Positions 1 to 64,000 of a DNA stretch of 64,000 nt are shown here, one piece after another. Under the pieces are notes generated by a model. The model searched no databases and had not been told where the DNA came from. It saw only the letters and a program-made list of their open reading frames with translations. The DNA comes from Micromonospora pattaloongensis. Its GTDB lineage: Bacteria; Actinomycetota; Actinomycetes; Mycobacteriales; Micromonosporaceae. The stretch covers positions 1 to 64,000 of the forward strand of contig NZ_FNPH01000008.1 in the NCBI RefSeq assembly GCF_900107255.1. Direction: 5' to 3'. Both the position numbers and the translations under genes were made by a program. Every line of letters starts with the position of its first letter. Position 1 is the stretch's first letter.

Positions 1-2
1 AG

Positions 3-122
3 CCACGAGCCCAGATCGAGATCAAGCAGATGATGCCGGTGTGGGTGCCCGGCCGGCCTCGACGCGCCAAGGATGCTGCCGACATCGCCCGCCTTTCAGC
101 CGCTTTGGATTGCACGGAGTGA
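3..122 (+). CDS. C-terminal fragment of an unidentified protein
   Basis: The frame is open from the window edge to a TGA at 120-122 and reads a basic, alanine-rich tail of 39 residues ending ARLSAALDCTE. No family is recognised. It runs into the recombinase remnant that follows, so it may belong to the same decayed mobile element. The N-terminus lies outside the window. Being a real gene end is an inference from composition only. Confidence 0.25.
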   Translation, partial: PRAQIEIKQMMPVWVPGRPRRAKDAADIARLSAALDCTE

Positions 123-148
123 TCGTTTGCGGATACCTGGGGCGCTAG

Positions 149-541
149 CGGATCTCTGAGGAGGGCCGAGGTTCGGGGCGGAGCGCCGCACAGATCGCCG
201 GCCTGACGCCGCACGAGCTGCGGCGCACGGCCGCGAGTCTCGCGGTGGCCGAGGGCGCCAACGTGAAGGCGGTGCAGCGGATGCTCGGGCACGCCGCGGC
301 GGCGATGACGCTGGACGTGTACGCGGACCTCTTGGAAGACGACCTGGACCAGGTGGCGGACCGCCTCGACCGGGCGGATGGTCGTGCTGCGGACTCAATG
401 CGGACTGAGAGCCTTGGTCCAGACCTTGACGCGGTCCGCCTGGGCAGCCGAAAAAGCTCTGACGAGGAAAACGGCTGGTGGGCCGGAGGTACCACCACGC
501 GAACCAACCGGCGACCATCGCCGGCGATCCGCTACCGCTGA
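149..541 (+). pseudogene. Tyrosine recombinase (phage integrase), C-terminal remnant
   Basis: The frame is open from 149, directly after a TAG at 146-148. It contains the end of a tyrosine-recombinase catalytic domain: the HELRR box, then the LGH box in MLGHAAAAMTLDVY, whose final Tyr is the expected nucleophile. The N-terminal DNA-binding domain and first catalytic Arg are missing and no intact start is visible, so this is a truncated relic. After LDRAD the reading continues in low-quality sequence to 541. Such enzymes integrate phages or genomic islands, and a relic beside a CRISPR array fits an island or phage scar. From 542 to 775 I see no gene. Confidence 0.7.
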
Positions 542-775
542 CTATGTCCAGCTCACGGGCATCGGGCGGTGCCCAATGACCTGTGCCTTGCCCGCGAGGT
601 TTGCTGGTGCCGAATAGATCAACTCGTTCCGGCGACCTTGTGTCAACCTTCATGCACCTGCCGTCAATCGGACAATAGCAACCGGCTTCGCGATGCGAAT
701 CTCGTGTGACAGTGACACGGAGACCGGGTGCCGTTACCCGTTGGCCCACGAGACGAACGACGGTGGCGGGTAGTC

Positions 776-3700
776 GTTGCGTTCCTCGCCCGGCGCGATG
801 GCCCGGGCGCAGCGTGGTGCCGCCCTCGCCGCCGTTCATCGCACTCTTGGCGTTGCGATCCTCGCCCGGCGCGATGGCCGGGCGCAGGCCAGGACGTCCC
901 CGTCACGGACGAGGCGATCAAGCGGCTGTTGCGATCCTCGCCCGGCGCGATGGCCGGGCGCAGGCGGTAGCGAACCATGGCGAAGGACCACGGGCCAATG
1001 CGGTTGCGATCCTCGCCCGGCGCGATGGCCGGGCGCAGGCCGCGTCGGATCCGGACCCGTCGGCGGCCTCCCACAGCGGGGTTGCGATCCTCGCCCGGCG
1101 CGATGGCCGGGCGCAGGCCGACACACCGTCCACCACCGAGCTGGCCAGCCCAGTGTTGCGATCCTCGCCCGGCGCGATGGCCGGGCGCAGGCCGCAGGCG
1201 CTGCTGGTCGCTCACCTCGCTGCACGGTTGCGATCCTCGCCCGGCGCGATGGCCGGGCGCAGGATCGTCAAGGTGTCACCGGCGGCGTCGCCCAACCGGT
1301 CGTTGCGATCCTCGCCCGGCGCGATGGCCGGGCGCAGGCTCGTGCTCGTCGGCGTCACTGTCGATCACCAACTCGTTGCGATCCTCGCCCGGCGCGATGG
1401 CCGGGCGCAGGCTTCCACCTGTTCATCGACAAGGCGATGACGTGGGAGTTGCGATCCTCGCTCGGCGCGATGGCCGGGCGCAGGGCCGGATCCAGCGGTG
1501 GCGGTCCGGGCACCCCGGAGTTGCGATCCTCGCCCGGCGCGATGGCCGGGCGCAGGCAGCTGCGGGGCCGCCCGTACAAGGCGTTCGTGGTCGAGTTGCG
1601 ATCCTCGCCCGGCGCGATGGCCGGGCGCAGGGGTGGCGGCGTTCATGCCGAGCAGGGTGGGACCGACCTCGTTGCGATCCTCGCCCGGCGCGATGGCCGG
1701 GCGCAGGCGGAGCTGCGCGGCGTCGTCTTGCACTGGCTGTGGACGTTGCGATCCTCGCCCGGCGCGATGGCCGGGCGCAGGGACATTCGGGCCGCACTCG
1801 CCACGCTGATCAAGATCGCGGTTGCGATCCTCGCCCGGCGCGATGGCCGGGCGCAGGGACCAACGCCATGAGCCACCCCGTCGCCGGCCGCGAGGTTGCG
1901 ATCCTCGCCCGGCGCGATGGCCGGGCGCAGGTGCCGCAATGATGATGAGAGCGCCGAATAGGCCGAGGCCGTTGCGATCCTCGCCCGGCGCGATGGCCGG
2001 GCGCAGGAGCTCGGTTTCGGGAAAGACCATGCCCTGGCCCCTCTCAGTTGCGATCCTCGCCCGGCGCGATGGCCGGGCGCAGGCTCGACGACCGTGACGA
2101 GGTAGGGCGGGGTCTTCTCCTGGTTGCGATCCTCGCCCGGCGCGATGGCCGGGCGCAGGCCCGACCCCGTCTTCCCGAGCCACCCGGGCTCCGGGGTGTT
2201 GCGATCCTCGCCCGGCGCGATGGCCGGGCGCAGGAGACGGCCAACGAGGTGTACGGCGGGGGTGCAGCGTGTTGCGATCCTCGCCCGGCGCGATGGCCGG
2301 GCGCAGGGTTGGGGTCGGAATTCAGGTCGTCGAGTATCCCGTCGTTGCGATCCTCGCCCGGCGCGATGGCCGGGCGCAGGTGGTGGGGGTGACAGACCAC
2401 CAGACTTCCGGTTCGTAGTTGCGATCCTCGCCCGGCGCGATGGCCGGGCGCAGGCACCGGGCTACCGGGGTTAGTGTCTCATCTAGAAACAGGTTGCGAT
2501 CCTCGCCCGGCGCGATGGCCGGGCGCAGGGACCCAGCCGGCGGGCAGGCCCATCAGCCACTCGACGTTGCGATCCTCGCCCGGCGCGATGGCCGGGCGCA
2601 GGACACCAGCGTCCCCTTCGGCTGGCCGTCGACCAGGGGGAGTTGCGATCCTCGCCCGGCGCGATGGCCGGGCGCAGGCGTACGGCGAACCGCTGGTCAC
2701 GGTGCTGAATCCGCGGTTGCGATCCTCGCCCGGCGCGATGGCCGGGCGCAGGTGGCCCGAGCACCAGCGCATCAACCGACCCACCCCCTCGTTGCGATCC
2801 TCGCCCGGCGCGATGGCCGGGCGCAGGGCGGACGGCCGGGTCTGGTCCCAGTGCTCCGCGTAGTCGTTGCGATCCTCGCCCGGCGCGATGGCCGGGCGCA
2901 GGCCGGCGGCACGGTCGGGTCGATGCGCGACGACACCGGGTTGCGATCCTCGCCCGGCGCGATGGCCGGGCGCAGGGCGCCGTCGATCACCGCGACCGGG
3001 ATGCCGTTCTCGCGGTTGCGATCCTCGCCCGGCGCGATGGCCGGGCGCAGGTTGAGACCGCCGCGAACCTCCTTCCACCCAAGACTCTTGTTGCGATCCT
3101 CGCCCGGCGCGATGGCCGGGCGCAGGGCACGGGACCGGGCGCGGTTGCCGAGCCGCGGGATGTTGCGATCCTCGCCCGGCGCGATGGCCGGGCGCAGGTG
3201 GCGGAACGGGCGGGCGCAGGGGGTCACGCCGCGGCAGTTGCGATCCTCGCCCGGCGCGATGGCCGGGCGCAGGGTCGCGGAGTGGTGGGCCGACACGCAG
3301 GACCCGCACGAGTTGCGATCCTCGCCCGGCGCGATGGCCGGGCGCAGGGTCGTGGCGCCGCCCGTACCGCGACGCGATGGAGGCGTGGTTGCGATCCTCG
3401 CCCGGCGCGATGGCCGGGCGCAGGCCCATTACGAGGTGGTGCCATCCTGACACCCAAACGTTGCGATCCTCGCCCGGCGCGATGGCCGGGCGCAGGGCCC
3501 TCAACCACTTGGGCGGACAGGTGGCCGACGCGATCGTTGCGATCCACGCCCGGCGCGATGGCCGGGCGCAGGGTCATCGGGACGGACACATCGTGCTGGC
3601 TGAGCCAGTTGCGATCCTCGCCCGGCGCGATGGCCGGGCGCAGGCGGGATCACCAGCCGCGCCGGGTTCGTGCGGTGGGTGGTTGCGATCCTCGCCCGGC

Positions 3701-5279
3701 GCGATGGCCGGGCGCAGGCGGCCAGGCGCACGCCCCGGTCACCTTGTCGGTGGTGCGGTTGCGATCCTCGCCCGGCGCGATGGCCGGGCGCAGGTCTGGC
3801 GAGCCGGTACGGACCTCGGCAGCCAAGCGCTCGTTGCGATCCTCGCCCGGCGCGATGGCCGGGCGCAGGCTGCCCGCGTGGACGCGGTGGCCTTGTCGGA
3901 GGTGGTGTTGCGATCCTCGCCCGGCGCGATGGCCGGGCGCAGGCGTAGTGCTCCCCGCCGTCGGTGTACGACCGCAGCGCGTTGCGATCCTCGCCCGGCG
4001 CGATGGCCGGGCGCAGGCATTCCGCTCCGCGCTCAACTGGATGATCAGCAAGTGGTTGCGATCCTCGCCCGGCGCGATGGCCGGGCGCAGGGACGGGGGT
4101 GGGGGGTGACCCCCAAAGCCCCAGGTCAGAGTTGCGATCCTCGCCCGGCGCGATGGCCGGGCGCAGGTGAACTCGACCATGTCGGCCATACCGCCGTCGT
4201 ACTTGTTGCGATCCTCGCCCGGCGCGATGGCCGGGCGCAGGCACGTAGCGCACCTGCAGCGCCGTCTGCGTGGCCGGGGTTGCGATCCTCGCCCGGCGCG
4301 ATGGCCGGGCGCAGGCGACCAGTCCAAGGTCGGCATCCCCGTTCCTCTCAAGTTGCGATCCTCGCCCGGCGCGATGGCCGGGCGCAGGCGCCGGGCGGGC
4401 GGCCCACCACCACGTAGGGCGCCGTGTTGCGATCCTCGCCCGGCGCGATGGCCGAGCGCAGGACCCGTCGTCTGGTAGACCTGCGCGTCGGCGAGCGACC
4501 CGTTGCGATCCTCGCCCGGCGCGATGGCCGGGCGCAGGCGCCGGGCGGGCGGCCCACCACCACGTAGGGCGCCGTGTTGCGATCCTCGCCCGGCGCGATG
4601 GCCGAGCGCAGGACCCGTCGTCTGGTAGACCTGCGCGTCGGCGAGCGACCCGTTGCGGTCCTCGCCCGGCGCGATGGCCGGGCGCAGGCGCCGGGCGGGC
4701 GGCCCACCACCACGTAGGGCGCCGTGTTGCGATCCTCGCCCGGCGCGATGGCCGGGCGCAGGACCCGTCGTCTGGTAGACCTGCGCGTCGGCGAGCGACC
4801 CGTTGCGATCCTCGCCCGGCGCGATGGCCGGGCGCAGGGTTCTGGCCGGCGACCGTCGAGCAGCGCGACGACGGGTTGCGATCCTCGCCCGGCGCGATGG
4901 CCGGGCGCAGGACTCCTCCACGGGCACGTCGGTCATGTCCCACACCTCGTTGCGATCCTCGCCCGGCGCGATGGCCGGGCGCAGGGCTCCGCCGGGTGTG
5001 GAAGGCCGCCGGCGAGGCGGAGTTGCGATCCTCGCCCGGCGCGATGGCCGGGCGCAGGCATCGAATGCACCCGTCGCGCCGGCCGGCCCGAAGGAGTTGC
5101 GATCCTCGCCCGGCGCGATGGCCGGGCGCAGGCCTGCGCCGAGAAGCTGCTGATCGCCCGGCACCGGCCGTTGCGATCCTCGCCCGGCGCGATGGCCGGG
5201 CGCAGGCGCTCGGTGATAGCCACGGGCACCTCCTCACACCCAGTTGCGATCCTCGCCCGGCGCGATGGCCGGGCGCAGG
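776..5279 (-). CRISPR. Type I-C CRISPR array, 61 repeats and 60 spacers
   Basis: A 37-bp repeat recurs 61 times with a period of 72-78 bp, giving spacers of 35-41 bp. In crRNA orientation (minus strand) it reads CCTG, an 8-bp stem CGCCCGGC/GCCGGGCG around a 6-nt loop, then AGGATCGCAAC, the expected 11-nt type I-C handle cut by Cas5. Transcription on the minus strand is inferred from that handle, from the AT-richer leader next to cas2 at the 5279 end, and from the degenerate repeat at the far end (776-813, altered at several bases). Internal repeat variants are at 1448 (CTCGG for CCCGG), 3536 (ATCCACG), 4426 and 4576 (GCCGAGCG), and 4652 (GCGGTC). About 56 spacers are unique because one spacer pair is triplicated. 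Long frames reading CARPSRRARIAT or AILARRDGRAQ are only translations of the repeat. Confidence 0.99.
4389..4801. repeat. Triplicated two-spacer unit inside the CRISPR array
   Basis: Spacers A (4389-4425) and B (4463-4501) occur in the order ABABAB, with copies of A at 4539 and 4689 and of B at 4613 and 4763. The unit is 150 bp. The repeats between them carry different point changes: GCCGAGCG at 4426 and 4576 but not at 4726, and GCGGTC only at 4652. The block therefore arose by tandem duplication followed by point mutation, not by repeated acquisition. Confidence 0.95.
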
Positions 5280-5404
5280 CGTTTGCGAGCAGCGAAAATG
5301 GCAATCTGACGATGCATATTCGACTCGCACGCAGTCCGATTTGCGCAGTTCCTCCACATCATTCGGCTCGGAACCCCCCGGGTTTTGGCGTTCACTTGGG
5401 GTTC
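5280..5404 (-). promoter_or_regulatory. CRISPR leader, with cas operon terminator hairpin
   Basis: This is the only non-repeat DNA between the last repeat (ends 5279) and the end of cas2 (5405). It is much richer in A/T than its surroundings, as leaders are. Read on the minus strand it would carry the array promoter; TATGCAT near 5315 is a weak -10 candidate. An inverted repeat GGAACCCC (5370-5377) / GGGGTTCC (5398-5405) overlaps the cas2 stop codon and could end the cas transcript before the leader. Confidence 0.75.
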
Positions 5405-5695
5405 CTAGATCACTAACGCTCCGCGTGGTTCGATCAGCCGTGGTTTGCCGAGATGTTCGACGTCGTCGAGCGCGTGGGCCGGCAGCCGGTAGATCCTGAT
5501 GGTGTCCTGGGCCGGGTCGATGACCTCTTGGAGCGCGGCGACCAGGCGCACCTTGTCGGTTTCGCGGCAGACCACCTCGAACACCGACTGTTGCACGCGA
5601 TGGCCGTACGCCTCACAGGTTTTGGCGACCTTGCGCAGTCGGCGTTGCCCTCGTGGCGTGACCGTCTCGACGTCGTACGTGACGAGTAAGTCCAC
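5405..5695 (-). CDS. cas2: CRISPR-associated endonuclease Cas2
   Basis: 96 aa, the usual Cas2 length. The N-terminus MDLLVTYDVET has the beta-strand YDV motif with the conserved Asp8. Cas2 is the structural dimer that bridges Cas1 dimers during spacer integration. The GTG start overlaps the cas1 TAG by one base (TAGTG), so the two are translationally coupled. It is the last gene of the cas operon and lies directly next to the leader. The family assignment is secure; activity is inferred. Confidence 0.97.
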   Translation of the reverse strand: MDLLVTYDVETVTPRGQRRLRKVAKTCEAYGHRVQQSVFEVVCRETDKVRLVAALQEVIDPAQDTIRIYRLPAHALDDVEHLGKPRLIEPRGALVI

Positions 5696-6723
5696 TAGTT
5701 CACCGTCCAGGGTTGGTATGCGACCAGGTCTCCGCGGAGGTGACGTGCGAGCAGCCGGGCCTGTACGAGCGGCAGCAGCGCGGCGGGCACCTCCCGGCCG
5801 AGCTGCGCGTGCGGCCAGTTACGCTGCCTGCTCTGCTGCCAGGCGGCCAGCACGGTCTTACGTCCACCGTCTGTAAGCCGGTATGCCTTGTTTGGCAGTA
5901 CCTCAAAGTCGGTCGGGCTCAGCTCGCGCCGGTTGAGCATGGTGAGCGCGAGCCGGTCGGCCAGTAGTGGCCGGAACTCTTCCATCAGGTCCAGCGCGAG
6001 AGCGGGTTTGCCCGGCCGGACGGCGTGTAGGAAGCCGATGTACGGGTCGAGTCCGACCTGATCGAGCGCGCCCTGCACAGCGACCCGCAGCATGCCGTAC
6101 AGGAAGGAGAGCAGGCAGTTCAGCGGGTCGGTGGGTGGTCGTTTGTTGCGCCCGGAGGCCTTCCAGTCCTTGTTGTCGCCGAGCAGGTAGGGCATGGCGG
6201 CGAAGTAGTCGCGTGCGGCGATGCCTTCGACGCCGAGCACTTCGTTGCTGCTGGTCGCGGTGGTGAGCAGTTCAAGCCGCCCGGCCAGTATTTCGGCGCT
6301 GGCCCGTAGCGCTGTTTGCCGGTGTCCGCTGGTGTCCCTAGCGGCGCGTAGCAGCACTTGTCGCGCGTTGTGTATCTTGCCGGCGACGATGGCGATCGCG
6401 ATTGGTAGTTGCCGGTCCGGCGAGTCGGCGGCCCGGTGTTGGGCTTTGCGGAGCAGTGGGTTGCCGTGGGTGGGGCCGACCAGGCCGGCTCGGAAGCGTC
6501 CGTTACCGGTGAGCCAGCTGACCGAGCGGCCGTCGTCGGCGCACTGTAGCAGGAGGTCGTCGCTGGGTGTCACGCCGCTGAACAGGACCAGGTGGTCGAG
6601 TCGGACGAGCGGTAGCAGCCGGCGTCCGGGCTGGTCGGGGTGGTGCACGCGGACGGTGTCGCCGTCGAGGTGCAGGCTGGTTCCGGGGGTCTGCACGTAG
6701 AGGGTGTTGAGCAGCTCAGTCAC
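5695..6723 (-). CDS. cas1: CRISPR-associated integrase Cas1 (type I-C)
   Basis: 342 aa, normal for I-C Cas1. The expected metal-binding residues are visible: Glu166 in GVEGIAARDYF, His233 in GFLHAVRPGKP and Asp245 in LALDLMEEFRP. Cas1 with Cas2 integrates new spacers at the leader end of the array; in I-C systems Cas4 helps select TTC-flanked DNA. The start is a GTG that overlaps the end of cas4 in either reading frame. The long, ordered array next door shows acquisition has been active in the past. Confidence 0.97.
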   Translation of the reverse strand: MTELLNTLYVQTPGTSLHLDGDTVRVHHPDQPGRRLLPLVRLDHLVLFSGVTPSDDLLLQCADDGRSVSWLTGNGRFRAGLVGPTHGNPLLRKAQHRAADSPDRQLPIAIAIVAGKIHNARQVLLRAARDTSGHRQTALRASAEILAGRLELLTTATSSNEVLGVEGIAARDYFAAMPYLLGDNKDWKASGRNKRPPTDPLNCLLSFLYGMLRVAVQGALDQVGLDPYIGFLHAVRPGKPALALDLMEEFRPLLADRLALTMLNRRELSPTDFEVLPNKAYRLTDGGRKTVLAAWQQSRQRNWPHAQLGREVPAALLPLVQARLLARHLRGDLVAYQPWTVN

Positions 6724-7367
6724 ACCACTGTCCCAATGGTCGTGGGGTCAACAGGTCGGGTGTGGCCTGCCGCCGGCCGTCGGTCAGTTCGGGCAGGCAG
6801 TCCTCGCGCAGTGAACATCGCCGGCAGCGGGCGTCGTTGCGCGCGGCCCGGCAAAGCCGGGGTGTCGAGCAGCCGGCGTACGGCCACGGTCGCGGCCACG
6901 ACCCGGTCGAGCAGGTGGGTGTCGATGGGTATCGCGTGCCGGCGCCGTTCGGCGACCGAGTAGATGTAGCCGGTTGGCACGTCGAAGCCGGCTTCGAGAA
7001 GGCAGAGTGCCTGCCCACCGAGTTGCAGCTCGGCGGGCCCGCCGGCTTTGTAATGCCCGACCTTGTATTCGACCGGTGTGGCCGTACCCTTCTCGAATTC
7101 GACGATGTCGCAGATGCCGCGTAGGCCGTGGGTGTGGCTCCAGACCGGTAGTGACCGGATCACGGTGAGGCCCCGGCGGCGTTGGATGCCCGGCAGGTCG
7201 ACCGTGGTGTGGCTGAGGTCGCCGCGCACCGTCTCGACGCTTTCCGACCAGACGCCCTCTACGTGGATCAGCGCTGTCTGCCGGTGGCAGTAGGCGTAGT
7301 GCTCCAGCGCGGACAGCGGCACCTCCCGCAGGTCGGTGCCGCTGTCCGCCGGGTGGTCGTCGGTCAC
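6720..7367 (-). CDS. cas4: Cas4 exonuclease, apparently frameshifted near its C-terminus
   Basis: RecB-family nuclease that trims prespacers with Cas1-Cas2. The N-terminal cluster cysteine is Cys27 (YAYCHRQTA), and the nuclease residues Asp87 (GICDIVEF) and Glu100-Tyr-Lys102 are present. The annotated frame then ends in sequence unlike Cas4 (after about residue 166), without the other three Fe-S cysteines. The neighbouring frame, which runs to 6716, reads ARCRRCSLREDCLPEL, the canonical C-x2-C-x5-C end. A one-base change around the G4 run at 6859-6862 would join the two. Either the sequence has an indel error or this gene has lost its [4Fe-4S] cluster. The start at 7367 overlaps the cas7 stop by 4 nt. 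Confidence 0.85.
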   Translation of the reverse strand: MTDDHPADSGTDLREVPLSALEHYAYCHRQTALIHVEGVWSESVETVRGDLSHTTVDLPGIQRRRGLTVIRSLPVWSHTHGLRGICDIVEFEKGTATPVEYKVGHYKAGGPAELQLGGQALCLLEAGFDVPTGYIYSVAERRRHAIPIDTHLLDRVVAATVAVRRLLDTPALPGRAQRRPLPAMFTARGLPARTDRRPAAGHTRPVDPTTIGTVV

Positions 7368-8227
7368 GGCCAGAGGTCGACCAGCTTCGTCAGCTCGACA
7401 CCGTCCGGTAGCCCCGACTCGTCGATGGTGCGGTTGTAGTCGGTGTGGGCGCGCGCCGCCTTGTCTTCGTCTTTGCGCTTAAGCGTGATGCGCTGGGTGA
7501 GGGCGGCCGAGGGGGCGACCCCGAACGCGTCGGGGTGGCTGAACACGTAGAGCCCACACAGCTTCATCTCGCCGCGGGTGGCGGCCCGGTCGTGGTCGAA
7601 CATGACCGTGATGGCCTGCCAGAGCGCAGCCAGGTCATCGCTGGTCACGCCGGTCTTCGCGGCGCGGGGCGCAGAGTAGAACACGTGCGCCCGGTACAGG
7701 CCGTACGGAACGGACCACTTGGAGCCGATCTCCGTCCGCTCCCCCTTGTCGATGTCCTCCTGCCGGGTCTGGGTAACCCGAGTGATGGTGTGGTCGGTGG
7801 GCAGGATCGGATCAATGCTGCGGGCGAAGGTGAGCTGGAGCGGGCCGCGGACCTGGCCGGCACCGCCTCCCTTGCCGGTGCTGAGTACGCCGCCGAACAT
7901 TCGGATGTCGAAGTAGTGCTCGCACATCCACCGCTGCGCGTCGTCGGCCTTGCCCGGGTTGGCCTTCAACGCCGCCTCGATCCGGGTGTTCAGGGCGAAG
8001 CCTGCCTCGACGAAGATGCCGTAGCGCGGGTCGTCGCCCCGCAGCAGCGACACCGTGTCGCGGATTTTGCGCTTAATTGCCACGTCGGTGACCAGGCCCT
8101 GTCCGCTCTCGTCGTCGGTGCGCGGCTGGTTGCCGGCGTCCGGGTCGCCGTTCGGGTTTCCGTCGCTGACGTCGAACAGCAGGACGGCGTCGTGGCGGCG
8201 GGTCGCGTCGAGGTGCGCGGCGGTCAT
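7364..8227 (-). CDS. cas7: Cas7 (Csd2), type I-C Cascade backbone
   Basis: 287 aa. The N-terminal signature LLFDVSDGNPNGDPDAGNQP is typical of Csd2/Cas7 proteins. Several copies form the helical backbone that holds the crRNA spacer and displaces the DNA strand. It overlaps cas8c upstream and cas4 downstream by 4 nt each, so it belongs to a tightly coupled operon. No anomalies seen. Confidence 0.97.
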   Translation of the reverse strand: MTAAHLDATRRHDAVLLFDVSDGNPNGDPDAGNQPRTDDESGQGLVTDVAIKRKIRDTVSLLRGDDPRYGIFVEAGFALNTRIEAALKANPGKADDAQRWMCEHYFDIRMFGGVLSTGKGGGAGQVRGPLQLTFARSIDPILPTDHTITRVTQTRQEDIDKGERTEIGSKWSVPYGLYRAHVFYSAPRAAKTGVTSDDLAALWQAITVMFDHDRAATRGEMKLCGLYVFSHPDAFGVAPSAALTQRITLKRKDEDKAARAHTDYNRTIDESGLPDGVELTKLVDLWP

Positions 8228-10053
8228 GCATCGTCTCCTTCGGCGTCGGTGGTCGGCGCCACGTCGTCGGGCTCCGGGGGCAGGTCGGTCTTCTTCTTGT
8301 TGGCGGCTGCCGCGAGTCGTTCGGTCCGCATTTCGGCCCGCTGCTGGTGGTAGCCGAGGACGAACTGGGCCTTGTCAGTCAGCACCGCGCCGTTGGGAAT
8401 TGCGTCGAGCTGGACAAACAGGTCATCGAGTCGCCGTTCGTATGCCTCGGACCAGTTCGGCCGGCGCAGTGGCCCGCGCAGCCGTTTGAGCCATGCCTGC
8501 ACGTTGCGGCGGCCGGAAACGATGACGACCTGCGGGTTGTCGATGGCGCGGCCGAAGTAGCGTTCGGCGAAGGTGGTGTTCAGCTTCTGGTCGGCGACCC
8601 GGAACACGGTCCGTTGCAGGTCGTCCATGACGGCGAAGATTCGGCCGGACACGTAGGCCGGCTTCTGTTTGTGCTCCACGCTCAAGGTCGGCGTCAGCCT
8701 CTCTCGTTCATGTTCGGGCAGGTTGGGGTGGCGGCGGAGTGCGAGCCGGATCAGTGCGGCACGAGCCGCGTCGAGCCGGCCGTCGATACGGATCCGGTTG
8801 ATGACATGGTTGAGCAGTTTCGGCGGCAACGGCCGCTTGAGCAGCGCCGCACCAAGCAGCCGGTGGAACAGGTCGGGCGGTCGGTGTTCGCCGGACGCAC
8901 CGAACTTGGTCCAGGTCCCGGGGCCTCCGTTGCGCCCGGCCTCGAACCGCCCGGCCGCCCGGGCCAACTGGGAGACCTTGACCTCCACCACCTCACCGGT
9001 CCAGGCGTCAACGATCTTGTGGTCGTCGAACCAGGCCCTGATGTTGTCCTTCACCTGGCGGATCGGCTGCTCAACCCAGTCCCGTACGACCACTCGGGCG
9101 ACGTTGCCGCCCACCGTCACCGAGCAGTACCGGGACAGGTCGTCCGCCGCCGATTCCTTGCCGCTGGCGGGGCCCGCAATCAGGTTCTGGATCTGGGTCG
9201 GGTCCAGCTGCTCGACCGTCGCCCACGGATCGAAGTCCGACCCGCCCAACACCCACCAGGCGAGTCGAGCGTTCTGCCCGGACAGGGCGGTGCTGTGCAG
9301 CGGATCGGAAAGCAGACCGGTCAGCGCGGTCATGAACTTAAGGCCGCAGTCGGCGCAGATCGGGGTGTTGGTCAGGAACTTCTGCAGCTCGTAGCCGTGC
9401 ACGGCCTCGTTCATGCTGACCAGCGACGCGCTCTGGGTGGCGCCAGGCACCCACCGCCGAGGAATCTGCTGCGGCACAGTCTTGAGCAACGGCTGCACCT
9501 GCCCACAGACCAGACACAGGCCCGACCGCCCCGAACCCTTCCGGTCACCAGCCACCCCGGCCCAAAACCGCCGCGCCGAGCCGGTGTCTGCCGCATACAC
9601 CCCATCGACCCAGAGGCCGATCAGATCACCCCTGCTCCAATCGGTCGGCGGCCGGAGCTTGCCCGCATGCCCGTCCCGATAAAAGGCGGCGATGGCCGGG
9701 CCCGGGCCGTTCCGTTCGGCAGCGGCCCACTCGGTGATCAGGGCGCGGAACGCCTCGTGCTGCTTCGCGACCCGCTCCGGCTTGGCTCCCTCCGACAGCC
9801 AGCCGAAGACGTACTCGCCGTTGTCGACCGCGAGCGCGGGTGAGATCCCGACAGTCCGGGTCACCGACGGAACCAGGCGGGATACCCCGAACCTTCGTTG
9901 CGGGTCGTCCTTGTCCGCTGTGCTGACCAGGTCACCCTCGGGTACGCCGTTCCCGTCGATCTCCAGGCTCCACCGCACCGGCTTACGGGCGTAGAAGGCC
10001 GGGATGACGTCCTCGCTGGTGTCGGCGTACTCCACCAGCCGTTGCAGCAGCAC
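8224..10053 (-). CDS. cas8c: Cas8c (Csd1), type I-C large subunit
   Basis: 609 aa, the normal size for Csd1. It starts with a GTG (MLLQRLVEYADTSEDVIPAFY) and contains the Csd1-like central segment with four cysteines in the form CLVCG and CADCG, a probable zinc knuckle. Cas8c recognises the PAM (usually TTC in I-C) and recruits Cas3; in I-C an internal start often also makes a small Cas11 subunit from the 3' part of this gene. Its start overlaps the cas5 stop by one base. Confidence 0.96.
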   Translation of the reverse strand: MLLQRLVEYADTSEDVIPAFYARKPVRWSLEIDGNGVPEGDLVSTADKDDPQRRFGVSRLVPSVTRTVGISPALAVDNGEYVFGWLSEGAKPERVAKQHEAFRALITEWAAAERNGPGPAIAAFYRDGHAGKLRPPTDWSRGDLIGLWVDGVYAADTGSARRFWAGVAGDRKGSGRSGLCLVCGQVQPLLKTVPQQIPRRWVPGATQSASLVSMNEAVHGYELQKFLTNTPICADCGLKFMTALTGLLSDPLHSTALSGQNARLAWWVLGGSDFDPWATVEQLDPTQIQNLIAGPASGKESAADDLSRYCSVTVGGNVARVVVRDWVEQPIRQVKDNIRAWFDDHKIVDAWTGEVVEVKVSQLARAAGRFEAGRNGGPGTWTKFGASGEHRPPDLFHRLLGAALLKRPLPPKLLNHVINRIRIDGRLDAARAALIRLALRRHPNLPEHERERLTPTLSVEHKQKPAYVSGRIFAVMDDLQRTVFRVADQKLNTTFAERYFGRAIDNPQVVIVSGRRNVQAWLKRLRGPLRRPNWSEAYERRLDDLFVQLDAIPNGAVLTDKAQFVLGYHQQRAEMRTERLAAAANKKKTDLPPEPDDVAPTTDAEGDDA

Positions 10054-10754
10054 TACGCCACCTGGCCTTCCACCGGAAGCGCCAGCTCAATCCCACGGTC
10101 GGGCACATAGAGCACACCGGCGACAACCCGCGCGGCGAACCACTCCATCCGCGGCTGGCCAGGCTTTCCGTCCCGGTGGATGGAGTGCAGCATGATGCCG
10201 ACCTCCTCGTTGACGTCCGCCCGCGGCGTGTCATCCGGCCAGCCAAACTCGGCGCTGAACTCCCGAGTGCCGAGATACGGCTGCTGGAAACAGGCACCCT
10301 TGCGGACTCGGCGACGAAGCTGATCCCGGTACGCCGCGACCGGCTTGTCCGCGTGCGCAGCCAACTCGATGTGGGCGTGGATCCGGTACGCCACGTCACG
10401 CAGGCAGACGGCATTGCGCTGGTCGCGGTGCGCGGCCGTGTCCACCCGGCGGGTGCCCTTGATCGCCTCAGCCAGCGGCGCGACGTCGGAGGTCTCGTTA
10501 CGTCGAACCGAGAACTGCCTCACCGGCTTGAGCACCTCGATCGCGACAACCTGGTACCGCATCTCCGGCTTCCAGAAGATCGATTCGAGTACGCCCACCG
10601 CAGCCGACGGGGTCATCACCGGATAACTGACCCGCTCCACCTTCAGTTCCGGCCGTGAGAACAGCGCCGCCTCACCACTGACCTGCACCACAACCGGAAG
10701 GTCACCGTCCGGGCTGCGCCTCAGAGTCAGCCCGTTGACCACATCCGTCGTCAC
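10053..10754 (-). CDS. cas5: Cas5 (Cas5d/Cas5c), crRNA-processing endoribonuclease
   Basis: Type I-C systems lack Cas6; Cas5 cuts the repeat at the base of the stem and leaves the 11-nt handle. The protein reads VTTDVVNGLTLRR then ALFSRPELKVERVSYPVMTPSAAVGVLESIFWKP, the Cas5d core. I chose the GTG at 10754 (233 aa), not the longer frame from 10808, because GGGAGGGG sits 8 nt upstream of it and the family normally starts there. It is the first gene of the cas5-8c-7-4-1-2 operon. Its upstream region carries the crRNA-like element described separately, so its expression may be controlled by Cascade itself. Confidence 0.95.
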   Translation of the reverse strand: MTTDVVNGLTLRRSPDGDLPVVVQVSGEAALFSRPELKVERVSYPVMTPSAAVGVLESIFWKPEMRYQVVAIEVLKPVRQFSVRRNETSDVAPLAEAIKGTRRVDTAAHRDQRNAVCLRDVAYRIHAHIELAAHADKPVAAYRDQLRRRVRKGACFQQPYLGTREFSAEFGWPDDTPRADVNEEVGIMLHSIHRDGKPGQPRMEWFAARVVAGVLYVPDRGIELALPVEGQVA

Positions 10755-10921
10755 AGCACAAACCCCTCCCAAGATCAGAGCTGATCGAACACACGATCGA
10801 TAAGGCACCCAACCATGAAATCGGCGGACCTCTCACACAACAGGTGCGAGGATCCACGACCGGTACGACAAAACCGGCTGATTGATCAACCAGGTGAGGC
10901 TCGCCATCGGTCGGTGACCGT

Positions 10922-11044
10922 CCGGCATGGACTGTACGACCCTCAGTCCATGCCGGCAGCGACGAAGGTGCTCGATCACCACCTGAGGTTGCGATCCTCA
11001 GCACCAGAAGGCGCTGCAGGCGCCCCAGTTTCCGAGCCGGCGCC
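10922..11044 (-). ncRNA. Candidate crRNA-like regulatory RNA (solitary mini-CRISPR repeat)
   Basis: On the minus strand 11020-10988 reads CCTG, stem CAGCGCC, loop TTCT, stem GGTGCTG, then AGGATCGCAAC. The CCTG and the 11-nt handle are identical to the array repeat. The stem bases differ but still pair (six Watson-Crick and one G-U), which indicates selection for structure. A spacer-like segment begins at 10987 (CTCAGGTGGTG) and is followed after 31 nt by a perfect 13-bp hairpin, 10956-10922, which could define the RNA 3' end. A minus-strand -10 TACACT at 11055-11050 would start transcription near 11043. This layout matches CreR/CreA-type RNAs known from other type I systems. Expression is an inference. 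Confidence 0.72.
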
Positions 11045-11049
11045 GACGC

Positions 11050-11107
11050 AGTGTATCCCACTTCCTCAGGTGGTGGTCTTGCCGGACCGTCCATAATCGA
11101 GTTAACT
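11050..11107. promoter_or_regulatory. Divergent promoter region with a TTC-flanked target of the crRNA-like RNA
   Basis: Plus strand 11065-11075 is CTCAGGTGGTG, identical to positions 1-11 of the crRNA-like spacer, and is preceded directly by TTC (11062-11064), the usual type I-C PAM. Position 12, the first mismatch, falls at a base normally flipped out in Cascade; 13, 14, 17 and 18 match again. The site lies between a minus-strand -10 (TACACT, 11055-11050) and its weak -35, facing cas5. On the plus strand it abuts a possible -35 TTGCCG (11079-11084) with TTAACT 17 nt later (11102-11107), facing the 67-aa gene. Binding could repress either promoter or both. Confidence 0.65.
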
Positions 11108-11230
11108 GACGCGGTCGGGCGAATGCCTGGCTCCGAGCCGGGCGGAAACCGTCCCTCAAAAACGACGGTCCGCTGCGCCAACAGCGGACCGCCCAGCTCC
11201 CCCGCCGTCCGATAGGCCGAAGGGAACCAC

Positions 11231-11434
11231 ATGACAGTAGATCAACGCCGCGACCGCAGGCCACTCAACCGGGACCACGAGCCGAAGAGCCCGGCTCCCT
11301 TGCCTGTCCGCTGGGCAGTCATCATCGGGCTCAGCGGGGCAGTCGGCATCATGGTCGGCACAGCCGACAGTGTTTCCGCAGGCGTGCTCGCCAGTTTGAT
11401 CACGGCAGGTTCGCTAAACGCGATCATGAAGTGA
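11231..11434 (+). CDS. Small membrane protein of unknown function in the cas3-cas5 gap
   Basis: 67 aa, read opposite to the cas genes. The ATG has an AAGGGA ribosome site 5-6 nt upstream. The first 25 residues are polar and basic (MTVDQRRDRRPLNRD...), followed by a hydrophobic, glycine-rich stretch from WAVIIGLSGAVGIMVG to about residue 65 that could form one or two membrane helices. The leader between the proposed promoter and the start (11108-11230) folds into hairpins: GGCTCCGAGCC at 11129-11139, ACCGTC/GACGGT at 11148-11169, and a perfect 10-bp stem at 11166-11191 that excludes the previous one. I recognise no named family. Its position makes it a candidate CreT-like toxin, but it may be a harmless membrane peptide. 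Confidence 0.6.
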   Translation: MTVDQRRDRRPLNRDHEPKSPAPLPVRWAVIIGLSGAVGIMVGTADSVSAGVLASLITAGSLNAIMK

Positions 11435-11438
11435 GATT

Positions 11439-11485
11439 GGGTCACCAGGTGAGCGCCCAACGCATTCGTGTTTACCTGGTGACCC
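11439..11485. terminator. Bidirectional terminator between the 67-aa gene and cas3
   Basis: A perfect 12-bp inverted repeat GGGTCACCAGGT (11439-11450) / ACCTGGTGACCC (11474-11485) with a 23-nt loop lies exactly between the convergent 3' ends at 11434 (+) and 11498 (-). It probably separates the cas3 transcript from the regulatory region. There is no T-run, as is common in actinobacteria. A protein-binding role is also possible. Confidence 0.6.
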
Positions 11486-11497
11486 TCTCGGCCCTCG

Positions 11498-13765
11498 TCA
11501 GAGAACAAACTGCTCCGGCTTCGGGTCAAGACTGATGCCGATGGCATCGTCGTACTCGCCGACCCACTCGACCAGCACGCCCCGCCGCACCTCGTTACCG
11601 AGGATCGGCCGCATCAGCGCCATCACACCGGGTTGGCGTAGGGCGCTGGGGTGAAGGTTTGTCGTGTACGCCTGCAACCGCCGCAGCTTCGCCAGGTCAG
11701 GAACCGGCGCCAGGCGCAGTTCCTCGATCAGTTGCTCCAGTTCGCGCCGCAACTCAGGTGTCTCGGCCCCCTGCGGCGTCACCACGCCAATCCCGTCATC
11801 GTCGATGATTCGGAATGCCAGCCTCCGGTCCCGCCGTTTGGTGCTCGCGTCCATCGGCCCCTCGGCCACGGTCTCGAACTGCCACCGTCCTCGGGCGTGC
11901 TGGATGCGTTTCCCGACGTGCTGGCCGTCGGCGAGATTCAACACGTCGTACACGTTGCGGTAGTAGCGTCCGAGCGCCTCCGTATCGTCCGGGTCGGCCT
12001 TATCCGGTCCGAACTGGCGCCCGGTGCAGCCGACCAATGTCTTGTACGTGGGCGGCTGCCCGCCGTCCTCTGGAGCGAACACGACCACTCGTCCCCCGTC
12101 CGGCATCCGTCCCTCGCGGTTGGCTCGCCCGGCCGCCTGAAGCAGCGAATCGGCCGGCGCCATCGCACGGAACACCACCGGGAAATCGACGTCCACCCCA
12201 GCCTCGATCAGCTGGGTGGCCACGAGCAGGACACGCTCGCTCCGGTTAAGGCGTGCCCGCACCTTCTCCAGCACCCGCCGCCGATGGTGCGGGCACATCC
12301 GGGTGGACAGGTGCCAGGCAACGCCATCCGGCTCGGTGTCACGCCACTGGTCAAACACCGCCTTCGCGTCCGCGGTCGTGTTGACCACGACCAGCGCCGC
12401 TGCCTCCGACGCGGCCTGGTCGGCGATGTCGGCCAGCGTCGGTTTCGGGTCGAGCTGCCACTCGTACCGCACTCTTCGCAGATCACTGACCAGTTTCGGA
12501 GTGTCGTGGATCAGGTCGGTGCACGGCACGCCCTTGAACTCATCCAGTGCCCAGAAGCTCGGCTGGGTCGCCGAGGAGAGCAGCACGGTCGCGCCGAAGT
12601 GCCGCACGAGCAGCCGGAGCCCGTCGAGGATCGGCGCGAGCATCGCGTGTGGCAGCGCCTGCACCTCGTCCAGCACGATCACCGAATGTGCCAGCCGGTG
12701 CACCCGGCGCATCGCCGACGGCTTGCGGGCGTACAACGATTCGAAGAGCCGAACAAACGTGGTGACGACGAACGGACCGTCCCAGTTCTCGGCCGCAAGT
12801 CGCGCCCACCGGCCGGCTTTCGGGTCGTCAAAGTCGGCCTGGCTGTGATGTTCGAGGACGACCGGCTCAACATCGTCCTCATCGAGCAGCCGACGGTAGA
12901 CGGCGGCATTCTGCTCGGTGACGGTGAGGAACGGAACCGCCACGATCACCCGGCGTAGACCATGCTTCTCCGCGTGCCGCAGCGCGAACCCGCCGCTCGC
13001 AAGGGTCTTACCGGCTCCGGTTGGCGCACCGAGGCGGAACACCCCACGATCCCGCTCGGCCGCCGCGAGGCAGTCCGTGTAGACCCGCTCCCGCAGACTG
13101 CCGATCGGCGTGCCGCCGCGCCCTGCGAGTTCGTCATGCCGCCGCTGCTCGAACAGCTTGTAGAGGTGGCCAAAGTCGGCGTCTGGACGTACCCGTGGGC
13201 TGGCGAGTCCCTGGAAGTGCGCGCTGGTGTCCAGGCTGTCCGCGTCGACCAGAGCGCTGTAGCACAGACGGAGTGCCATCTCCCCCACCAGCGGATCTGC
13301 CCGCCAGTCCGCCGGCACCAGATGGTCGAGCCGTTCCGGCAGGTCCGGCAACAGGCCGGGCAGCTCCCGCTCGGCGGACGCCACGTTGTCGGGCGCGTCA
13401 GACAGCCTGCGTCGGAACGCCTCACGGAGGTTAGGCGAGTCGATCAGTCCGCCATGATGGCCGAAGACCGCACCGGCGAACGCGCCGAGGCCACGTTCGA
13501 ATGCGATCCGGGTGCCGAGCGACTTGTGGTCGATACCGACTGGACGGCCGGTGGGCGCGACAGCAGCAAGCTTGTCCTGCCAGGCGCAGGCCGCCTTACC
13601 CACGTCATGCAGCGCACCAAGCCAGTACGCCACGTCACCCCCGCCAAATGGAACGGCAAATCGTCGCGCCAGCTCCGCCGTACTACGAAGATGATCGACA
13701 AGAGAATGCCACCGGCTGCTGCCAGGAGCAGGGCTATGCGCCCAGAGAGAACTCACACCAGACAC
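11498..13765 (-). CDS. cas3: Cas3 helicase-nuclease (type I-C)
   Basis: 755 aa with both expected parts. The N-terminal HD nuclease shows His20 and the His53-Asp54 pair (GALHDVGKA). The SF2 helicase shows Walker A in APTGAGKT, the DEVQ box in VLDEVQALP, motif III SSATQ, and the motif V/VI region IEAGVDVDFPVVFRA and QAAGRANR. Cas3 is recruited by Cascade to unwind and degrade target DNA. A GTG start with AGGGA 7 nt upstream fits the family start. It is separated from cas5 by about 740 bp, unlike many I-C loci where cas3 leads the operon directly, so it probably has its own promoter in 13766-13911. Confidence 0.96.
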   Translation of the reverse strand: MSGVSSLWAHSPAPGSSRWHSLVDHLRSTAELARRFAVPFGGGDVAYWLGALHDVGKAACAWQDKLAAVAPTGRPVGIDHKSLGTRIAFERGLGAFAGAVFGHHGGLIDSPNLREAFRRRLSDAPDNVASAERELPGLLPDLPERLDHLVPADWRADPLVGEMALRLCYSALVDADSLDTSAHFQGLASPRVRPDADFGHLYKLFEQRRHDELAGRGGTPIGSLRERVYTDCLAAAERDRGVFRLGAPTGAGKTLASGGFALRHAEKHGLRRVIVAVPFLTVTEQNAAVYRRLLDEDDVEPVVLEHHSQADFDDPKAGRWARLAAENWDGPFVVTTFVRLFESLYARKPSAMRRVHRLAHSVIVLDEVQALPHAMLAPILDGLRLLVRHFGATVLLSSATQPSFWALDEFKGVPCTDLIHDTPKLVSDLRRVRYEWQLDPKPTLADIADQAASEAAALVVVNTTADAKAVFDQWRDTEPDGVAWHLSTRMCPHHRRRVLEKVRARLNRSERVLLVATQLIEAGVDVDFPVVFRAMAPADSLLQAAGRANREGRMPDGGRVVVFAPEDGGQPPTYKTLVGCTGRQFGPDKADPDDTEALGRYYRNVYDVLNLADGQHVGKRIQHARGRWQFETVAEGPMDASTKRRDRRLAFRIIDDDGIGVVTPQGAETPELRRELEQLIEELRLAPVPDLAKLRRLQAYTTNLHPSALRQPGVMALMRPILGNEVRRGVLVEWVGEYDDAIGISLDPKPEQFVL

Positions 13766-13911
13766 GAACGGTCCCTACGAACGTCGTTGAGTCGCCTCGC
13801 CATGAACCGGGCATTGAACACCAGGGTGTCAAGGTATCGGTGATTACTGGTTTGTTCGGTGTGTCGAGGAGTCGCGATGTAGTTCGTTTTGCCTGCGGCC
13901 GGGGTGAGGGA

Positions 13912-14775
13912 TCAGGTAGGTCTCAGTCGGCCAGCCGGTTCGGTGTGGGGCTCATCCAGGACCGTGACGGTGGCGGCGGCACGGCCTTCAGGCGAGGACG
14001 AGCTGCACAGCTTGGTCAGGGCGTCGAAGTAGGCGCAGTGATCTATCACCTCGTGGTCGATGGCGGTGAGCGGGCCGTATCCCTCAAGGAAGCTGTCACG
14101 TAGGTCCGGGCGGAAAGGCCAGATGCGGGTGGCGAGGCGTACGAGGTCGCGGGCTGGGAGGTCGTAGCGGCTGTGCTCAAAGTCGATCAGACGGACGACA
14201 CCGTCGTCGCTGTAGATCATGTTTCGGGGCATGAAGTCCAGGTGACACGGCCGGGCCGGCAGCGGAGCGAGGTCACGAAGAGCCTGCATATGGGCGCGTA
14301 TCTCGCTTCGGCGGCTTGCCGTGATGCGGTCTTCGGCGCGGTGGATCCAGTACTCGGCGCGTTCGACGAGCCAGGCGATCCAGTCTGGTTCGAGGCGGGC
14401 CGGTCCGGCGGCATGCAGGGCTGCGAGTAGTTGCCCTGCCTGCCGGTACGCGTCCTGCTCGGCCTCAGGTTCGAGCTGACGCCCGGCGAGCGGGACTCCG
14501 GGTACGGCGGTCACCACGATTGCTGGTGGGTCGTCCGTTGCGGCGAGCAGCCGGGGTGCTCTGTCTTCGAGCGCGGGTATCCGGGTTCGGTAGGCGTGGA
14601 CTTCCTGGGTGTGGCGTTCCGGGCTGCGGTGCGCTTTGACGATGACTTCGCCGTGGGTGCCCGTTGAGGCGCGTAGTGCGCGGGTGCCGGCGTGGCCGGA
14701 ATGCCAGCCGGCGGGTACCGCGTCGGTGTCGAGGAGGCGTTGGCAGAGGGCCAGGAGGAGGTCGAGGTCGGTCAC
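13912..14775 (-). CDS. APH/choline-kinase-like phosphotransferase
   Basis: 287 aa with the APH kinase fold: a catalytic loop HLDFMPRNMIY (HxD....N) and the metal-binding DFE in VVRLIDFEHSRYDLPARDLVRL. The family phosphorylates small hydroxyl substrates (aminoglycosides, sugars, choline); the substrate here cannot be read from sequence. Its start overlaps the stop of the histidine phosphatase upstream by 4 nt, so it is the last gene of the minus-strand operon from 21526. Given that context it may phosphorylate a pathway intermediate or protect the host from its own product. Confidence 0.8.
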   Translation of the reverse strand: MTDLDLLLALCQRLLDTDAVPAGWHSGHAGTRALRASTGTHGEVIVKAHRSPERHTQEVHAYRTRIPALEDRAPRLLAATDDPPAIVVTAVPGVPLAGRQLEPEAEQDAYRQAGQLLAALHAAGPARLEPDWIAWLVERAEYWIHRAEDRITASRRSEIRAHMQALRDLAPLPARPCHLDFMPRNMIYSDDGVVRLIDFEHSRYDLPARDLVRLATRIWPFRPDLRDSFLEGYGPLTAIDHEVIDHCAYFDALTKLCSSSSPEGRAAATVTVLDEPHTEPAGRLRPT

Positions 14776-15419
14776 CGCGGGTTACCGAGGTGTCGGGTGT
14801 CGTTGTGGGTGACGAGCTGCCAGATGGTGCGGCCGAAGCGGTTGGTGGGCCGCTGCCACCGGTTGAGCGAGGCGTGGTCGGTGACGAAGCCGAGCCGCAG
14901 GCAGGCGTTTTGGGGAAGACCGAGTAGCAGGGTGTGGGCTGCCTCGACGGTTTCGCCGTGGGCGGCGATGAGGATTCGTTCGCCGTCGTGTCTGGCGAGG
15001 ATCTTCTGAAGGGCGGTCGTCGCTCGGTCGAGGTAGTGGTTCCAGGTCTCGGAGCCGTGGGCGTACGGGCGGTCGGGAGCGTGCTGGAGCGGTCCCTGGA
15101 AGGCGGTCTTGACGTCCACCCAGGGCTGGCCGTCGGCGTCGCCATGGTCCGGGCCACGGAGTTCCGGATCGATGGTGGCGGGCAGGCGTAGGGCCTCGGT
15201 GATGATCTCGGCGGTTTCAACCACGCGGAGCCGTGGGGTGGCGTAGAAGGCGGCGTATGGCTGGTGTAAGTGTTCGTGGGCCAGGCGGGCGGCGAGCTGT
15301 GCGACCTGATCGCGGCCGTGGTTGGTGAGTCCGGTGCAGCCGCGTTCGCCGCCGACGATTCGGGCGACGTTGCAGGCGGCTTCGCCGTGGCGGGCGATGA
15401 CGAGTTCGGTCGGGACCAT
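14772..15419 (-). CDS. Histidine phosphatase family protein
   Basis: 215 aa with the phosphoglycerate-mutase-like RHG motif (ELVIARHGEAACNVARIVGG) and the second catalytic His in LIAAHGETVEAAHTLLLGL. These enzymes remove or move phosphate from small molecules through a phosphohistidine. The gene overlaps the downstream APH-like kinase by 4 nt and follows another kinase by 25 nt, so a phosphatase and two kinases are co-expressed. A role in maturing a phosphorylated pathway intermediate is an inference. Confidence 0.85.
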   Translation of the reverse strand: MVPTELVIARHGEAACNVARIVGGERGCTGLTNHGRDQVAQLAARLAHEHLHQPYAAFYATPRLRVVETAEIITEALRLPATIDPELRGPDHGDADGQPWVDVKTAFQGPLQHAPDRPYAHGSETWNHYLDRATTALQKILARHDGERILIAAHGETVEAAHTLLLGLPQNACLRLGFVTDHASLNRWQRPTNRFGRTIWQLVTHNDTRHLGNPR

Positions 15420-15444
15420 ACGAGGGGGCTCCTTCGCGGTGCGG

Positions 15445-16182
15445 TCAGCGTGGCGGGAACGGATCGGGCCAGGGCCGGACAGCGGGCCACGGGTGCCGGT
15501 AGCCGTTGAGGCCGACGTAGCGAAGTGTCAGCAGGTGGTGCAGCTCGGCGAATTGGTGCAGGTCAACGGGGCGGCACTGCTGAGGTGCCACCGCGGCACG
15601 GTAGGCATCAACGCAGTCGGCGAGGGTCGGTTCGTCGAGGCGGCCGTAGGTCATGGAGGCGGTGACGAGCAGTCCGGCGAGGTCGTAGCCGAAGGGAGCG
15701 AGGGTCAAGTCGTCGAAGTCGACGACTGCGATGTCTTCTCCGTCGACAAGGTAGTTTCGGACATTTGGGTCCTTGTAGAAGGCTGCTGGCAGGCCGGGGC
15801 GGTCGAGTAGCGCATCCACTGCCGCCGCGTCTGTGCCTGCGACGGCGGCAGCGCGGTGCAGCGCCGCGCGGCGTGGATCGGTGAAGTCCGGGATCACCAG
15901 TCCGGTCGTCGTGGTGTGGGGCTGGTGGAGGCGCGCAGCGTGCAACTCGCGTTCGTGTGCGGCGGCGTGCAGGCGGCCGAGCGTCGCGGCTACCCGAGGC
16001 AGGTCAGCGACCGTCGGTGTGTGTCCCGGCAGTCGCTCGAAGATCAGACGCTGGGCGTCGGTCGCCAGTAGGCGTGGGAGGCGGACACCGGCGTCGAGGC
16101 TGGTGAGCCAGGCGTGGTGGGCGGCAGCGGTAGAGCAGCGCTCCGGGTCGTCGTACCGCTTGACGAAGATCCCGCCGCTCAT
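15445..16182 (-). CDS. APH-like phosphotransferase, short
   Basis: 245 aa. It resembles an APH-fold kinase with a shortened N-lobe: KDPNVRNYLV corresponds to the catalytic-loop Asp and Asn, and VVDFDDLTLAPFGYDLAGL to the metal-binding DFD. The canonical catalytic His-x-Asp reads KDPN, a variation also seen in divergent members. It is the second such kinase in the operon. Substrate unknown. The 94 bp up to the next gene hold no obvious feature. Confidence 0.72.
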   Translation of the reverse strand: MSGGIFVKRYDDPERCSTAAAHHAWLTSLDAGVRLPRLLATDAQRLIFERLPGHTPTVADLPRVAATLGRLHAAAHERELHAARLHQPHTTTTGLVIPDFTDPRRAALHRAAAVAGTDAAAVDALLDRPGLPAAFYKDPNVRNYLVDGEDIAVVDFDDLTLAPFGYDLAGLLVTASMTYGRLDEPTLADCVDAYRAAVAPQQCRPVDLHQFAELHHLLTLRYVGLNGYRHPWPAVRPWPDPFPPR

Positions 16183-16276
16183 ACCGGCACCGCTGTGCCA
16201 TAGCTGGCGGTGGGTTGAGCGGTGCAGGACGGTTCGGCGTCGGCGAAGGGCCCGACCGCCGTCCCGTCCGCCGCGC

Positions 16277-16798
16277 TCAGGCCCGGGGCTGGTGTTCGCG
16301 GCGTACGCGGGTGATGAGCTGGTTGGCTTGTCGACGGCTGGTCAGGGTGATCAGCCGTACGTGTGGTCCGTGCTCGCGGAGGAGTTTCCGCACTCGGGGC
16401 CGCATGGTGCGCCGGTAGCCGAGGATGTAGCGGACGAAGTTCCAGGTGATGCGGTCGTAGACGCCGTCCTGGTGGTGTTGTCCGCCTCGGTAGCGCCAGC
16501 GTCGCTGGGTGATGCCCCACAGGCAGGTGGCCGCGGGTAGGTCGAGGAAGATGACGGTGTCTGCGGCGGCGAGCCGGATGGGCAGGGTGCTGGCGTAGTT
16601 GCCCTCGATGATCCATCGTTCGCCGGTGACGAGTTTCTCCTGCTGGGCGGCGAACTCTTCCTGCGGCAGTGGGCTCCACTGCTCGTCGTAGTAGATGGCA
16701 TCCAGGTGGGTCAGCGGTGCGTCGAGGATCTGGGCCAGTTTCCGGGCGACGGTGGATTTGCCGCTGCCGCCGCAGCCGATGATGGCGATCCTGTCCAT
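16277..16798 (-). CDS. P-loop small-molecule kinase (adenylate-kinase / topology-modulation-protein-like)
   Basis: The longer frame starts at 16843, but the ATG at 16798 gives the classic start MDRIAIIGCGGSGKST with Walker A at residues 8-16 and has GGAG just upstream, so I prefer 173 aa. Later features are WIIEGNY and a C-terminal RYRGGQHHQDGVYDRITWNFVRYI segment typical of FlaR/adenylate-kinase-related proteins. These phosphorylate small, often nucleotide-like substrates. Placed in an operon with a nucleotide hydroxymethylase, it could be a nucleotide or sugar kinase; this is inference. Confidence 0.75.
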   Translation of the reverse strand: MDRIAIIGCGGSGKSTVARKLAQILDAPLTHLDAIYYDEQWSPLPQEEFAAQQEKLVTGERWIIEGNYASTLPIRLAAADTVIFLDLPAATCLWGITQRRWRYRGGQHHQDGVYDRITWNFVRYILGYRRTMRPRVRKLLREHGPHVRLITLTSRRQANQLITRVRREHQPRA

Positions 16799-16852
16799 GG
16801 CTCTCCAGGGTAGGGGTGCGGTGGCGTCGCGCCGAGGCGACATGGTGGGTCA

Positions 16853-17884
16853 TCAGGCCACCGGTTCCGGGTGATGCAGGAGGCGATCGAGCACGTCGAG
16901 CTGGGTGGAGAGCCGGAACGGGTTGAGGTGCCGTAGGCATTTGGCGATCAGCCGGGCGTGCTCGCCGGTGCCGGCGATCTCGGCGAGCCGGCCGACGCGG
17001 TGCCGGACGTCGGTGGCGTTGCGGACGATCAGGGACTGTGGGACGAACGCGGCGCTGCCTCGGACATCGGCGGGCAGGAGCGGCGCGCAGCCGGCAAGAA
17101 CGGCCTCGAAGATCCGCTGGGTCATCTGCCCGGCGGCGGCGTAGCGGCGAGGCAGCAGCAGAACGGTGGCCAGGGCGTCGGCGTAGATCTCGGCGACGCG
17201 GGGAAAGGGGACTCGGCCGACGAAGCGTAGGTATGGCCGGCGTGTGGTGTCGGCCCATTTGCCGGCCACCAGGTGGGGTAGTTGTGCGGCGGCGGGCGCA
17301 AAGTAGGTGTCGAAGGCGTCGTCGCGGTCGTACTGGTTGCCGACGTAGACCAGTGGGGTGGGGCGGGGCAGGGCGGTCAGCGCGGCGGGGTCGGCGGCGT
17401 CAATGGCGGTGTCGGCCACCGGGAACAGCAGGGGCACCGCGCCGCGAGTTGGGCGGAGCGCTGGTTCACAGACGGTGATGTTGCGGGTGCGGCGGAGTGG
17501 GTCCGTGGCGGGAAGTTGGCGGTCTTTGTCCCACAGGATGGTGGGGGTGCCGAACCGGTGGGTGTAGTGGGCGAGCAGGTCCGCTTGGCGGTGCAGGTCG
17601 CAGGTGTGCCCGGGCCGGCCGCATGGCGTGGTGTTGCGGCCGGGGATGGGCCAGCGCCATTCGAGGAACAGGACGTCGATGTCGGGTAGGCCGATGTCCC
17701 AGCGGTAGTGGTCGGTTAGGTCGTCTCCTGCCTCGCTCAGGTCGCGATTGGGTTGCAGGAAGACGATGTCGTGGCCGGCCGTGCGCAGTCCGTCGACGAG
17801 GGTCCGGCGGTGGCTGCGGCCTCCGTCCGGGGTGTCGGTGATGCCAGGGCCGAGGAATCCCCAGTAGCTGTAGCCGATCCTCAC
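16853..17884 (-). CDS. Glycosyltransferase-like protein (GT-B C-terminal fold)
   Basis: The long frame up to 18535 is not real upstream because it overlaps the carbamoyltransferase. The GTG at 17884 overlaps that gene's TGA (GTGA) and yields 343 aa starting VRIGYSYWGFLGPGITDTPDGG. The C-terminal half contains PLVYVGNQYDRDDAFDTYF and RFVGRVPFPRVAEIYADAL followed by MTQRIFEAVLAGCAPLLPADV, the donor-binding pattern of GT4-like enzymes. It likely transfers a sugar to the product of the operon. Donor and acceptor are unknown. Confidence 0.7.
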   Translation of the reverse strand: MRIGYSYWGFLGPGITDTPDGGRSHRRTLVDGLRTAGHDIVFLQPNRDLSEAGDDLTDHYRWDIGLPDIDVLFLEWRWPIPGRNTTPCGRPGHTCDLHRQADLLAHYTHRFGTPTILWDKDRQLPATDPLRRTRNITVCEPALRPTRGAVPLLFPVADTAIDAADPAALTALPRPTPLVYVGNQYDRDDAFDTYFAPAAAQLPHLVAGKWADTTRRPYLRFVGRVPFPRVAEIYADALATVLLLPRRYAAAGQMTQRIFEAVLAGCAPLLPADVRGSAAFVPQSLIVRNATDVRHRVGRLAEIAGTGEHARLIAKCLRHLNPFRLSTQLDVLDRLLHHPEPVA

Positions 17885-19587
17885 TTCGTCACCCACCAGT
17901 CTTCGATGAGCAGCGCGTCGAGGCCGGATTCGGTGAGACAGTCCAGGGCCATGTCGGGTGTGCCGCAGATCGGTTTGCCCTTGATGTTCAACGACGTGTT
18001 GATCAGGACGGGGTGCCCGGTGATATCGCCGAAGGCGGTGAGGACGTCGGCGAGGAAGGGGTGTTGTTCGCTGGTGACGGTCTGGACCCGGGCCGTGCCG
18101 TTGACGTGCACGATCGCCGGTAGCTGGTCGCGGGTCAGGTCGGTTACCGGAGCGGCGAGCGACATGAACGGCGAGGGTTGGCGCAGTCGGACGTAGTCGG
18201 CGGCCTTGTCGGCGAGGACGACCGGGGCGAACGGCCGGAACGGTTCGCGGAACTTGACGGTGGCGTTGAGTCGTTCGACCACGCCGGTGTTCAGGGGCGA
18301 GGCGAGGATCGACCGGTGGCCCAGAGCCCGCGGCCCGGTCTCCAGTTCGCCGGTGAACAGCCCGACGATTTGGCCCTCGGCCAGGTGCCGGGCCAGGTGA
18401 TGCGCGGGTTCTGCCAGGCGGGCCGCGTGGAGACCGGGTCGGGGCGCGGCTGGCAGCGTTAGGCCAGGGTAGGCGGGGCCGAGGTAGCAACGCTGGGCGA
18501 TGTCGGTGGGTGGGAGGCCGGTCGCGTCCAGCCACGCTGCTGCGGCGGCGCCGATCGCGGTGCCGGAGTCACCGGGGGCGGGCGGTACGTGCACCTCGTC
18601 GACGATGCCGGCCTGAGCGATGAGGCCGGCGGCAACGCAGTTCATCGCGACCCCGCCGCCGAGGCACAGCAGCCCGGATCCGGTCAGCTGGCGGGCGCGG
18701 GCGGCGAGATGCAGCATCACCTGCTCGGTGCGTTCCTGCAGGGCGGCGGCCAGGTCGGCGTGTACGGGCTCGACCGGCGCCGTCGGCGGGCGGGGCGGGC
18801 AGGTCACGTCGGCGAACGCGGACGTGACTCGGCCGTAGCGGCTGGAGAGGACTCGCAGGGCGAGCAGTGTTGGATCGAGGGTGAAGCCGTCGGTGGTGAG
18901 CCGGATCGCCCAGGACATCACATCCCGGAAGCGGGCCGGGTCGCCGAGGGCGGCGAGGGCCATTACCGTTCCCTCCTCGTCGCTGCGTCGCCAGCCGAGG
19001 TGTTCGGTGATGGCCCCGTAGGCGTATCCGAGGGATGCCGGGTCGTTGACCGCATGCCGCAGGTCAAGGGTGAGCCGCGAGTCTCGGCGGGCGTGCCAGG
19101 TGGTGGTGGTCTGCAGCTCGCCGAGGCTGTCGACGGTCAGGACCGCCGCGTCGTCGACACCGGAGGCGAGAAACGCGTACAGGGCATGGGCGCGGTGATG
19201 CTGCACGGGCTGGAGGCGGGCGCGTGGGAAGCGTTGGGACAGCTCCCGCATCCGGGCCTGGTAGCGGCGGTGGACCGTGGTGAAGCTGCGAGCCCGGGCG
19301 AGAGCACGGGTGCGACTGGCCGGTTGTCGCAGGTGAGCGGGCAACTGGCCCAGCGCGAACAGGTAGCGGCGCCCGTCGAAGTTGTACGCCACCGTGGTCA
19401 CGTCCTGCGGCGACAGGCCGGCCTCGCCGAGCAGCCAGGCGACGGCACGCTCCGGGTACGCCTTGCTGTGTTTGGCTCCGTCGAGGCGTTCCTCCTCGAC
19501 GAAGCCGACCAACCGGCCGTCGATCAGCAGCGCTGCTGCCGAGTCATGCGTGTACGCACACAGCCCGAGCACGACGCTCGCGGTCAT
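17881..19587 (-). CDS. NodU/CmcH/TobZ-family O-carbamoyltransferase
   Basis: 568 aa from the ATG at 19587 (MTASVVLGLCAYTHDSAAALLIDGR). The N-terminal ASKHA-like domain has the family HHRAHALYAFLASG motif, and the C-terminal YrdC-like domain shows the typical HPVLINTSLNIKGKPI segment, where carbamoyl-adenylate is made. The family transfers carbamoyl from carbamoyl phosphate and ATP to hydroxyl groups of antibiotics, Nod factors or, in some phages, hydroxymethylcytosine. The start overlaps the stop of the hydroxymethylase-like gene (ATGA), so the two are made together. A hydroxymethyl group made upstream would be a natural acceptor (inference). Confidence 0.9.
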   Translation of the reverse strand: MTASVVLGLCAYTHDSAAALLIDGRLVGFVEEERLDGAKHSKAYPERAVAWLLGEAGLSPQDVTTVAYNFDGRRYLFALGQLPAHLRQPASRTRALARARSFTTVHRRYQARMRELSQRFPRARLQPVQHHRAHALYAFLASGVDDAAVLTVDSLGELQTTTTWHARRDSRLTLDLRHAVNDPASLGYAYGAITEHLGWRRSDEEGTVMALAALGDPARFRDVMSWAIRLTTDGFTLDPTLLALRVLSSRYGRVTSAFADVTCPPRPPTAPVEPVHADLAAALQERTEQVMLHLAARARQLTGSGLLCLGGGVAMNCVAAGLIAQAGIVDEVHVPPAPGDSGTAIGAAAAAWLDATGLPPTDIAQRCYLGPAYPGLTLPAAPRPGLHAARLAEPAHHLARHLAEGQIVGLFTGELETGPRALGHRSILASPLNTGVVERLNATVKFREPFRPFAPVVLADKAADYVRLRQPSPFMSLAAPVTDLTRDQLPAIVHVNGTARVQTVTSEQHPFLADVLTAFGDITGHPVLINTSLNIKGKPICGTPDMALDCLTESGLDALLIEDWWVTK

Positions 19588-20537
19588 GACAGATGCCCCA
19601 CGGTGAGCGCCGCCGGCGTGAGGTGGTCGTACCAGGCGGTGAGGGCGGTGCCGAGCGGGCCGGGCGTGTCGTGGGCGAGCTTGCGCGCCTGGTCCCGATC
19701 GCCGGCCTTCCAGGCTCGGTAGCCGGCCAGCACGCGCCCGAATGCGTTCCACGGGTCGCCATCCGGCAGACCGCTGCCGCTGGAGAGGACCTGCGTGAGG
19801 ACGGCATCCAGGTGGGGCCAGGCCACGGAGATCGGTTGCATCTCCGTGACCTCGGGCTGGTGCTGGAGGCATTCGGCGGCGGCAGCGGCATTTTCGGCGT
19901 ACAGGTGCAGCGAGTCGACGTGATGGTGGTACTCCCCGACCTCGACCCCGAGCCACCCTGCCATCAACTCCTGCAGGAGGGTGGTGGCGAAGATGTCGTA
20001 CGGAAAGCCGAGCCACAGGTCCTGGCTGCGCATGCTGGTGTGCATCACGAGACGGCCCTGCCGGATGAAGAACCGGTACCCGAGCGTGCACGGCACATCC
20101 CGATAGCCCCGGTGGTCACGAGACGGGTCGTGGATCTGGATGACGGCCTGCCGCGAATCCCGGTCGGACGACAGCTTCCGCACGACCGCGTCGAGCTGGT
20201 CGATGCCGCCGCCCCACCGGCGGATCCGCGGCCCATACGCGCCCTGCAGCACGCCGTCGTCGGCGTACCGGCGCAGGTTGGCGTTGAAGTCGAAGATCCA
20301 CGGGTCGTCGGAGCCGGAAAGGATCCACAGCGCCTCGGCGACCGCGAACGCCGGGTTGATCACGCGGGCGGGTGGGATGGCGACCAGCCGCCGTCGGGGG
20401 TTCGTCAGGCACAGGTGCGCGCCCATGACCTCGGTGGTCACCATGTCCCGGGGGCACACCGCTCGGCCGTTGAGCAGCACCGCTTGGCAGGCGGCGTTGA
20501 ACAGCTCGCTCGCGGAGTCCGCGGTTAAGACGATCAT
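19584..20537 (-). CDS. Thymidylate-synthase-fold pyrimidine nucleotide hydroxymethylase (MilA/dCMP-hydroxymethylase-like)
   Basis: 317 aa, ATG at 20537 with AAGGAAG 7 nt upstream. The thymidylate-synthase signatures are visible: YGPRIR at 101-106, catalytic Cys150 in DVPCTLGYRFF, and RSQDLWLGFPYD at 170-181. At the position where ThyA has Asn177 (GLPFN), which reads the pyrimidine 4-position, this protein has Asp181 (GFPYD). Asp at that site is the hallmark of T4 dCMP hydroxymethylase and related CMP hydroxymethylases. So a C or dC nucleotide substrate and a 5-hydroxymethyl product are likely; a ThyA-like methylase for primary metabolism is less likely in this operon. Confidence 0.82.
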   Translation of the reverse strand: MIVLTADSASELFNAACQAVLLNGRAVCPRDMVTTEVMGAHLCLTNPRRRLVAIPPARVINPAFAVAEALWILSGSDDPWIFDFNANLRRYADDGVLQGAYGPRIRRWGGGIDQLDAVVRKLSSDRDSRQAVIQIHDPSRDHRGYRDVPCTLGYRFFIRQGRLVMHTSMRSQDLWLGFPYDIFATTLLQELMAGWLGVEVGEYHHHVDSLHLYAENAAAAAECLQHQPEVTEMQPISVAWPHLDAVLTQVLSSGSGLPDGDPWNAFGRVLAGYRAWKAGDRDQARKLAHDTPGPLGTALTAWYDHLTPAALTVGHLS

Positions 20538-20554
20538 GTAGGTCTTCCTTCGGA

Positions 20555-21526
20555 TCAGGAGGTGAAGGCAGCAAGCCGATCGCGGGAGAGGTTGACCAGC
20601 CAGGCGGACTGGCGGGCCATGCCCTCGTGCAAACCGACGGTGGGCCAGTAGCCGAGCAGCCGGCCCGCGCGGGTCAGGTCGGCCGAGGTCGACGGGACGT
20701 CCCCGGGCTGGGCGTCCGCCGCCTGGACCGGGATGTGCCGGCCCGTGACCTTGGAGGCCTCCTCGATCGCGCCGCGCATGGAGACGCTCGCCCCGCCGCC
20801 GACGTTGACCACGGCGTAGCGGGCATCCACGTACGCGGCGGCGAGCGTGGCGGCGACGACGTCGCCGATGTAGGTGAACTCCCGCCGCTGGCTGCCGTCG
20901 CCGAAGATCGTGACCGGGAAACCGGTGTACGCGGCGAACAACAGCCGACCGATCGCCATGTCGGGCCGTTGCCGCGGCCCGTACACGGTGAAGTAGCGCA
21001 GCGCCACGGCGGTGAGCCGGCTGTCCGGTCGGCGGGCGTGGGCCAGGCACAGGTGCTCGGCGGCGAGCTTGCTGACGCCGTATGGCGAGACCGGACAGGT
21101 CGGGTCATCTTCATGGCTGGGCCGGTTCGCTGGGCCGTAGACGCTGGACGACGAGGCGTAGACCACCCGTCGTACGCCCGATCGAGCGCAGGCGTCGAGC
21201 AGCCGGTGGGTGCCAAGCACGTTGGCCTGGGCGTAGTCGACGAACTCAGCGCCCCACGACGGACGGACTCCTGGCCGGGCGGCCAGGTGAAAGACCGTGT
21301 CGCAGCCGTCCACGGCGTCGTCGAGCTGGTCGGTGGACAGGTCCCGGCGTAGCGGGGTGAACAGGGGATTCCCGATTGCTGCCGCGAGGTTCTCATCCGC
21401 GATGGCGTGCTCACCGAGCCGGCGGCGGTCCAGGCCGACCACCTCCACACCACGGGAGAGGAGCGCGTCAACCAGATGTGAGCCGATGAACCCGGCAGCC
21501 CCGCTCACCAGCACCCGGGCCATCAT
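20555..21526 (-). CDS. NAD-dependent sugar-nucleotide epimerase/dehydratase (SDR)
   Basis: 323 aa from ATG 21526 (MMARVLVSGAAGFIGSH). The extended-SDR features are GxxGxxG at residues 9-15, VVYASSSSVYG (catalytic Ser) and SPYGVSK (Tyr-x3-Lys), then RYFTVYGPRQRPDMAI, typical of UDP-glucose/glucuronate 4-epimerases and related enzymes. It would make or reshape the nucleotide sugar used by the glycosyltransferase further down. It is the first gene of the operon; 17 nt separate it from the hydroxymethylase. An ATG one codon on is an equal alternative. Confidence 0.88.
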   Translation of the reverse strand: MMARVLVSGAAGFIGSHLVDALLSRGVEVVGLDRRRLGEHAIADENLAAAIGNPLFTPLRRDLSTDQLDDAVDGCDTVFHLAARPGVRPSWGAEFVDYAQANVLGTHRLLDACARSGVRRVVYASSSSVYGPANRPSHEDDPTCPVSPYGVSKLAAEHLCLAHARRPDSRLTAVALRYFTVYGPRQRPDMAIGRLLFAAYTGFPVTIFGDGSQRREFTYIGDVVAATLAAAYVDARYAVVNVGGGASVSMRGAIEEASKVTGRHIPVQAADAQPGDVPSTSADLTRAGRLLGYWPTVGLHEGMARQSAWLVNLSRDRLAAFTS

Positions 21527-22152
21527 CGCTGCCCACCAGTGCCGGTCCGCTGCGCGAACACCCGCTGCCACACATGCGTGAGTAGAGGTGGTTCGGCCGA
21601 CGAGACCGTCGCCCGGCCGGTAGCCACCTGCACGGAGGCGGAAGCCGAGGGGCGTGGCGTGCCCGTGCTGCTGGCGAAGGCGTGCCGCGAAACGTACACG
21701 GTCATGGCGCCACCGCTCGACGAACCCGCGGACCTCTTGGTTGCCAGTCCTGGCGGACCCGCTGGGATCCCGGCGGGTCCGCCATCGCGAGGCGGCGGCT
21801 GGGAGCACCCCGCCGGTCACCCGCCCGCGCAGCCTCGATGGCGGTACGCGGACGGGGAGTCAACCTCACGAACGCACATCCAGCCGCCGCTACAGTGGGC
21901 CGAGTCAGCTCCCTGGCCGCCTTGCCAGACTCGATCAATCTGTCCACCATGAATCCCCTGGCGTCGATGACAATGGGTCGGTGAGCTGGCCCGCCGCTCG
22001 GCAGCGGTCTTCGATGCTCGTCAACAGCGAACCGTCCACAAAGGCCGGGCGGTACCGTCCACTAGCCGTCCGCTCGCAGCCAGGTAGTGACGGGCCGTAG
22101 CGGAGGTGGCTAGCGTGACGGTCGTCGACAGGCAATGCGCGGAGGTGCTCAG
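21527..22152. other. Intergenic region between the operon and its divergent regulator
   Basis: No convincing gene on either strand; the short frames here lack ribosome sites and family signals. It must hold the minus-strand operon promoter and the promoter of the XRE regulator. A perfect 11-bp hairpin, GGCGGACCCGC (21752-21762) / GCGGGTCCGCC (21773-21783) with a 10-nt loop, lies in the middle and may be a terminator or operator. Confidence 0.6.
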
Positions 22153-23487
22153 ATGGCCGGACGGCGCTATCCCCCGAACCGCCGGCTAGCGTGGGAGAGG
22201 CTTCAGCGGGGCTGGTCGTACGAGGAGGTCGCCGAGCGTATTCGTGCGGGGATGAGCCATGCCGGAGAGACCGACACCGGCCTCAACGCCAACACGGTGC
22301 GGCGATGGGAGACGGGCGAACGGTGGCCCGACCCCCGCTACCGCAAGCACCTGGTGGCCATCTTCGACAAGACAGCCAGCCAGCTCGGCCTGCTCACCCC
22401 CGATGAGCTGGCCATGTGCCCGCAGGCGGAGACACTGCACGAGTTCAGGAGGTTGTGGGACATGCTCACCGGAGACGACAACGAAGCCGGCTGGGACCGG
22501 GCAGCCGTCCTCCGAGCACTGTTCGGCGCGAGCATGCTCCCGCTGGTCGCGCCGCTGCTGTCACTGGACCCGCAGGCAACGCATGCCGACGCGAAGACCG
22601 TCGACCCGGACGCGTACACCGAAATCGTTCGCTGCCAGCGGGCGCTGTACTGGACCAGCCCGGCGCGGCCGCTCTACGAGGCCGCATACGCTCACACCCA
22701 GCTCGGCACCGGACTGGTCCGAGCGGCGAGCGGCACCAGCCGCACCGCCCTCGCCGCCGCCCTCGCCGAGTCCGCGCTCCTCACCGCCCGGCTGGCGTTC
22801 TTCGACCTCAACCAACCCGCCGTCGCCCAGCGTTGCTACGACGTCGCCCTCGCCGCCACCCGGGAAGCCGGAGACCACGCCCTGGCCGCCGGCGTCCTTG
22901 GCCACATGGCCTTTATCCCCGCCTTCAGTCACGACCCCTCTGCCGCCCGCCCACTGGTCGACGCCGCGCTGCAGCACACCTGGCACGGCGTCAGCCCGGC
23001 CGTCCGCTCGTGGCTGCACTGCGTCGCCTCGGAAGTAGAAGCCCGCGCCGGCGCCGGAGCAGCCAGCCGCCACCAGATCGACCTCGCTGCAACCGCGATC
23101 GAGGCCAACCCCACCCCGCCGGAATGGCTCGACTTCTACGACGCCGGTCGGCTGCACTCCTTCGCCGGCTACGCGGCCCTCGCGGCCGACGACCACACCG
23201 AGGCCACCAGACAGCTCACCGAGGCCCTCGCCGGCCTGACTGCCAACGCGGCCAAGCAGCGCAGCGTCATACTCGCCGACCTCGCCTCCGCACACAGCGG
23301 CGACGGCGACCACGCCGCCGACTATCTCAACCAGGCGATGGACGCCCTACACACCGACTGGTACGGCACTGGCCTGGACCGAGTCAGGGCCGTCCGGCAC
23401 GTACTCGGCGACAGCCGGCAGGGCAGGCGGCTCGACGAACGGATCGCCGCCCTCGCCGCCAGCAGAGCCGCCCTACCCGGCAGCTAA
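22153..23487 (+). CDS. XRE-type HTH regulator with TPR-like sensory domain
   Basis: The ATG at 22153 has GGAGG 7 nt upstream (22141-22145), so I prefer it to the ATG at 22135; this gives 444 aa. The first 90 residues contain an XRE-like helix-turn-helix (RLQRGWSYEEVAERI ... NANTVRRWETGERWP). The rest is alanine-rich and helical with TPR-like pairs (for example ADYLNQAMDAL), as in large Streptomyces regulators. It is read away from the nucleoside-like operon and is the obvious candidate to control it. Its stop overlaps the HAD gene stop by 4 nt. Confidence 0.82.
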   Translation: MAGRRYPPNRRLAWERLQRGWSYEEVAERIRAGMSHAGETDTGLNANTVRRWETGERWPDPRYRKHLVAIFDKTASQLGLLTPDELAMCPQAETLHEFRRLWDMLTGDDNEAGWDRAAVLRALFGASMLPLVAPLLSLDPQATHADAKTVDPDAYTEIVRCQRALYWTSPARPLYEAAYAHTQLGTGLVRAASGTSRTALAAALAESALLTARLAFFDLNQPAVAQRCYDVALAATREAGDHALAAGVLGHMAFIPAFSHDPSAARPLVDAALQHTWHGVSPAVRSWLHCVASEVEARAGAGAASRHQIDLAATAIEANPTPPEWLDFYDAGRLHSFAGYAALAADDHTEATRQLTEALAGLTANAAKQRSVILADLASAHSGDGDHAADYLNQAMDALHTDWYGTGLDRVRAVRHVLGDSRQGRRLDERIAALAASRAALPGS

Positions 23488-24140
23488 GCCGCCGACTCGT
23501 TGTGCTTGCGCACCAGCTCGGGCAGCTCAGCCAGCGAGTCGAGCCGGAACAGGCAGCGCTCGCTGACCGCCCTGTCATCGAGGATGTATCCCCAGGGGCC
23601 GCGCCGGACCAGCGCGGTCGCGATCCCGGCATCTTGCGCGGGCCGGATGTCGTTGTCTAGCCGGTCCCCGACGTAGAGCACCTGATCGGCTGGGCAGCCC
23701 GCCTCCGCGACAACGCGCTCAAAGAACGCCGCCGACGGCTTTTCCACGCCCCAACCGTCCGACGTGCCGATCACGTCCACCGGCAGGTCCAAGGCTCGCA
23801 GGATCGTCTCGGCCCGTGCCGTCTGGTTCCCGGCCAGACCCACCTGCACGCCCAACTCACGCAGCGCGGCCAGGCACGGCCGAGCATCCGGGTACAGGTT
23901 TTCCTCCGAGAAATGCTCCGGCTGGCCGACCGCGGCGCGGCGCTTACGCTCCTCAGCCAGGTCGAACCCGGGCCGGAAGACCTGGAACGTCTCCCGGTAG
24001 TCCAAGCCGCGAGCGATCACCGCCCCGAAGACGGCCGAGAAGGTGTGCCGGGGTACGCCCAGCCAGTCCGCCCAGGTCCCGTACTCCCGGGACTCGTCGA
24101 CGATTGTCTCGCCCACGTCGAAGAACACGCTCGCGATCAC
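23484..24140 (-). CDS. HAD-superfamily hydrolase
   Basis: The open frame extends to a TTG at 24272, but the GTG at 24140 begins at the natural fold start (VIASVFFDVGETIVDE), giving 218 aa. HAD motifs: Asp8 in FFDVGET (DxGxT variant of DxDxT, so the second Asp is replaced by Gly), GNQTARAE (motif II), VEKPSAAFF (motif III Lys) and YVGDRLDNDIRPA (motif IV). Loss of the second Asp suggests hydrolase or isomerase chemistry other than standard phosphatase. It converges with the XRE regulator. The 280 bp upstream (24141-24420) hold nothing clear. Confidence 0.82.
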   Translation of the reverse strand: MIASVFFDVGETIVDESREYGTWADWLGVPRHTFSAVFGAVIARGLDYRETFQVFRPGFDLAEERKRRAAVGQPEHFSEENLYPDARPCLAALRELGVQVGLAGNQTARAETILRALDLPVDVIGTSDGWGVEKPSAAFFERVVAEAGCPADQVLYVGDRLDNDIRPAQDAGIATALVRRGPWGYILDDRAVSERCLFRLDSLAELPELVRKHNESAA

Positions 24141-24420
24141 CCTGCGATTGTGCCCTTCTTGCCCAAAGTGATCAACACTGGTGACGGCTGCCCGCTGCGA
24201 ATCCCTGGCGGTGCGGTGCAAGTTGAAAACGGCTGCGGTTACGTCGGCGCCGATCCCGGGGTGCCTGTTCAATTGCCGTCCTCACGTTGGAGCCCGACAA
24301 CCACGCTCAGCGCCTGCGCCAGGAGGCGCCCGGACACGGATGGGCCGGGCAGGCAAGGGAAGGAACTCCGAGCCACAAGAGGACGCTCCATAGCAATAGA
24401 AGGGATCACCGACAAGGTTC

Positions 24421-24990
24421 GTGACCAATTCGTTACGCACGACCTGCCAAGCACCCCGGCTCCCCGCCGACGACCTCAACCAGATGGTCCTGCAAGCCCT
24501 CTACGACTTCTACACCACCGCCGAACCCGTCCTCACCGCCATGATCGAACGCGCCCAAGCCCAACAAGACTCCACCAGCGACGACCGACGCGCCGAACTC
24601 ACCGGCACCGCCCACCAGATCACCAGCACCGAAACGGCGATCACCCGCTACCACACCGCGTTCGAGAACTGCACCATGGACGACGGCACCGCCGGGCCAC
24701 GTATCCGCGAACTCCGCCAACGACTGGCCCAACTCCAGACCCGGCACGCCGAACTCGAAGCCGACCTCGCCGCCCCACCGGCACCCCCACCGCCCGGCAC
24801 CATCACCCGGATCCGCGACCACGTCAGCACGATCATGACCAGCGGCACCACCACCGGACGCAAGGCCGCCATCGAGACCCTCATCGCCGAGGTCCGACTC
24901 ACCGACCAGGGAGTCGTCCCCGTGTTCAAGATCCCCACCGACACAACGATGCCCCCGCCCGACCCGGACGGGGGCACTCACGATGAATAA
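24421..24990 (+). pseudogene. Large serine recombinase, C-terminal remnant
   Basis: The readable part (TCQAPRLPADDLNQMVLQALYDFY, then a long coiled coil rich in Arg, Glu and Ala) matches the end of the zinc-ribbon/coiled-coil region of large serine recombinases. The catalytic resolvase domain and the first zinc cysteines are absent and nothing upstream restores them. It sits 28 bp from a tRNA gene, a common integration site, and is therefore likely the relic of an integrated element. The frame ends TAA at 24988-24990. It is unlikely to be functional. Confidence 0.65.
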
Positions 24991-25018
24991 CCACCGGTTC
25001 GCACAATGGTCCGGTCGG

Positions 25019-25092
25019 TGGGGCGGGCGGGACTCGAACCCGCGACCGAGGGATTATGAGTCCCCTGCTCTAACCGGCTGAGCTACCGCCCC
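25019..25092 (-). tRNA. tRNA with CAT anticodon (tRNA-Met, possibly tRNA-Ile2)
   Basis: The minus strand folds as a full cloverleaf: acceptor GGGGCGG pairing with CCGCCCC (7 bp), D-arm GCTCAGCCGGTTAGAGC, anticodon loop CTCATAA, and T-arm GCGGGTTCGAGTCCCGC. CCA is not encoded. CAT serves elongator Met or, with lysidine, Ile for ATA; elongator Met is more likely but the distinction needs a model search. Its 3' end faces the recombinase remnant, so it may be the attachment site of the island on the left. Confidence 0.93.
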
Positions 25093-25226
25093 CTACCAGC
25101 GCCGGGATCTTATCCCGCAGAGCGCTGCCCGGACCACCACGTCGCGCGACTCGTGTCCGTTTCGGCCGTGCCGGTTCATCGATCAGCGGATGCCGCGTGA
25201 TCAGCACGTATTCACATGACTGAAAA

Positions 25227-27326
25227 TCACCGATCCGCCGGCTCGCGCGGGAGGCGGCTGGGCCACCAGATGATCCGGCCGAGGTCGTGGACGAGGGCAG
25301 GGACGAGGAGGGAGCGCACGATGACCGTGTCGAGGAGGACGCCGAGCGCCACCGCGACGCCCAGCTCGACCAGGACGATGAGCGGCAGGACGGCGAGCGC
25401 CGAGAACGTCGCCGCGAGCACGACCCCCGCGGACGTGATCACTCCCCCGGTCGCGATCAGCCCGTACCGCACCCCGTCCCGGGTGCCCCGGCACAGCGAC
25501 TCCTCCCGCACCCGCGTCATCAGGAAGATGTTGTAGTCGATGCCGAGCGCCACCAGGAAGACGAACGCGAACAGCGGGAACGAGGCGTCCACGCCGGGAT
25601 AGCCGAAGACGTGCCGGAACAGCAGCGCGCAGAGCCCGAGGGTGGCGGCGAACGACAGCACCACGGTGGCGATCAGCAGCACCGGGGCGAGCAGCGAGCG
25701 CAGCAGCAGCGCCAGGATCAGCGCGATCACCACGAGGATCACCGGGATGATGACGTTGCGGTCGCGGGTCGACGCGTCCATCACGTCGACGCTGGTCGCG
25801 GTGGCGCCGGCGACGAGCGCGCCGGCGCCGGGGACGGCGTGCACGGCTTCGCGCAGCTGGCGTACGGTCTGCTCCGCCTCGGCCGTGTCGCCGGGGGCGG
25901 CGAGCGTCGCGAGCAGCTGAACCCGGCCGTCGACGACCCGGGGTGGGCCGGTCGGCGGGCCGCCGGTCGCGGGCTGTCCCTCGGTCAGCGGCGCCACCCG
26001 GACCACTCCGGGGACGGCCCGGGCGGCGGCGGTGACCGTCTCGGCGGTCGACGCGGCGGTGATGATGGTGGCGGGGCTGCCGGCGCCGCCGGGATAGTGC
26101 CGGACCAGCGCCTCCTGACCGGCGACGGAGTCGGGCCGGGTGGTGAAGACGTCGGACTGGCCGAGCGCGGTCGAGCCGAGCTGGGTGAGCCCGAGCGCGC
26201 AGGCCGCGAGCGCCAGCGTGGTGGCGATCCAGACGGGCCGGGCGCGCCGGGCGACGAGGTCGGCGACGCGCCGCCACAGGCCGCCGGGCCGCTCGGCGGC
26301 GGCCGGGTCGGTGCGGGGTATCCGCGGCCAGAACACCCACCGGCCGCCGATCAGCAGCAGCGCGGGCAGCAGGGTGAGCATGACGAGCAGGGTGGCGACG
26401 ATGCCGACCGCCGAGACGGGGCCGAGGGCGCGGTTGGAGTTGAGGCTGGAGAGCAACAGGCAGAGCAGGCTGGCGATGACCGTGCCGGCCGAGGCGATGA
26501 TCGCCGGTGCGGCGCCGCGCCACGCGGCCTTCAGGGCGTCGACGGTACGGTCGTGGCGGCGCAGTTCTTCCCGGTAGCGGGCGATCAGCAGCAGCGCGTA
26601 GTCGGTGCCGGCCCCGAAGACGAGCACGGTGAGGATGCCCTGGGCCTGCCCGTTCAGGACGATCACGTCGGCGTCGGCGAGCAGGTAGACGGCGAAGGCC
26701 GCCAGCGCGTACGAGATCCCGGCGGCGAGCATCGGGATGATCCAGAGCACCGGGCTGCGGTAGACGACGAGCAGGATCACCAGCACGACGGTCGCGGTGA
26801 CCAGCAGCAGCGTGACGTCGATGCTCTTGAAGACCTCGACGAGGTCGGCGAGGAAGCCGGCCGGCCCGGTGACGTGCACGGCGAGGCCGGGGCTGTCCCG
26901 CCCGGTGATGGCGCGCAGCCGGTCGACGCTGGGGCCGAGTCCGTCGCGCAGCGACTCGTCCAGCGGGACGATCACCTGCAGCGCCCGGCCGTCCTCGCTC
27001 GGGATCGGCGGCGACACCGGGCCGACGACGCCGGGGACGCGGGCGAACTCGGCGGCGTCGCCGGCGGCCCGCTGCCGGTCGGCGTCGGTGATCCCGGAGC
27101 CGCGCTCGTAAATCACGAGGGCCGGGGTGGTCGGCCGGCTGGTGAAGCCGGTGGCCAATTCCTGCGCGCGGGTGGCCTCGGCGTCGGCGGGCAGGAAGGA
27201 GGTGTTGTCGTTGGTGGCGACCTCCCCGAGCTTGCCGGCGTACGGGCCGACCACCCCACCGACCACCAGCCAGCCGAGCACCACCGCGATCGCGGTGAGC
27301 AGTGCTCTCCGAGTGCCGCCCGCCAT
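25227..27326 (-). CDS. MMPL/RND-family membrane transporter
   Basis: 699 aa from ATG 27326, preceded by GAGGGGG; the longer frames upstream have no better start. The layout is that of an MmpL protein: a TM helix (ALLTAIAVVLGWLVVGG), a roughly 130-aa extracytoplasmic loop with FLPADAEATRAQEL, then five helices, a cytosolic linker, and a second TM-loop-5TM half. GTDYALLLIARYREEL and GIDYNIFLMTRVREE are the two paired motifs with the proton-relay Asp and Tyr. Family members export lipids, siderophores or drugs. It stands alone, so the substrate is unknown. Confidence 0.93.
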   Translation of the reverse strand: MAGGTRRALLTAIAVVLGWLVVGGVVGPYAGKLGEVATNDNTSFLPADAEATRAQELATGFTSRPTTPALVIYERGSGITDADRQRAAGDAAEFARVPGVVGPVSPPIPSEDGRALQVIVPLDESLRDGLGPSVDRLRAITGRDSPGLAVHVTGPAGFLADLVEVFKSIDVTLLLVTATVVLVILLVVYRSPVLWIIPMLAAGISYALAAFAVYLLADADVIVLNGQAQGILTVLVFGAGTDYALLLIARYREELRRHDRTVDALKAAWRGAAPAIIASAGTVIASLLCLLLSSLNSNRALGPVSAVGIVATLLVMLTLLPALLLIGGRWVFWPRIPRTDPAAAERPGGLWRRVADLVARRARPVWIATTLALAACALGLTQLGSTALGQSDVFTTRPDSVAGQEALVRHYPGGAGSPATIITAASTAETVTAAARAVPGVVRVAPLTEGQPATGGPPTGPPRVVDGRVQLLATLAAPGDTAEAEQTVRQLREAVHAVPGAGALVAGATATSVDVMDASTRDRNVIIPVILVVIALILALLLRSLLAPVLLIATVVLSFAATLGLCALLFRHVFGYPGVDASFPLFAFVFLVALGIDYNIFLMTRVREESLCRGTRDGVRYGLIATGGVITSAGVVLAATFSALAVLPLIVLVELGVAVALGVLLDTVIVRSLLVPALVHDLGRIIWWPSRLPREPADR

Positions 27327-27413
27327 CCACGCCCCCTCGAATCGACGATCGCATCGACGCAACTCGCAGCCTAGGCGGAAGCGGGTGATCGGCGACCCGA
27401 ACGGGGCGGAAAC

Positions 27414-27447
27414 GCAAAAACGCCCGCCAGCGGAGGCCGGCGGGCGG
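27414..27447 (-). terminator. Rho-independent terminator after tRNA-Asn
   Basis: On the minus strand a GC-rich hairpin (CGCCCGCC pairing with GGCGGGCG) is followed by TTTTTG. This is a textbook intrinsic terminator and lies directly downstream of the tRNA-Asn gene. Confidence 0.85.
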
Positions 27448-27462
27448 ATGTGGGAGGAAGAG

Positions 27463-27535
27463 CTCCCCCGATTGGACTCGAACCAATAACCTGCCGGTTA
27501 ACAGCCGGCTGCTCTGCCAATTGAGCTACAGGGGA
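27463..27535 (-). tRNA. tRNA-Asn (GTT)
   Basis: The minus strand folds as a cloverleaf: acceptor TCCCCTG pairing with CGGGGGA, D-arm GCTCAATTGGCAGAGC, anticodon stem GCCGG/CCGGC with loop CTGTTAA (anticodon GTT), and T-arm ATTGGTTCGAGTCCAAT. CCA is not encoded. Asn identity follows from the anticodon. Confidence 0.96.
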
Positions 27536-27789
27536 TCGCGTGGCGCTCCGGATCACTCCGGCTCGGTGCGACGGAACAAGAGTACATGACGTTTCCCGGT
27601 CGTGCGCCACGGGGTTATCGCCGACACGCCGGGCGGCGAAACCGGGGCAAACCGCCAAGCGGGCGCCGATCGCGCATGACTCGGGAGGAGGATGGGTAGG
27701 TAACTCAGGACAGACGACGCAGGCGCGAACACGGTGGGTAGCCGGAGCGATCTCGGACACCACACGCGTCAGGCACGGAAGGAGCCGCC

Positions 27790-28137
27790 ATGCGCGGAAA
27801 GCTTATGTTCCTCGGCGGGATGGCAGCGGGCTTCGTCCTGGGCGCCCGCGCGGGCCGGGAGAAGTACGAAGAGATCGTCCTCAACGCGCGTAAGGTGCTG
27901 GACCACCCGACGGTGCAGGAGGCGGCCGGGGTCGCACAGGCCCAGGCCACCCGGCTGTACTCGGAGGGTAAGGACAAGCTGAGCCACTCGAAGCTCGGCG
28001 AGAAGCTGGGCGTCGACGGCAGCGAGTTCGCCACGTCGAGCGTCGGCGGGCGGTCGACGTCGAGCGGCAGCGCCGCCACGGCCGAGATGCCCAAGCCGAG
28101 CGGCCCGAAGGGCGGGGCCAACGGCACCACGGTCTAA
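27790..28137 (+). CDS. YtxH-like small membrane-anchored protein
   Basis: 115 aa, ATG with AAGGAG 6 nt upstream. The first 20 residues form a glycine-rich hydrophobic segment (MFLGGMAAGFVLGARAG), followed by GREKYEEIVLNARKVLDHP, the typical YtxH-type continuation, and a low-complexity Ser/Gly tail. Such proteins are common in actinobacteria and often stress-linked, but their exact role is unknown. It is a single-gene unit closed by a strong hairpin at 28153-28183. Confidence 0.8.
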   Translation: MRGKLMFLGGMAAGFVLGARAGREKYEEIVLNARKVLDHPTVQEAAGVAQAQATRLYSEGKDKLSHSKLGEKLGVDGSEFATSSVGGRSTSSGSAATAEMPKPSGPKGGANGTTV

Positions 28138-28152
28138 CCGGGGGTGGGGTAA

Positions 28153-28183
28153 GGGGGCCGGTCGCGGGCGGCGACCGGCCCCC
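28153..28183 (+). terminator. Terminator hairpin after the YtxH-like gene
   Basis: Perfect 13-bp stem GGGGGCCGGTCGC / GCGACCGGCCCCC with a 5-nt loop, 15 bp after the stop codon. Confidence 0.8.
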
Positions 28184-28537
28184 ACTTTGCGCCCGGGCGG
28201 TGGAAGTTGAATGCGCGGGCCTGTTCTTTGTTACCGCTGTCAATTATTGTCCGGCTAGGAGTTGGCCGAGCCTCCCCCGAACCCCCGGCGCCGAACCCCC
28301 GTACCGCTCGCCGACCCCCACCACACCGACGGCAGCCGTGCCGGCGTACGCGGCCGCCGTCGTTCACCGTCGACGCCCGCGAGTGGCACGCGCGCGTCAC
28401 GTCGAGCGCCGATCCGCGCCCCGACGTGCCTGTCCGGCGACGGTCGCACCACGATCACCTCCGCACCTTGGGTCAACGGCGCCACACCGGGCGGCGGCCG
28501 CACGGCAGCCGCCCGTTCAGAACGTTGAGGAGGACGC
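28184..28537 (+). promoter_or_regulatory. Upstream region of the large ThuA-domain gene
   Basis: There is no gene in these 354 bp. A short AT-rich patch at about 28218-28258 (containing TTGTTA and AATTATTG) stands out in otherwise GC-rich DNA and is the best promoter location. A GAGGA ribosome site precedes the GTG at 28538. No operator palindrome was recognised. Confidence 0.45.
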
Positions 28538-31500
28538 GTGTCCCGACGATCGTTACGCCAACTGCTCGCGGCGGTGGTCACACCGCTGCTGGCGCTGCCG
28601 ATAGCCGCGGCGCTGTCGGCCCCCGCGCAGGCCGCCCCGGCCGCCGCGCAGGCCGCCGCGCCCGACTTCCGCGCCCTGGTCTTCTCGAAGACCGCCGGGT
28701 TCCGGCACAGCTCGATTCCCCAGGGGATCGCCGCGATCCAGCAGCTCGGCCAGCAGCACAACTTCGCGGTGGACACCACGGAGGACTCGGCGGCGTTCAC
28801 CGACGACAACCTGAGCAACTACGACGTGGTGATCTGGCTGTCGACCACCGGCGACGTGCTCAACGGTGAGCAGCAGGGCGCGTTCGAGCGGTACATCGAG
28901 CGCGGCGGCGGATACGCCGGAGTGCACGCGGCGGCCGACACCGAGTACGACTGGGCGTTCTACGGCGGCCTCGTCGGGGCGTACTTCAAGGACCACCCGG
29001 CGATCCAGCAGTCGACGGTGCGCACCGCGGACCGGATGCATCCGTCTACGAAGGACATACCGTCGCGGTGGACCCGCACCGACGAGTGGTACAACTACCA
29101 GACCAACCCGCGCGGCAAGGTGCACGTGCTGGCGACGCTGGACGAGAAGTCGTACAACGCGGGCGGCGGCGCGATGGGGCTGGACCACCCGATCGCCTGG
29201 TGTCACGACTACCGCGGCGGCCGGTCCTGGTACACCGGCGGCGGTCACACCGAGGCGTCGTACGCGGAGCCGGAGTTCCTGAAGCACCTGCTCGGCGGCA
29301 TCCAGAGCGCGGCGGGCGCGGTCGCGGCCGACTGCGGCGCGACGGTCGACGCCAACTTCGAGCAGGTGACGCTCGCCCGGGGCGCCGACACCACCGGCGA
29401 GCCGATGAACATGGCGGTGCTGCCGGACCGGCGGGTGCTGCACACCTCGCGCGACGGCCGGGTGTTCATCACCTCCCCCAGCGGCACAACCACGCTCGCC
29501 GGCCGGATCCCGGTCTACAACCACGACGAGGACGGCCTGCAGGGCGTCGGGGTGGACCCCGGCTTCGCCGGCAACGGCTGGATCTACCTCTACTACGCGC
29601 CGCCGCTGTCCACTCCGGAGGGTGATGCGCCGAACGACGGCACCGCCGCGGACTTCGCGCGCTTCGACGGGGTCAACCGGCTGTCCCGGTTCACGCTGAC
29701 CGGCGACGCCGTCGACCTGGCCAGCGAGAAGAAGATCCTGGAGGTGCCGGCCAACCGCGGCATCTGCTGCCACGCCGGCGGTGACATCGCCTTCGACGCG
29801 GCCGGCAACCTCTACCTCTCCACCGGCGACGACAGCAACCCGTTCGCCTCCAACGGCTACACGCCGATCGACGAGCGGGCCGGCCGCAACCCGGCGTACG
29901 ACGCGCAGCGCGCCTCCGGCAACACCAACGACCTGCGCGGCAAGGTGCTGCGGATCAAGGTGAACGCCGACGGCAGCTACGACGTGCCGGCGGGCAACCT
30001 GTTCCCCGCGGGCGAGGCGGGCACCCGGCCGGAGATCTACGCGATGGGCTTCCGGAACCCGTTCCGGTTCACCGTCGACCCGAAGACCGGCTGGCTCTAC
30101 CTCGGCGAGTACGGCCCCGACGCGGGCGGCGCGGACCCCAACCGTGGCCCCGCCGGGATGGTGGAGTTCAACCAGATCCGCCAGGCCGGCAACTTCGGCT
30201 GGCCGTACTGCGTCGGCCCGAACGTCCCGTTCAACGACGTCGACTTCGCGACCGGCACGTCGGGGGCGAAGTTCGACTGCGCGGCGCCGAAGAACGACTC
30301 GCCGCGCAACACCGGCAAGCGCGACCTGCCCGCGGCGCAGCCCGCCTGGATCGCGTACGACGGGGCGTCGGTGCCGGAGTTCGGTGACGGCAGCGAGTCG
30401 CCGATGGGCGGCCCGGTCTACCGCTACGACCCGAACCTGAAGTGGGACACGAAGTTCCCGGCCTACTTCGACGGGACCTTCTTCGCCGCCGAGTGGGGTC
30501 GCGGCTGGATCAAGAACATCACCCTCGACGAGCAGGGGCGCCCGCTGGCGATCAACCCGTTCGCCGAGCAGGTGGTCCGGCCGATGGACATCGAGTTCGG
30601 GCCGGACGGCTCGCTCTACGTCCTCGACTACGGCAGCGGCTACTTCGGCGGCGCGCCGGACTCCGCGCTCTACCGGATCGACTACGTCAAGGGCAAGCGT
30701 TCCCCGGTCGCGGTCGCGACGGGCACCCCGACCTCGGGCGCCGCGCCGCTGACCGTGACGTTCTCGTCGGCGGGGACCCGCGATCCCGACCCGGGTGACG
30801 CGCTGAGCTACAGCTGGGACTTCGACGGCGACGGCACGGCCGACTCGACCGAGCCGAACCCGACGTTCACGTACACCACGAAGGGCCAGTTCACCGCGCG
30901 GCTGACGGTGACCGACCCGGCCGGCAACGCCGGCAGCGCCAGCGTGCAGGTCACGGTCGGCAACACCGCGCCGGTGGTCGCGTTCGCCAGCCCGCCGGCC
31001 GGCGGGATCTTCCAGTTCGGCGACCAGGTGCCGTTCAAGGCCACCGTCACCGACCCCGAGGACGGCACGGTCGACTGCGACCGGGTGCAGATCGACTACG
31101 CGCTCGGCCACGACACCCACAGCCACGGGCTGGTGCAGACCCACGCCTGTGAGGGCGTGCTGTCGACGGTGGCCGACGACGGTCACGGCGACGCGACGAA
31201 CCTCTACGGCGTGCTCGCCGCGACCTACACCGACAAGGGCGCCGACGGCCTGCCGGCGCTGACCGGGCAGACCCGGTTGGCGCTGCAGCCACGGACACGG
31301 CAGGCCGAGCACCTCAGCGAGACGGGCGGCGCCCAGGTGGTCGACGCCGGCGGGGCGCGCGGCGGCAAGCGCGTGGGCTACATCGACGACGGCGACTGGA
31401 TCGCGTTCGACACCTACAACCTGACCGGCATCACCGGCGTCCAGGCGCGCGTCTCCTCCGGCGGGGGCGGCGGAAGGATCGAGTTCCGGGTGGACTCCCC

Positions 31501-34225
31501 CACCGGCCCGCTGGCCGCCACGGTTCCGGTATCGAACACCGGCAGCTACGACAACTACGTCGACAGCGCGGTCGCCCCGGTCACCGACCCGGGCGGCACC
31601 CACCGGCTCTACCTGGTCTTCAAGGGTTCCGGGGGTGGTCTGTTCGACGTCGACGCGTTCACCTTCCACGGCAAGGGCGTGGCGTCCAACGGCCGGCCGG
31701 AGGTGACCGCGGCGGCCGATGTCACCGCGGGCAAGGTGCCGGTGAACGTGACGTTCACCGCCAACGGCACCGACCGGGACGGCGATACGCTCCGCTACGC
31801 CTGGGAGTTCGGCGACGGCGCCACCTCCACGGAGCAGAACCCGTCGCACACGTACACCAGGGCGGGGCTCTACACCGCGAAGGTGACCGCGACGGACGCC
31901 TCGGGGCTGGCGGCTTCGGCCACGGTGAAGATCAACGCGTACGTGTTGGCGCCGCCCTGCGCCGACCCGTCCAACACGGTGAACCCGGACGACGAGTTCA
32001 CCGGGGATGCCATCGACCGGTGCCGGTGGAACGTGCTGCGCGAGGACCCGGCGCACTACCGGGTCAGCGGCGGCGCGCTGCAGGTCGACGCGCTGCCCGG
32101 CGACATGTACGGCGGCACCACCGACGCGAAGAACATCCTGCTGCAGAAGGCGCCGGCCGGGCCGTGGCAGGCGGTCACCAAGGTGACCATCGATCACAGC
32201 AAGACGTACGAGCAGGCCGGGATCCTGGTGCACGGCGATGACCGCAACTTCGTGAAGTTCGCGTTCATCGAGGTGCCGAACGGGGTGCGCAACTTCGAGT
32301 TCATCCACCAGCAGGACGGTTCGCCGATCGACGGCGGGGCGGTCGACCGCTCCCCGAACCTCGCGTTCGACTTCCCGAACACGGTCTGGATGCGGGTGGT
32401 CAGCGACGGCCAGACGGTGACCGCGGCGTACTCCACCGACGGCGAGCAGTGGACGACCGTGGGCCGGCCGCGGTCGCTGGCGGCGGTGCCCAACCCGAGC
32501 GTCGGCCTGGCCGCGTTCAACGGCACGGGCAACCCGGTGACGTTCGACTTCTTCCGGGTCGACGACGCGCCGCAGCACTCGTGCACCCCGACGAAGCCGG
32601 AGGAGGGCTACGCCAGCCTCTTCGACGGCACGCCGGGCAGCCTGGGCAAGTGGAAGCAGGCCGGACCGGGTGGCTTCCTGCACACCGGGGACTGCACGCT
32701 GCTGTCGTACGGCGGGCTGGGGCTGTACTGGTACGACCAGCCGTTCGGCGACTACAGCCTGAAGCTGGACTGGAAGATGGCCGGTGACGACAACGCCGGT
32801 GTCTTCGTCGGCTTCCCGAACCCGGGGACCGACCCGTGGCTCGCGGTCAACAAGGGCCACGAGATCCAGATCGACGCCACGGACGTGCCGGAGAAGACGA
32901 CCGGCGCGATCTACAACTTCCAGTCGGCCGACCTGGCCGCGCGGGACGCCGCGCTCAAGCCGCCGGGCGAGTGGAACGCGTACGAGATCGTGGTCCGGGG
33001 TCAGACCATCACGGTCTACCTCAACGGCACGAAGATCAACCAGTACACCGACACCGACCCGGAGCGGATGAACGCCCCGAGCTACATCGGTATCCAGAAC
33101 CACGGCAACGAGGACGACGTCCACTTCCGTAACGTCCGGATCAAGGAGCTGACGGACACCACGGCCCCGGTCACGACGGCGACCCCGTCGCCGGCCGGGC
33201 CGGACGGCAGCGACGGCTGGTACCGCTCCGACGTCACGGTGACGCTGGCCGCCACCGACGACGACAGCGGCGTGGACCGCACCGAGTACCGGCTCGGCGG
33301 GGACTGGCAGCCGTACACGGAGCCGGTGCTGGTCACCGGCGACGGCGAGCGGACGCTGGAGTACCGGTCGGTGGACAAGGCCGGCAACACCGAGCAGGCC
33401 CGGTCGCTCACGCTGAAGCGCGACGGGACCGCCCCGGTCTCCTCGGCGGCGTTCGCGCCGTCCGGCGACGCCGGGTGGCACCGCGGCGCGGTGCCGGTCA
33501 CGATCAGCGCGACGGACGGGGCCTCCGGCGTGGCGAAGGTCGAGTACTCGCTCGACGGCGGCGCCTGGGCGACGTACGCCGACTCGGTCGAGGTGCGCGG
33601 GGACGGCCAGCACACGCTGCGGTACCGCGCGACCGACAGGGCCGGCAACGTCGAGGACGTGAAGGCCGCCGTACTCAAGATCGACGGTACGGCGCCGACC
33701 GTCCTGCTCTCCGGGGTCGCCGACGGCGGAAGGTACGGCGACAGCCAGGACGTGCGCGTCACGTTCTCGGCCACCGACGGCACCTCCGGGCTGGCGTCGG
33801 TGACCGGCACGCTCGACGGCAGGCCGATCCTCGACGGGACCCTGGTGGGGCTCTTCGAGCTGTCGCTCGGCAAGCACACGCTGGCGGTGAGCGCGACCGA
33901 CAAGGCGGGCAACACGTCCACCAGGTCGGTGAGCTTCACGGTCACCACGTCCACGAAGGACATGGCAAACCTGATCGACCGGTTCCGGTCGACCGGGTGG
34001 CTGTCCGACAAGGGCGCGCAGCGGCTGCACAACTCCCTGGCGAAGGTGCGGCAGTTCGAGGACGCCGGGCAGGAGCGGCGCGCGGTCGCCCAGCTCGAGC
34101 GGTTCCGGGCGCTGGTCGAGGACCCGAAGCTGGTGTCCAACGCGGAGGTCCGGGCGGTCCTGCTCCGGGACGCGGACGCGGTGAACACGCAGCTGTCGGC
34201 CTCGATCCGCGGAGGTGGCCGCTGA
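28538..34225 (+). CDS. Secreted multidomain ThuA / sugar-dehydrogenase / DUF1080 / FIMAH protein
   Basis: 1895 aa with a Sec signal peptide (LLALPIAAALSAPAQA). Approximate order: ThuA glutamine-amidotransferase-like fold 45-255; soluble PQQ-type glucose/sorbosone dehydrogenase beta-propeller 270-718; PKD 723-808; an Ig-like segment 810-920; CBM6-like 921-1047 (RQAEHL...DAFTF); PKD 1051-1135; a concanavalin/DUF1349-like domain 1151-1346; DUF1080 (3-keto-glycoside hydrolase family) 1355-1539; two OmpL47-like repeats and an Ig-like unit 1541-1805; and a C-terminal FIMAH helical domain 1808-1890. It joins, in one chain, activities that two neighbouring genes carry separately. A role in extracellular oxidation and cleavage of glycosides is inferred. 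GTG start with GAGGA. Confidence 0.9.
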   Translation: MSRRSLRQLLAAVVTPLLALPIAAALSAPAQAAPAAAQAAAPDFRALVFSKTAGFRHSSIPQGIAAIQQLGQQHNFAVDTTEDSAAFTDDNLSNYDVVIWLSTTGDVLNGEQQGAFERYIERGGGYAGVHAAADTEYDWAFYGGLVGAYFKDHPAIQQSTVRTADRMHPSTKDIPSRWTRTDEWYNYQTNPRGKVHVLATLDEKSYNAGGGAMGLDHPIAWCHDYRGGRSWYTGGGHTEASYAEPEFLKHLLGGIQSAAGAVAADCGATVDANFEQVTLARGADTTGEPMNMAVLPDRRVLHTSRDGRVFITSPSGTTTLAGRIPVYNHDEDGLQGVGVDPGFAGNGWIYLYYAPPLSTPEGDAPNDGTAADFARFDGVNRLSRFTLTGDAVDLASEKKILEVPANRGICCHAGGDIAFDAAGNLYLSTGDDSNPFASNGYTPIDERAGRNPAYDAQRASGNTNDLRGKVLRIKVNADGSYDVPAGNLFPAGEAGTRPEIYAMGFRNPFRFTVDPKTGWLYLGEYGPDAGGADPNRGPAGMVEFNQIRQAGNFGWPYCVGPNVPFNDVDFATGTSGAKFDCAAPKNDSPRNTGKRDLPAAQPAWIAYDGASVPEFGDGSESPMGGPVYRYDPNLKWDTKFPAYFDGTFFAAEWGRGWIKNITLDEQGRPLAINPFAEQVVRPMDIEFGPDGSLYVLDYGSGYFGGAPDSALYRIDYVKGKRSPVAVATGTPTSGAAPLTVTFSSAGTRDPDPGDALSYSWDFDGDGTADSTEPNPTFTYTTKGQFTARLTVTDPAGNAGSASVQVTVGNTAPVVAFASPPAGGIFQFGDQVPFKATVTDPEDGTVDCDRVQIDYALGHDTHSHGLVQTHACEGVLSTVADDGHGDATNLYGVLAATYTDKGADGLPALTGQTRLALQPRTRQAEHLSETGGAQVVDAGGARGGKRVGYIDDGDWIAFDTYNLTGITGVQARVSSGGGGGRIEFRVDSPTGPLAATVPVSNTGSYDNYVDSAVAPVTDPGGTHRLYLVFKGSGGGLFDVDAFTFHGKGVASNGRPEVTAAADVTAGKVPVNVTFTANGTDRDGDTLRYAWEFGDGATSTEQNPSHTYTRAGLYTAKVTATDASGLAASATVKINAYVLAPPCADPSNTVNPDDEFTGDAIDRCRWNVLREDPAHYRVSGGALQVDALPGDMYGGTTDAKNILLQKAPAGPWQAVTKVTIDHSKTYEQAGILVHGDDRNFVKFAFIEVPNGVRNFEFIHQQDGSPIDGGAVDRSPNLAFDFPNTVWMRVVSDGQTVTAAYSTDGEQWTTVGRPRSLAAVPNPSVGLAAFNGTGNPVTFDFFRVDDAPQHSCTPTKPEEGYASLFDGTPGSLGKWKQAGPGGFLHTGDCTLLSYGGLGLYWYDQPFGDYSLKLDWKMAGDDNAGVFVGFPNPGTDPWLAVNKGHEIQIDATDVPEKTTGAIYNFQSADLAARDAALKPPGEWNAYEIVVRGQTITVYLNGTKINQYTDTDPERMNAPSYIGIQNHGNEDDVHFRNVRIKELTDTTAPVTTATPSPAGPDGSDGWYRSDVTVTLAATDDDSGVDRTEYRLGGDWQPYTEPVLVTGDGERTLEYRSVDKAGNTEQARSLTLKRDGTAPVSSAAFAPSGDAGWHRGAVPVTISATDGASGVAKVEYSLDGGAWATYADSVEVRGDGQHTLRYRATDRAGNVEDVKAAVLKIDGTAPTVLLSGVADGGRYGDSQDVRVTFSATDGTSGLASVTGTLDGRPILDGTLVGLFELSLGKHTLAVSATDKAGNTSTRSVSFTVTTSTKDMANLIDRFRSTGWLSDKGAQRLHNSLAKVRQFEDAGQERRAVAQLERFRALVEDPKLVSNAEVRAVLLRDADAVNTQLSASIRGGGR

Positions 34226-34286
34226 TCGGGTGACGGCGGTGGGTGGGGATCCGGTCCCGGTCCCCACCCACCGCGGCTCCGCACAG

Positions 34287-34327
34287 CGAAGCGCCCGCGA
34301 CGCCGGCTCGGCGTCGCGGGCGCTTCG
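34287..34327. terminator. Bidirectional terminator between convergent genes
   Basis: A perfect 18-bp stem CGAAGCGCCCGCGACGCC / GGCGTCGCGGGCGCTTCG with a 5-nt loop lies between the 3' ends at 34225 (+) and 34339 (-) and would end both transcripts. Confidence 0.88.
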
Positions 34328-34338
34328 TCGTACTGCGG

Positions 34339-35346
34339 TTACTCCTTGCTGCTGAACGCGGCGTCGAACGCGGCCGACGGGGCGTCGAAGGCGAGCCGCC
34401 GGACGAACTGCAGCGCCTCGGGCGCGCCGACGAGCCGGTCCATGCCGGCGTCCTCCCACTCGACCGAGATCGGGCCGTCGTACCCGATCGCGTTGAGCGC
34501 CCGGAAGCAGTCCTCCCACGGCACGTCGCCATGGCCGGTGGAGACGAAGTCCCAGCCGCGGCGCAGGTCCGCCCAGGGCAGGTGCGACGAGAGCCGGCCG
34601 CGCCGGCCGTCGCCGGTGCGCACCTTCGCGTCCTTGCAGTCGACGTGGTAGATCCGGTCGGCGAAGTCGAAGATGAAGTTGACCGGGTCCAGCTCCTGCC
34701 AGACGAAGTGCGACGGGTCCCAGTTCAGGCCGAACGCGGGCCGGTGGCCGATCGCCTCCAGCGTCCGCTTGGTGGTCCAGTAGTCGTAGGCGATCTCGCT
34801 CGGGTGCACCTCGTGCGCGAACCGCACGCCGACCTCGTCGAAGACGTCGAGGATCGGGTTCCAGCGCTTCGCGAAGTCCTCGTACCCCTTCTCGATCATC
34901 GACGGCGGCACCGGCGGGAACATCGCCACGGTGTGCCAGATCGACGACCCGGTGAAGCCGACGACGGTCTTCACCCCGAGCCTCGCGGCGGCGCGGGCAG
35001 TGTTCTTGATTTCCTCGGCCGCCCGCTGCCGGACGCCCTCGGGCTCGCCGTCACCCCAGATCCGCGCCGGCAGGATGTCCTGGTGCCGCTCGTCGATCGG
35101 GTGGTCGCAGACGGCCTGCCCGACCAGGTGATTCGAGATCGCGAAGACCTGCAGGTTGTACTTGGCGAGCGTCTCGCGCTTGCGCTCGATGTACGAGTCG
35201 TCCGCGAGCGCCTTGTCGACCTCGAAGTGGTCGCCCCAGCAGGCGATCTCCAGGCCGTCGTAGCCCCACTCGGAGGCCAGCCGGCACATCTCCTCGAACG
35301 GAAGGTCGGCCCACTGGCCGGTGAAGAGCGTGATGGGTCGCGCCAT
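34339..35346 (-). CDS. Sugar phosphate isomerase/epimerase family protein (AP-endonuclease-2 TIM barrel)
   Basis: 335 aa starting [41 protein letters not shown]. The metal-site residues of this TIM-barrel family are visible: Glu in [11 protein letters not shown], Asp/His in [12 protein letters not shown], His in [11 protein letters not shown], and Glu in [14 protein letters not shown]. Members isomerise sugars or inositols and often act with ThuA-type and Gfo/Idh-type proteins in 3-keto-sugar metabolism. It is cytoplasmic (no signal peptide) and sits between two ThuA genes, which supports that role. Confidence 0.88.
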
Positions 35347-36119
<773 letters not shown>

Positions 36120-37841
36120 TCAGGGCAGGGTCCACTTCTGGTTGGCGGCGCCGGTGCAGCTCCACAGGTGCACCACCGTGCCGTCGGCCGAGTTGTTGCC
36201 CGACACGTCCAGGCACTTGCCCGACTGCGCGTTACGCAGCGTGCCGTCCGCCTGCGCCGCCCAGTTCTGCGCGCCGGTGCCGTTGCAACTCCACAGCTGG
36301 ATCTTCGTGCCGTCCGCGCTGCCCCCACCCGACACGTCCAGGCACTTGCCCAGCGCCCTGACCGGACCACCGCCCGACGTCACCGTCCAGGTCTGCGCCC
36401 CGCTGCCGTTGCAGGTGTAGATCTGGATCTGCGTGCCGTCCGCCGTCGCCGCGTTCCGCACGTCCAGACACTTCCCGGCCAGGCCCCGGATCGGCCCGGT
36501 GCCACCGGTCGGCGGCGGCTGCGTACCCCCGAGCTCCTTGATCCGGATGTTGCGGAACGAGACGTCGTCGCCGGTGCCGTGGTTCTGGATCCCGATGTGG
36601 CCGGCGAGCGACCGTACCGGGTCGGTGTTGGTGAAGTCGTTGATCTTCACGCCGTTGAGGAACACCTGCAGCCGCTCGCCCTCGACGAGCAGCTCGTAGG
36701 TGTTCCACTCCCCCGGCGGGTTCAGCGCGGCGTCGCGGGCGGCGATGTCGGCCGACTTGAACGTGTAGACCGCGCCGGTGGTGCGGTCTACCGCGTCGGT
36801 GGCGTCGATCTGGATCTCGTACCCGTTGTTCACCGCCGACCACGGGTCGCTCGACGGCGGGAAGCCGATGAAGACGCCGGAGTTGTCGTCGCCGGGCATC
36901 CGCCAGTCCAGCTTGAGCGAGTAGTTGGTGAACTGCTTCGCGCTGTACCAGAACAGGCCCATGCCGCCGACCGAGGTGAGGGTGGCGTCGGAGTTGCTGA
37001 AGCTGCCCGGCCCGGCCTGCGACCAGCCGCTCGTCGAGCCGTTGTAGAGCGTGGTGTAGCCGGTCTCGGGACGGCAGTCGGCCTTGGCGCGGCCGGCGGC
37101 GTAGCGGATGCCGCCGAGCAGGTGCGACCGGAACGCCGGCTCGGCGTAGGACGCCTGGGTGTGGCCGCCGCCGGTGTAGAAGGCGCGGCCGCCGACGTAC
37201 GCCTTGCACCAGGCGTGCGGATGGTCGGCGCCCATGCCGCCGCCGGAGTACGACGACTCGTCGAGGGTGGCGAGCACCCGCGCCGTGGACCGGGCGTTGG
37301 TCTGGTAGTTGTACCACTCGTCGGTGCGGGTCCAGGTCTGCGGCAGGTGGGCGGTGGCCGGGTGCGCCCGGTTCTCCACCTTGACGTTCGCCTGCTGGAT
37401 CGCGGGGTGCGAGGCGAAGTACGCGCCGACCAGGTTGCCGTAGAAGGACCAGCCGTACTCGGTGTCCGCGGCCGAGTGCACCCCGACGTAGCCGCCGCCG
37501 GCCCGGATGTACGACTCGAACGCCGCCTCCTGGGTCGGGTTGAGCACGTCGCCGGTGGTGTTGAGGAAGACGACCGCCTCGTACCGGCTCAGGTTGGCGG
37601 TGGTGAACGTCGCCGCGTCCTCGGTGGCGGTCACGGTGAAGCTGTTGGCGGCCCCGAGCTCGCGGATCGCCTGGGTGCCCACGGCGATCGAGTCGTGCCG
37701 GAACCCGGCGGTCTTGGAGAAGACCAGCACGTCGTACGGGGCGTCGGCCGCGGCCGCGGGACCGGCGGCAGTGGTGCAGGCGAGGATGGCGAACGTGGCG
37801 GTGGCCATCCCCAGGACGGATCTGCTGAGTTGTCGTCTCAT
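36120..37841 (-). CDS. Secreted ThuA + DUF1080 + ricin-type lectin protein
   Basis: 573 aa with a signal peptide ending about AGPAAAADA. Domains: ThuA 36-245 (VLVFSKTAGFRHDSI ... YTGGGHTQASYAEPAF), DUF1080 about 255-440 (TLYNGSTSGWSQAG ... RNIRIKEL), a PPPTGGTGP linker, and a CBM13 ricin-type beta-trefoil from about 448 to the end with three QxW repeats (CLDVRN, CLDVSG, CLDVSG). DUF1080 proteins include 3-keto-glycoside hydrolases; the lectin likely binds polysaccharide. The 3' 395 bp are nearly identical to the next gene upstream, suggesting recent copying of the lectin module. Confidence 0.9.
   Translation of the reverse strand: MRRQLSRSVLGMATATFAILACTTAAGPAAAADAPYDVLVFSKTAGFRHDSIAVGTQAIRELGAANSFTVTATEDAATFTTANLSRYEAVVFLNTTGDVLNPTQEAAFESYIRAGGGYVGVHSAADTEYGWSFYGNLVGAYFASHPAIQQANVKVENRAHPATAHLPQTWTRTDEWYNYQTNARSTARVLATLDESSYSGGGMGADHPHAWCKAYVGGRAFYTGGGHTQASYAEPAFRSHLLGGIRYAAGRAKADCRPETGYTTLYNGSTSGWSQAGPGSFSNSDATLTSVGGMGLFWYSAKQFTNYSLKLDWRMPGDDNSGVFIGFPPSSDPWSAVNNGYEIQIDATDAVDRTTGAVYTFKSADIAARDAALNPPGEWNTYELLVEGERLQVFLNGVKINDFTNTDPVRSLAGHIGIQNHGTGDDVSFRNIRIKELGGTQPPPTGGTGPIRGLAGKCLDVRNAATADGTQIQIYTCNGSGAQTWTVTSGGGPVRALGKCLDVSGGGSADGTKIQLWSCNGTGAQNWAAQADGTLRNAQSGKCLDVSGNNSADGTVVHLWSCTGAANQKWTLP
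36125..36519 (-). repeat. Lectin-module duplication, copy 1
   Basis: About 395 bp encoding the linker end and whole ricin-type domain, repeated 1797 bp away at 37922-38316. By eye the copies differ at only a few bases, for example CGACACGTCC against CGAGACATCC near 36330/38130. Silent sites are conserved too, so duplication or gene conversion was recent. Confidence 0.93.
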
Positions 37842-37859
37842 CTCGATCTCTCCCGTGAG

Positions 37860-37916
37860 GGGGTGCGGAAGGGCCCCTTCCCTACAGCGTCGACCAGGAG
37901 GGGCCCCTCCGCTCGG
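37860..37916. repeat. GGGGCCCC-type palindromic intergenic repeat
   Basis: Two GC palindromes, GGAAGGGCCCCTTCC (37865-37879) and GGAGGGGCCCCTCC (37896-37909), lie in the 75 bp between the two lectin-bearing genes. This style of repeat is common between genes in Micromonosporaceae. It may end the upstream transcript. Confidence 0.6.
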
Positions 37917-40757
37917 TTAAGGCAGGGTCCACTTCTGGTTGGCGGCGCCGGTGCAGCTCCACAGGTGCACCACCGTGCCGTCGGCCGAGTTGTTGCCCGA
38001 CACGTCCAGGCACTTGCCCGACTGCGCGTTACGCAGCGTGCCGTCCGCCTGCGCCGCCCAGTTCTGCGCGCCGGTGCCGTTGCAACTCCACAGCTGGATC
38101 TTCGTGCCGTCCGCGCTGCCCCCACCCGAGACATCCAGGCACTTGCCCAGCGCCCTGACCGGACCACCGCCCGACGTCACCGTCCAGGTCTGCGCCCCGC
38201 TGCCGTTGCAGGTGTAGATCTGGATCTGCGTGCCGTCCGCCGTCGCCGCGTTCCGCACGTCCAGACACTTCCCGGCCAGGCCCCGGATCGGCCCGGTGCC
38301 ACCGGTCGGCGGCGGCGTGGTCCCGCCGGTGGTGAACGTGAACGCGTCGACGTCGTAAAGAGCGCCGGTGCCGCTGCCCGCGAAGGTGAGGTAGAGGGTC
38401 GTGGTCCCGGCGGGAGCGCCGCTGATCGCGCCGGAGACCGTGGTGAAGATGTCCCAGCCGCCGGTCACCGGCACGGTGGCCGAGCCGAGCACGGTCCCGG
38501 TCGGGGAACCGGCCCGTACCTGCAGGGTGCCGCCGGCGCCGCCGGAGGAGACCCGGGCCGAGAACGACGTGACGTTGCCGAGCCGGTACGGCTCGAACGC
38601 GATCCAGTCGCCGTTGTTGATGTCGCCGACGGTCTTGCCGCCCTCGGCGGTGCCCTTGTCGAAGGTGCCGACACCGGACATGGTCTTGAAGTGCTCGGCC
38701 TGCCGGTGCTTGGGCTGCAGCGTCTGCTGGGTGTGCGTGGTCAGCCCGCCGTTGTCGGTGTACTCGGCGTCGAAGACGGCGAAGATGTTCGCCGCGTCGT
38801 CGTGCTCACCGTCGACCGGGATGGTGATCGAGCCGGAGCAGCCGGTCTTCGAGGTGATCGCGTGGCCGTGGCTGTCGTGCCCGAGGACGTACGTCATCTT
38901 GACCCGGGCGCAGTCGATCGCGCCGTCCTCCGGGTCGGTGACCGTGATCTGGTAGGGCACGGTGTCGCCGAAGGCGAAGAGCTGACCGTTGCCGGGCGCC
39001 GAGACCGTGACCGTCGGCGCGGAGTTGCCGACCGCGATCACGACGCTGGAGCTGCCGGTGGCGCCGGCCGGGTCGCGCACGGTCAGGGTCGCCGTGTACG
39101 TGCCGTTGGCGTTGTACGTCTTCGTGGGGTTGGCGGCGGTGGAGGTGGTGCCGTCGCCGAAGTTCCACGCGTACGTGAGCGCCCCGCCCTCCGGGTCCGA
39201 CGAGCCGGCCGAGGAGAAGGTGACGGTCAGCGGCGCGGGGCCGGAGGTGCGGTTGGCGCTGGCGACCGCGATCGGCGCGCGGTTACCGCCGCCGATGTAC
39301 TCGAAGCGGTAGAGCGCCGAGTTGGCGTCGCCGTTGAAGTAGCCGGTGCCGTAGTCGAGCACGTAGTACGCGCCGTCCGGGCCGAACGCCGAGTCCATCA
39401 CCTGCTTGCCGACCCACGGGAAGCTCTCGATCGCGCCACGCGTGCCGTCGCTGTTGACGTGGATCGGCTTGATCCAGCCGCGGCCGAACTCGGTGGCGAA
39501 GAACTGTCCGTCGAAGCCCTGCGGGAACTTCACCGGCGAGTTGAGCGCGGCGTTGTAGCGGTAGACCGGGCCGGCCATCGGCGACTCGGAGCCGCCGCCG
39601 AACTCCGACGGTGAGCCGGCGTCGCCCGCGTACCGGATCCAGGCGGGGCGGGCCGGTGGCAGCGTGCCCTGGCCGGTGTTGCGGAACGAGTTGTTCGTCG
39701 GGCCGCCGGTGCAGTTGTACTTCGCGGCCGACGGGCCGGACGGGAAGGTGTACTCGTTGTACGTCTCGCTGGAGGTGTTGGTGCCCGTGCAGTACGGCCA
39801 GCCGTAGTTGCCGGGCGAGGTGATCCGGTTGAACTCCACCTGGCCGCTGGGGCCGCGGTTCGGATCGGTGGTGCCGGCGTCGGGGCCGTAGTCGCCGACG
39901 TAGACGGCGCCGGTGCCCCTGTCGACGCTCATTCGGAACGGGTTGCGGAAGCCCATCGCGTAGATCTCGGGGCGGGTGTTGGGGGTGCCCGGGGCGAACA
40001 GGTTCCCGCTCGGGACGGAGTACGACCCGTTGGCGTTGACCTTGATGCGCAGGATCTTGCCGCGCAGGTCGTTGGTGTTGCCGGCGCTGCGCTGGGCGTC
40101 GTACGCGGGGTTGCGGTCGGTGCGCTCGTCGAGCGGCGCGTAGCCGGCGGAGTCGAACGGGTTGGTGTCGTCGCCGGTCGACAGGTAGAGGTTGCCGGCG
40201 GCGTCGAAGTCGATGTCGCCGCCGACGTGGCAGCACATGCCGCGGTCGGCGGGCACGTCGAGGACGGTGACCTGGCTGCCCATGTTCAGGGTGAAGTCGG
40301 CGTTGAGGGTGAACCGGGCGAGCCGGTTCACGCCCTGCCAGGTCGCCCAGTTGCCGCCCGACGCCGGCGCGTCGCCGGCAGGGGTGGACAGCGGCGGGGC
40401 GTAGTAGAGGTAGATCTGCCGGTTGGAGGCGAAGTTGGGGTCGACGCCGACGCCCTGCAACCCCTCCTCGTCGTGGCTGTAGACCGACAGCGTGCCGATC
40501 ACCGACGTCGTGCCGTTGACGTCGGTGCGCCGTACCGTGCCGTTGCGGGCGGTGTGCAGCACCGAGCGGTCCGGCAGGATCGCCAGCGACATCGGCTCGC
40601 CCACCTCGGCCACCCCCTTCGCGAGGGTGACCTGCTGGAAGTCGGCGGCGTTGATGGTATGGGCCGCGGCCGGCGGTGTCCCCGCCAGTGCGGTGATGGC
40701 CGACGTAGCGACGAGCACCAGTGCGGCGCCCGCGGTCCGTCCACGTGATATGGACAT
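37917..40757 (-). CDS. Secreted glucose/sorbosone dehydrogenase-like protein with PKD, CBM6-like and ricin domains
   Basis: 946 aa from the ATG at 40757, which starts a clear signal peptide (AALVLVATSAITALAG...AAAHT); the frame up to 40946 is arginine-rich and not coding-like. Domains: six-bladed GSDH beta-propeller about 35-490 (EPMSLAILPDRSVLHT ... CCHVGGDIDFDAAGNLYLSTGDD), PKD about 495-580, an Ig-like unit about 585-690, CBM6-like about 690-815, and the ricin lectin about 822-946. It is likely a PQQ-dependent extracellular sugar dehydrogenase. It precedes the ThuA-lectin gene on the same strand and may share its transcript. Confidence 0.9.
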   Translation of the reverse strand: MSISRGRTAGAALVLVATSAITALAGTPPAAAHTINAADFQQVTLAKGVAEVGEPMSLAILPDRSVLHTARNGTVRRTDVNGTTSVIGTLSVYSHDEEGLQGVGVDPNFASNRQIYLYYAPPLSTPAGDAPASGGNWATWQGVNRLARFTLNADFTLNMGSQVTVLDVPADRGMCCHVGGDIDFDAAGNLYLSTGDDTNPFDSAGYAPLDERTDRNPAYDAQRSAGNTNDLRGKILRIKVNANGSYSVPSGNLFAPGTPNTRPEIYAMGFRNPFRMSVDRGTGAVYVGDYGPDAGTTDPNRGPSGQVEFNRITSPGNYGWPYCTGTNTSSETYNEYTFPSGPSAAKYNCTGGPTNNSFRNTGQGTLPPARPAWIRYAGDAGSPSEFGGGSESPMAGPVYRYNAALNSPVKFPQGFDGQFFATEFGRGWIKPIHVNSDGTRGAIESFPWVGKQVMDSAFGPDGAYYVLDYGTGYFNGDANSALYRFEYIGGGNRAPIAVASANRTSGPAPLTVTFSSAGSSDPEGGALTYAWNFGDGTTSTAANPTKTYNANGTYTATLTVRDPAGATGSSSVVIAVGNSAPTVTVSAPGNGQLFAFGDTVPYQITVTDPEDGAIDCARVKMTYVLGHDSHGHAITSKTGCSGSITIPVDGEHDDAANIFAVFDAEYTDNGGLTTHTQQTLQPKHRQAEHFKTMSGVGTFDKGTAEGGKTVGDINNGDWIAFEPYRLGNVTSFSARVSSGGAGGTLQVRAGSPTGTVLGSATVPVTGGWDIFTTVSGAISGAPAGTTTLYLTFAGSGTGALYDVDAFTFTTGGTTPPPTGGTGPIRGLAGKCLDVRNAATADGTQIQIYTCNGSGAQTWTVTSGGGPVRALGKCLDVSGGGSADGTKIQLWSCNGTGAQNWAAQADGTLRNAQSGKCLDVSGNNSADGTVVHLWSCTGAANQKWTLP
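37922..38316 (-). repeat. Lectin-module duplication, copy 2
   Basis: Copy of 36125-36519; see that entry. It covers the C-terminal ricin-type domain of the dehydrogenase gene. Confidence 0.93.
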
Positions 40758-40942
40758 GGCTGTGCATCCCTTTCCTGACTGCGGTGGGGTCAGGCAGGGC
40801 GCGCGCCGCCGCGCCAGTTGCCGTGACGGGACAGCGGCCCGGCGGGGTGCCACGACCGCCAGGACGCCGGAGGCGGTGGCGCGGTGTCGACTCCGTGCCG
40901 CCGTCCACATACGACGATTGCCGCGCCATCGGCACCGCCGCA

Positions 40943-40958
40943 ACAACTCGGAAGTTGT
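40943..40958. promoter_or_regulatory. Palindrome ACAACTCGGAAGTTGT upstream of the dehydrogenase gene
   Basis: A perfect 6-4-6 dyad about 185 bp before the ATG at 40757, within an AT-richer stretch. It has operator-like geometry but no regulator is identified. Confidence 0.35.
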
Positions 40959-41013
40959 GAACGACAGACTAATAGATTCGCCTAGATGCGTCTATGTATT
41001 CGGTGGAGCGCTC

Positions 41014-41955
41014 TCAGCTTTCGCCCGACCGACCAAAAGTCTCCGCCGCCGGGTAGCCCCACGCCGCCAACGGCTCGGCCAGCACCCGCTCGACGGCGGC
41101 CAGCTGCGCCGGGCTCAGCTCGTCCCGGTAGGCCGCCCCGCGCCCGGCGTGGAACGTGTACCGGCCGAACCCCTTCTCGAACGCCGGCGACCAGTCCAGC
41201 CCGAGGAAGTCGAGCATCCGGCGCAGTTCCTCCCGCGGGGCCGCGATCAGGTCCTCGTAGCGCACGTCCAGCCACTGCCCCGCCGGGTGCACCGCGCGCG
41301 CCTCGGCGAAGGCCGCCATCAGCATCTTCCAGCCGAGCGCGGCGAGCACCGGGAACGACCGCCCCGACGACTCCCACTCCGCGCGCAGCGCCGGCGGCAG
41401 CGGCCCGTACAACCACGCGTCCGGGCCACGCCACCCGTCCCACCAGCCCATCTGCAGCCAGGAGTTGGCCACCGCCCGGCCGTCCCGCACCACGTTGATC
41501 ACCCGGAGCTCGGGGTACGCGGCGCCCAGGAAGCCGGTGCGCGGCCACCCGGTCACGTGTTGCAGCAGCACCCGGCAGCCCTGCCGCTCGATCCGACCGT
41601 CGAAGAAGCCACGCAGCCGCCGGGCGACGTACGGGGTGAGGTCGTCGGCGAGCAGATCCCGGCACGGCCGGGAGTAACCGCCCATCACGTGCCGGTCGAG
41701 CAGCTCGTACGCCTCCGACGGCGCGACCCGCAGCCGTCCGCGCTCCAACAGCCGGCGGCTGTGCTTCAGCGAGGTCATCCCGGCGGGGCGGGGCGCCGAA
41801 CGCCGGTAGAGCGCGCCGTTGAACCGCCCGGCGAGGTTGAGCCGGGACAGCTTGTCGTCCAGGCCCGACACGAAGCCGACCCCGGGGTGCCGGGAGAGCA
41901 GCTCCTGCACCAGCGTCGAGCCGCACCGCCCGGTGCCGACCACCACAGACAACAC
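41014..41955 (-). CDS. Sulfotransferase family protein
   Basis: 313 aa. The GTG at 41955 follows GAGGAGGAG and starts VLSVVVGTGRCGSTLVQELL, the 5'-phosphosulfate-binding loop of PAPS-dependent sulfotransferases; the 3'-phosphate motif is VVRDGRAVANSWLQMGWW. These enzymes move sulfate from PAPS to carbohydrate or lipid hydroxyls. The gene starts 2 nt after the stop of the next sulfotransferase, so it is co-translated. Acceptor unknown; a cell-surface glycan is plausible because a GT4 enzyme leads the operon. Confidence 0.87.
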   Translation of the reverse strand: MLSVVVGTGRCGSTLVQELLSRHPGVGFVSGLDDKLSRLNLAGRFNGALYRRSAPRPAGMTSLKHSRRLLERGRLRVAPSEAYELLDRHVMGGYSRPCRDLLADDLTPYVARRLRGFFDGRIERQGCRVLLQHVTGWPRTGFLGAAYPELRVINVVRDGRAVANSWLQMGWWDGWRGPDAWLYGPLPPALRAEWESSGRSFPVLAALGWKMLMAAFAEARAVHPAGQWLDVRYEDLIAAPREELRRMLDFLGLDWSPAFEKGFGRYTFHAGRGAAYRDELSPAQLAAVERVLAEPLAAWGYPAAETFGRSGES

Positions 41956-41957
41956 GG

Positions 41958-42917
41958 TTACTCCTCCTCGGGACGCGCTGCGCGGCCGACCGGATGGGGT
42001 GCGCGGCGGACCGGATAGCCGAAGCGGCGCAGCAGCGGCGCCGTCAGCGCGGTCACGACGGCGTACGCCCGGCGGGAGAGCGCGCGCCGCCACTCGGCGT
42101 CGTCGGTGATCGCCACCGCGCCGACGCGGTGCCGGGACGGATTGCCGGCGACCGAATGGGTGGGGGCCAGCCGGACCGTCCCGGCCGCGGTGAACGGCAG
42201 CGCCGCCGGGGCGAGCCCGGCGAACCGCGCGATCCGCCGCGTCGTCTCCGCGGGCGCGGCAACGAAGTCCTCGTACCGGACCCGCAGGTAGCGGTCGGGG
42301 CGCCCGGCCCAGAGCCGCAGCGTCGCGCCGTTCCAGACCAGCCAGAGCAGCGCCGCCTTCCACACCGGCGGCCGGCTCATCAGCCGGTCGTCGTCGGTGC
42401 CGTCCAGGCCGCGCCGCCGCCGCCAGGAGAACGCGGTGGCGCGGGGGTCGCGGACCACGTGCAGCACCCGCAGCTCGACGCCGGGCAGCGCGCCGAGCAA
42501 CGCCCCGTACGGCGGCAGCTTCGACGAGTCGACGATGACCGGGCCGGCGTGCCGGGCGACGGCCGCGTAGAGCGCGGCGATGGCGTCGTCGTCGGGGTGG
42601 GGCGCGACCGGGCGGGCGCCGGCGCGGTGCCGGCGCAGCAGACCGGGCAGGCCCCGCATCCGCAGCCGGCCGCGCAGCCCGGCGGCGATCCGCGCCGGGT
42701 CCACGCCGAACAGCTCGGCGACGACCGCGCTCCACAGCGGGCACTCGGCGAACGGCGCGCCGCAGCCGCACGGCCGGTTCTCCATCATCCCCCGCTGCCA
42801 CAGGTAGCGCAGCTCCCCCGCCGCGAAGACGCCGTCGAGCTGACCGAGGACGGTCGTGATGAGCGTGCTCCCGCTGCGTCCGCTGCCGGCCAGGTAGAGC
42901 ACCCGGACCGGCGTCAT
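41958..42917 (-). CDS. Sulfotransferase family protein
   Basis: 319 aa, starting MTPVRVLYLAGSGRSGSTLITTVLGQL (PAPS 5' loop), with HVVRDPRATAFSWRRRRG as the 3' motif and VDSSKLPPYGALLG typical of bacterial sulfotransferases. A CGCGAPFAECPLW segment adds four cysteines, unusual in the neighbours. Its ATG overlaps the stop of the glycosyltransferase gene upstream (ATGA). Substrate unknown. Confidence 0.87.
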   Translation of the reverse strand: MTPVRVLYLAGSGRSGSTLITTVLGQLDGVFAAGELRYLWQRGMMENRPCGCGAPFAECPLWSAVVAELFGVDPARIAAGLRGRLRMRGLPGLLRRHRAGARPVAPHPDDDAIAALYAAVARHAGPVIVDSSKLPPYGALLGALPGVELRVLHVVRDPRATAFSWRRRRGLDGTDDDRLMSRPPVWKAALLWLVWNGATLRLWAGRPDRYLRVRYEDFVAAPAETTRRIARFAGLAPAALPFTAAGTVRLAPTHSVAGNPSRHRVGAVAITDDAEWRRALSRRAYAVVTALTAPLLRRFGYPVRRAPHPVGRAARPEEE

Positions 42918-44143
42918 CGCGGCGCCCCGGCGAGCGCGTACAGCTCGCGCAACCCCGCCAGGTGCGCCCCCGGCGTGAAGTCCCGCTCCACCTTGGCCCG
43001 GGCGGCGCGCCCCAGCTCGTACGCCCGGCCGGGCGCGGCGACCAGCCGGGCCAGCGCCGCGCCGAGCGCGGCCGGGTCGTCGGCGGGCACGATCTCGCCG
43101 TCGACCCCGGGCGTGATCAGCTCCGGCAGCCCGCCCAGGTCGGTGCCGACCACCGGCACCCCGCACCCGAACGCCTCCAGCACCGCCATCGGCTGGTTCT
43201 CGTGCCACCGCGACGGCACCGCCACCACCGCCGCCGAGCGGACCAGCTCGTGCAGGCGGGGCTTGTCCAGCCGCCCGTGGAACCGGATCCGGCCCGGCGC
43301 GCGGCGCGACGCGCGCTCCTCCAGCGCGGCCCGCGCCGGGCCGTCGCCGGCGACGTCGACCGGCACCCCGGCCGGCAGCGCGGCGACCGCGTCGATCAGC
43401 GTGTCGACGCCCTTCTCCGGCGCGAGCCGGCCGGCGTAGACCACGCCGCCGCCGGGCGCCACCTTCACCGGCAGCGCCGCGACGTCGGCGAAGTGCGGCA
43501 GCACGTGCATCCGGTCGGGGAACACCCCCGCCCGGCGCATCACGCCGGCCAGGAACCGGCTCGGGCTGACGAACGCGGCCACGCCGTCGTAGGCCCGCAG
43601 CGTCCGGTGCAGCCACGACTCGATCGCGAGCAGCGCGCTCGCGCCCAGCCCGCCCTTGCAGCCCCGGCGCACCGCCATCAGCGGGCCGCCGGTGACGCAG
43701 GCGTCGCAGACCGCGCCCCGGTCCAGCAGCTGGTAGCTCGGGCAGGCGAGCTTGTAGTCGTGCAACGTCAGCACGCACGGCACCCCGGCGGCGCGCGCCG
43801 CGGCCAGCACCGACGGCGAGAGCTGGTGGTAGACGTTGTGCAGGTGCACCACGTCGGGGCGGAAGTCGGCGAGCACCGCGGCCAGCCCGCGCCGGCTCTG
43901 CGGCGACCAGATCATGCGCCCGGCGGCCGCGGCGCGCGGCCGCAGACCGCGCGGCGGCGGGTCCAGCTCCACATACGAGGGAAAATGCTCCGCGTACGGC
44001 AGCGGTGACTCGTTCTGAGGATGCGTCATCCCGAAGTACGCCACCTCGTCGCCGGCCGCCCGTTGCAGCCCCGCGAGGTCCAGCAGGTATCCCTCCGCCC
44101 CGCCGCGGCGGTAGAGGAACTTGTTCACATGGAGGACGCGCAT
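42914..44143 (-). CDS. GT4-family glycosyltransferase
   Basis: 409 aa with the GT-B layout: an N-terminal acceptor domain (MRVLHVNKFLYRRGGAEGYLLDLA ... VVHLHNVYHQLSPSVL) and a donor domain with VYAGRLAPEKGVDTLIDAV and the EAFGCGVPVVGTDLGGLPELI motif holding the catalytic E-x7-E. A CDACVTGG cysteine motif is present. It leads a three-gene minus-strand operon with two sulfotransferases, divergent from another two-sulfotransferase operon, so it probably builds the glycan that is then sulfated. Confidence 0.92.
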   Translation of the reverse strand: MRVLHVNKFLYRRGGAEGYLLDLAGLQRAAGDEVAYFGMTHPQNESPLPYAEHFPSYVELDPPPRGLRPRAAAAGRMIWSPQSRRGLAAVLADFRPDVVHLHNVYHQLSPSVLAAARAAGVPCVLTLHDYKLACPSYQLLDRGAVCDACVTGGPLMAVRRGCKGGLGASALLAIESWLHRTLRAYDGVAAFVSPSRFLAGVMRRAGVFPDRMHVLPHFADVAALPVKVAPGGGVVYAGRLAPEKGVDTLIDAVAALPAGVPVDVAGDGPARAALEERASRRAPGRIRFHGRLDKPRLHELVRSAAVVAVPSRWHENQPMAVLEAFGCGVPVVGTDLGGLPELITPGVDGEIVPADDPAALGAALARLVAAPGRAYELGRAARAKVERDFTPGAHLAGLRELYALAGAPR

Positions 44144-44358
44144 CGGTGATGCACGCTATGCACCGTTCGGCCGGTCAGTCCAGATCATGATCGCCATCTG
44201 CCTGAACGGGTGATCTTCGTGTGCCCGTCCGGCCAGCCGCGCTGGCCAGGCGCCATCCTCTGTGTATAGCCTGGCTGCGCCGAGTGACCTGCCAATCCGG
44301 CCGGCCCCGTCGCGGGCCCGGCCGCCCCGCGGGCCGGCGGCGCGAGCAAGGAGGAGCA

Positions 44359-45303
44359 GTGGTCCACGACGACGACCCCTCCGCCCTCGTGTACACGGCC
44401 CGCCGGATCGCCCGGCACGTGCGCTGGGCGCGCACCGAGGGGATCGGCCGGCTGATCGAGGAGGACCGGCTCAACCCGGTCGAGCGGGTCGCCACGGCGC
44501 TGGCCAAGCGGCGCTGGCGACGCCGGCACGGCGGCCCGCCCGGCGCGGCCCGCCCGGTCTACCTCGTCGGACTGCAGCGCTCCGGCACGAACATGCTGGT
44601 GCGCGGCCTGGACGCCGCTCCCGAGTTCGAGGTGCGCAACGAGAACGACGGCGCGGTCTTCCACCGCTTCCAACTGCGCTCCGACGCGCGGCTGACCGAG
44701 GTGATAGGCCGGAGCCGGCACGCGTACGTGCTGGTCAAGCCGCTCTGCGAGACGCACCGGGTGGACGAGCTGCTCGCGCTGCCCGGCGCGCGGCCCGGCC
44801 GGGCGTTGTGGAGCTGGCGCGACGTCGACGACCGGGCCCGTTCCGAGGTCGCCAAGTTCGGCGACGCCAACCTGCGGGCGCTGCGCGCGATCGCCGACGG
44901 CACCATCGGGGCGCGGTGGCAGGGCCAGCGCCTCGACCCGGCCACCGTCGAGGTGATCCGCGACCTCGACCCGGAGCGGATGGATCCGCACACCGCCGCC
45001 GCGCTGTTCTGGTGGGTCCGCAACGGGCTCTACTTCCGGCTCGGCCTGCACGAGCGCGACGACGTGCTGCTCTGCTCGTACGACGCGCTGGTGGCTGATC
45101 CGGAGGCGCAGACCCGTCGGCTCTGCGCGTTCCTGGACTTCCCCTACCACCCGCGGCTGCACGCCCACATCACCCGCCGCACCCCGCGCCGCGATCCGCT
45201 GGACATCGACGGGCGGGTGCGCGCCCGCTGCGACGAGCTGACCGCGCGGCTGGCGGCGGCCGCGTCCCGCCCGGCATCCCCGATCGAGAAGGTGGCCCCG
45301 TGA
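44359..45303 (+). CDS. Sulfotransferase family protein
   Basis: 314 aa from the GTG at 44359, which has AAGGAGG 4-5 nt upstream; longer frames start in Arg/Pro-rich non-coding sequence. The PAPS loop is VYLVGLQRSGTNMLVRGL; the second motif is WSWRDVDDRARSEVAKFG and is less canonical than in its neighbours. It overlaps the next sulfotransferase by 4 nt and is divergent from the GT4 operon, with about 215 bp of shared promoter region (44144-44358). Confidence 0.82.
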   Translation: MVHDDDPSALVYTARRIARHVRWARTEGIGRLIEEDRLNPVERVATALAKRRWRRRHGGPPGAARPVYLVGLQRSGTNMLVRGLDAAPEFEVRNENDGAVFHRFQLRSDARLTEVIGRSRHAYVLVKPLCETHRVDELLALPGARPGRALWSWRDVDDRARSEVAKFGDANLRALRAIADGTIGARWQGQRLDPATVEVIRDLDPERMDPHTAAALFWWVRNGLYFRLGLHERDDVLLCSYDALVADPEAQTRRLCAFLDFPYHPRLHAHITRRTPRRDPLDIDGRVRARCDELTARLAAAASRPASPIEKVAP

Positions 45304-46076
45304 CCGAACCCGCCACGGCGGCGCCGATCTTTCTGGTCGGCTGTCAGCGCTCCGGCACCACGATGCTGCGGCTGGTGCTGGACTCGCATTCCCGGATCAG
45401 CTGCGGACCGGAGACGCGCTTCCTCACCGACCTGGAGCGGATCGTCGGCCGGGACTGGGAGCGGCTCGCCCGCTTCGGCTTCCCGCAGGAGTACTGGCTG
45501 GGCCGCATCGCCGACTTCTTCGGCGGCATCCACGCCGACTACGCGGCCACCCGGGGGAAGACCCGGTGGGCCGACAAGACCCCGCTGTACGCCATGTCGC
45601 TGGGCTTCGTCACCCGGGTCTTCCCGGACGCGCAGATCGTGCACGTGATCCGCGACGGCCGCGACGTGGTGGTCTCGCACCGCAAGCGCTTCGGCTACTG
45701 GTCGGCGGTCAAGTGCGTGGTGAAGTGGCCGCGCTACATCCGCACGGCGCGGGCGGTCGGGCGCACACTGCCGGCCGACCGCTACTACGAGCTGCGTTAC
45801 GAGGACACCGTGACGGATCCGGAGAAGGCGATGCGTGGCCTGTTCGAGTTCCTCGGCGAGCCCTGGGAAGAGGGCATCCTCGACTACGACGACAAGCAGC
45901 ACGACGTGGCCCGCAAGTACAGCGTGGAGGCCGAGAAGCGCCGCGCGGCGGCGAAGACCGACGCCCCGATCTACGGCTCCCGGGTCGGCAGCTACCGCCG
46001 CGAGCTCGACCCGTTCCTCCGGATCCTGGTGCGGGTCTTCTCCGGCCGGATGCTGCGTGAGCTGGGGTACCGGTGA
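45300..46076 (+). CDS. Sulfotransferase family protein
   Basis: 258 aa (MTEPATAAPIFLVGCQRSGTTMLRLVL), with a clear PAPS 5' loop, then RWADKTPLYAM and HVIRDGRDVVVSHRKRFGYW as the 3'-phosphate motif, and ELRYEDTVTDPEKAM near the C-terminus. A standard bacterial carbohydrate-type sulfotransferase. It overlaps the genes before and after it by 4 nt, so it is coupled to a glycoside-hydrolase-like lipoprotein. Confidence 0.9.
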   Translation: MTEPATAAPIFLVGCQRSGTTMLRLVLDSHSRISCGPETRFLTDLERIVGRDWERLARFGFPQEYWLGRIADFFGGIHADYAATRGKTRWADKTPLYAMSLGFVTRVFPDAQIVHVIRDGRDVVVSHRKRFGYWSAVKCVVKWPRYIRTARAVGRTLPADRYYELRYEDTVTDPEKAMRGLFEFLGEPWEEGILDYDDKQHDVARKYSVEAEKRRAAAKTDAPIYGSRVGSYRRELDPFLRILVRVFSGRMLRELGYR

Positions 46077-47542
46077 GGGGCGCGACCCGGATCCGGGCGG
46101 CGCTGCTCGCCGCGGTCACGGCGGCCACCGTCGCGCTGGCCGGCTGCACGGGCGACGAGAAGCTGCCGGCCCGCTCCGACCCGTCGACCGCCGCCCCGGC
46201 GGAGACCGGCGCGGCCCCGTCGCTGACCGCCGGCGGGGGCACCGCCAACCCGTTCGGCGCGCACTGGGACTGGTCGCGCTACCAGCAGTTCACCCCCTAC
46301 CTGCGCAAGCTGGCCGGCTCGGCGACGTACCACGAGCTGAGCTGGTGCGACATCGAGCGGACCAAGGGCCGGCCGAACTGGTCGTCGGTGGACCAGGTGG
46401 CGGCGCGCAGCCGGGACCTGGGCATCACGCTCAGCCTGAAGATCCGGATCGGGGTCTGCTGGGCCACCGGCGGCGCCCCCGCGTACACCCGCGGCCAGGC
46501 GAACAAGACCGAGTCGGCGATGCCCCGCGACATGGGCGCCTACCGGGCGTTCGTGCGGACGCTGGTGCAGCGCTACGCCGGCTACGGCGTGCGGCAGTAC
46601 GCGATCGAGAACGAGGTGAACGCGCCGCAGTACTGGGCCGGCAGCCCCGACGACTACGTCCGGCTGGTCCGAGCGGCCGCCGAGGCGATCCACGCCGCGG
46701 ACCCCCGGGCGCAGGTCGTCGACTCCGGCATCAGCAGCGTGGCGTACGGATTCGGGGTCGTCGACCGGCTGCTGCGGGCGGGTCGCGGCGCCGAGGCGGT
46801 GGCCGCGTACAAGGCGTACTTCGCGCGGCGGATCGGCACGCGGGGACAGAAGATCCCGGCGGTGAACACGGTCGCCCAGCTCCGCACCGCGCTCGGCAAC
46901 GAGACCAACGCCCGCAACCTCGCGTTCCTCGCCGCCACCGAACGGCTGCTCGACGACAAGGTGGTCCAGCTCCGGCAGCTGCACTTCTACGAGCACTTCA
47001 GCGCCGTGCCGGCGCTGCTGGAGTACCTGCGCGCCCAGACGCCGGCCGGGGTGCCGGTGGAGGCGTGGGAGGTCGGCCAGTTCTGGCGCGACGGCGACGG
47101 GGACGCGGCCAGCCGGGCCGGCGAAATGGTCAAGGTGATGGCGCAGCTCGTCGCGGGCGGCGTACGCCAGGCGATGTGGCTGCCGTTGGCGTACAACCCG
47201 GCCAACCGCGCCGGCAGCGAGGTCCGGTACGGCCTGCTGGAGCCGGACGGCCGGGAGCGGGCCGCCGGCCGGATGCTCGCCAGTCTGGTCGTGGCGGCGC
47301 GCGGCGCGACCGTCACCCCGGTGGCGGACAGGGGCCTGGTCGGCGTCGCGTTCACCCGCGACGGCACCTCGACGCTGGCGGTCTGGTCCGTCTCCGGCGC
47401 GCCGGTCACCCTGCGCGGCGGGTCCGGGCTGCGCGCCGCCCCCGCCGGCGAATCGCTGAAGGCCACCGCCACCGTCACGATCTCCGACACCCCGGTGCTC
47501 CTCACCGGCTCCGGCGACCCGTCCCAGCTGCTCCGCCGCTGA
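46073..47542 (+). CDS. Lipoprotein with glycoside-hydrolase (GH39/clan A-like) domain
   Basis: 489 aa with a lipobox (VALAGCTGDE), so exported and anchored to the membrane. The body reads as a TIM-barrel glycosidase of clan A: NPFGAHWDWSRYQQF, the acid/base motif AIENEVNAPQYW (Asn-Glu) and a second Glu in VEAWEVGQFW as nucleophile candidate, plus a C-terminal beta domain. It is translationally coupled to two sulfotransferases, so it may trim or remodel the sulfated glycan. No exact GH family can be fixed by eye. Confidence 0.75.
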   Translation: MRGATRIRAALLAAVTAATVALAGCTGDEKLPARSDPSTAAPAETGAAPSLTAGGGTANPFGAHWDWSRYQQFTPYLRKLAGSATYHELSWCDIERTKGRPNWSSVDQVAARSRDLGITLSLKIRIGVCWATGGAPAYTRGQANKTESAMPRDMGAYRAFVRTLVQRYAGYGVRQYAIENEVNAPQYWAGSPDDYVRLVRAAAEAIHAADPRAQVVDSGISSVAYGFGVVDRLLRAGRGAEAVAAYKAYFARRIGTRGQKIPAVNTVAQLRTALGNETNARNLAFLAATERLLDDKVVQLRQLHFYEHFSAVPALLEYLRAQTPAGVPVEAWEVGQFWRDGDGDAASRAGEMVKVMAQLVAGGVRQAMWLPLAYNPANRAGSEVRYGLLEPDGRERAAGRMLASLVVAARGATVTPVADRGLVGVAFTRDGTSTLAVWSVSGAPVTLRGGSGLRAAPAGESLKATATVTISDTPVLLTGSGDPSQLLRR

Positions 47543-47580
47543 AAGCCGACCGCCCCTGTGTCGAACGGGAGGTGCGGAAG

Positions 47581-47598
47581 TTCCGACAGGTGGCGGAA
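47581..47598 (+). promoter_or_regulatory. 18-bp palindrome TTCCGACAGGTGGCGGAA upstream of the PepX-type gene
   Basis: Near-perfect dyad of the form TTCCGnCAnnTGnCGGAA. It is followed by a TANNNT -10 (TAGCCT, 47620-47625), so it would overlap or touch the -35. Related copies lie before the M6 protease gene at 55.6 kb. Confidence 0.55.
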
Positions 47599-47655
47599 GG
47601 CGCGGCGGGAGCCGGTCCCTAGCCTGAGCGCATCCCCCGAGCTCGAGGAGTGTGC

Positions 47656-49551
47656 ATGGCACGCATCGGCAGATTACGGAGCGCCGGACTGGCGCTGCTC
47701 TCGGTCGCCGCGGTCGTCGGCGCCGGCGTCGCGACGACCCCCGCGTACGCCGCCGACACCGCCAATTCGATCGTCATCGCCGACGGCGTGACGCAGCCCG
47801 TCTTCGGCTACGCCGACGCCGTCCGCGAGCGGATCTTCGTCGAGTCCCCGGTGGACACCGACAGCGACGGCCTGCGGGACGTGGTGGCCTTCGACATCAT
47901 GCGGCCGAAGGCCACGGAGGACGGGCTGAAGGTTCCCGTGGTGATGGACGCCAGCCCCTACTACTCCACCGTGTGCCGCGGCAACGAGACCGAGTGCAAG
48001 GCCGACCTCGACGGCGACGGCCTGCTCGACAAGTGGCCCCTCTTCTACGACAACTACTTCGTGCCGCGCGGCTACGCGGTGATCCTGCTCGACATGATCG
48101 GCACGAACAACTCGACCGGCTGTCCGACGACCGGCGGCAGCAGCGACAACATCGGCGCCAAGATGGCGATCAACTGGCTCAACGGCCGCGCGGTGGGCCG
48201 CGACGCGGCGGGCCGGACCGTCAGGGCCGACTGGCACAACGGCCGGACCGGGATGATCGGCAAGTCGTACGACGGCGCGCAGGCGATGGCCACCGCGGTC
48301 ACCGGCGTCGACGGACTCACCACGATCGTGCCGATCGGCGGCGTCGCGGAGTGGTACGACTACACCCGCAGCAACGGGGTGGTCACCCGTGGCAACAGCT
48401 ACCCGTCGTCGCTCGCCAACACCGTCACCAACCCGGCGCGCCGCGACTACTGCAAGCCGGTCCGCGACGCACTGGCCGCCGCCGACGGCGACGAGACGGG
48501 CGACTACACCGCGTTCTGGAACGAACGCAGCTACGTCAACAAGGCCGGCAAGGTCAAGGCCAGCGTATTCATGGTCCACGGCATCAACGACAACAACGTC
48601 AAGCCGGACAACATGAGCAAGTTCTGGAACGCGATCGCCGCGCACGACGTGCCGCGCAAGATGTGGCTGACGCAGACCGGGCACGTCGACCCGTTCGACT
48701 TCCGGCGCGCGGAGTGGGTCCGCACGCTGCACCGCTGGTTCGACTTCTGGCTGCACGGCGTGCCGAACGGCATCATGGACGAGCCGCGCGTCGACATCGA
48801 ACGCGCCGCGGACGTGTGGGAGACGCACGCGGACTGGCCGCTCCCCGGCGCCGCCGCGACCGACGTCTTCCTCAAGACCGGCGAGAACGCGGGTTCGCTC
48901 GGGCTGGTGCCGCTGGCCCGACCCGCCACCGCGAAGTTCCAGGACACCCCGAGCCAGAGCCAGACCACGATGGTCACCAACCCCACCACGGTGAGCGCGA
49001 ACCGGCTGGCGTTCCTGTCCGCGCCGCTGAGCGCGCCGCTGCACATCTCCGGCACGCCGACCGTACGGCTGCGCGCCTCGGCCGACCAGACGGACACGAA
49101 CTTCGGCGTGATCCTGGTCGACTACGGCCGCGCCGAGCGGGTCGCGCACAACGTCAGCGGTGAGGGCATCACGACGCTCACCACCGAGGACTGCTGGGGC
49201 GAGAGCAGCCCCACCGACGACGGCTGCTACAAGCAGACCCAGAAGCGGGTGCAGACCGCCGACTACGAGGTCGTCACCAAGGGCGTGCTGGACGCGCTCA
49301 ACCGCACGTCGGTGCGGACGGCCGAGCCGCTGGTGCCCGGGCAGACGTACAACTTCGACTTCCCGCTTCTGCCCGAGGACTACGTCTTCCAGGCCGGGCA
49401 CCAGATCGGCGTGATCGTGGTCGGCAGCTACTCGGGCTACTCCAGCCAGGTCGACCAGACCCGCGCCAGCATCGAGATCGCGCTCAAGAGCAGCAAGATC
49501 GTCCTGCCGGTGGTCGGCGGCACCGCCGCCGCGCACGCCGCCGGGCTGTAG
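47656..49551 (+). CDS. Secreted Xaa-Pro dipeptidyl-peptidase (S15/PepX family)
   Basis: 631 aa from the ATG at 47656, with GAGGAG upstream, and a signal peptide ending about TPAYAAD. Catalytic residues: Ser in MIGKSYDGAQAMA (GxSYxG), Asp in the GINDNNVKPDN loop and His in QTGHVDPF. The C-terminal jelly-roll domain (PLHISGTPTVRLRASADQTDTNFGVILVDY) is typical of CocE/PepX. It would clip Xaa-Pro dipeptides outside the cell. Monocistronic, with the operator-like palindrome 58 bp before the start. Confidence 0.9.
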   Translation: MARIGRLRSAGLALLSVAAVVGAGVATTPAYAADTANSIVIADGVTQPVFGYADAVRERIFVESPVDTDSDGLRDVVAFDIMRPKATEDGLKVPVVMDASPYYSTVCRGNETECKADLDGDGLLDKWPLFYDNYFVPRGYAVILLDMIGTNNSTGCPTTGGSSDNIGAKMAINWLNGRAVGRDAAGRTVRADWHNGRTGMIGKSYDGAQAMATAVTGVDGLTTIVPIGGVAEWYDYTRSNGVVTRGNSYPSSLANTVTNPARRDYCKPVRDALAAADGDETGDYTAFWNERSYVNKAGKVKASVFMVHGINDNNVKPDNMSKFWNAIAAHDVPRKMWLTQTGHVDPFDFRRAEWVRTLHRWFDFWLHGVPNGIMDEPRVDIERAADVWETHADWPLPGAAATDVFLKTGENAGSLGLVPLARPATAKFQDTPSQSQTTMVTNPTTVSANRLAFLSAPLSAPLHISGTPTVRLRASADQTDTNFGVILVDYGRAERVAHNVSGEGITTLTTEDCWGESSPTDDGCYKQTQKRVQTADYEVVTKGVLDALNRTSVRTAEPLVPGQTYNFDFPLLPEDYVFQAGHQIGVIVVGSYSGYSSQVDQTRASIEIALKSSKIVLPVVGGTAAAHAAGL

Positions 49552-49564
49552 CACGGACGATGGT

Positions 49565-49591
49565 GGCCGGGGCGCGCTGCGCGCCCCGGCC
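49565..49591. terminator. Bidirectional terminator between the PepX-type gene and glpK
   Basis: A 12-bp perfect stem GGCCGGGGCGCG / CGCGCCCCGGCC with a 3-nt loop lies between convergent stop codons. Confidence 0.85.
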
Positions 49592-49650
49592 ATCGCCGTC
49601 CCGGTGGACGCCGGCCGGACGGTCGGGCGTCCGGCCGGCGCCCCGCCGGC

Positions 49651-51171
<1,521 letters not shown>

Positions 51172-51200
51172 CGGGGGTCTCCTCTCGCAAACGGTCGCCG

Positions 51201-52046
51201 TCAGAGCTTGGCCGGCTCGTTCTCGGCGCGGGTGGGCAGGCGGCCCGGTTCTCCGGCGGCGTCCGGGGCGCCCTCGGGTGGCAGGAAACGGCCGATCAGC
51301 AGGTGGTAGAGGCCGGCGCCGATCAAGCCGCCGACGAGCGGTCCCACGATCGGCACCCAGAAGTAGAGGTCGCCGTACTGGTCGCGGAAGGCGGTGTCGT
51401 AGCCGGTCAGGAACGACGCCAGCCGGGGGCCGAAATCGCGGGCAGGGTTGATCGCGTAGCCGGCGTTGGTGCCCCAGGCCATCCCGATCGCCACCACGAG
51501 CAGTCCGATCACGACCGGCGCGAGGTTCGCGGCGGGCGGCGAGTTGCGCAGGTCGGTGAGGGCGAGGATGACGAAGAGCAGGATCGCCGTGCCGATCAAC
51601 TGGTCGCGCAGCCCGCCCCACTGCCCCACCGGCAGCTCGCCGTTGCCGGGCAGGGTCGAGAACACGCCCTGGGTCTTGATGGTGTGGCCGGGGTCCGCCC
51701 TGGACAGCACCTCGGTGTAGTTCCAGCGCACGATCAGCGCGGCCACGAACGCGCCGGCCGTCTGCGCCAGGCTGTACGGCAACACCTTGCGCCAAGCGAA
51801 GCCCTTGAACACGGCGAGTGCGAGGGTCACCGCCGGGTTGAGGTGGGCGCCGCTGATCCGGCCGGCGACGTAGACGCCGAGCGTCACGCCGAGCCCCCAG
51901 GCCCAGGCGATGCTGTCGTGGTCGCCGATGCCGCCGGCGACCACTTGGGCCACCACCCCCACTCCGAAGAGGATGAGGACCATCGTGCCGGCGAACTCGG
52001 CCGCGAGTTCACCGGGGAGTCCGCGGAGTCTGACGCGCTGAGCCAT
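51201..52046 (-). CDS. glpF: Glycerol uptake facilitator / aquaglyceroporin
   Basis: 281 aa from ATG 52046 with GGAGG upstream. It has the MIP fold with six TM segments and both NPA boxes, [12 protein letters not shown] and [12 protein letters not shown]; Asp after the second NPAR is typical of glycerol-conducting members. It admits glycerol for GlpK, encoded 29 bp downstream. The C-terminal tail is short and hydrophilic. Confidence 0.95.
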
Positions 52047-52207
52047 GCTGCCTCCTGGTGCCGTGGTGTGACGTGGGCGGGGTGTCCTTTCCGAACGTGA
52101 CGGCCGGGTTACGGACGTCGCAGGTGGCGCAACGGTAGGAAACGGGGGATCGACCGTCAACCCTCATGGCACACGTACGTGACGCCGGTCAGCGGCGTAT
52201 GAACGAT

Positions 52208-52257
52208 CGAGCGATATACCTGTGGGGCATAAAAATGCCGCACAGGTATATCGCTCG
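52208..52257. repeat. 50-nt near-perfect palindrome upstream of glpF
   Basis: Left arm CGAGCGATATACCTGTG (52208-52224), one mismatch, GGCAT, loop AAAA, ATGCC, one mismatch base, right arm CACAGGTATATCGCTCG (52241-52257): 22 of 23 possible pairs. It is far more AT-rich than its surroundings. It lies 162 bp before the glpF start and 71 bp after the stop of the thioredoxin-like gene (both genes on the minus strand). It could be a terminator, a large operator, or a small palindromic mobile repeat. Confidence 0.8.
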
Positions 52258-52327
52258 GCGGGTGAGGTGGTCGGCGGCCGCGGGCGGGATCGGGCGGCGC
52301 GCCACGGCCGCACGGCGAGCCGGGCGG

Positions 52328-52915
52328 TCAGGGGGCCAGCGCGAGGGCGCGCAGCTGCGCGTCGAGGGTGGCGGCGTCGACACCGCCGGGCCAGCCGCGC
52401 AGCAGCCGGCCGCCGCGGCTGATCAGCACCACGCCGGGCGGCTCGCGCATCGCGTACGACCGCCAGACCGTCATCGACCCGTCGATCACGACCGGATGCT
52501 CGACGCCGTGCTCGCGCAGGTATCCGTCGAGCGCGGCGGGCTCGTCCTCACCGGCGACACCGACGAAGACCACCCGGTCCCGGTAGCGCCGCGCCAGGTC
52601 GGCCAGCGCGCGCTGGCGGTCGGCGCAGGTGGTGCACCAGGAGCTGACGAAGAGCAGCACGACGGGGCGGTCGGCCCAGAGCGTCGCCGCCGCGACTCCG
52701 GTGCCGTCGGTGAGCGTCGCGGTGAAGGACGGCGCGGCCGGGGCGGTGGCCGGCGGCGGCCGGAGCGCGAGGTCCGCGGGGGGCGGGCCGGGCAGCGTCT
52801 GCGCCCCGCCGGCCGGCGGGCGGGCGTCCGGCTCGCGGGCGGGCGACGAGCACGCGCCGAGCGCGAGCGCCGCGACCAGCAGCGCCGGCAGCAGTCCGCG
52901 CAGCCGGCCCGTCAC
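52328..52915 (-). CDS. Lipoprotein with TlpA/thioredoxin-like domain
   Basis: 195 aa with lipobox ALALGACSSP. After a Pro/Ala-rich linker comes a thioredoxin-like fold with the active site SSWCTTCADR (CxxC) and GVVLISRGGRLLRGWPGGVD (cis-Pro region). Membrane-anchored proteins of this kind reduce disulfides or serve in cytochrome c or redox maturation outside the cell. It overlaps the upstream lipoprotein gene by 4 nt, so the two may work together. Confidence 0.85.
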   Translation of the reverse strand: MTGRLRGLLPALLVAALALGACSSPAREPDARPPAGGAQTLPGPPPADLALRPPPATAPAAPSFTATLTDGTGVAAATLWADRPVVLLFVSSWCTTCADRQRALADLARRYRDRVVFVGVAGEDEPAALDGYLREHGVEHPVVIDGSMTVWRSYAMREPPGVVLISRGGRLLRGWPGGVDAATLDAQLRALALAP

Positions 52916-53367
52916 GGGATCACCGCCACCAGCGAGGGTCCCTCCGGGTTCTCCCGGTCGGTGGTCAACTCGATCGGCGGGCGGCCGTCGATGACGAGGC
53001 GGTAGCCGCCGCGCTCGGGGACGGAGACCGGGATGGCGAAAGCACAGTAGGTCGGGATCCGCTCGACCTCGAGGTCCTCCTCGAACGCCGGCACCGCGGT
53101 GCCGGCCGGCAGCTCCCCGCGGTGCAGCACCGCGCCGTCGCGGTCGGTCACCTGGTACGGGGCGGAGCGGTGCACGTAGAGGTAGGCGCCGCTGCCGGCG
53201 CAGTCGACACCGGCGGGGCGGATGTTGATGTCCCGGACGAGCAGCCGGACGGTCATCGGCGAACCGGCCGGCGCGTCCGCGCCGCAGCCCGCGCCGAACG
53301 CGCCGACGCAGGCGAGGCCGGCGAGGAGGCCGGCGACCCGCCGGGATCCCGGCGACGCTGCAGTCAT
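52912..53367 (-). CDS. Hypothetical lipoprotein
   Basis: 151 aa with lipobox FGAGCGAD. The mature part has two further cysteines (VDCAGSG and TYCAFAI) and beta-strand-like sequence (MTVRLLVRDINIRPAGVD); no known domain is recognised. The two cysteines and the coupling to a TlpA-like protein suggest it could be a redox partner or client; this is inference. Confidence 0.75.
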   Translation of the reverse strand: MTAASPGSRRVAGLLAGLACVGAFGAGCGADAPAGSPMTVRLLVRDINIRPAGVDCAGSGAYLYVHRSAPYQVTDRDGAVLHRGELPAGTAVPAFEEDLEVERIPTYCAFAIPVSVPERGGYRLVIDGRPPIELTTDRENPEGPSLVAVIP

Positions 53368-53397
53368 GGTTCGCTCCTACGACGAGCGGTCGGACCC

Positions 53398-53422
53398 CCG
53401 CCGGGATCGGCGTTCCCGGCGG
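53398..53422 (-). terminator. Hairpin after the M6 protease gene
   Basis: CCGCCGGGA / TCCCGGCGG stem (9 bp) with a 7-nt loop in the 78 bp between the protease stop (53446) and the next minus-strand gene start (53367). Confidence 0.6.
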
Positions 53423-53445
53423 AGGCCCGACCCGTTCTCAGCGGG

Positions 53446-55491
53446 TCACTTCTCGACCCGGCACTGCCTGGTGACCGTCTTGCTCGGGTCGCTCTCCGAG
53501 GTGGCGGTGAGCTTCACGAAGCCCGTCGCCGCCGCGTCGGCGCTGGCGCCGACCGACACCTTGACCGTCGTCGACTTGCCGAACTTCGCCGTGGCGAGCG
53601 CGTTGGGCAGCTCCACCCGCCAGCCCCTGCCGGCGACCTCCGCGGAGAGCCGGTAGACGTCGGACTTGAGGTAGGCGTTGACGTTCTCCGGGTGGGCCTG
53701 GCCGCCGGCCGAGTAGGCGCCGGTATTGGTCAGCGGGAACGAGCAGGTCACACCCCGGTTGGTCGGCTTGCCGCCGCTGGTGACCTCGCCCTTGCCGAGC
53801 GCGACGCCGTGGGTGCTCGGGCCGCCGTCACCGTCCAGCGAGCGGACCGCGACGGTGTACGACAGCACGCCGTCGGCGTCCCGCTTCAGGTCCAGCACGT
53901 AGAAGTGCAGCCGGTTGGCCTCGTCGACGTACTCGTACTCGCTGCCAGAGCGGGCGCCGGCATGGAAGAGCGCGTCCGACAGCTGCCGGTAGTCGCCCAT
54001 CGTGATCTTCTGCGGCGTGCCGTCCGGCCGGTAGAAGTCGATCATGTCGATGTCCTGCGGGTTGGCGTCGACCACCCACTGGAACGGCGCGCTGTCCACG
54101 TTCTTCGTCTTGCTCAGCAACACGCCGGAGTCCGGCGTGAACGAGTCCGCGCCCATCCGGTCCACGACCTCGACGGTGTAGTTGTTGAAGTTGCCGCCGT
54201 CGCAGAGCGGGTCGGTGGCGGTGTTGCAGGCCGCCGAGAGGTCCTTGTTCATCGCGACGTTCAGGCCGGTCAGCCCGGTCGGCCCGGCGTCCACGGCCCG
54301 CGCGGTCACCTCGGCGACCACCAGGCCCGAGGAGGAGAGCGCCTCGCGGGAGAGCCGCAGCACGTTCTTCTCGTCGACCAGACCGATCTTCATCTTGTCC
54401 CGCAGCGTGTGCAGCGAGCCCATCGAGCCGCCGTTGACCGGCGGGATCTGCCACCGCGTGTGCGGGCCGCCGGGCCCGTTGAACGAGCCGCGCGACATCA
54501 TGCTCCAGATGCCGGTGTACGCGCGGCGCAGCGGCGTGCCGTACGGGTTGTTGTAGTTGTCGCCGATGCTCAGCAGGTGGCTCAGCTCGTGGGCGTAGAC
54601 GCCCATCCCGGAGCTCTCCCCCTGCGTCGACGAGCCGCCGCCCGCGTTCGGCCAGAGCGTCGCCGCCGCCTTCCAGGAGGTCCACTCGACGTACCGGGTC
54701 TTCGCCCAGTTCGGCAGGTTCGGGTCCGGCGGACCCCAGGCGTCCGGCACGTCCTCCTTGTTCTGGAAGATCATCTGCCCGAACTCCTGCCAGGTCGACG
54801 ACTCGTCCTGGCCCGCGGAGAGGATGAAGACCAGCTCGTACTGGCTGGCCACCTCCTCGCCGACCGCCGCGCGCCAGGCCCCGAGCCCGTCGGTGCGGAT
54901 GTTCTTCGCGCAGGTCTCGCCGGTCGGGCAGGCGCCGGGGTTGAACCCGTTGTCGATGCCGTACTGGTAGGACTTGGCCGGCATCGTGTACGGGCCGAAG
55001 CCGGTCAGATCGACGCCGTAGCGGCCGTTCGAGTCCTCCATCCAGTACTCGTGCAGGGTGTGCCCGCGGTTCAGCGCGTTCGGGGTGTTCAGGAAGTCGC
55101 GGTAGAACGTCGCGACCTGGTCGCGCGGGATGTTCGCCGCGGTCGCCTGCGGGTTGCCGAAGACGGTGGAGCGGGCCCGCTGGGTGACGACGAACGGCTG
55201 GTCCGGGTAGTCGAGCGTGACCAGCGCGATTCTGAAGTTCCGGTTGGAGCCCTTGACGGACGGGTCGGCCCAGTTCGTGTTCGGCACCGGGCGGTAATCG
55301 TTCCAGGTCATGGCGTCGGGGTTCTGCCAGTTCTGCGGATCGAGCGCCTGGAACGGTGCGCTCCCGCCGGCCGGGTTGGCCGGCGCGGCGTACGCGGGCG
55401 CGGCCGCGCCGGAGACGACGACCGCGGCCGTGACCGCGGCGGCCAGCGCGGACCGTCGAAGACGCGACCGCTTGGCGATGACAAGGTGCAT
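53446..55491 (-). CDS. Secreted M6-family (immune inhibitor A-like) metalloprotease
   Basis: 681 aa from ATG 55491 (GAGAGGTGA upstream), with a signal peptide ending AAPAYAAPA. The zinc motif is HELSHLLSIGDNYNNPYG, followed by GIWSMMSRGSFNGPG with the Met-turn-like segment typical of M6 peptidases. The C-terminal 100 residues look like an accessory beta domain. It is an extracellular protease; substrate unknown. Its promoter region carries two copies of the palindrome seen before the PepX-type gene, so the two peptidases may share a regulator. Confidence 0.9.
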   Translation of the reverse strand: MHLVIAKRSRLRRSALAAAVTAAVVVSGAAAPAYAAPANPAGGSAPFQALDPQNWQNPDAMTWNDYRPVPNTNWADPSVKGSNRNFRIALVTLDYPDQPFVVTQRARSTVFGNPQATAANIPRDQVATFYRDFLNTPNALNRGHTLHEYWMEDSNGRYGVDLTGFGPYTMPAKSYQYGIDNGFNPGACPTGETCAKNIRTDGLGAWRAAVGEEVASQYELVFILSAGQDESSTWQEFGQMIFQNKEDVPDAWGPPDPNLPNWAKTRYVEWTSWKAAATLWPNAGGGSSTQGESSGMGVYAHELSHLLSIGDNYNNPYGTPLRRAYTGIWSMMSRGSFNGPGGPHTRWQIPPVNGGSMGSLHTLRDKMKIGLVDEKNVLRLSREALSSSGLVVAEVTARAVDAGPTGLTGLNVAMNKDLSAACNTATDPLCDGGNFNNYTVEVVDRMGADSFTPDSGVLLSKTKNVDSAPFQWVVDANPQDIDMIDFYRPDGTPQKITMGDYRQLSDALFHAGARSGSEYEYVDEANRLHFYVLDLKRDADGVLSYTVAVRSLDGDGGPSTHGVALGKGEVTSGGKPTNRGVTCSFPLTNTGAYSAGGQAHPENVNAYLKSDVYRLSAEVAGRGWRVELPNALATAKFGKSTTVKVSVGASADAAATGFVKLTATSESDPSKTVTRQCRVEK

Positions 55492-55844
55492 GGAGTCACC
55501 TCTCGTTGGGGGGGTAGGCGCGCAGACGCCTCGCCGGTCGCGGGTGAGCACGCCGTGGCAGCGAATCTATGGCCGGCCGGACGGGCGGGTCACCGTGCAG
55601 ATGTCGGCAGGTTGCCGGTGCGCTTCCGACAGCTGACGGAGCGTCGTGCGCGCACCCGGCACAGCGCCGTACGCACGCATAGACACCGATCGTCTTCGGA
55701 CAGATGCCGGAACGGGGTCCCGGCGGACAGAACTTCTGTCGAACGAGATCTTGATTTCCGGCGCCCCCTCGGCAGAGGGTGAAACGTGACTCCTTCCAGG
55801 GAAGAGCGGGAGGCAGCGTTAGCCGGGATGCAGGGTGAGCGGGG
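55492..55844. promoter_or_regulatory. Divergent promoter region with protease-type operators
   Basis: No gene in 353 bp. Dyads related to TTCCGnCAnnTGnCGGAA are at 55624-55641 (TTCCGACAGCTGACGGAG) and 55695-55712 (TTCGGACAGATGCCGGAA), with a weaker one at 55602-55619 whose centre is 22 bp (two helical turns) from the first. A possible minus-strand -10 TAGATT (55571-55566) places these upstream of the M6 protease start site. A separate perfect dyad GACAGAACTTCTGTC (55726-55740) is nearer the regulator gene at 55845. Confidence 0.55.
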
Positions 55845-57074
55845 ATGCAGGGCGAGCTACAACGGATCGTCGACGCGGTCGCGGCGCGGGTCGGGCGACC
55901 GGCGCTGATCGAGGACCGGCGTCAGCGCGTCCTCGTCTACAGCGAACACTCCGAGCCGATGGACGAGGTGCGGCGCGCGTCGATCCTGAGCCGACAGACC
56001 AGCCCGGAGGTGGTGGCCTGGTTCCGCCGCGCCGGCATCATGGCGGCCCGCACGCCCGTGCGCACCGCGGCCTGCCCCGAACTGGACCTGCTCGCCCGGG
56101 TCTGCCTGCCGGTCCGCCATGACGACCTGCTGCTCGGCTTCGTCTGGTTCATCGACGCCGACGGCACGATGAGCGACGCCGACGTCGACACCGCCGCCGA
56201 CGCCACCGCCGATCTGGCGCTCGCGCTCTACCGGGAGACGCTGCTCGGGGAGCTGGCGTCGCAGCGGGAGACCGAGGCCGCCCGTACCCTGCTGGTCGAG
56301 GCGCCGGCGAACCGGTCGCACGCGGTGCGGGCGCTGCTCGAGGAGGGGGTGCTGGCCGGCGACGGGCCGACCACCGCGCTGGTGGCCCAGCTCGTCACGG
56401 CCGACGGCGAGGGCCCGGACGAGGTGGCGCGGATCGCGCTGGAACAGGCGCTGGTGCGCACCCGGCGGTGGCTGGGGCCCCGCGCGGCGCTGCATCTGGT
56501 CCGGCACGACCACGGCGCGCTGCTGCTCTGCGGGCCGCGCGGGGCCGGGCGTCCGACCCCCGACGAGGCCGCGGCGCACCTCGACGCCGGGCTGCGGCAC
56601 GCCACCCGCGGGGTCGGCTCGGTCGCGCGCACCGTCGTGGGGATCGGACAGACGCGGCCGCGGCTGGCGGACGGGGCGGGCTCGTACGACGAGGCGGTGC
56701 AGTCGGCCCGGGTCGCCGTGCAGCTATCGGGGCTGGGCCGGGTGGTCGACTGGTCGCGGCTCGGCGTCTACCGGGTGCTGGCCCGGCTCGACGGGGAACA
56801 CCTGGATGTGGGCGGCGTGCATCCGGGGCTGGAGCGGCTGCTGCGCGACCAGGCCCACCGGGTGCTGCTGGAGACGCTGGAGACGTACCTGGACCTGGCC
56901 GGGAACGCGCACGCGACCGCGGAGCAGCTGCGGCTGCACCGCACCACGCTCTACTACCGCCTGCAACGGGTGGAGCAGCTCGCCGAGACCGACCTCAAGG
57001 ACGGCAACGAGCGGCTCTGCCTGCACCTGGCGCTCAAGCTCGGCCGCCTCACCGGCGACTACCAGCCGCAGTGA
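55845..57074 (+). CDS. PucR/CdaR-type transcriptional regulator
   Basis: 409 aa. The N-terminal half is a GAF-like sensory region, the middle has a GGDEF-like CdaR segment (ALHLVRHDHGALLLCG ... VVGIGQTRPRLADGAGSYDEAVQSARVA), and the C-terminus is the PucR HTH (HATAEQLRLHRTTLYYRLQRVEQL). Such proteins usually activate catabolic or stress genes. It is divergent from the M6 protease, so it may regulate it or itself. The ATG follows GAGCGGGG; another ATG 17 bp upstream is out of frame. Confidence 0.88.
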   Translation: MQGELQRIVDAVAARVGRPALIEDRRQRVLVYSEHSEPMDEVRRASILSRQTSPEVVAWFRRAGIMAARTPVRTAACPELDLLARVCLPVRHDDLLLGFVWFIDADGTMSDADVDTAADATADLALALYRETLLGELASQRETEAARTLLVEAPANRSHAVRALLEEGVLAGDGPTTALVAQLVTADGEGPDEVARIALEQALVRTRRWLGPRAALHLVRHDHGALLLCGPRGAGRPTPDEAAAHLDAGLRHATRGVGSVARTVVGIGQTRPRLADGAGSYDEAVQSARVAVQLSGLGRVVDWSRLGVYRVLARLDGEHLDVGGVHPGLERLLRDQAHRVLLETLETYLDLAGNAHATAEQLRLHRTTLYYRLQRVEQLAETDLKDGNERLCLHLALKLGRLTGDYQPQ

Positions 57075-57081
57075 CGACAGC

Positions 57082-57108
57082 GGGCCCGCCCGGAATCCGG
57101 ACGGGCCC
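57082..57108. terminator. Bidirectional terminator between the pucR-like gene and metQ
   Basis: Stem GGGCCCGCCCGG / CCGGACGGGCCC with one mismatch and an AAT loop, between the stops at 57074 (+) and 57125 (-). Confidence 0.82.
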
Positions 57109-57124
57109 ACTGGACTGTCACCGA

Positions 57125-57946
57125 TCAGAACGCGGCGAGGACCGAGCCCTGGTACTTCTCGTCGATGAACTTCTTGACCTCGGCGGAGTGCAGCAGCTTC
57201 TCCAGCTTCACCACGCGCGGGTCGTTCTCCTCGCCGGTGCGCACGACGACCAGGTTGGCGTACGGGTTGTCGGCGCCGGTCTCCAGCGCGAGCGCGTCCC
57301 GCGCCGGGGTGAACCCGGCCTGGATCGCGTAGTTGCCGTTGATCACCGAGAGCGCGGCGTCGTCGACGCTGCGCGGCAGCTGCGCCGCCTCCAGCTCCGT
57401 GATCTTCAGCTTCTTCGGGTTCTCCACGATGTCCCGCTGCGTGGCGTTGACGCCCGCGCCGTCCTTCAGCGTGATCAGGCCCTTGCTGGCGAGCAGGTTG
57501 AGCGCGCGCCCGGAGTTGGACGGGTCGTTCGGGATCGCCACGACCGCGCCGTTCGGCACGTCGGCCAGGTTCTTGATGGTCTTGGAGTAGACGCCCAACG
57601 GCTCGATGTGCACCGGCCGCAGCGCGGTGAACTTGTAGCCCTTCGACCCGACCTCCTCCTCCAGGTACGGCTTGTGCTGGAAGTAGTTCGCGTCGAGCTG
57701 CTTGTCCTGCAGGGCCACGTTCGGCTGGACGTAGTCGTTGAACTCGACGATCTCCAGCTGCAGCCCCTCGGCGGCGGCGAGGTTGTCCTTGACGTACGTC
57801 AGGATCTCGCCGTGGGGCACGGGGCTGACGCCGACCTTCAGCGGCGCGTCCGGCGACGCCGGCTTGTCGGAGTCGCTGGACCCGCAGGCGGCCAGGCCCA
57901 GAACGAGGGCCGCCGCGGCGAGGGTGGCGGAGAGGGTACGGCGCAC
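57125..57946 (-). CDS. metQ: Methionine ABC transporter substrate-binding lipoprotein
   Basis: 273 aa from GTG 57946 (AAAGG upstream), with lipobox LGLAACGSS. NlpA/MetQ-family signatures: KVGVSPVPHGEILTYV, FNDYVQPNVALQDKQLDANYFQHKPYL, and ALSVINGNYAIQAG. It binds D/L-methionine outside the membrane and delivers it to MetI. It is third in the operon metN-metI-metQ, 26 bp after metI. Confidence 0.95.
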   Translation of the reverse strand: MRRTLSATLAAAALVLGLAACGSSDSDKPASPDAPLKVGVSPVPHGEILTYVKDNLAAAEGLQLEIVEFNDYVQPNVALQDKQLDANYFQHKPYLEEEVGSKGYKFTALRPVHIEPLGVYSKTIKNLADVPNGAVVAIPNDPSNSGRALNLLASKGLITLKDGAGVNATQRDIVENPKKLKITELEAAQLPRSVDDAALSVINGNYAIQAGFTPARDALALETGADNPYANLVVVRTGEENDPRVVKLEKLLHSAEVKKFIDEKYQGSVLAAF

Positions 57947-57972
57947 GGAGCTTGCCTTTCTCGGTGGTGGTG

Positions 57973-58629
57973 TTACCGGTGGGACAGCCGCCGGGCGATC
58001 AGGTCGCCCAGCACCTGCACCAGTTGCACGAAGAGGATCAGCACGGCGACGGTGGCGAGCATGACCTCGTCTTCGAAACGTTGGTATCCGTAGCGGATCG
58101 CCAGATCCCCGAGGCCGCCGCCGCCGACCACGCCCGCCATCGCGGAGTAGCCGACGAGCGCGACGACGGTGATCGTCAGGCCGGAGACCAGGCCGGGCCG
58201 CGCCTCGCGGAGCAGCACCTTGACGACGATCTCCCGGCGGGAGGCGCCCATCGCGGTCGCGGCCGCGACGACGCTCCGGTCGACCTCGCGCAGCGCGGTC
58301 TCGACCATGCGCGCGAAGAACGGGATGGCGCCCACGGTGAGCGGCACGATCGCCGCCTCGGTGCCGATGGTCGTGCCGACCAGCGCCCGGGTGAACGGGA
58401 TGATCGCGACCAGCAGGATGATGAACGGCAGCGACCGACCGATGTTGACGATCAGGCCGAGCACGACGTGCAGCGGCCACGCCGGCAGCAGCCCGTCGCG
58501 GTCGGTGAGCACCAGCAGCACGCCGACCAGCAGGCCGCCGATCGCGGTGAGCGCGGTGGAGACCCCCAGCATGTACAGGGTTTCCTGCGCGCCCTCCCAG
58601 AGCAGCGGCGCGATCTCGCTCCAGGTCAT
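57973..58629 (-). CDS. metI: Methionine ABC transporter permease
   Basis: 218 aa with about five TM helices and the permease EAA-type loop AAATAMGASRREIVVKVLLREA that contacts MetN. GGGGLGDLAIRYGYQRF near the C-terminus is characteristic of MetI. The start overlaps the metN stop by 4 nt. Confidence 0.96.
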   Translation of the reverse strand: MTWSEIAPLLWEGAQETLYMLGVSTALTAIGGLLVGVLLVLTDRDGLLPAWPLHVVLGLIVNIGRSLPFIILLVAIIPFTRALVGTTIGTEAAIVPLTVGAIPFFARMVETALREVDRSVVAAATAMGASRREIVVKVLLREARPGLVSGLTITVVALVGYSAMAGVVGGGGLGDLAIRYGYQRFEDEVMLATVAVLILFVQLVQVLGDLIARRLSHR

Positions 58630-59609
58630 CGGGGCACCTCCACGATCAGGCCGTGTTCGCGCAGTCGGCGCAGCGGCGCCTCCTCGGCGGCGTGCGCGCC
58701 GCGCAGCGCGAGCCGCAGCCGGCCGACGCGCCCGCCGGGCAGCTCCTCGACGGCGCCGCTGAGGATCCGTACGTCGAGGTCGTGCTCGCGGGCGAGCACG
58801 GAGAGGAACGAGTGGTCGGTCGCGTCGCCGGCGAGCGTCACGTCCACGACGGTGGCGTCCGGCAGCTGCGGCGCCGGGCCGAGCCGGAACAGATCGCGGG
58901 CCAGCTCGGAGCCGGGGCGGCGGACGAGGTCGGTCACGGTGCCGGCCTCGACGATCCGCCCGTCGCGCATGATCGCGGCGGAGTCGCAGATCCGCTTGAC
59001 CACTTCCATCTCGTGCGTGATGAGCAGGATGGTCAGTCCGAGCCGCTGGCTGAGGTCGCGCAGCAGGGCGAGGATCGAGCCGGTGGTCTCCGGGTCGAGC
59101 GCGGAGGTGGCCTCGTCGGAGAGGAGCACCCTCGGGCGGCCGGCGAGCGCGCGGGCGATGCCGACGCGCTGTTTCTGGCCGCCCGACAGCTGCGCCGGGT
59201 ACGCCCCGGCGTGGTCGGCCAGCCCGACCAGGTCGAGCAGCTCGGCGACCCGGGCGGCGCGCTCCGCGCGCGGCACCCCCATCACCTCCAGCGGGAAGGC
59301 GACGTTGCCGGCGGCGGTGCGCGAGCCGAGCAGCGCGAAGTGCTGGTGGATCATCCCGATCCCCTGCCGGGCCCGGCGCAGCCGGCCGCCGCGCAGCGAC
59401 GCGAGCTCCACGCCGTCCACGGTGACGGTGCCGGCGTCGGGACGCTCCAGCAGATTGACGCAGCGCAGCAGGGTGCTCTTGCCGGCGCCGCTGCGCCCGA
59501 GCACGCCGAAGACCTCGCCGTCGCGCACGGTGAGGTCGACGCCGTCGACGGCGGCGACGGCGCGGCGGCGGGACCGGTACGTCTTGCGCAGTCCCTGGAT
59601 CTGGATCAC
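58626..59609 (-). CDS. metN: Methionine ABC transporter ATP-binding protein
   Basis: 327 aa from the GTG at 59609 (MIQIQGLRKTYRSRRR) preceded by GGGGAC; the extension to 59699 does not look coding. Walker A GRSGAGKST, Q-loop HQHFALL, signature LSGGQKQR, Walker B VLLSDEATSALD, and H-loop ITHEM are all intact, and a C-terminal NIL domain (methionine sensor) follows. I looked for a SAM riboswitch upstream and saw none. Confidence 0.95.
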   Translation of the reverse strand: MIQIQGLRKTYRSRRRAVAAVDGVDLTVRDGEVFGVLGRSGAGKSTLLRCVNLLERPDAGTVTVDGVELASLRGGRLRRARQGIGMIHQHFALLGSRTAAGNVAFPLEVMGVPRAERAARVAELLDLVGLADHAGAYPAQLSGGQKQRVGIARALAGRPRVLLSDEATSALDPETTGSILALLRDLSQRLGLTILLITHEMEVVKRICDSAAIMRDGRIVEAGTVTDLVRRPGSELARDLFRLGPAPQLPDATVVDVTLAGDATDHSFLSVLAREHDLDVRILSGAVEELPGGRVGRLRLALRGAHAAEEAPLRRLREHGLIVEVPR

Positions 59610-59703
59610 AGCGTTGTCCCCGAGGGCGAGAGGATCATGTAAGCCTCCAACCCTGCGCCGTCGGGGCGAGATTCCCCAAACCCGTGTGAACAGGGACACC
59701 GTC

Positions 59704-59777
59704 GATCACGACGATCTTGGACTTATGGCGAGGTTCTGTCCGTTTCCACCAGCCATAAGCCCAAGATCGTCGTGATC
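59704..59777. repeat. 26-bp inverted repeat with 22-nt loop
   Basis: The left arm 59704-59729 (starts GATCACGACGATCTTGG, ends CTTATGGC) and right arm 59752-59777 are inverted copies with one mismatch. It lies between the sulfotransferase stop (59795, minus) and the metN promoter, so it can end the exopolysaccharide transcript. The GATC-flanked form resembles intergenic repeats of Micromonosporaceae. Confidence 0.75.
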
Positions 59778-59794
59778 AGGCGGAGCGGGCGGGG

Positions 59795-60631
59795 TCAGGC
59801 GGGCCAGGTGTTCGGCCAGCCGAGGAGGGTGGCGAGGCGGGCGTTGTGGGGGGCGAAGTAGGCGGACAGGTCCGCGCGCAGCGCGTCGGTGAGGGCGCTG
59901 GGGCCGGGGTCGACGCGGCGGGTGTGCCGGGCGAAGGCCGCCGGCGTGAACGGCGGCAGCTCCAGGAAGCGCAGGAGCTCGCCGTAGACGGCGGCGGGAT
60001 CGGCGTACAGGTCCTCGCTGCGCAGCACGAGCAGCCGCTCCCGCGGTACGTGCGCGAACCACCGCTCCAACTGCTCGGCGTACCGGCCGCGGGCGAGGTA
60101 GGAGTGGTTGCGCAGCGCCGCGTGCGCGGTGCGGCTGTCCGGGCCGTGCCGCAGCGCGGCGGCGAGCCGGTCGGGCTCGGCGGCCACCGCGTCGGCGAAG
60201 TCGAGCGGCTCGAGGCCGTACGAGCGGGTGTGCAGGTAGTGCGAGTAGGCGCGCTCGACCGGGTCGCGCAGCAGCGCGATGAACCGCCCCTGCGGCAGCG
60301 TGGCGGCGACCCGGGCCGGCACCTCGGGGTGGAAGAGGTAGTACGGGCTCGCCTCGAAGCTGCGCGTCCCCGGCGCGGCCGCCGGGAAGTGACCGCGGTA
60401 CCAGCGCGTGCCGCGGCCGTGGTGGAGGCTGAAGAACTGCAGCTCCTTGCCGGTCGCGACGCGGACCCGGGGATGGGCGGCGAGGTAGTGGTAGAGCGAG
60501 GTGGTGCCGCAGCGCTGCCCGCCGATGATCAGGAAGTCGGGGAGCGCGCCGGGCGCGAGGACTCCCCTGCCCCACGCCCGCGTGCCGCGGACCGCCCGGC
60601 GCAGCCGGTCCACCGCGACCCGGCGGCTCAC
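59795..60631 (-). CDS. Sulfotransferase domain protein (heparan-sulfate-type)
   Basis: 278 aa from the GTG at 60631, which overlaps the flippase stop (GTGA). PAPS motifs: LPDFLIIGGQRCGTTSLYHYLAAHP and FIALLRDPVERAYSHYLHTR, the pattern of NDST-like carbohydrate sulfotransferases; KELQFFSLHHGRGTRWYRGHF matches the Kx2xFF substrate region. Placed in an exopolysaccharide cluster, it probably sulfates the polymer or its repeat unit. Confidence 0.88.
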   Translation of the reverse strand: MSRRVAVDRLRRAVRGTRAWGRGVLAPGALPDFLIIGGQRCGTTSLYHYLAAHPRVRVATGKELQFFSLHHGRGTRWYRGHFPAAAPGTRSFEASPYYLFHPEVPARVAATLPQGRFIALLRDPVERAYSHYLHTRSYGLEPLDFADAVAAEPDRLAAALRHGPDSRTAHAALRNHSYLARGRYAEQLERWFAHVPRERLLVLRSEDLYADPAAVYGELLRFLELPPFTPAAFARHTRRVDPGPSALTDALRADLSAYFAPHNARLATLLGWPNTWPA

Positions 60632-62193
60632 GCGTCCACCGCCACGGGCGGGTCGGCGCGACCGGGCCGGCCGACGCCGCCGCGGCGCCGGATCAGGGAG
60701 CGCAGCACCATGGTGTCCTCGCGGCTGAGCCCGAGCGCGAGCACCGCGCCGAGGTAGACCACCCCGACGACGACCACCCCGACGACGATCTCGACCAGCC
60801 AGCCCGACGCCAGCCAGCGCGCGCCGAACCCGGCCAGCAGCGCGAGCGCCCCGGCGGCGAGGCCCTTCAGCATGCCGCCGGTGACCGGAACCGCCCGCAC
60901 CAGCGCGCGCACCTGCAGCACCCGGGCCAGGTTGACCGCGGCCAGCGACACCGCCCAGGCCACCGCGGCGCCGATGAGCCCGTACGCCGGGATGAGCCAG
61001 AGGTTGAGCAGCACGTTGAGGACGAGCGCGGCCAGATTGTCCGCCATGTTCACCACCACCCGGCCGGACATGTTGAGCAGCGTGCCGCACGGGCCGGTGG
61101 CGGCGTTCACCAGCTGGCCGACCGCCAGGATCACCGTCACCGCCGCCCCGGTGGCGAAGTCGCCGCCGAAGAGCCGCAGCAGGTGCTCGGGGAAGACCAG
61201 CAGCACCACGAAGGCCGGCAGCGACAACCGCACCACCCAGCCGGTCGCGGCGCCGTAGATCCGCCGCACATCGTCCATCGCCCCCCGGTGGTAGAGGGAG
61301 GCCAGGTACGGCCCGAACGCCGCGTTGATCGGCGCCAGCACGAAGATCGCAATGGTGACCAGCCGGGTGGCGACGTTGTAGACGCCGATGTCGTCGGTGG
61401 CGAACGCGCCGAGCAGCAGCGTGTCGATCCAGATCAGGCCGGTGGAGGAGAGCGACGACACCCAGCTCACCGTGGAGAAGCTGAACAGCGGCCCGGGCCG
61501 GTAGACCGGGGCGGCGGGGGCGGCCCGGCGCAGCAGCCGCCACACGGCGGCGAGCGCGAACGCGGCGGCGGACCAGGCCGCCACGACCAGCGCCCAGTAC
61601 GCCCCGGTCAGCCCCGCCCCGCCGGCCAGCGCCAGCGCGGTCAGCGCCAGCCGGGCGCCCGGCTCGTAGACCTGCCCGATCAGCGTGAACGGCCGCTGCG
61701 TACGCCAGCCGCGGGTCGCCGCGAGCGCCGCCTCGCAGACCGTCGTGGCTGGCAGGGTCAGCGCCACCAGCCGCAGTCCGGCAACGAGCTGCGGGTCGTG
61801 CAGCAGGTCGGCCAGGCGAGGCGCGGCGAGCGCGAGCGCGACGCCGATCAGCGCCGACGAGCCCGCGGAGATGGCCAGCCCCAGCCGGACCGTGCCGCGC
61901 AGCGCGGCCGGGTCGTCGTCGGCCAGGTGCACCGCCACGAAGCGGGTCAGCCCGGCCCGGAAGCCGGCGAGCGACAGCAGCCCGAGCAGGGCGAGCACGG
62001 CGTAGCACTGCGCGTACCGGCCGACCTCGGCGACGCCGAGCACCCGGGCCAGCAGCAGCATGATCCCGAAGACCGCCGCCTGACTGAGCACCGCCCCGAT
62101 CAGGTTGAGTCCGCCGCCGCGCGCCATGCCGCGTACGTGGCGGTCACCCGCGTCGGCGGGCGGCGCCACCGGCGGCACGGACCGGGTGGTCAC
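60628..62193 (-). CDS. Polysaccharide flippase (Wzx/MATE-like)
   Basis: 521 aa from the GTG at 62193 (VTTRSVPPVAPPAD); the longer frame overlaps the previous gene. About 12-14 TM helices, starting with GGGLNLIGAVLSQAAVFGIMLL and the typical LLARVLGVAEVGRYAQCYAVL. It likely moves lipid-linked repeat units across the membrane. It starts right after the Wzz-like gene stop and overlaps the sulfotransferase gene, so it is translationally coupled to both. Confidence 0.85.
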   Translation of the reverse strand: MTTRSVPPVAPPADAGDRHVRGMARGGGLNLIGAVLSQAAVFGIMLLLARVLGVAEVGRYAQCYAVLALLGLLSLAGFRAGLTRFVAVHLADDDPAALRGTVRLGLAISAGSSALIGVALALAAPRLADLLHDPQLVAGLRLVALTLPATTVCEAALAATRGWRTQRPFTLIGQVYEPGARLALTALALAGGAGLTGAYWALVVAAWSAAAFALAAVWRLLRRAAPAAPVYRPGPLFSFSTVSWVSSLSSTGLIWIDTLLLGAFATDDIGVYNVATRLVTIAIFVLAPINAAFGPYLASLYHRGAMDDVRRIYGAATGWVVRLSLPAFVVLLVFPEHLLRLFGGDFATGAAVTVILAVGQLVNAATGPCGTLLNMSGRVVVNMADNLAALVLNVLLNLWLIPAYGLIGAAVAWAVSLAAVNLARVLQVRALVRAVPVTGGMLKGLAAGALALLAGFGARWLASGWLVEIVVGVVVVGVVYLGAVLALGLSREDTMVLRSLIRRRGGVGRPGRADPPVAVDA

Positions 62194-62194
62194 C

Positions 62195-63244
62195 TCATCG
62201 ACCCGCCGTCGTGACGTCGGTGACGGCGTGGGCCCGCGGCGCGGGGACGGCGGCGGGGGTGGCGGCATCGGCCGGGGCGGCAGCCGCCGCGACCGCACGG
62301 CGGTTGCGAGCCACGAGTTCGAGCAGGGCCACCAGCAGCACGGCGACCAGCACGCCGGCGCCGGCGACCGGCACCACGGTGCGGATCACGGCGCCCGTCC
62401 GGGACACCCGCTCGGTCTCCCCCACGCTGGCGACCTTCGCCGGATCGGCGGCCTGAACCTGCGCGCGCGCCGCCTGGAGCCCTTCGCGCGCCTTGGCCAG
62501 CGCCGCCGTCGCGCTGTCCCGCTGGGCGATCAGCGCCTGGTACTCCGGCAGCTTCGGGCCGAGCGCGTCGAGCCGCTTCTGCAGCGCCGCGATGGCCGCG
62601 GCGGAGCTGGCCGCTCCCCCGCTGTTGCCGACCGCCGCCATCTCCAGCTGCTGCCGCCGCAGGCTGGCGGACTCGCTGAGCAGCGCCTGGTAGAGCTTGT
62701 CCGGCTGGGACACCTTGTTGGTCTTCTCCCAGTCGGTGATCGCCGCGGTCGCCGCGGTCACCTCACCGGTGGCGGTCTCGACCTCCCGGTCGCCGACCTC
62801 GACCTGGGAGGAGAAGAGGAACTCCAGCGCGTGCTCGGCGGTCGCGGCGAGCACCGGCGACACCGTGTCCCGATCGGTGCTGGTGTAGCGGAGCTCCAGC
62901 TGGCTGCTCGCCCCGACCTGGGTGACCTTCAGCCCGTCGCGCAGCGCGCCGGCGCCGACCCCGGTGTCGGCCGACACCTGCTCGACCACCTTCGGCGCGG
63001 TCACGGCCGCGCCGAACGCCGCGACGAACTGGTTCGCGGCCTGGACGCCGGTGAACTGCTGGGCGGCGGCGCCGCCGACGAGCGCGGGCGCGGCCACGTA
63101 CGCGGTGCCGGCGTACCGCTGCGGCGCGAGCAGCACGATTGCCGTCGCGGCCGCGGCGGCGACGACCGGGACGCCCACCAGCACCCACAGTCGCCGCCGG
63201 GCGACCCGCAGGTAGTCGACGATCTCCACGCTTGCGCTCCCCAC
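62195..63244 (-). CDS. Wzz/chain-length-determinant-like polysaccharide co-polymerase
   Basis: 349 aa with a TM helix near each end (LWVLVGVPVVAAAAATAIVLL and VVPVAGAGVLVAVLLVALLEL) and a long helical extracytoplasmic middle, the PCP layout. There is no kinase domain on the C-terminus. Such proteins control polymer length in Wzy-dependent systems. It lies between the ligase/polymerase-like gene and the flippase. Confidence 0.82.
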   Translation of the reverse strand: MGSASVEIVDYLRVARRRLWVLVGVPVVAAAAATAIVLLAPQRYAGTAYVAAPALVGGAAAQQFTGVQAANQFVAAFGAAVTAPKVVEQVSADTGVGAGALRDGLKVTQVGASSQLELRYTSTDRDTVSPVLAATAEHALEFLFSSQVEVGDREVETATGEVTAATAAITDWEKTNKVSQPDKLYQALLSESASLRRQQLEMAAVGNSGGAASSAAAIAALQKRLDALGPKLPEYQALIAQRDSATAALAKAREGLQAARAQVQAADPAKVASVGETERVSRTGAVIRTVVPVAGAGVLVAVLLVALLELVARNRRAVAAAAAPADAATPAAVPAPRAHAVTDVTTAGR

Positions 63245-63246
63245 TT

Positions 63247-64000
63247 CTATTGAGCCGTTACGAGCTGTCGCGGCGCCGGTGACGCCGCCGGGTCGGCCGC
63301 CGCGCGGTGCGCGACGCTGGCCGCCGCCGCCGCGAAGGCGACGAAATACCAGAGTGTGACCACATTGGAGATCACATTCGAGGCCGCGCTGACCGCGATG
63401 AACGCCACCGCGCAGCCGAGGAACCCGACGGCGATGCCGCGCTCCAGACTGCCGGGCGGCGCCCGGCGCAGGGCCAGCCGGCCGGTGTGCAGGCTGAGCA
63501 GCATCATCGCCAGGTACGCGAGCAGCCCGAGCACGCCGGTCTCGACGTACGCCCGCAGGAAGTCGTTGTGCGGCTTCTTGGCCTCGTCGGTCTCGCGCTG
63601 CGTCATGTTCGGGCCGATGCCGGTCACCGGGTTGCGGTTGGCCAGCGTGACGATCTCGGTCCAGTAGTCCACCCGCCAGGCGAGCGTGTTGCCGGTGGGG
63701 CCGCCCCCGACGGCCCGTACCTCGCCGAGCTGGGCGAACCGGTCGGCCACGGTGGGCAGCAGCACCGCCCCGGCGACCGCGACCCCGCAGAGCAGGACGA
63801 TCAGCCGGGCGCTGCGCTGCAGCACCGCGACGACCACCAGGCCGATCGCCGCGCCGAGGATGGCGCTGCGCGTGTTGGTCAGCAGCAGGAAGACCAGCGA
63901 GAGCGCGAGCAGCGCGCCGAGGGCGAGCCGCAGCCGCCGTTCCAGGTACCGGTAGACGCCGAACCCGAAGATCACCATGAACATCAGGTAGCGCCCGAAC
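63247..64000 (-). CDS. O-antigen ligase/polymerase-like membrane protein (partial)
   Basis: The frame is still open at the window edge, so the N-terminus is missing. The visible part has several TM helices and the Wzy_C/WaaL signature: LLTNTRSAILGAAIGL, GIGPNMTQRE and PHNDFLRAYVETGVLGLLAYL. It would polymerise or ligate the polysaccharide. It ends 2 bp before the start of the Wzz-like gene. Confidence 0.85.
   Translation of the reverse strand, partial: FGRYLMFMVIFGFGVYRYLERRLRLALGALLALSLVFLLLTNTRSAILGAAIGLVVVAVLQRSARLIVLLCGVAVAGAVLLPTVADRFAQLGEVRAVGGGPTGNTLAWRVDYWTEIVTLANRNPVTGIGPNMTQRETDEAKKPHNDFLRAYVETGVLGLLAYLAMMLLSLHTGRLALRRAPPGSLERGIAVGFLGCAVAFIAVSAASNVISNVVTLWYFVAFAAAAASVAHRAAADPAASPAPRQLVTAQ

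What the first reader, a model, noticed from the sequence alone, without database searches (positions are those of the whole stretch)
10922..11107. A solitary, covarying CRISPR repeat between cas3 and cas5 forms a crRNA-like RNA aimed at its own promoter region
Seen directly: (1) at 10988-11020 (minus) there is a single repeat-like unit with the same CCTG start and the identical AGGATCGCAAC handle as the array, while the stem bases are different yet still paired (CAGCGCC/GGTGCTG). (2) The next 11 nt, CTCAGGTGGTG, equal plus-strand 11065-11075. (3) That site is directly preceded by TTC, the usual type I-C PAM, and starts exactly at spacer position 1. (4) The first mismatch is position 12, a flipped-out base in Cascade; 13, 14, 17 and 18 match again. 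(5) The spacer-like part ends in a perfect 13-bp hairpin. Known: CreR and CreA RNAs in other type I systems use partial seed matches to let Cascade repress, without cutting, cas or toxin promoters. Inference: this is such a regulator in an actinobacterial I-C system, where I know of no description.
Basis: partly seen in the sequence, partly recalled or inferred. Interest (0 to 1): 0.95.

Follow-up and report, generated by a model that had tools for sequence, protein, structure and literature searches.

The report
Stray CRISPR repeat targets neighbouring promoter
Between two of its CRISPR genes this actinobacterium carries one stray CRISPR repeat that likely makes a guide RNA which would steer the cell's own CRISPR complex to a short matching site next door and turn down, rather than cut, the promoters predicted there; the same guide-and-site pairing, almost always with different letters, is found in 34 of 99 related loci examined.

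Summary
One degenerate type I-C repeat (10988-11020, minus) carries the array's 11-nt handle; the next 11 nt recur behind a TTC PAM (11062-11075); a 13-bp hairpin follows. In 32 of 99 distinct actinobacterial I-C loci a solitary handle (at most 2 mismatches) is followed by a guide matching a nearby TTC-flanked site in at least 9 of 10 of positions 1-5 and 7-11; with 3 mismatches 34 loci, 33 distinct seeds. Controls with shifted register or other PAMs give 0-2. Unselected positions 6 and 12 are free and 13-17 partly matched, as in a Cascade R-loop, so a protein-binding dyad is excluded. The element precedes the leading cas gene, be it cas5 or cas3. It is most likely a CreR/CreA-type guide letting I-C Cascade repress a promoter without cutting. 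In the window's lineage the target also lies before a divergent gene for a 67-aa, probably membrane, protein, the layout of Acinetobacter I-F creTA; but three relatives lost that gene and kept the pairing. Cas autorepression is therefore the likelier core role. RNA and repression are untested. The kind is known; an actinobacterial I-C case was not found in the papers I could search.

The parts
10988..11020 (-). solitary degenerate type I-C repeat (psiR); 5' handle AGGATCGCAAC = 10998-10988
10977..10987 (-). seed of the guide, CTCAGGTGGTG
10957..10976 (-). rest of the spacer-like part up to the hairpin
10922..10956 (-). 3' hairpin, 13-bp perfect stem, 9-nt loop; predicted 3' end of the guide RNA
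   Evidence: 2 of 120 random windows of the locus as stable
11062..11064 (+). TTC PAM
11065..11099 (+). partial protospacer; positions 1-11 match, then 13, 14, 17, 18 (length of R-loop inferred)
11050..11055 (-). TACACT, predicted -10 box of the guide/cas-side promoter, 6 nt beyond the PAM
   Evidence: no sigma-70 consensus promoter was found here
11231..11434 (+). divergent 67-aa ORF, predicted two-helix membrane protein
11164..11193 (-). terminator-like hairpin with T tail, predicted end of the cas3 transcript
10874..10893 (-). terminator-like hairpin with T tail between guide and cas5
11498..13765 (-). cas3
   Evidence: cas3_core, cas3_HD above cut-off
10053..10808 (-). cas5c, predicted processing enzyme of the guide
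5405..10053 (-). cas8c, cas7, cas4, cas1c, cas2
776..5279 (-). CRISPR array, about 60 repeats

Best explanation
A solitary type I-C repeat most likely makes a crRNA-like guide that would steer the strain's own Cascade to an 11-bp, TTC-flanked site beside it and is predicted to repress, without cutting, the promoter region inferred to lie there. Shown from sequence: handle, register, PAM, seed pairing with positions 6 and 12 free, recurrence with changed letters, and a place ahead of the leading cas gene. Inferred: transcription from a TAnnnT promoter just beyond the PAM, processing by Cas5c at the base of the repeat stem, use of the 3' hairpin as 3' end, and a match too short for Cas3 to act, so that bound Cascade only blocks RNA polymerase. 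The result would be a negative feedback loop (CreR-type autorepression) on the guide and the cas5-cas2 effector operon. In the window's lineage the same complex would also cover the promoter region of the divergent 67-aa gene, a lineage-specific addition with the layout of a CreTA module.
For: 32 of 99 loci (95 handle-like sites with at most 2 mismatches) have a TTC target matching at least 9/10 of positions 1-5 and 7-11, 24 of them 10/10; 31 shifted registers give mean 0.06, max 1; 63 other PAMs mean 0.21, max 2; targets from another locus 0.25 per round. With 3 handle mismatches 34 loci. Mismatches at unselected positions in 34 loci: 28 at 6, 26 at 12, 10-17 at 13-17, 26 at 18 and about chance after that. 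A scan blind to the handle recovers it: 22 TTC pairs with 9-11 of 11 handle identity, six control PAMs none at 8 or more. 33 of 34 seeds differ. The element stands before cas5 where there is a gap and before cas3 where there is none; handle 177-251 nt from the leading gene's match in 21 of 34. 14 of 20 upstream opposite-strand targets have TAnnnT 0-13 nt beyond the PAM on the cas strand, shuffles 3.1, max 9. In 7 loci the target is within 80 bp of the end of the cas3 match, leaving no room for a divergent gene; in 7 loci it lies between guide and cas5, in L124 and L125 at or just before the cas5 match. L041, L042 and L043 lack a working 67-aa ORF but keep guide and target, L042 at 8/10.
Against: No RNA or expression data. 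65 of 99 loci show no pair at this threshold; 14 handle sites with at most 1 mismatch in loci without a hit, of which 6 loci reach 8/10 and the rest nothing. In the window two hairpins, one T-tailed (10893-10874), stand between guide and cas5, which would cut off read-through, and the target is about 257 nt from cas5. No sigma-70 consensus promoter in 10780-11300. The joint fold does not form the repeat stem. L040 keeps cas genes and array but has no guide. The 3' hairpin is not exceptional in 15 of 34 loci. The 1-5/7-11 score was chosen after a first look and from the CreA literature.
Confidence: 0.72

Rival explanations
1. CreTA-like module: the guide is the antitoxin, and its main client is the divergent 67-aa membrane protein (or its RNA), which is set free when Cascade fails.
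For: Divergent ORF family beside the target both in the cas3-cas5 gap (window, L039, L044-L048) and upstream of cas3 (L049, L050, L054); dN/dS 0.22-0.74 in 10 pairs; the 12 strongest of 46 matching genomes among 354 all have it at the I-C locus; same layout as Acinetobacter I-F creTA (PMC10097628 passages); two hairpins between guide and cas5; other small hydrophobic ORFs beside the element in some lineages; L040 lost ORF and guide together.
Against: L041 (stop at codon 4), L042 and L043 (ORF absent) keep guide and target; 7 loci have no room for a divergent gene; in L124 and L125 the target is at cas5; toxicity unknown; other small hydrophobic ORFs were not tested for conservation beyond a few pairs and GC-rich DNA yields many.
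Confidence: 0.22
2. The two 11-nt copies are a binding site (dyad) for a protein repressor, and the repeat is accidental.
For: In the window they are inverted copies, and CAGGTG-like words recur in the gap.
Against: 8 of 34 loci have direct copies; TTC and exact register needed; free positions 6 and 12; handle recovered blind.
Confidence: 0.02
3. A decayed array remnant or a phage-type solitary repeat (Racr) without regulatory target.
For: Single, degenerate repeat; a I-C Racr is known (PMC10651486 passages).
Against: A remnant would not keep a PAM-flanked seed match in 34 loci; the element is in the cas locus beside its target; no similar DNA in 50,697 phage records (nucleotide search only).
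Confidence: 0.04

Closest known systems
CreR, cas-regulating RNA (Liu 2023 Cell Host Microbe; not held, known from passages in PMC13131331 and PMC12737573, and recalled)
   Same: crRNA-like RNA from an ectopic repeat in the cas locus, partial complementarity to a promoter region, no cutting
   Different: Reported there for I-B, I-E and V-A; here type I-C, Actinobacteria, one repeat plus a long hairpin, and in one lineage a divergent small protein gene
CreTA of Acinetobacter I-F (PMC10097628, passages)
   Same: Sits in a gap after cas3, divergent mini-ORF, PAM-flanked target between ORF and guide gene; other strains lack the gap
   Different: Two repeats flank its guide and its toxin is an RNA; here one repeat, a 67-aa ORF under purifying selection, toxicity unknown
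CreA of Haloarcula hispanica / Halobacterium hubeiense I-B (PMC8501985, passages)
   Same: TTC PAM, pairing at 1-5 and 7-11; the one-repeat form ends in a terminator
   Different: Archaeal, RNA toxin, T-rich terminator; only 1 of 34 hairpins here is followed by four T
crRNA-like RNAs from standalone repeats (Shmakov 2023, NAR gkad495; not held, abstract recalled)
   Same: Standalone repeats with spacers partly complementary to cas or cargo promoters, mostly type I
   Different: I could not check whether actinobacterial I-C loci are among its predictions
CrePA (PMC12737573, passages)
   Same: Protein client repressed by a crRNA-like RNA
   Different: CreP typically has a KilA-N domain; the 67-aa protein has no Pfam match

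Membership tests
CreR | ectopic degenerate repeat inside the cas locus with functional-looking handle | tested here: met
CreR | partial seed match to a PAM-flanked site nearby | tested here: met
CreR | target in the promoter of the cas operon | tested here: inconclusive
   TAnnnT in 14 of 20, place before the leading gene; but hairpins between guide and cas5 in the window
CreR | RNA made and cas genes repressed | not testable with these tools
   needs RNA and deletion data
CreTA | divergent or adjacent toxin gene with the target in its promoter region | tested here: inconclusive
   Layout met in the window's lineage; not met in L041-L043 and in 7 loci without room
CreTA | toxicity released when Cascade is lost | not testable with these tools
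   needs expression and deletion tests
CrePA | CreP toxin, typically with KilA-N domain | tested here: not met
   No Pfam match for the ORF
Racr | solitary repeat in a mobile element, away from cas genes | tested here: not met
   In the cas operon, no phage record similar
Type I-C CRISPR-Cas | Cas5c, Cas8c, Cas7 (Csd2), Cas1c models above cut-off, plus cas3, cas4, cas2 and array | tested here: met
   (Cas4 by 0.1 bit)

The most novel reading that the evidence does not exclude
Actinobacterial type I-C systems carry guide-plus-small-membrane-protein modules: Cascade, led by a one-repeat RNA with a 3' hairpin, silences a divergent membrane-active protein, so that anti-CRISPRs or loss of cas genes would release a killer or alarm protein, while the same bound complex sets cas expression. 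The module stands either in the cas3-cas5 gap or before cas3, and some lineages bear unrelated small hydrophobic ORFs in its place.
Probability: 0.24. Interest if true: 0.88.

Novelty: new variant of a known kind. Interest (0 to 1): 0.73.

Why it matters
RNA-guided self-regulation by CRISPR effectors is reported for I-B, I-E and V-A (CreR) and I-B, I-F (CreTA) in the passages I saw. This adds type I-C and 34 actinobacterial loci with 33 different seeds: a natural mutation series showing which guide positions matter in living cells (1-5 and 7-11 kept, 6 and 12 free, 13-17 partly kept). A 2025 review of actinomycete CRISPR asks whether these systems have regulatory roles at all (PMC12231136, passages); here is a concrete, testable site. 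Users of native I-C systems for editing or silencing in actinomycetes would also meet this predicted feedback.

Tried and rejected
Protein-binding dyad: rejected (8 direct-repeat loci, register, PAM, free positions). Array remnant or Racr: rejected as main reading. CrePA: no CreP domain. A second repeat after the guide: none; the best handle-like site downstream has 3-6 mismatches in the 34 loci. Rfam: one sub-threshold hit, DUF3800-VI at 11135-11199 (23.5 bits, gathering 35), taken as chance. Sigma-70 consensus promoters in 10780-11300: none. Neighbours of distant homologues of the 67-aa family: four loci fetched, nine neighbouring ORFs scanned; mixed (Mrr-type endonuclease, erythromycin-esterase-like, sigma factor, hydrolase and others), no lead. 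Hairpin stability: rank at most 2.5% of 120 random windows in 19 of 34 loci; ordinary in L047, L060, L103, L109, L112. T-tailed hairpins between guide and leading cas gene: 9 of 33 loci, 3.85 expected from shuffles. My first systematic scan (28 loci) sent loci with overlapping cas3/cas5 matches to the wrong region; one search is the corrected one. With 3 handle mismatches the controls rise (451 sites; shift mean 1.3, max 13; other PAM mean 1.1, max 13), so 32 is the cleaner count, 34 the wider. I had first taken L042's guide as decayed; one search shows TTC, 8/10 and further matches at 13-18, so it counts as kept, and I lowered the small-protein reading slightly for it. Position 18 is not a separate peak: from 18 on mismatches are near chance. 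Literature for an I-C or actinobacterial case; none found in the listings; Liu 2023 and Shmakov 2023 are not in the library.

Full report
What is there. The window holds a type I-C locus on the minus strand: cas3 (13765-11498), cas5c (10808-10053), cas8c, cas7, cas4, cas1, cas2 and an array of about 60 repeats. Between cas3 and cas5, at 11020-10988 minus, stands one degenerate repeat with the array's handle; its next 11 nt match plus 11065-11075 behind TTC; a 13-bp hairpin follows. The 12-mer GTTGCGATCCTC occurs 59 times, 58 in the array and once here. TTC plus seed (position 6 free) occurs once in the genome; its reversed control pattern occurs twice, so rarity alone is no proof. Folded with its flanks the repeat stem is not in the minimum-energy structure; alone it forms.

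Relatives. Cas5c matches were found in 30 of 354 genomes of the family and 15 of 397 of the order, 5 genomes being in both lists. A scan of named species genomes kept the best 80 of 551 relatives. Of 120 loci, the window included, 21 were duplicates and 99 remained. Searched were the cas3-cas5 gap if 100 bp or more, 700 bp upstream of cas3, or 700 bp upstream of cas5 where cas3 is elsewhere.

Systematic test. Of 95 solitary handle-like sites with at most 2 mismatches, 32, each in another locus, are followed by a guide with a TTC-flanked target matching at least 9 of the 10 positions 1-5 and 7-11; 24 match all ten. Same score, guide start shifted (31 shifts): mean 0.06, max 1. Each of 63 other trinucleotides as PAM: mean 0.21, max 2. 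Targets from another locus: 0.25 per round (earlier version of the scan). With 3 handle mismatches: 34 loci, weaker controls (shift mean 1.3, max 13). Six more loci have 8 of 10 with TTC (L042, L044, L045, L046, L084, L165); eight other sites with at most 1 handle mismatch in loci without a hit have nothing. A scan that ignores the handle finds it by itself: 22 TTC-flanked 10/10 pairs have 9-11 of 11 handle identity, six control PAMs none at 8 or above.

Pattern of mismatches in the 34 loci: positions 1-4 none, 5 one, 6 twenty-eight, 7-11 one or two each, 12 twenty-six, 13-17 ten to seventeen, 18 twenty-six and near chance thereafter. Positions 1-5 and 7-11 were selected for; the others were not. 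That every sixth guide base is unpaired in type I Cascade is recalled. In H. hubeiense CreA each of 1-5 and 7-11 was needed behind TTC, and H. hispanica has the same pattern (PMC8501985, passages). 33 of 34 seeds differ, so guide and target have changed together many times. In L039 (M. thermarum) the old TTC reads TTT and a site in the other orientation stands nearby, over the same -10-like TACACT (read).

Place. Where cas3 and cas5 are split the element is in the gap; where they are contiguous it is upstream of cas3 (10 of 34 loci). The handle is 177-251 nt from the leading gene's match in 21 of 34 (match starts, so some distances are over-estimated). Targets: 20 on the opposite strand upstream of the guide, 6 on the opposite strand downstream, 8 on the same strand. 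Of the 20, 14 have TAnnnT 0-13 nt beyond the PAM on the cas strand, against 3.1 (max 9) in 1000 shuffles. In seven loci the target is between guide and cas5 (L104, L123, L124, L125, L138, L156, L159), in L124 and L125 at or just before the cas5 match. Hosts with named records include Micromonospora, Salinispora, Plantactinospora, Actinoplanes, Glycomyces, Lentzea, Saccharothrix, Frankia, Nocardia, Nonomuraea, Microbispora and Streptomyces.

The divergent gene. A 67-aa ORF (11231-11434, plus) points away from the target. Relatives stand at the same place in L039 and L044-L048, and beside the element upstream of cas3 in L049, L050 and L054. dN/dS in ten pairs is 0.22-0.74. In 354 family genomes 46 have a match; the 12 strongest (60 bits or more) are all at the I-C locus; of the other 34 genomes 33 have no Cas5c match. 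No Pfam or PADLOC match (one chance-level Pfam line at E 0.13). The model has two helices, 26-45 and 48-66, at modest confidence (pLDDT 67); that it is a membrane protein is inferred from hydropathy. The layout cas3 / divergent mini-ORF / target / guide is that of Acinetobacter I-F creTA, also in a gap after cas3 that other strains lack (PMC10097628, passages). Coupling is not strict: L041 has a stop at codon 4, L042 and L043 lack the ORF, and all three keep guide and target (L042 at 8/10); L040 has lost both. In seven loci (L061, L067, L103, L109, L112, L116, L128) the target is within 80 bp of the end of the cas3 match, so no divergent gene fits. In two Streptomyces loci (L156, L159) the target overlaps the start of a 41-45-aa hydrophobic ORF.

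Mechanism. The RNA is likely started just beyond the PAM, cut by Cas5c at the base of the repeat stem, and carries a long hairpin in place of a second repeat. The hairpin is in the lowest 2.5% of random windows in 19 of 34 loci; only one is followed by four T in a row. Cascade with this guide would bind the partial target and hold off RNA polymerase; that Cas3 stays silent on so short a match is taken from CreA/CreR, not tested. A terminator-like hairpin (11193-11164) would end the cas3 transcript, so the cas5 operon needs a promoter in this gap; a second one (10893-10874; also in L043) stands between guide and cas5 and weakens direct control of cas5 (3 terminator-like sites, 0.5 expected).

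What it is. It works like a CreR/CreA guide. For CreR the sequence features are met and the regulated promoter is open; for CreTA the layout is met in one lineage and toxicity is open; CrePA and Racr are not met. Papers seen as passages found by terms: PMC13131331, PMC12737573, PMC8501985, PMC9458426, PMC10097628, PMC10651486, PMC12231136, PMC10013973. PMC11417383 gave no passage. Liu 2023 and Shmakov 2023 were not held and are recalled or known from citing passages. The term 'I-C' is absent from PMC12737573, PMC8501985, PMC9458426 and PMC10097628. Nine searches listed no actinobacterial I-C case.

Noticed in passing
window 4352-4854: Three near-identical 150-nt stretches (100%, 100%, 96%) in the array: two repeat-spacer units duplicated in tandem.
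   Followed up: no
window 10832-10850 and the same place in relatives: Inverted repeat CTCGCAC/GTGTGAG (minus strand) in the conserved stretch just upstream of cas5, kept with changes in relatives and in L040, which lacks the guide; a possible cas5 promoter or operator.
   Followed up: partly
L039 8933: Target in flipped orientation while the old site has lost its TTC: a case of target turnover.
   Followed up: partly
L156 9748-9874, L159 9694-9832: Two Streptomyces loci have a 41-45-aa hydrophobic ORF whose start overlaps the guide's target.
   Followed up: no
L199 5048-5212: A distant homologue of the 67-aa protein lies near an Mrr-type restriction endonuclease ORF.
   Followed up: partly
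window 11135-11199 minus: Sub-threshold Rfam match to DUF3800-VI RNA (23.5 bits, gathering 35) over the cas3 terminator-like hairpin.
   Followed up: no
L053 (handle at 6902 in the oriented locus): Solitary repeat with exact handle upstream of cas3 and a 67-aa-family match nearby, but no TTC target found.
   Followed up: partly
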